DNA from: Clostridia bacterium BRH_c25
Lineage (GTDB): Bacteria > Bacillota_A > Clostridia > Lutisporales > Lutisporaceae
DNA length: 17,763 bases
NCBI GenBank assembly: GCA_001515955.1
Contig: LOES01000143.1
Coordinates: 1-17,763, forward strand
Direction of reading: 5' to 3'
The notes below the pieces were generated by a model that worked only from the letters and a program-made list of their open reading frames with translations, was not told where the DNA came from and searched no databases. This document shows positions 1-17,763 of the stretch, in pieces (the stretch's first letter is position 1; each line of letters starts with the position of its first letter). A program made the position numbers and the translations under genes.

Positions 1-22
1 TCGAAGCCCTGCTTGCATACGC

Positions 23-50
23 GCAACCCGCAACTCGTAACTCGCAACCG
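23..50. repeat. 7-bp tandem repeat, four units
   Basis: Four head-to-tail heptamers follow one another: GCAACCC (23-29), GCAACTC (30-36), GTAACTC (37-43) and GCAACCG (44-50), consensus GYAACYC. The bases before position 23 are a poorer match. The stretch is more GC-rich than the surrounding DNA and lies just upstream of the rarA promoter region. It may be the end of a longer array that starts outside the window. No function can be read from it. Confidence 0.6.
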
Positions 51-70
51 GACCCAAGAAGAATACTATA

Positions 71-76
71 TATAAT
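71..76 (+). promoter_or_regulatory. possible -10 element for rarA
   Basis: A perfect TATAAT hexamer lies 18 bases ahead of the rarA start, inside an alternating TA tract. No good -35 hexamer sits 16-18 bases upstream (the bases there are GC-rich repeat), so this is a weak promoter call, and rarA might instead be transcribed from outside the window. Confidence 0.3.
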
Positions 77-94
77 TTAGGCAGGTAACTACTA

Positions 95-1435
95 ATGAAA
101 AATGATGCGTATAGTCTTTTCGATATGAATAGGGAGCAGGAGATGAAGAAGGAGAGTCCTCTGGCTTTGAGAATGAGGCCTGAAACCCTTGAAGAATTTG
201 TCGGGCAGGAGGATATTGTGGCTCCGGGGAAGCTGCTTTATCGTGCAATCAAAGCGGATAAGCTGACTTCTTTGATTTTTTTCGGTCCTCCCGGTACCGG
301 GAAGACTACCCTGGCCAAGATAATTGCAAAAACAACCAAATCATATTTTGAGCAGCTTAATGCAGTGACCTCCGGAGTGGGAGATATACGAAGAGTGGTG
401 GAGGAAGCAAAAAACCGCAAGGGAATGTACAGCCAGCGAACCATACTTTTTGTTGATGAGATACATCGTTTCAACAAGTCTCAGCAGGATGCACTGCTTC
501 CGTATGTTGAAGATGGCACAGTAACATTGATTGGTGCTACCACAGAAAACCCATATTTTGAGGTAAACGATGCCCTTATTTCAAGGTCCACTGTTTTCAG
601 GCTGAATCTGCTTACGGAAGAGGCTATAAGAAAATTGGTGGAAAGATGCATAAGAGATGAAAAGAAAGGGCTTGGCTCATATAATATCGTGATTGACGAA
701 GAAGCCATGACGCATATCACCAATATTGCAAATGGAGATGCCAGGGCTGCGCTTAACGCCGTTGAACTGGCCGCACTGACAACAGAAAGAGGCAGTGACG
801 GCAAGATACATATAGACTTGAAAACTGCTGAGGAATGCATACAGAAGAGAGCTGTGAATTATGAAAAGAAGGGTGAGAACCACTATGATACCATATCCGC
901 CTTTATAAAAAGCATGAGAGGCTCCGACCCTGATGCAGTCCTCCACTACCTGGCGAAAATGCTCTATGCGGGAGAAGATCCCAAGTTCATAGCAAGAAGG
1001 ATAGTAATATGTTCTTCTGAGGATGTAGGAAATGCTGATCCCAACGCATTGGTAGTGGCAACTTCAGCTGCCGGCGCGGTACAGATGATCGGTATGCCGG
1101 AAGCTCAGATTATACTTTCACAGGCTGCCTTGTATGTAGCCTGTGCGCCCAAGAGCAATTCTGCAGTGGCTGGAATTGGCAAGGCCATGAAGGATGTAGA
1201 GAATAAAAGGACCGGCGCAGTGCCGCTGCATCTCCGGAATGATGCCTTTAAGGGTGCAAGGGATTGGGGCTATGGAATTGAATACAAGTATCCCCATGAC
1301 TATGAGGGGAACTACGTTGAGCAGCAATACCTGCCGGATGAGATTAAGGATACGGAGTACTATTTTCCATCAGATAACGGATATGAAAAGAAGTTTTCGG
1401 AGCTTCCAAAGCTGAAAAAAAGAAAAGGCCGCTAG
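95..1435 (+). CDS. rarA: replication-associated recombination protein A (RarA/MgsA family AAA+ ATPase)
   Basis: This is a 446-residue AAA+ ATPase of the RarA/MgsA/WRNIP1 family, which acts at stalled replication forks and is related to clamp-loader and RuvB ATPases. Visible motifs are Walker A GPPGTGKT (64-71), Walker B ILFVDEIH (117-124), the sensor-1 segment GATTENP (147-153) and a likely arginine finger in LISRS (161-165). The C-terminal part (about 260-440) carries the family's oligomerisation segments, including SSEDVGNADP and KSNSAVAG, and full length matches the family. The N-terminus SLFDMNREQEMKKESPLALRMRP is typical of clostridial RarA and supports the start at 95, although its ribosome site is only a weak AGG. 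An internal ATG at 143 sits directly after GGAGCAGGAG but would remove conserved residues. In many clostridia this gene directly precedes the Rrf2-nifS-nifU-mnmA genes, which here lie about 12 kb downstream. Confidence 0.96.
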   Translation: MKNDAYSLFDMNREQEMKKESPLALRMRPETLEEFVGQEDIVAPGKLLYRAIKADKLTSLIFFGPPGTGKTTLAKIIAKTTKSYFEQLNAVTSGVGDIRRVVEEAKNRKGMYSQRTILFVDEIHRFNKSQQDALLPYVEDGTVTLIGATTENPYFEVNDALISRSTVFRLNLLTEEAIRKLVERCIRDEKKGLGSYNIVIDEEAMTHITNIANGDARAALNAVELAALTTERGSDGKIHIDLKTAEECIQKRAVNYEKKGENHYDTISAFIKSMRGSDPDAVLHYLAKMLYAGEDPKFIARRIVICSSEDVGNADPNALVVATSAAGAVQMIGMPEAQIILSQAALYVACAPKSNSAVAGIGKAMKDVENKRTGAVPLHLRNDAFKGARDWGYGIEYKYPHDYEGNYVEQQYLPDEIKDTEYYFPSDNGYEKKFSELPKLKKRKGR

Positions 1436-1511
1436 TGAAGTATTTTAACAACCAGCTATACTTTATTAACACTAACAAGCATACAATATCTATTGGTTCT
1501 GGAGGTAACAA

Positions 1512-2342
1512 ATGAAATTTTATAAATATACAGGGTTAGGAAACGATTTTGTTTTAATGGATAATACAAAAGGGAATATCAATATGGACAGTCAGCTAGC
1601 CAAAGAAATGTGCAACAGATACTTCGGTATTGGAGCAGATGGCATAGTGTTGGCAGCTCAAAGTGAAAGCTGTGACATAAGGATGGAGATTTATAATTCT
1701 GACGGCAGTATTGCTGAGATGTGCGGAAATGCTTCGCGCTGTTTTGCGAAATTCTGCTATGAGAAGGAGCTGGTACACAAGGAAGAATTTACAGTGGAAA
1801 CATTGGCCGGCGTCATAGAACCAAAGCTTAATATTAAGGACGGTATAGTCAAGGAAATAACTGTGGACATTGGCATGCCGAAGTTTGACAGCAAGGATAT
1901 TCCGTTTAAATATGATCTGGATAAGGTAGTGGATTATCCGATACAGGTTGATGGAAAAGAATATCTCATCACATCAATGTTTATGGGAGTACCACACACA
2001 GTTATTTTTACAGACAAAATTGAAGATGAAAATGTAATTGCAGAGGGAAGGAAAATTGAGATATGTGAGTATTTCCCACGGAAGACTAATGTGAATTTTG
2101 TCTCTATAATAAATAAGAACGAAATAATACTTAGGACATGGGAAAGAGGAGCGGGCTATACACTGGCATGTGGTACAGGCGCCTGTGCGGCAGTTGTGGC
2201 AGGGATCACAGCCAATAAGCTCAATAATAAGGTTAAAGTACATCTCAGAGGTGGAGATTTAACCATTGAATGGAATAAGCTCGATAATGTAAAAATGACC
2301 GGTGATGCCAAGGAAGTCTTTGTCGGAGAATATGAAATTTAG
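1512..2342 (+). CDS. dapF: diaminopimelate epimerase
   Basis: A 276-residue DapF, the cofactor-independent cytoplasmic epimerase that converts LL- to meso-diaminopimelate for lysine and peptidoglycan synthesis. It opens with KYTGLGNDFVLMDN, the family N-terminus. The two catalytic cysteines are visible: C71 in EMCGNASRC, and C220 in the second motif LACGTGACA (218-226). ERGAGYT ahead of C220 is also typical. One deviation is that the first motif reads GNASRC where most members have GNG(I/M)RC; both bases of catalysis remain. Start ATG has GGAGG ten bases upstream. It lies 76 bp after rarA, with no convincing terminator between them, so it could be cotranscribed or have its own promoter. A strong hairpin terminator follows the gene. 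Confidence 0.96.
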   Translation: MKFYKYTGLGNDFVLMDNTKGNINMDSQLAKEMCNRYFGIGADGIVLAAQSESCDIRMEIYNSDGSIAEMCGNASRCFAKFCYEKELVHKEEFTVETLAGVIEPKLNIKDGIVKEITVDIGMPKFDSKDIPFKYDLDKVVDYPIQVDGKEYLITSMFMGVPHTVIFTDKIEDENVIAEGRKIEICEYFPRKTNVNFVSIINKNEIILRTWERGAGYTLACGTGACAAVVAGITANKLNNKVKVHLRGGDLTIEWNKLDNVKMTGDAKEVFVGEYEI

Positions 2343-2439
2343 TAAAAGGGGGCTGTGTCGGAAGTCCTTGAAAAAACAACAGGAATGCACTGGAAGAAAA
2401 GTACAAGTATTTAATAGGGTTTCTAATGAAGCAGTTTGA

Positions 2440-2472
2440 GGAGAATTCTACTTAAAGAATTCTCCTATTTTT
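2440..2472 (+). terminator. intrinsic terminator after dapF
   Basis: Perfect 10-bp stem (GGAGAATTCT at 2440-2449, AGAATTCTCC at 2456-2465) with a six-base loop, followed by TATTTTT. The T-run lies on the plus-strand side only, so it terminates dapF transcription. The stem also contains the stop codon and last codons of the convergent minus-strand gene, so the two genes share it. Confidence 0.88.
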
Positions 2473-3995
2473 CTAAGGAGGCTGCTGTTTTTGTCCCGGT
2501 TTCCGTTTTCCGGCCTCAGGCCTGGAGATACATATGCGTGTTTCCCATTATCTGCCTGATCTTCACTTGCTTTCAACTGCTGTGAAGTATCCTTGGACTC
2601 TTTATTAGCGGCAGGCTTTCCGACAAAAGTAGTTATGTTTTCTTGTTTGACCAGCAAGCTGTCGTAATTTGGAGTCTTCTCATTTTTCAGAAACTTTTCC
2701 TTGAAGCTGCTTTTCTTGAGTGTTGAGAGTTCTGTATTATCATTTGCCGCTGTTCTAGTTCTTGGTGTAAGCAGTTCCCTTAGTTCTTCCTCAGATGCTT
2801 TTTGTACAAAGGTCTTGCTTTCAAGGCTGTCTATTCTATTATTCAAATGCCTTACATTCTCAGTAAGACCCTTTATCTCATCCAGAATCTGCTTCAGATA
2901 GTCATTTGTTTCAGGGGAGACAATAGCCTGAAGCTTCTCCTTCGGATTATCTTCCATGACATTCCTTGAGGTATGCTCTATAGGCCTTGATAAATTATAA
3001 TCCTTATCCAGAAGGAAGTATCCCTTCGTTATTGGGTTGGAGCCTGAAATCCTGATTATTTTGACAGCCTGTATGTTGGTTTCTGCTGTGACAGGCAAAT
3101 CAATAGCTTTCCTCCATTTAGCAGAAGAGTCATCAAAGGTGTATTGATGAAAAATATGATCTTTTATCCATGCAAGCTGAAGCAGTTTATCATCAGAATA
3201 GAAAAGTGGGATTACTCCGCTGGTATCGATTAATGTACTGTTAAGCTCTTTAAAATCTATTTCACTTGTTCCTGAGGATTTACTTAAGAAATGATGTATG
3301 TTGCTTGTTTCATTTCCGTTGGAAAAACAAAGCAGGTTAATCTTTTTATTATGATGTATCAGCTTTATAAATACCTGTTTTTTGTAAGAAATGCTGAGGC
3401 TTTTATGAATCCAGGATTTGATGGAATTATCATAACAGTAGTAGTTGATATAATAGTGGGTTCCATCGTACCATACACTGGCATAATGTATTATGTCCCC
3501 TTTTGATTGGAGTATGGAGTAAGAGTTTTCTATATTCTGCGAGTATATTTCAGAAAGGCTGTTTTTTCTCCAGGAGTATTCCATATAAGGCACCTGTTCT
3601 TTTATATTCTTGTGGATGTGATATACGTTGTACATATTGGCAACAGGAAGTTTTTTTGAAAAAAATATATGTATGGAATCATTCAGCACCAGCATATCCA
3701 TTATATATATATTTGAGCTGTTATGGGGGTTTACAACAGACTCAAATTTCCAACCCGAATTGGTATAAATAAAAAGCAGAATCCCTTTGTATCTGCTGTT
3801 GCAGGTCAGGTATATGGTATCATCTGCATCTATGGCGACAGCAAAATCCCCGTTTGCTTGACTTATGAGAACAGTGTCCTTTGCATCTCCAGTACCGGAA
3901 ACCTCTCTGTAATATATAGAGGAATCCTTATAATAAAAAAAATATCTGTTGCCTTTGGAATCCTCAAGGACTATTGATGGCTTTATATCTGCCAT
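2448..3995 (-). CDS. uncharacterised protein: beta-propeller-like N-terminal region, coiled coil, disordered tail
   Basis: I do not recognise a named family for this 515-residue protein. There is no signal peptide or membrane segment. Residues 1-340 contain repeated short beta-strand blocks built around aromatic residues (GNRYFFYYKDSSIYYRE, DDTIYLTCNS, DSIHIFFSK, THYYINYYCYD, DKLLQLAWIKDH), a pattern expected of a beta-propeller of the sialidase/BNR-like kind. Residues about 364-394 form a heptad-like coiled coil (LKQILDEIKGLTENV and on). Residues 395-515 are charged, Ser/Asn/Lys-rich and probably disordered. Start ATG is preceded by GAGGTGGTG. It diverges from the cysteine-rich, coat-like gene across a control region with sporulation-type motifs, so a role in the spore coat is an inference from position only. 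Its 3' end overlaps the dapF terminator. Confidence 0.75.
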   Translation of the reverse strand: MADIKPSIVLEDSKGNRYFFYYKDSSIYYREVSGTGDAKDTVLISQANGDFAVAIDADDTIYLTCNSRYKGILLFIYTNSGWKFESVVNPHNSSNIYIMDMLVLNDSIHIFFSKKLPVANMYNVYHIHKNIKEQVPYMEYSWRKNSLSEIYSQNIENSYSILQSKGDIIHYASVWYDGTHYYINYYCYDNSIKSWIHKSLSISYKKQVFIKLIHHNKKINLLCFSNGNETSNIHHFLSKSSGTSEIDFKELNSTLIDTSGVIPLFYSDDKLLQLAWIKDHIFHQYTFDDSSAKWRKAIDLPVTAETNIQAVKIIRISGSNPITKGYFLLDKDYNLSRPIEHTSRNVMEDNPKEKLQAIVSPETNDYLKQILDEIKGLTENVRHLNNRIDSLESKTFVQKASEEELRELLTPRTRTAANDNTELSTLKKSSFKEKFLKNEKTPNYDSLLVKQENITTFVGKPAANKESKDTSQQLKASEDQADNGKHAYVSPGLRPENGNRDKNSSLLRKIGEFFK

Positions 3996-4036
3996 AAAAT
4001 CACCACCTCAGAGTTTTCACATTTTGTATATATAAA

Positions 4037-4107
4037 TTTATATGGGTTTGTTCATGGGTATATGTTACTATCATGGAAAATTATAAATTTTTATATAAAC
4101 TTGTTCA
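4037..4107. repeat. direct repeat with SpoIIID-like sites, 53 bp apart
   Basis: TTTATAT-N4-TTGTTCA occurs at 4037-4054 and again at 4090-4107, with 14 of 18 bases identical and AT-rich extension on the 5' side of both. On the minus strand the cores read ATGAACAAAC (from 4046-4055), a full match to the published SpoIIID consensus WWRRACARNY, and GTGAACAAGT (from 4099-4108), one mismatch. The 53-bp spacing is close to five helical turns. The second copy overlaps the -35 region of the sigma-K-like promoter. Confidence 0.45.
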
Positions 4108-4134
4108 CAAAAATAATAGTAAATCCATATTATA
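4106..4134 (+). promoter_or_regulatory. sigma-K-like promoter for the cysteine-rich gene
   Basis: CACA (4106-4109), 16-base spacer, CATATTATA (4126-4134). This matches the mother-cell sigma-K consensus mACm-N16-CATAnnnTA at every defined position. It would start transcription near 4141, leaving a leader of about 36 bases before the AAGGAAGGTGA ribosome site and the ATG at 4177. The match is by eye; no score was computed. Confidence 0.55.
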
Positions 4135-4176
4135 AACTAGGCAGCAAAGAATTTAGTATATAAGGAAGGTGAGAAT

Positions 4177-4941
4177 ATGACAAATAGAAATGCTACTTTA
4201 CCAACAGTATTATGTGAAGGAACTACCAAGGTAGAGATCTGTTCAGGTGGCAAAAGCGAATGGAAAGAATTGGTATTTGAATGCCTGAAGGTAAAGAAGG
4301 TATTTGACGAATTTGTATTAAGAGACTGCGTGGAAGGCATCAAATTCCAGGTATGTGGGAACCCCCATGGAGATAGGATAGAACCGACATTGATACTGAA
4401 AAACTGCAAGCTTAGCAATGTTGAAATCAAGAATGTATCTACAAGTACGGATAAAAGGCTTAAGTTCTCAGGAAAATGCTGCTGCGACGTATTTGGAAAG
4501 GACAGCAAAGGAAACATTATAAGGCTTGAAGTGCTTAACGTGCCTGAGGGGACCAATTTGTCAGAAGGGCCAAGCGGGGAGCTTTGCTTCAAATTTAATG
4601 TAAGAAGAACCTATCCCAATGTAACAGATGAGAACTTTGAAAGGCTGCTGCACTTCCTGGATCAAGGGAGATTTGAGCTTCAGTGCCTTGGAGAAGCACT
4701 GATTGACGAGGAGAATAATACAACGACCGGTGAAATACTGATTACCAACTTGGGCGCATTCATTGCAATAAAGTTTGACGCTGAAGTACAGCTTTGCATT
4801 CCTGTGTTAGGCTACTGTGCATTAGAGGAGGATGTAGCTCCTATAGATGTTGACTTCTGTGAAGAATTCGAATTCGAGGATATTCCTTCCTTCAATCCTC
4901 CTCAGCTTGGAGTACCTGTTCCTCCGTACCCTCCTGCCTGA
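4177..4941 (+). CDS. cysteine-rich protein, probable spore coat/spore surface protein
   Basis: A 254-residue protein with 14 cysteines (for example C13, C22, C36, C51, C60, C77, the triplet C101-C103, C137, C170, C207, C214, C228) and a proline-rich end (NPPQLGVPVPPYPPA). There is no signal peptide. The segment ECLKVKKVFDEFVLRDCVEG (36-54) recalls the clostridial coat-type motif 'C-x-K-V-x-K-V-[YF]-D-x-C' found in uncharacterised proteins of spore formers, sometimes next to DUF3794-like domains. I cannot assign a family firmly. Start ATG is supported by AAGGAAGGTGA (4162-4172). A good sigma-K-like promoter lies upstream, which fits late mother-cell expression and a cross-linked coat role; that role is an inference. 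The stop codon is TGA, nine bases before the start of the candidate selenoprotein gene. Confidence 0.78.
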   Translation: MTNRNATLPTVLCEGTTKVEICSGGKSEWKELVFECLKVKKVFDEFVLRDCVEGIKFQVCGNPHGDRIEPTLILKNCKLSNVEIKNVSTSTDKRLKFSGKCCCDVFGKDSKGNIIRLEVLNVPEGTNLSEGPSGELCFKFNVRRTYPNVTDENFERLLHFLDQGRFELQCLGEALIDEENNTTTGEILITNLGAFIAIKFDAEVQLCIPVLGYCALEEDVAPIDVDFCEEFEFEDIPSFNPPQLGVPVPPYPPA

Positions 4942-4950
4942 TAATGCAGT

Positions 4951-5151
4951 ATGATTAAAGAGGATATGAAAATAAAGGAAGTCATAAGAAAATATCCGGG
5001 TACAAAAAGAATTTTGAAGCACTATGAGCTGCTGGCATCAGGCTGCGGCTGAGGGGGATTTCAGGAGAGAACCCTTCGGCAGGCTGCCGAATCGAGGGGA
5101 ATCCAATTGAATAAGCTTATGGACATGTTGAATAACAAGACAAAGGGCTAG
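4951..5151 (+). CDS. candidate selenoprotein: DUF1858-like small protein with in-frame TGA (codon 34)
   Basis: From ATG 4951 the frame gives 33 residues, then TGA (5050-5052), then 32 more residues to TAG at 5149-5151, 66 in all. The first part (MIKEDMKIKEVIRKYPGT and on, ending ASGCG) and the part after TGA (GGFQERTLRQAAESRGIQLN and on) together match the layout of a DUF1858/ScdA_N-like domain: 'dMtI-xeV-xxkYP', a Cys/Gly motif, then 'TLeeAAeexGI-xLxxLlxxLN'. The TGA falls in the redox motif, giving C32-G-U34. A SECIS-like hairpin follows, and a terminator begins at the TAG stop, as expected if translation continues past the TGA. It starts nine bases after the cysteine-rich gene without a clear Shine-Dalgarno, so it may be translationally coupled; ATG 4966, just after AAAGAGG, is an alternative. 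Other readings are a real 33-residue protein, or a gene broken by a Cys/Trp-to-stop change. The upstream gene uses TGA as stop, so TGA is not reassigned. Confidence 0.5.
5050..5104 (+). promoter_or_regulatory. bacterial SECIS-like hairpin directly after the TGA
   Basis: A perfect 7-bp stem, TTCGGCA (5075-5081) with TGCCGAA (5085-5091), closes a GGC loop (5082-5084). The loop starts 29 bases after the TGA. This satisfies the published bacterial SECIS rules: loop of 3-14 bases, a G in its first two bases, and 16-37 bases from the UGA. Outer helices CCC/GGG (5072-5074 with 5096-5099) and GGATT/AATCC (5056-5060 with 5100-5104) can extend it. The hairpin is strong compared with nearby coding DNA. 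Confidence 0.5.
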
Positions 5152-5175
5152 TAATAACTAGCCCTACGTTTTTTT
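5145..5175 (+). terminator. intrinsic terminator
   Basis: Perfect 8-bp stem GGGCTAGT (5145-5152) and ACTAGCCC (5157-5164) with loop AATA, then TACG and seven T residues (5169-5175). The TAG that would stop the read-through frame lies inside the 5' arm. It separates the coat-like/DUF1858-like transcript from the glycan cluster. Confidence 0.9.
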
Positions 5176-5189
5176 GGCATTTTTAAAGT

Positions 5190-5218
5190 AACTTGTCACT
5201 GCAGATCAGCATATTCTG
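5190..5218 (+). promoter_or_regulatory. weak sigma-K-like promoter candidate ahead of the glycan cluster
   Basis: AACT (5190-5193), 16-base spacer, CATATTCTG (5210-5218): one mismatch in the -10 and one in the -35 flank against mACm-N16-CATAnnnTA. A TTGTCA hexamer at 5193-5198 lacks a good sigma-A -10 at 17 bases. The region 5176-5297 holds no other gene-like feature. This is a suggestion only. Confidence 0.25.
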
Positions 5219-5297
5219 AATTAGAGACTTCTTATGGAAGGGGGCATTATCATCAAATGACGCATTATTACTATACAGCTGCAAGGGGGTAAGTATA

Positions 5298-7202
5298 TTG
5301 AACCATAATTACTGTTCAATAGTTAGTAGGGATTATGCCTATAAGGTATTAGCATTATACAGGTCAATACAAAAGCATGATGCAGACTTTCACTTTTTTT
5401 TCATATGTTTAAATCAGGAAGTGGAAGAGCTTTTTAGTGAGATGAATTTAGATAAAGCAAGTATTATAAGCATAGGCAGCATTGAGGCTAAGGACCAGGA
5501 GCTTCTTGGTGTGAAAAGTGGCAGAAATGAGAAGGAATATGCCTGGACGCTGAAGCCTGCAGCAATGCTGTATCTGCTTGAGAGTTATCCGGAGTTGGAT
5601 AATATTGTGTGGTTGGATGGGGATACAGCCTTCTTGTCAAATCCTCAGCCCATATATGATGAATGGGGAGATTATTCCATATTGCTGACTGAAGAGATGT
5701 ACTCCGGTAAATATGATTACATGAGCTGGTATTTTGGAGTGTATAATACAGGATTTTTAGGTTTTAAAAGGGATGATAACGCCATTAAATGCCTGAGATG
5801 GTTGAGAAGAAAGGTTATAGAATGGTGTTATGACAGACATGAGGATGGCTTGTGGAGTGATCAAATGTACTTTTCCAATCTTCCGAGCATATTCAGTAAT
5901 GTGGGCGTTAATAAAAATGCAGGCATAAATATGACACCCTTTATACTCAGAAGATTGCTGGATGAAGAGGGGGATGACATTACAGAAAGCTCTGGCTATA
6001 TATTTGTTAATGCTTCCAAAGTTGTACTTTTTCACTATTATGGATTCAAATTCTACAACGAGTCGGAATTTGAATTGTGCTTCTACAAGAACTGGAGATT
6101 TCCCGAAGAAGCCATTAAAGCTATTTACATGCCATATATAGAGTTGTGCAGTGAAGCAATTGCTCTCATAAAAGGACATAACGACAGTTTTTATTATCCA
6201 CAAAAGCCTGAAATAGATAAAACAGCATATTACTATTCAAAAGAAGGTAAAAACAATAAAAATTCATATAATTTTTGTACCATTGTTACTGGCGAATACT
6301 TGCCCAAAGCTTTGGCACTATACTTTTCTTTAAAAAGAAATGCAAAAAGCTTCCATTTATGGATTTGCTGCATGGATGACTTAGTATACGATGTATTGAA
6401 TAAATTCCATCTTTCAAATGTTACCTTAATAACGCTAAAAAGCATCGAAGATAATGAACTGCTTTCGGTCAAAAGCTTAAGGTACACTTATGAGTATTGC
6501 TGGACTCTTAAAGCCCCCCTGCTTTTACACATATTCAATTGCTATAAAAATATTGCTTCAATATTTTATATAGATGCAGACACTTACCTTTTTTCTAGTC
6601 CAGAGAAGCTATTTAACCAGTTAAAAAGTTTCTCGGTTTTACTGACAATGCACAACTTTACCACTAGCTTCAAATGTCTCTATACACAGAAAGGCCGGTA
6701 CAATGCGGGAATAATAGGATTCAGGAGAGATGAAAATGCACTGAGGTGCATTTGCTGGTGGCGTGATAGATGCATAGACTGGTGCTATGACAAAATTGAA
6801 AGCGGAAAATTTGGAGATCAGAAATATTTGATGGAATTCAGAAAAAAGTTTGGTGGAATATATCGAGAGAGGATGGTGGGAGCAAACGCTGCAATCTGGA
6901 ATATTGCAGACTGCAGCATAAGTGAATATGAGGGAAAGGTGCAAATAAATGGAAAGGACCTTATATTCTATCATTTCAGCGGCTTGATTATTTGCAACGA
7001 GTGGGAATATGGTCTATGGAGATGGGAATACCCGGAGCTGGATGAAAACGTCAGAAGGCTGATTTACCTTCCCTATGTCAAAGATATATACGATGCTATC
7101 AAAATGATAAAATCCGTATTAGAGGATGTGTCTATTCTGTTTTATGATATTTCAACTGTAAAAAACCCGAATAACTTAATAAACATGAAAGATTTTATTT
7201 AA
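5298..7202 (+). CDS. two-domain (tandem) GT-A-type glycosyltransferase
   Basis: A 634-residue cytoplasmic protein made of two homologous glycosyltransferase domains, about 1-300 and 322-634. Each repeats the same block order: an N-terminal sheet (CSIVSRDYAYKVLALYRSI; FCTIVTGEYLPKALALYFSL), the EYxWTLK motif (80-86; 399-405), a DxD metal/nucleotide motif (D107-G-D109 in WLDGDTAF; D426-A-D428 in YIDADTYLF), a GFxRDxNAxxCLxW block, and WSDQMYF or FGDQKYL (D188, D507). The domains differ near the end: FHYYGF (245-250) in the first, FYHFSGL (557-563) in the second. These motifs match a large uncharacterised bacterial family usually called 'glycosyl transferase' and found in surface-glycan clusters; donor and acceptor are unknown. 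The start is TTG at 5298, with AAGGGGGT seven bases ahead. Two copies of the structured intergenic element follow directly after its TAA. Confidence 0.85.
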   Translation: MNHNYCSIVSRDYAYKVLALYRSIQKHDADFHFFFICLNQEVEELFSEMNLDKASIISIGSIEAKDQELLGVKSGRNEKEYAWTLKPAAMLYLLESYPELDNIVWLDGDTAFLSNPQPIYDEWGDYSILLTEEMYSGKYDYMSWYFGVYNTGFLGFKRDDNAIKCLRWLRRKVIEWCYDRHEDGLWSDQMYFSNLPSIFSNVGVNKNAGINMTPFILRRLLDEEGDDITESSGYIFVNASKVVLFHYYGFKFYNESEFELCFYKNWRFPEEAIKAIYMPYIELCSEAIALIKGHNDSFYYPQKPEIDKTAYYYSKEGKNNKNSYNFCTIVTGEYLPKALALYFSLKRNAKSFHLWICCMDDLVYDVLNKFHLSNVTLITLKSIEDNELLSVKSLRYTYEYCWTLKAPLLLHIFNCYKNIASIFYIDADTYLFSSPEKLFNQLKSFSVLLTMHNFTTSFKCLYTQKGRYNAGIIGFRRDENALRCICWWRDRCIDWCYDKIESGKFGDQKYLMEFRKKFGGIYRERMVGANAAIWNIADCSISEYEGKVQINGKDLIFYHFSGLIICNEWEYGLWRWEYPELDENVRRLIYLPYVKDIYDAIKMIKSVLEDVSILFYDISTVKNPNNLINMKDFI

Positions 7203-7318
7203 ATATATTGAACGCACAAAAGTATTTACAAAGGGTATAGTGCGAATTCAATAACAATCAAGGAAGCTTTTTGCGAAACCTGAATGTGCTACATAAAGGA
7301 TGTTTCGCAGAAAGCCTA
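7203..7318 (+). repeat. structured intergenic element, copy A
   Basis: Starts at the first base after the glycosyltransferase stop. Module 1: ATTGAA/TTCAAT and CGCAC/GTGCG arms with a 2-base A bulge form a hairpin (7207-7252) over a 22-base loop. A linker ending AAGGAA follows. Module 2: arms GCTTTTTGCGAAAC (7266-7279) and GTTTCGCAGAAAGC (7302-7315) pair over 14 bp with one G-T wobble, around a 22-base loop that holds an ATGT/ACAT mini-stem. There is no open reading frame conserved between copies and no T-run, so it is not a simple terminator. Confidence 0.8.
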
Positions 7319-7431
7319 ATTGAACGCACAAAAGTATTTACAAAGGGTATAGTGCGAATTCAATAACAATCAAGGAAACATTTACGCGAAATTTGAACAA
7401 AGAATGTAAAATGTTTTTCGCAAAATGTATA
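7319..7431 (+). repeat. structured intergenic element, copy B
   Basis: The first 59 bases (7319-7377) are identical to 7207-7265 of copy A, at a period of 112 bp. Module 2 has different sequence but the same fold: ACATTT/AAATGT (7378-7383, 7423-7428) and GCGAAA/TTTCGC (7386-7391, 7416-7421) separated by a small internal loop. It ends 10 bases before the TTTGGAGG ribosome site of the next gene, so it lies in that gene's leader or in the operon's intergenic RNA. Confidence 0.8.
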
Positions 7432-7453
7432 GATATCATATTTGGAGGCATTT

Positions 7454-8422
7454 ATGGAAAGTTGGTCTTTTAGAAAAAAGAGGGTTGTTATTACTGGAGC
7501 AAATGGTTTTATTGGTTCACATATGGCGATGAGAATGCTTGTGGAGGGGGCTGATGTCAATGTAATGGTTCGAGAATCATCAGACCTATGGAGATTGGAT
7601 AAAGTAAGCAAGGACATTGAGTTATACAGAGTTGACTTAAGAAACAGCGGGGAAGTAGAGAAATATGTGAGAAAAATAAAGCCTGATTATGTATTTCATA
7701 TGGCAGCTTATGGAGTTGACTCAAGACAGAAGGATTATACAATTGCAGCAGAAACAAATATTATTGGAACAATAAATTTACTCAAAGCAGTCATTGATGT
7801 TGGCTGTAAGAAATTCATCAATACAGGCACCAGTATGCAATATGGCAATAAGTTAATGCCAATACGGGAAATAGAGCACTATTCCCCCTCAAACATATAT
7901 GGAAGCACCAAAGGGGCAGCAGTAATGATTGCACATCAGATTGCGACTGAAAATGATATTAATATAGCTACTATAATACCCTTCGGTGTTTTTGGAGAAA
8001 ACGAGGGAAGCCATAAATTCTTTCCCCATGTCATTTTGTCGGTTCTGGGGGGGAAGAGCATCGAATTGTCACCCTGTGAACAATACAGAGATTATTGCTA
8101 TATAGAGAATATTATTGATGGGTTTCTAATGGCTGCAGCAAATGAAAAGGTAAAGGATGAAATATTTAACATAGGAAGCGGAGATGTATATCAGCTTAAG
8201 CATTTTGTGAACTTGTTGGTGGAAAGTATGAAATGTGAAAGTGATATCAAATACGGCTCAGTAGAGTATAGGAAAAACGATTTGTGGAGTCCACAGCCGG
8301 ATATAAGTAAAATAACAAATATGTTGGGGTGGAGTCCAAGAGTAAGCCTTTCTGAAGGTATAGACAGAACCATTGAGTGGTTTAGAGCAAATTACGATAA
8401 GTACAGTGTAAAGGGGAGATAA
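7454..8422 (+). CDS. NAD(P)-dependent nucleotide-sugar epimerase/reductase (extended SDR)
   Basis: A 322-residue extended short-chain dehydrogenase/reductase acting on a nucleotide sugar in the cytoplasm. Visible features are the Rossmann motif GANGFIG (15-21), DLRNSG (61-66), the HMAA segment (82-85), the catalytic region NTGTSMQYG with Y149-x-x-x-K153 (IYGSTKG), and the C-terminal NIGSG and WSP motifs. The overall look is that of CDP- or dTDP-4-keto-hexose reductases/epimerases (RfbJ/RfbS/RfbE-like); the exact reaction cannot be read from sequence. I chose ATG 7454 because TTTGGAGG (7441-7448) lies five bases ahead; an upstream TTG at 7442 would start inside that site. It is four bases upstream of the next SDR gene, in the same operon as an RfbF-like cytidylyltransferase, so a CDP-sugar substrate is plausible. 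Confidence 0.86.
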   Translation: MESWSFRKKRVVITGANGFIGSHMAMRMLVEGADVNVMVRESSDLWRLDKVSKDIELYRVDLRNSGEVEKYVRKIKPDYVFHMAAYGVDSRQKDYTIAAETNIIGTINLLKAVIDVGCKKFINTGTSMQYGNKLMPIREIEHYSPSNIYGSTKGAAVMIAHQIATENDINIATIIPFGVFGENEGSHKFFPHVILSVLGGKSIELSPCEQYRDYCYIENIIDGFLMAAANEKVKDEIFNIGSGDVYQLKHFVNLLVESMKCESDIKYGSVEYRKNDLWSPQPDISKITNMLGWSPRVSLSEGIDRTIEWFRANYDKYSVKGR

Positions 8423-8425
8423 AAG

Positions 8426-9490
8426 GTGAGCCTCAATAAAATAATCCAGGAGGATGTAAGGGACATTTTCCTCGAAATGGACGGAAAGTTAAAAACCTTA
8501 GAAGGCAGCAACTTTCTAATTAGCGGCGGAGGTGGGTTTCTTGGCTCATATTTTATGGATTTGCTGAAATATTGCAATGACAATATTTTCTTAGAACCTG
8601 CTACTGTCATATGTATAGACAATTTTATTACAGGTGTGCCAGAAAGGGTAAAGCACCTTTTAGATAATGATAGCTTTATAATAGTAAACGCAGACATTTC
8701 GAAACCTGTAGAGTTGAATAATGATGTAGATTACATCATACATGCAGCGAGCATAGCTTCCCCTACTTTTTACAGGAAGTATCCAATTAAGACCCTGGAG
8801 ACCAACGTACTTGGGCTTATAAATCTCGTTGAGTTGGGCATGAAAAAGAATATAAAGAGCTTTCTAAACTTGTCCAGCAGTGAAATATATGGGGATCCTG
8901 ATATAGCTCATATACCTACAAGAGAGGACTATAACGGGAATGTATCCTGTACAGGACCAAGGGCATGCTATGATGAATCCAAGAGAATGGGCGAAACTAT
9001 GTGTGTCAACTACTATAAAGAATACGGGGTGCCCATAAAGACAGCAAGACCCTTCAATGTTTATGGTCCTGGTTTGAAACTGGATGACCGCAGAGTGATA
9101 CCTGATTTTTTCAACGATGCCATTAATAGACATAAGATAGAAATATTAAGCGACGGTTCTCCCACCAGAAGCTTTTGCTATGTAAGCGATGCAATAAAAG
9201 GCTTTATGCTTGCATTACTATCAGAGTTCAATGGAGAAGCATTTAATATAGGAAATGACCAAACGGAGATTAGTATGAAGGGAATAGCGGAATTAATTGC
9301 AGAGATTGTAGGGAATGTTGAAGTTAAGCTTAAGAAAAGTGATGATAAGGAGTACCTGACTGATAATCCGAAAAGAAGGTGCCCTGATTTGACCAAGGCA
9401 AAGACTTTCTTGAACTATTACCCGAAGGTGGATCTTAAAACAGGCCTTAAGAGGATTTTTCAATGGTATATGCAGACCAATATTTTATAG
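8426..9490 (+). CDS. UDP-glucuronate decarboxylase-like SDR (UXS-like NAD-dependent epimerase/dehydratase)
   Basis: A 354-residue extended SDR. A helical N-terminal extension (about 1-28, NKIIQEDVRDIF) precedes the Rossmann motif GGGGFLG (34-40). The catalytic triad region SSSEIYGDP (150-158; S151-S152-E153), GPRACYDESKR (Y182, K186) and SDGSPTRSF (R248) are very close to UDP-glucuronate decarboxylase (UXS), whereas 4,6-dehydratases have T-D-E at the triad. RPFNVYGPGLKLDDRRVIPDF departs from typical UXS (RIFNTYGP), so the substrate may differ. A UDP-glucose 6-dehydrogenase three genes downstream would supply UDP-glucuronate, supporting UDP-xylose or a related 4-keto pentose as product. Start is GTG at 8426, after AGGGGAG and three bases beyond the previous stop. 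Best held as UXS-like until tested; a CDP-sugar enzyme is the main alternative. Confidence 0.8.
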   Translation: MSLNKIIQEDVRDIFLEMDGKLKTLEGSNFLISGGGGFLGSYFMDLLKYCNDNIFLEPATVICIDNFITGVPERVKHLLDNDSFIIVNADISKPVELNNDVDYIIHAASIASPTFYRKYPIKTLETNVLGLINLVELGMKKNIKSFLNLSSSEIYGDPDIAHIPTREDYNGNVSCTGPRACYDESKRMGETMCVNYYKEYGVPIKTARPFNVYGPGLKLDDRRVIPDFFNDAINRHKIEILSDGSPTRSFCYVSDAIKGFMLALLSEFNGEAFNIGNDQTEISMKGIAELIAEIVGNVEVKLKKSDDKEYLTDNPKRRCPDLTKAKTFLNYYPKVDLKTGLKRIFQWYMQTNIL

Positions 9491-9505
9491 CATAGGGAGG
9501 TTTAT

Positions 9506-9913
9506 ATGACAAAGAAATATGAAATTACTGAAATAAATCCCTATAAAGATATAAGGGGCGAGCTTAAGAAGGTTTTTATAAAATCGATGCTAAGTGCTGA
9601 AAAGTCTATTGAAGAAATATATGTGCTGCATACCAAGAAAGGCTCTGTAAGAGGCAATCACTACCACAGGCAGAATGTAGAGTTTTTTACTGTAATAAAA
9701 GGGACTGCAATAATAGCACTTAAGGATGTCGAGGAGGGAGAAGCTGAGATACTTAAAGTATCAGCAGTAGACGATATTGTAATTAAAGTACCGGAGAATG
9801 TTGCACATGGGTTTAGAAACGACGAGGATGAAGAGCTTGTGATACTTGCTGCCGCGTCCAAGCTATATGACCTAGAGGATACTGATACCTTTAACTATCA
9901 GCTGCTATACTAA
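9506..9913 (+). CDS. cupin nucleotide-sugar isomerase/epimerase-like protein (RmlC/FdtA/WxcM-type)
   Basis: A 135-residue single cupin domain. The first cupin motif is GSVRGNHYHRQNVEFFTVIKG, with H52 and H54, and the second is VPENVAHGFRN, with H101. The RGxHYH signature resembles both dTDP-4-dehydrorhamnose 3,5-epimerase (RGLHYQ) and the sugar 3,4-ketoisomerases FdtA/QdtA (RGxHAHK), but the protein is shorter than RmlC (about 180) and close to FdtA length. It probably epimerises or isomerises a 4-keto sugar bound to a nucleotide. Start ATG has GGGAGG seven bases ahead. It sits between the UXS-like SDR and the cytidylyltransferase, as such cupins often do in surface-sugar clusters. Confidence 0.75.
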   Translation: MTKKYEITEINPYKDIRGELKKVFIKSMLSAEKSIEEIYVLHTKKGSVRGNHYHRQNVEFFTVIKGTAIIALKDVEEGEAEILKVSAVDDIVIKVPENVAHGFRNDEDEELVILAAASKLYDLEDTDTFNYQLLY

Positions 9914-9973
9914 TAGCAGAATGGGATTGCATAAGTTGAATTAGGACAAATTGCAGGAAGCAGGGGTGATATT

Positions 9974-10741
9974 TTGAAGGTAGTGATACTTTGCGGAGGA
10001 TATGGAATGAGAATGAGGGAGGTAACGGAGCATATTCCCAAGCCTCTTGCAGTAGTCGGAGGTAGACCTATACTGTGGCAGATAATGAAAATATACAGCA
10101 AGTATGGATTTGATGATTTTGTACTGCCTTTGGGTTATAAGGGAGAGAAAATAAAGGAATACTTTATGAACTATGACTGGTTACAGAATGATTTTATTCT
10201 AGACTTCAGCGGTAATGAGAATAAAATATGCAAATTGAAAAAAACGGAAAAATGGAGAATAACCTTTGTAGATACCGGAGTGGATACAATGACAGGAGGG
10301 CGAATAAAAAGGATTCAGCCTTTTATAGAGGATGACACCTTCCTTTTGACCTATGGGGATGGTCTTTGTGATATCAATATTGGAGAACTCCTCAAGTATC
10401 ATCAGAATATGGGAGTAACGGCTACTTTGACAGGAATACAAAAAAAGAGCCAGTATGGAATATTAAAAGCCCAGGACGGCCTTGTAACATCCTTTGCAGA
10501 AAAAACGGAAATCGAAGGTCTAATAAACGGCGGTTTTTTTGTATTTAATACAGCAGTTTTTGACTACCTGAGCGATGACCAGTGTGTTCTTGAAAGAGAT
10601 CCACTTGCCAAGCTTACCTCTGAAGGTCAGCTTGCGGTATATGAGCACAAAGGCTTCTGGCAGGCAGTGGATACAAGTAAAGATTTGCAGGATATGGATA
10701 CAAACTGGGGGACCATCGAAAGTATCTTAGGGATATCATAG
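9974..10741 (+). CDS. rfbF: glucose-1-phosphate cytidylyltransferase-like sugar nucleotidyltransferase
   Basis: A 255-residue nucleotidyltransferase, the same length as Salmonella RfbF (257), which makes CDP-glucose from CTP and glucose-1-phosphate. Shared RfbF-type blocks are RPILWQIMKIYS (31-42), GYKGEKIKEYFMNY (54-67), VDTGVDTMTGGRIKR (99-113), LTYGDG (125-130, metal-binding D129), INGGFFVFN (184-192) and GFWQAVDT (227-234). The nucleotide-binding loop reads CGGYGMRM rather than the common GGxGTRL, with K23 in IPKP conserved. Start is TTG at 9974, with AGGGGTG five bases ahead. No CDP-glucose 4,6-dehydratase of the RfbG type is present in the window, so what happens to the CDP-sugar is open. 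A copy of the structured element follows directly after the stop. Confidence 0.87.
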   Translation: MKVVILCGGYGMRMREVTEHIPKPLAVVGGRPILWQIMKIYSKYGFDDFVLPLGYKGEKIKEYFMNYDWLQNDFILDFSGNENKICKLKKTEKWRITFVDTGVDTMTGGRIKRIQPFIEDDTFLLTYGDGLCDINIGELLKYHQNMGVTATLTGIQKKSQYGILKAQDGLVTSFAEKTEIEGLINGGFFVFNTAVFDYLSDDQCVLERDPLAKLTSEGQLAVYEHKGFWQAVDTSKDLQDMDTNWGTIESILGIS

Positions 10742-10836
10742 ATATATTGAACGCACTAAGTGCGAATTCAATAACATTAAGGAAACCGTTTTGCGGAATT
10801 TGAATGAAAGTACAGATGTTATCCGCAAAACGCTTA
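10742..10836 (+). repeat. structured intergenic element, copy C
   Basis: Starts one base after the cytidylyltransferase stop with ATATATTGAACGCAC, identical to the start of copy A. Module 1 (10746-10771) keeps both arms and the A bulge, but its loop is only TAA instead of 22 bases. The linker also ends in AAGGAA. Module 2 is a perfect 11-bp stem, CGTTTTGCGGA (10787-10797) and TCCGCAAAACG (10822-10832), with a 24-base loop. GCGGA/TCCGC replaces GCGAA/TTCGC of the other copies, a compensating pair change. It ends 15 bases before the next start. Confidence 0.8.
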
Positions 10837-10851
10837 GTAGGTGAATAAGCA

Positions 10852-11700
10852 ATGGAAGTATTGTTTTGTACAATAGCATCAAAATACAGGCTGCATCAAT
10901 GTGTCGCCATGTATCATTCCTTGAAGCACTTCATGGCTGATGCAGCTTTGGTTGTTCTTGCAGTTGACGGGGAGTCAAGGAAGGTGCTTGATGCTTTGCA
11001 GCTGCCTGGGATAACTGCTATTTCTGCTGAAGAACTGGAGGATGCTGAGTTAAAAGAACTAAAGAAACAAAGGAGTTCAAGTGAATACTGCTGGACATTG
11101 AAGCCTGTACTGCTGTTGCATTTATATGAAAGCTTCAAGGACTTTAAGATTTTTGCCTATCTTGATACAGATCTCTATTTCTTTGACAATCCCATGAGGC
11201 TTTTTAATGGAAGAGGAAATTGGTCTGTACTCTTTACTACACATAAGGTTAATAGGAAGGCTAATGGAGGCTTTGTAGCGTTCATGAGAGGAAGTCACGC
11301 CTATGAAGCATTAAAATGGTGGAAGAAAAGGTGTCTGGAGTGGTGCTATTTCATTAACGATAACGGAAGGTTTGCAGACCAGGGCTATTTGGATTTTATG
11401 AGAGCAAGATTCAAAGGAGTTTCATACCTTGATATGCCAGGAGCAAATGTGGCTACATGGAATTACTTCAAATTCGACCTTGAATTGAAGGACGGAAATA
11501 TATATGTAGGTAGGAACAGGTTGCTTTTCTATCATTTCAGCGGTTTAAGGCTGAAGAAAATAGCCGGCTCAACTGCATTATACGGTGCTGAAACGCCTTG
11601 TTTGGTATGTGGAATCTATAGCAAGGCATTAAGAGCTGCGATATCGGAAATAGGAGAGGTTGACAGGGATATTACGGAATGTTTTTATTTAGGGCTATAA
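10852..11700 (+). CDS. single-domain GT-A-type glycosyltransferase
   Basis: A 282-residue member of the same family as the two-domain glycosyltransferase at 5298-7202, closest by eye to its second domain. Motifs: FCTIASKYRLHQCVAMYHSL (5-24), EYCWTLKP (78-85), the DxD D105-T-D107 in YLDTDLYFF, WWKKRCLEWCY, FADQGYLDFM (D176), GANVATWN (197-204) and FYHFSGL (226-232). There is no signal peptide or membrane segment, so it acts on an intracellular acceptor. Start ATG follows TAGGTGA at about eight bases. It is separated from the upstream cytidylyltransferase by the structured element and from the downstream UDP-glucose dehydrogenase by 12 bases. The C-terminal 45 residues are poorly conserved. Sugar donor unknown. 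Confidence 0.85.
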   Translation: MEVLFCTIASKYRLHQCVAMYHSLKHFMADAALVVLAVDGESRKVLDALQLPGITAISAEELEDAELKELKKQRSSSEYCWTLKPVLLLHLYESFKDFKIFAYLDTDLYFFDNPMRLFNGRGNWSVLFTTHKVNRKANGGFVAFMRGSHAYEALKWWKKRCLEWCYFINDNGRFADQGYLDFMRARFKGVSYLDMPGANVATWNYFKFDLELKDGNIYVGRNRLLFYHFSGLRLKKIAGSTALYGAETPCLVCGIYSKALRAAISEIGEVDRDITECFYLGL

Positions 11701-11712
11701 GGGGAAATAAAG

Positions 11713-13065
11713 ATGAGATTATCAATTATAGGAACTGGTTATGTAGGATTGGTAAGCGGTGTATGCCTGGCCAGCAAGGGACATGAGGTAATATGCGTGG
11801 ACAGCCGGGGGTCAGTTGTGGAAAGTATAAACAGTTCAAAGGCAACAATATATGAGCCTTATCTTTCGGAATATATTAAGAAAGCTGTTACAGCGGGGAA
11901 GCTATCGGCAACCGTTGACTTGAGTCATGCGGTTAATAACAGCGATATATCCATAATTGCCGTAGGCACCCCATATAAGGATAAGAATATTGACCTTAGC
12001 TATATAGAAAAGGTTTCACGGGATATAGGAAGGCTTTTGAGAGAGAAGGAAGCATATCACGTTGTTTGCATAAAAAGCACGGTGATACCTACAACTACCG
12101 ATACCTTTGTAAGGAATATTATAGAGCTGGAATCAGGAAAGAAAGCAGGAGAATTCGGTCTTGTCATGAATCCGGAGTTTTTGCGGGAAGGAGAAGCGGT
12201 GATGGACTTTCTGCACCCCGATAGGATTGTGATAGGGGCATATGACGACAAGAGCTTCGAATTATTCAAAAAAGTATACGAAGATTATTTTGAAGCGCCA
12301 ATAATAAGGGTAAGCTTAAGGACTGCAGAGCTTATTAAATATACCTCCAATTCACTTTTAGCCATGCTGATTTCATATTCCAATGAGATTGCAGCAATAT
12401 CAGAAGTGATAGGAAGCCTGGACGTGGAAGAGGTGCTTTACGGAGTATCTCTGGATAAAAGACTCAGCCCGAGGACAGATGGGAAGCTCGTCAGACCGGA
12501 TATATTGAAATATCTGAAGGCCGGACGTGGTTACGGAGGAAGCTGTTTTCCCAAGGATGTCAAAGCGCTGATAGCTTTTTCTGAGCAGAAGGGTTATACG
12601 CCAGAACTATTGAAGGCTACAACAGAGATTAATGAAAAACAGGTTGCTAAAATCGTGGATAGGATTGAAAGTGAGCTGGAAATAATCGAAGGCAGAAGGA
12701 TATTGGTGCTGGGGCTTGCCTTCAAGCAGAACAGCGATGACATAAGGGAATCCCCGGCTATAGAGCTTGTGAAGCTTCTTGTTGAAAGAAAGGCATTGGT
12801 CAGTGTCACTGACCCAATGGCTATGGAAAATACTAGGATGGTGCTGGGTGAAAAGGGCATATGTTATTTGCAGGATTATAAAAATGAAACTGCAAGCTAT
12901 GATGCAGCGATATTGATGACGCCATGGCAGGAGTATGTAGAGTTTCTGAACGAAGGTTCTTATGAACCCTTGAGTATAGCAATGCTGTTTGATGGATGCA
13001 GAGCACTTCGGAAGAATAAAATACTTGGGTCAGGCATAAAATATATGGGCATTGGCTTATCCTAA
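11713..13065 (+). CDS. UDP-glucose 6-dehydrogenase
   Basis: A 450-residue UDP-glucose/GDP-mannose dehydrogenase that oxidises UDP-glucose twice with NAD to UDP-glucuronate. Features in order: N-terminal Rossmann motif GTGYVGLVSG (7-16), AVGTP (83-87), STVIP (122-126), NPEFLREGEA (153-162), the central helix with ELIKYTSNS (K209, N213), GRGYGGSCFPKD (271-282; catalytic C278), and the C-terminal domain with LGLAFKQNSDDIRESP. The middle segment KRLSPRTDGKLVRPDILKYLK is longer than usual. Start ATG has AAGGGG nine bases ahead. It is the last gene of the glycan operon and would feed the UXS-like SDR at 8426-9490. The usual symbols are ugd or tuaD; the substrate is taken from family resemblance. 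Confidence 0.92.
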   Translation: MRLSIIGTGYVGLVSGVCLASKGHEVICVDSRGSVVESINSSKATIYEPYLSEYIKKAVTAGKLSATVDLSHAVNNSDISIIAVGTPYKDKNIDLSYIEKVSRDIGRLLREKEAYHVVCIKSTVIPTTTDTFVRNIIELESGKKAGEFGLVMNPEFLREGEAVMDFLHPDRIVIGAYDDKSFELFKKVYEDYFEAPIIRVSLRTAELIKYTSNSLLAMLISYSNEIAAISEVIGSLDVEEVLYGVSLDKRLSPRTDGKLVRPDILKYLKAGRGYGGSCFPKDVKALIAFSEQKGYTPELLKATTEINEKQVAKIVDRIESELEIIEGRRILVLGLAFKQNSDDIRESPAIELVKLLVERKALVSVTDPMAMENTRMVLGEKGICYLQDYKNETASYDAAILMTPWQEYVEFLNEGSYEPLSIAMLFDGCRALRKNKILGSGIKYMGIGLS

Positions 13066-13143
13066 AAGGTCATAGTGTTAACATTTTTCAGGCCCTTGCA
13101 TACTATATATTATAGATTTGTCAATGAAATAGTCGTTGCTTTT

Positions 13144-13161
13144 CAATATAGCAATATATTG
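13144..13161. other. AT-rich hairpin with GCAA tetraloop
   Basis: CAATATA (13144-13150), GCAA, TATATTG (13155-13161) form a perfect 7-bp stem with a GNRA loop, followed by TTGGAGGG, which looks like a ribosome site but has no start codon at a usable distance. The rest of 13066-13176 holds nothing I can assign. It may be the remains of a lost leader. Confidence 0.35.
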
Positions 13162-13176
13162 GAGGGCAATTTATAT

Positions 13177-13205
13177 AAAAGGGTGCGGCTTTGTCCGCAC
13201 CTTTT
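13177..13205 (+). terminator. probable terminator of the glycan operon
   Basis: GGTGCGG (13182-13188) pairs with CCGCACC (13195-13201) around a six-base loop, extended by a G-T pair and AAA/TTT. Only four T residues follow the GC stem, then AACTG, so it may be leaky. It has A residues on the other side and could also work weakly on the minus strand. Confidence 0.65.
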
Positions 13206-13215
13206 AACTGCGTAT

Positions 13216-13239
13216 AATTCCGACTAAAAAAGTAGAATT
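13216..13239. promoter_or_regulatory. upstream Rrf2/IscR-type operator
   Basis: Imperfect dyad AATTCCGACT-N4-AAGTAGAATT, just upstream of the -35 of the regulator's promoter. The same core, CCGACT followed by GTAG and AATT, occurs again at 13281-13305. Such dyads upstream of an Rrf2 gene suggest autoregulation. Confidence 0.6.
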
Positions 13240-13244
13240 TAATA

Positions 13245-13273
13245 TTGACAATATTTTTATGCTATGGTAATCT
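13245..13273 (+). promoter_or_regulatory. sigma-A promoter of the Fe-S operon
   Basis: TTGACA (13245-13250), 17-base spacer, TAATCT (13268-13273). This is the best vegetative promoter in the window. Transcription would start near 13280, giving a leader of about 43 bases to the regulator's ATG. Confidence 0.8.
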
Positions 13274-13280
13274 AAAAATG

Positions 13281-13305
13281 AAATCCGACTCAAAAGGTAG
13301 GAATT
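13281..13305. promoter_or_regulatory. downstream Rrf2/IscR-type operator
   Basis: AATCCGACT and GGTAGGAATT half sites overlap the expected transcription start. Together with the site at 13216-13239 (centres 66 bp apart) it brackets the promoter, so a bound regulator could block initiation. Confidence 0.6.
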
Positions 13306-13322
13306 AATAAGGAGCTGGTAAT

Positions 13323-13763
13323 ATGATACTATCTACAAAAGGAAGATATGGACTGAAGATAATGTATGAGCTTGCCTTGAACTATGGCGCAGGAACTATG
13401 TCCTTAAAAGAGGTGGCTCAGAAGCAGCAGCTTTCGGAAACCTATCTGGAACAGCTTATAGCCTATCTTAGAAAGGCAGGTCTGGTGACCAGCGTAAGAG
13501 GTGCCCAAGGCGGATATGAATTAAGTAGAAAGCCTGAGGAAATTACAGTAGGAGAAATAATAAGACTTCTGGAAGGTCCATTGGCACCGTCGGAATGTGT
13601 TATAGATGATGAGCCTGAGTGCACAAGGGCTGATTATTGCGTAACCAGACTGATTTGGGAAAAAATAATGGAAAGCATAAATAACGTGATAGATTCTATA
13701 ACCTTAAATGATATGATAAATGATTACTACAGGCTTAAGCAAAAGAAAGAAGGAGAGAAGTAA
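13323..13763 (+). CDS. iscR: Rrf2 family transcriptional regulator, IscR-type
   Basis: A 146-residue winged-helix regulator. The N-terminal [18 protein letters not shown] and the recognition region [19 protein letters not shown] (37-55) with [13 protein letters not shown] (57-69) are classic Rrf2. Three cysteines, C92, C100 and C106, in [16 protein letters not shown] match the IscR cluster ligands (C92, C98, C104 in E. coli), so it probably senses Fe-S status through its own cluster. The spacing is slightly wider (eight residues) between the first two. AAGGAG lies nine bases ahead of the ATG. It is first in the operon with the desulfurase, whose start is one base past its stop. The paired operators flanking its promoter argue for autoregulation. 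CymR-type cysteine regulators are the main alternative, but they lack this cysteine set. Confidence 0.9.
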
Positions 13764-13764
13764 A

Positions 13765-14958
13765 ATGAACGGTAACAAGGCTATTTACCTGGATCATGCG
13801 GCTACAACCTATACAAAAAAAGAAGTATTGGAAGAGATGCTTCCATTCTTTACTGAACATTTCGGCAATCCTTCCAGCATTCACAAGTTTGGAAGAGACG
13901 TGCGAAAGCACGTGGATATTGCCAGAGAGAAAGTTGCAAAAGCATTAGGTGCCCTTCCCGAGGAGATTTATTTTACAGCAGGAGGTTCTGAGGCAGACAA
14001 TTGGGCAGTAAAGGGAGCCGCATATGCGAACAGAAACAAAGGTAATCATATAATAACCACCGGTATTGAGCATCATGCTCTGTTACACACTTGTGAATAC
14101 TTGGAAAAGGAGGGGTTTGAAGTTACATACCTGCCCATAGATGAATATGGATTGGTAAGCATTGAGGATGTTAAGAATGCAATAACTGATAAGACAATAC
14201 TTATATCGATAATGTATGCCAATAATGAAATAGGTACGGTGCAGCCCATAGAATCAATAGGAAAGCTTGCAAAGGAGAAGGGAATATACTTTCATACCGA
14301 TGCGGTGCAGGCAGTAGGAAGTATAAGAATTGATGTCAGGGAACAGAACATAGATATGCTATCCCTCTCAGCACACAAATTTTATGGTCCTAAAGGAATA
14401 GGCGCCCTTTATGTTAGAAAGGGAATAAAACTCATGAACTTTGTTCACGGAGGTGCTCAGGAAAGAGGAAGAAGAGCAGGAACAGAAAATACACCGGGTA
14501 TTATAGGACTTGCCAAAGCTATTGAGCTTGCGACGGATAACCTGGAAGAGCACAGCGGCAGGATAACGGCTCTAAGAGATAAGCTGATAAAAGGTGTAAT
14601 GGAAAAGATACCATACACAAGGTTGAACGGACATCCGGTTAAAAGACTGCCGGGTAATGCCAACTTCAGTTTTCAGTATATAGAGGGAGAAGCACTGCTT
14701 CTGAATCTGGATATGAAAGGCATAGCCGGTTCCAGCGGCTCGGCATGTACTTCGGGGTCTCTGGATCCGTCACATGTGCTTCTGGGAATTGGTTTGCCCC
14801 ATGAAATAGCTCACGGATCACTGAGATTGTCTATTGGAGATGTAAATACAGAAGAGGATATGGATTATGTTTTGGAAGTACTGCCTGAAATAGTAGACAG
14901 GCTGAGACAAATGTCACCGTTGTATGAGAAGGTTAAAGGGGGAAATACTAATGTATAG
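13765..14958 (+). CDS. nifS: cysteine desulfurase (NifS/IscS family)
   Basis: A 397-residue PLP-dependent desulfurase that releases sulfur from cysteine as an enzyme persulfide for Fe-S clusters and tRNA thiolation. Features are YLDHAATT (8-15), GNPSSIH (34-40), the PLP-stacking His in EHHALLH (102-108), HTDAVQAVG (177-185), the PLP lysine K205 in [12 protein letters not shown], and the active-site cysteine C328 in [10 protein letters not shown] on a flexible loop of group I type. ATG 13765 is chosen because AAGGAGAG (13750-13757) lies seven bases ahead and the family starts here; the frame is open further upstream into the regulator gene. It overlaps the scaffold gene by eight bases (ATGTATAG), which implies translational coupling. 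The sulfur probably goes to the scaffold and to MnmA, both encoded next. Confidence 0.96.
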
Positions 14959-15328
14959 TGAAAAGGTAATGGATCATTTTTCAAGTCCAAGAAATGTTGG
15001 CGAGATATCCAATGCGGACGGCGTAGGTGAAGTAGGCAATGCCAGATGCGGAGATATCATGAAGATATATTTGCAGATAGAAGACAATATAATAAAGGAT
15101 GTTAAATTCAAGACCTTTGGCTGTGGCGCTGCAATAGCTACAAGCAGTATTGCAACTGAGATGATAAAGGGCAAGACCCTGGAGGAAGCTCTCCAGCTAA
15201 CAAATAAAGCAGTAGTTGAGGCACTGGACGGACTGCCGCCGGCAAAGATACACTGCTCTGTACTTGCAGAAGAAGCTGTAAAGGCTGCAATAGAAGACTA
15301 TATGAAAAAGCAGGGTAAAGAGCTTTAA
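14951..15328 (+). CDS. nifU: Fe-S cluster assembly scaffold, IscU/NifU N-terminal type
   Basis: A 125-residue IscU-like scaffold on which nascent [2Fe-2S] clusters are built. It has [17 protein letters not shown] at the N-terminus, the three ligand cysteines C33 (NARCGD, with D35), C58 (TFGCGAA) and C102 ([10 protein letters not shown]), and PPAKIHC, the region corresponding to the HscA/chaperone-binding loop of IscU. It consists of the scaffold domain only, without the C-terminal domain of full NifU. The true start is ATG 14951, inside the end of the desulfurase gene and after AAAGGGGG; an upstream in-frame ATG at 14924 would add nine residues absent from the family. The overlap with the desulfurase gene suggests equal synthesis of the two partners. 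Confidence 0.95.
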
Positions 15329-15362
15329 GAGTTGATTCACTGCACTTAGGAGTTGAAAACTA

Positions 15363-16442
15363 ATGAAAAAACGTGTTGTTATCGGTATGAGCGGCGGAGT
15401 TGACAGCTCTGTCGCTGCATATCTTTTAAAGCAGCAAGGCTATGATGTAATAGGAGTCACAATGCAGATTTGGCAGGATAAGAGCAAGGAAGCTGTTGAA
15501 CGGGAAGGCGGCTGCTGCTCTTTGTCTGCTGTGGAAGATGCCAGAAGGGTATGCGGTAAGCTTGACATACCCTTTTATGTTATGAATTTCAAAAAAATAT
15601 TCGAAAAGATGGTTATTGATTATTTTGTTGATGAGTATCTGGTGGGAAGAACTCCCAATCCATGTATAGCCTGCAATAAATTCATAAAATTCGATGCACT
15701 GTTGGAGCGGTCAAAGGCTCTTGAGGCTGAATATGTTGCCACTGGGCATTATGCAAAAATTATGTATGATGAAAGCTTTAAGAGACATATCATCAGAAAA
15801 TCAGCTACTCCACAAAAAGATCAGACTTATGTGCTGTATAACCTGACGCAAGATCAGCTCAGCCATATACTTATGCCCCTTGGAGGCTATAACAAGGAAC
15901 AGGTTAGAGAAATAGCAAGGGAACTGGACCTGAGAACGGCAAACAAACCGGAGAGTCAGGAAATCTGTTTTGTAGAGGATAACAATTATGGCAGGTTCAT
16001 CAGTGAAAGAAGAGGTGATGAAATTAAGCCTGGATTTTTTGTTGATACACAGGGAAGAAGATTAGGTACCCATAAGGGTATAGCACATTATACCGTAGGA
16101 CAGCGCAAGGGCTTGGGAATAGCCTTGGGTAAGCCTTTGTATGTAGTTGAGATAATACCTGAAAAAAACCTTGTGGTTCTTGGTGATGAGACTGAAGTGT
16201 TCAGTAGAGAACTAACTGCATCCCAGATGAATTTCATTGCATTCGAAAAGCTTGAAGGACCTATTGATGTAAAAGCAAAAATACGATACAGCGCAAAGGA
16301 AGCTGCTGCAAAGGTGATCCCCGTGGATGATGAAAGAGTCAGGGTTATATTTGAAGAGCCCCAGAGGGCAATAACTCCGGGGCAAGCAGTGGTGTTCTAT
16401 CAGGAGGACATCCTTGTAGGAGGAGGAACCATTGAAAGATAG
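15363..16442 (+). CDS. mnmA: tRNA-specific 2-thiouridylase MnmA
   Basis: A 359-residue enzyme that thiolates U34 of Lys, Glu and Gln tRNAs using sulfur passed from a cysteine desulfurase. Visible are the PP-loop GMSGGVDSS (8-16), [14 protein letters not shown] with the first catalytic cysteine C101, ATGHYA (126-131), KDQTYVLY (152-159), SQEICFVED with the second cysteine C202, and the C-terminal beta-barrel region. Length matches the family. TTAGGAG (15346-15352) precedes the ATG by ten bases. It follows the scaffold gene by 34 bases and is probably in the same operon, which places the sulfur donor and user together. Its stop lies one base from the stop of the convergent glycosyltransferase gene, so no intrinsic terminator can fit between them. 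Confidence 0.97.
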
Positions 16443-16443
16443 G

Positions 16444-17763
16444 TTAATTTTTGTATTCCAATATCCTCACACCCCGCATGCATGAAGGCCAGGTATTGAT
16501 ATAACTCTCTTCAAGGTCCCATCCAATACTTTTATCCTTCCAGCTTATAAGGCACTCGAGGGTATTTTTGTCTCTTCTAAATCCTATTAAATCAGTTTTA
16601 AAGTTGCTTTTACTCTTTTCATTAGTTTTAGACTGACGGTATAGAAAAATTGACCCATTCTCAAATTCCTTTAGCAAGTATACCGGACTTTTGTAGAAGT
16701 ATATATCGGTACCCACATACAGTAGGTTATTGACTGAGTAATTATTTTTAAGAATAAAATAAAGGTAATAGGCTCTTAAAAGACACGTATATTCTTTCTC
16801 ATCACACGTTTTCTTGAGCTCCAGCAGTTCTCTTGTCTCAAAGCTCTTGGAATTAATAATGGTAACATTGTCAAGCTCTGCATTATTCAGGATAGAAAAT
16901 GAAAAGTCATCAATACAACATATCCATATATGGATTCTTTTAGAATTTTGAGTTATAGAGTAATAGAGAGTCATACATTTTATCAAATCCGACTTGCCGG
17001 TTATTATAAATATATCATAATCTAACAATCTGTAAGCTCTATCAAGATTATAATAATTGACTACCTGATTTTCGCCTATACCCTTCAGCTGAAATTGGAG
17101 GGTGTCAAAATCTTGGATTTCACGCACTGCCTTTTGGCATTTCTTTATATAAGGCAAATAAACCAACTTGATTGTTTCCTCATCAAACATCATCCAATAG
17201 CAGGATAGGTCATACTCGTTGTGATCATAGAATCTGAAACCATAGTAATGATATAAAATGATTCGTACATCATCAATATAAAGACCATCGGGTTTTTTTA
17301 TTACTACTTTTCCCTGTTCAGTATTAATCCTATAAACAGTAAATGGAGTTAGATTGATGCCTAAATTATTAACAACACCTACGCCCTTGAATCTTTGAGG
17401 AAATTCATCCAAATATTTCTGATCCGCCCATTTCCCATTATCAGCTTTATCAGAGCACCATTCCATGCATCTCTCCTGCCACCATCGGAGACACTCAATT
17501 CCGTTTTCGTTATTTTTAAAGCCTATGAACCCTGCCTGAAATTTGCCATATCCACTGACCAGATATTCGTATGAGTCTGTATAGTATTGCTCTGAAAGCA
17601 GGATAGACAAGCCATTCCACTCATCATACAGAGGTTCTGGACTGCACAAAAATTGCATATCGCTGTCCAGCCAGAGAACATGGTCGGCATAATCGAAGTT
17701 TTCAAATAGATACAGAACTATAGATGGTTTTAATGTCCATGCATATTCACGCTTATTCCTCAC
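16444..17763 (-). CDS. two-domain glycosyltransferase, N-terminus outside the window, degenerate second domain
   Basis: The last 439 codons of a gene entering from beyond 17763. Its first visible residues, RNKREYAWTLKP, align with residue 76 onward of the 634-residue glycosyltransferase in this window, so about 75 residues are missing; the GTG at the edge is an internal valine. The first domain is intact: WLDSDMQF (D33-S-D35 of the visible part), GFKNNENGIECLRWW, KWADQKYLDEF (D114) and YHYYGF (171-176). The second domain (about 248-439) looks decayed: EYxWTLK has become EYTCLLR, the DxD is G351-T-D353 (YVGTDIYFY), the DQKYL motif is lost, and the protein ends before the HFSG region. It may be a catalytic domain plus a binding or structural half. 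It is convergent with mnmA with a one-base gap. Confidence 0.82.
   Translation of the reverse strand: MRNKREYAWTLKPSIVLYLFENFDYADHVLWLDSDMQFLCSPEPLYDEWNGLSILLSEQYYTDSYEYLVSGYGKFQAGFIGFKNNENGIECLRWWQERCMEWCSDKADNGKWADQKYLDEFPQRFKGVGVVNNLGINLTPFTVYRINTEQGKVVIKKPDGLYIDDVRIILYHYYGFRFYDHNEYDLSCYWMMFDEETIKLVYLPYIKKCQKAVREIQDFDTLQFQLKGIGENQVVNYYNLDRAYRLLDYDIFIITGKSDLIKCMTLYYSITQNSKRIHIWICCIDDFSFSILNNAELDNVTIINSKSFETRELLELKKTCDEKEYTCLLRAYYLYFILKNNYSVNNLLYVGTDIYFYKSPVYLLKEFENGSIFLYRQSKTNEKSKSNFKTDLIGFRRDKNTLECLISWKDKSIGWDLEESYINTWPSCMRGVRILEYKN

Follow-up and report, generated by a model that had tools for sequence, protein, structure and literature searches.

A putative CxU selenoprotein of the DUF1858 family encoded behind a cysteine-rich gene with a sigma-K-type promoter in Clostridia bacterium BRH_c25

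We analysed a 17,763-nucleotide stretch of DNA from Clostridia bacterium BRH_c25 (contig LOES01000143.1), which we refer to as the window. It contains a short gene with an in-frame TGA, preceded by a gene for a cysteine-rich protein, p254 (Table 1). When the TGA was read as selenocysteine (Sec, U), translation gave 66 residues with U at residue 34, in the string SGCG-U-GG. The start codon lies 9 nt past the p254 stop. No obvious Shine-Dalgarno sequence was seen ahead of it, which counts against the gene call. Because of this and the closeness of the p254 stop, we assumed translational coupling. Scans of the window for tRNAs and Rfam families at gathering thresholds gave no matches. The TAG stop is enclosed by a terminator-like stem, as an earlier note on this DNA had pointed out.

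Table 1. Features of the p254 locus in the window
Feature	Position	Strand	Remark
Sigma-K-type promoter, CACA-N16-CATATTATA	4106..4134	+	Upstream of p254; fits consensus
p254, 254-aa Cys-rich protein, first gene of presumed two-gene operon	4177..4941	+	
Putative selenoprotein gene, DUF1858/ScdA_N type, 66 aa with Sec34	4951..5151	+	Stop TAG 5149-5151
TGA predicted to be read as selenocysteine, codon 34, motif C32-G33-U34-G35-G36	5050..5052	+	Motif recurs in relatives
SECIS-like hairpin UUCGGCA-GGC-UGCCGAA, apical AGGCU	5075..5091	+	AGG starts 28 nt after UGA
Intrinsic-terminator-like stem, 9 bp, T run after	5144..5165	+	Encloses TAG stop

With Cys in place of the TGA, the 66 residues scored 37.6 bits against the Pfam DUF1858 profile (cut-off, 32.2) and spanned all of it (positions 1 to 59). 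Residues 1 to 33 alone reached 29.0 bits, which is under the cut-off. These scores bear out two claims of the earlier note, that the TGA joins two halves of one domain and that a 66-residue product fits better than one of 33. The second half supplies the rest of the DUF1858 domain and its fold. The match to ScdA_N (PF04405) was weaker and stayed below its threshold (23.5 bits; cut-off, 32.5). Copies from two relatives also scored under the DUF1858 cut-off (G004, 29.8 bits; G014, 28.5 bits). In an alignment with 2k5e, U34 pairs with the second Cys of its CxxC motif. Relative to 2k5e, the CxU form is three residues longer ahead of the Cys and one residue shorter between Cys and Sec.

A direct search of proteins, genome contigs, and plasmids with the 66-residue sequence found no relatives. 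One viral match (L001) was read in three frames and dismissed as chance. The route to relatives was the neighbouring p254, which has 89 matching proteins including itself at E ≤ 0.001. Forty of these were aligned, leading to 18 loci in named genomes, three of them from Lutispora. In 15 of the 18, p254 is followed by the gene, and the C-G-TGA redox motif described in the earlier note recurs there within C-G-U-G-G, with an unchanged position of the TGA codon and the downstream half intact. No such gene follows p254 in L016, L018, and L019. Fourteen of the 15 were aligned with the window (L015 was omitted for an N), and Q44, L60, and N61 are invariant among these 15 aligned sequences. The CGU motif is common to all 18 sequences when the window is taken with 17 loci.

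We also surveyed genomes more widely. The CxU form was found in 16 of 391 Clostridia genomes, at 75.8 to 112.7 bits and with one TGA each. Below it was a gap, and the next match scored 53.7 bits. In the order of G001, which holds the nearest relatives, the gene occurs in 18 of 22 genomes (it is absent from G015, G017, G384, and G394), with one in-frame TGA in each copy. In a survey of 398 genomes of the phylum, no match scored above 61 bits apart from the copy already known in G011. As far as these genomes were sampled, the predicted CxU subfamily is confined to one order. Codon 34 was TGA throughout and the downstream part was conserved. Neither another sense codon at this position nor a loss of downstream conservation, which the earlier note had named as signs against a selenoprotein, was seen in relatives. 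No Cys form of the subfamily at codon 34 was seen in the Clostridia survey or the order. Therefore, support for selenocysteine comes from the invariant TGA, selection, and the SECIS element, and Cys/Sec pairing is available only against paralogs.

The ratio pN/pS in the seven closest sequences was 0.26 before the TGA and 0.28 after it. The other two frames gave 2.2 and 1.3 in the same sequences, and in a set of 17 sequences they were interrupted by 55 and 51 stops. For this full set, pN/pS was 0.47 before the TGA and 0.58 after it, and synonymous differences were close to saturation. L015 did not enter these ratios. Together, they indicate that the frame downstream of the putative Sec codon is under protein-level selection. 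This bears on the simplest alternative, that the TGA is a real stop closing a 33-residue peptide and the remainder is non-coding. TGA does close long open frames elsewhere in the loci (60 control stops), and residues 1 to 33 resemble DUF1858 by themselves. However, pN/pS and the codon-position pattern after the TGA, the three invariant residues, the completion of the domain and its fold by the second half, and the covarying hairpin described below all argue for translation beyond it. Furthermore, codon 34 is TGA in every one of the 18 genomes of the order that have the gene, with no case of TAA or TAG. A real stop is therefore extremely unlikely.

The support for the putative SECIS element is comparative. 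RNAalifold placed one 7-bp hairpin in a 16-sequence alignment, with four pairs changed on both sides. Pairing held in 98.1% of cells (15 distinct rows), versus 18 to 51% when the partner was slid by 1 to 3 columns. None of 500 shuffles reached the observed paired percentage, double-change cells, or covariation score. However, two of five covariation measures were reached, by 23 and 483 of the 500, and a single-sequence fold of the 61-nt stretch from the UGA was no better than shuffles (z, -0.78). Both results count against our main reading. A stem of 5 to 9 bp is present in all 18 sequences at an offset of 29, except in L014, where one extra codon makes it 32. At the expected place in 17 Cys paralogs, the stem was 3 bp at most, and three of the 17 reached 7 bp at another offset. 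Synonymous recodings attained the observed stem in an average of 0.66% of trials (maximum, 1.85%). The Gln codon of the loop is CAG in 18/18 sequences, and overall CAG and CAA in the loci number 848 and 822. However, of the 15 Cys paralogs that have Gln-Ala-Ala, 9 also use CAG-GCT, so the loop CAG is weak evidence alone.

The AGG starts 28 nt after the UGA in 17 of the 18 CxU loci (31 nt in L014) and in all 13 loci of a paralogous group with the motif CFGU. A stem of at least 6 bp occupies the same place in 11 of these 13 paralogs, and the other two have only 2 to 3 bp. A second paralogous group, CVGU, has the AGG at 28 nt without the hairpin seen elsewhere, and therefore AGG spacing alone is not telling. 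An AGG-loop test was passed by 17/18 CxU, 6/13 CFGU, 0/5 CVGU, and 1/1 CLSU sequences, by none of 19 selD sequences, and by none of 60 stop TGAs. Because it fails selD and half of CFGU, it is no general SECIS detector. (Three selD rows in this test, L175, L178, and L182, were off-target pattern matches and were replaced in the offset-stem test.) By stem score alone, 11 of 60 ordinary stop TGAs pass. The selD genes of the same genomes likewise have a hairpin at constant spacing from the UGA, with 8 to 9 bp in 17 of 19. However, the selD offset is 33 rather than the 29 of the CxU loop, and selD loops are AGGU or AAGU. Taken together, the covarying hairpin downstream of the UGA is consistent with a bacterial SECIS element.

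The machinery for selenocysteine was also searched for. All 15 gene-bearing relatives tested have selA, selB, and selD. Across 18 genomes, selA and selB were over cut-offs in 17; the exception, G018 (locus L019), lacks selA, selB, and the CxU gene. selD was over its cut-off in 20/20 genomes. The selD of G018 has no TGA, and that of the other 19 genomes searched has one. Because the tRNA-Sec search also gave matches at E ≤ 0.001 in each of 14 control genomes, only its high scores are informative. The gathering score was exceeded in 15 of 18 genomes, and 13 of the 18 gave at least 64 bits. G006 and G018 gave only 49 to 50 bits, a level that second-best matches also reach. A strong tRNA-Sec was found in 11 of 15 gene-bearing genomes and not in G002, G005, G006, or G008, which we count against our main reading. 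Those four genomes, and the fact that we infer selenocysteine incorporation, leave room for readthrough of the UGA by a suppressor or Trp tRNA, with a residue other than Sec. However, the gene occurs together with selA, selB, and selD, the hairpin distance matches that of the CxxU paralogs, and the residue falls opposite the redox Cys in the 2k5e alignment. We consider readthrough of this kind highly improbable. UGA codon 34 is very probably decoded as selenocysteine, with SelB guided by the SECIS hairpin, to give the 66-residue protein.

The earlier note knew of no described selenocysteine form of this family. That did not stand. A DUF1858 domain-containing selenoprotein (PF08984, CxxU) appears in table rows of two reviews (PMC9312934 and PMC13188914), and therefore the kind is already known. 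It shares with the window gene the domain family, a single Sec at the redox motif, and a sequence-predicted status. However, the listed motif is CxxU, whereas the window gene has CGU, a CxU motif followed by GG, and is a separate gene associated with p254 and with a promoter of the sigma-K type. One of the two reviews counts different Sec motifs as distinct subfamilies. Another known family is TIGR03980 (hybrid cluster protein-associated redox disulfide domain), and the alignment to its model covers all 58 positions. However, four CxU members scored 38.3, 35.6, 29.3, and 29.8 bits, below the cut-off of 44.95, which was passed by the one CxxU paralog tested. The YtfE/RIC iron-sulfur repair proteins combine ScdA_N (PF04405) with a hemerythrin-like di-iron domain. 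Unlike them, this protein of 66 residues lacks the hemerythrin-like domain and has CxU, not CC.

We read 60 of the 64 DUF1858 matches listed for the same 18 genomes. Besides the CxU form, they included Sec paralogs with CFGU (13 loci), CVGU (5), and CLSU (1), and Cys forms were also present. It could be argued that the CxU gene is merely the already listed CxxU selenoprotein, since it has the same domain and the same SECIS place as most CFGU paralogs. However, a CFGU paralog exists as a gene of its own in 13 of the 18 genomes, and the CxU and CxxU groups are set apart by motif, by their alignment to 2k5e, and by their TIGR03980 scores. It is very unlikely that the two are the same. A literature search (DUF1858, TIGR03980, and ScdA selenoproteins; Lutispora and selenocysteine; sporulation selenoproteins) did not find the CxU form or its setting in texts that left out most subscription papers. 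In these terms, what is new is a predicted CxU subfamily of DUF1858, found in one order only in our samples and located beside p254.

Other arrangements of Cys and Sec were seen among 38 regions picked by hand from the TGA-bearing matches listed in the surveys: 33 were CxxU, 1 was CxU (a member of the CxU family, in G395), 2 were CU, and 2 were UxxC. L199 (GCUGG) and L217 (SCUHG) have adjacent Cys and Sec, with a SECIS-like hairpin at the same offset of 29. In L209 (GULGC) and L219 (GUIGC), Sec is at the first position. L060 to L065, L229, and L231 have CxxU followed by Pro (CVGUP, CLSUP, or CLGUP), and in their close homologs from neighbouring genomes Cys replaces Sec. Because the AGG or hairpin lies at a common distance, Sec would be fixed to the SECIS element, with its partner Cys at -3, -2, or -1. 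This fixed Sec with a moving partner is a description of the predicted motifs, with no evolutionary order implied.

p254 had no match in Pfam or NCBIfam, and when it was compared with Pfam together with four relatives up to an E value of 10, there was one weak match (E, 0.14). One homolog (P0013) carries the precomputed label PF27077.1. An AF2 model of p254 is beta-rich (pLDDT, 81.4). Foldseek found no match to it at E ≤ 0.001, and weak or missing matches of this kind prove nothing. The earlier note described the neighbour as a cysteine-rich gene of the sigma-K type, and this was confirmed by the promoter ahead of it. In the window, this promoter equals the sigma-K regulon consensus as quoted in PMC5749712, (a/c)AC(a/c)-N16-CATA-N3-TA. 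In an upstream alignment of 18 loci, which did not include L014 and L019, CACA and CATATTAT were invariant or nearly so. The perfect consensus occurred 13 times in 537,224 bases (both strands), and 12 of these were at p254, in 12 of 19 loci. AC-N16/17-CATANNNTA preceded 13 of 20 p254 genes, compared with 3 of 299 other ORFs of more than 100 codons, one of which was the additional p254 copy of L014. When the last letter could be A or G, the counts were 19/20 and 8/299. However, 7 of the 19 loci (L012 to L018) have no perfect match, six of them having CATATTATG, and sigma-A-like matches are also present in the promoter region. Both of these count against our main reading. Even so, the gene presumably shares an operon with p254, and the promoter suggests that sigma-K probably drives its transcription, in the mother cell and at a late stage of sporulation. 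For a predicted selenium protein, a setting after a late-sporulation promoter type is unexpected.

In loci long enough to show it, the gene order is rarA, an opposite-strand gene, p254, and the CxU gene, followed by sugar/glycosyltransferase genes or by iscR-nifS-nifU-mnmA. In the window (positions 5298 to 13065) and in some relatives, glycosyltransferase and nucleotide-sugar genes part the CxU gene from iscR-nifS-nifU-mnmA. L006, L012, L013, L015, and L017 have no sugar genes between them.

This order raises the possibility that the predicted selenoprotein has no part in sporulation and instead serves the general maintenance of thiols or Fe-S clusters in connection with the downstream iscR-nifS-nifU-mnmA genes. 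In the five loci just named, iscR is the next recognised gene, and YtfE, which has the same domain type, is stated to interact with IscS and IscU (PMC9268430). However, in the window a terminator-like stem and about 8 kb of sugar genes intervene, and p254 is preceded by a promoter of the sigma-K type. We regard a maintenance role of this kind as unlikely, although it is the most plausible of the alternatives.

Among the 391 Clostridia genomes, p254 exceeded 200 bits in 18, of which 16 have the CxU gene, and all 16 genomes with the CxU gene have p254. G015 and G017 have p254, selA, and selB without the CxU gene, and therefore p254 does not need it, a further point against our main reading. p254-like proteins at E ≤ 0.001, many matching only in the C-terminal part, were found in 134 of the 391 genomes. 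spoIVA was present in 127 of these 134 and in 154 of the 257 others, as raw counts that ignore relatedness and completeness. Distant p254-like proteins occur elsewhere in Clostridia (L156, L158, and L163). The one in L156 forms the end of a 594-aa frame, and L163 has two of them in tandem. In L158 and L163, a CAP/YkwD-looking gene (named by eye) is beside the p254-like protein. L014 has two tandem p254 copies before the CxU gene (positions 10001 to 11657), the second with its own sigma-K-like promoter. In Lutispora thermophila (L017, positions 4388 to 4390), p254 itself has an in-frame TGA at a position that is Cys in L012, L013, L015, L016, and L018, and conservation of the frame extends past it. 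No convincing SECIS element was found after this TGA (z, 0.29). As a lead, it might encode a Sec in p254, the proposed partner, or else reflect a mutation or an error in sequencing.

Our explanation, which as a whole we consider likely, is as follows. SelB would decode UGA codon 34 as Sec, guided by the hairpin at 5075 to 5091, and the product would be a four-helix DUF1858/ScdA_N-type protein. The gene would be second in the operon with p254, and its transcription would depend on sigma-K in the mother cell when sporulation is well advanced. The protein would then pass two electrons to or from partner cysteines, most simply those of p254, and the outcome would be to set the redox state of p254 during assembly of a spore layer or to protect it from oxidants. 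A redox role in sporulation is likely. That p254 is the redox partner is a proposal to which we give slightly less than an even chance. Still more tentatively, this might be a selenoprotein of the spore programme, a mother-cell CxU relay acting on the cysteines of a new spore-layer family, p254, which itself has TGA for Cys in L. thermophila. Sec would be fixed by the SECIS element, and a partner Cys moving from -3 to -2 to -1 would tune the redox pair.

The finding adds a putative selenoprotein subfamily whose members would be truncated at the TGA by ordinary annotation, and the comparative evidence for it is clean. It also points to selenium use in sporulation, of which we recognised no report in a full-text literature search that left out most subscription papers. 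Cultured Lutispora species carry the gene, among them L. thermophila (L017) and L. saccharofermentans (L012), so direct testing is possible. Finally, CxxU, CxU, CU, and UxxC on one fold would form a natural set in which the spacing of the resolving Cys may tune the Sec site.
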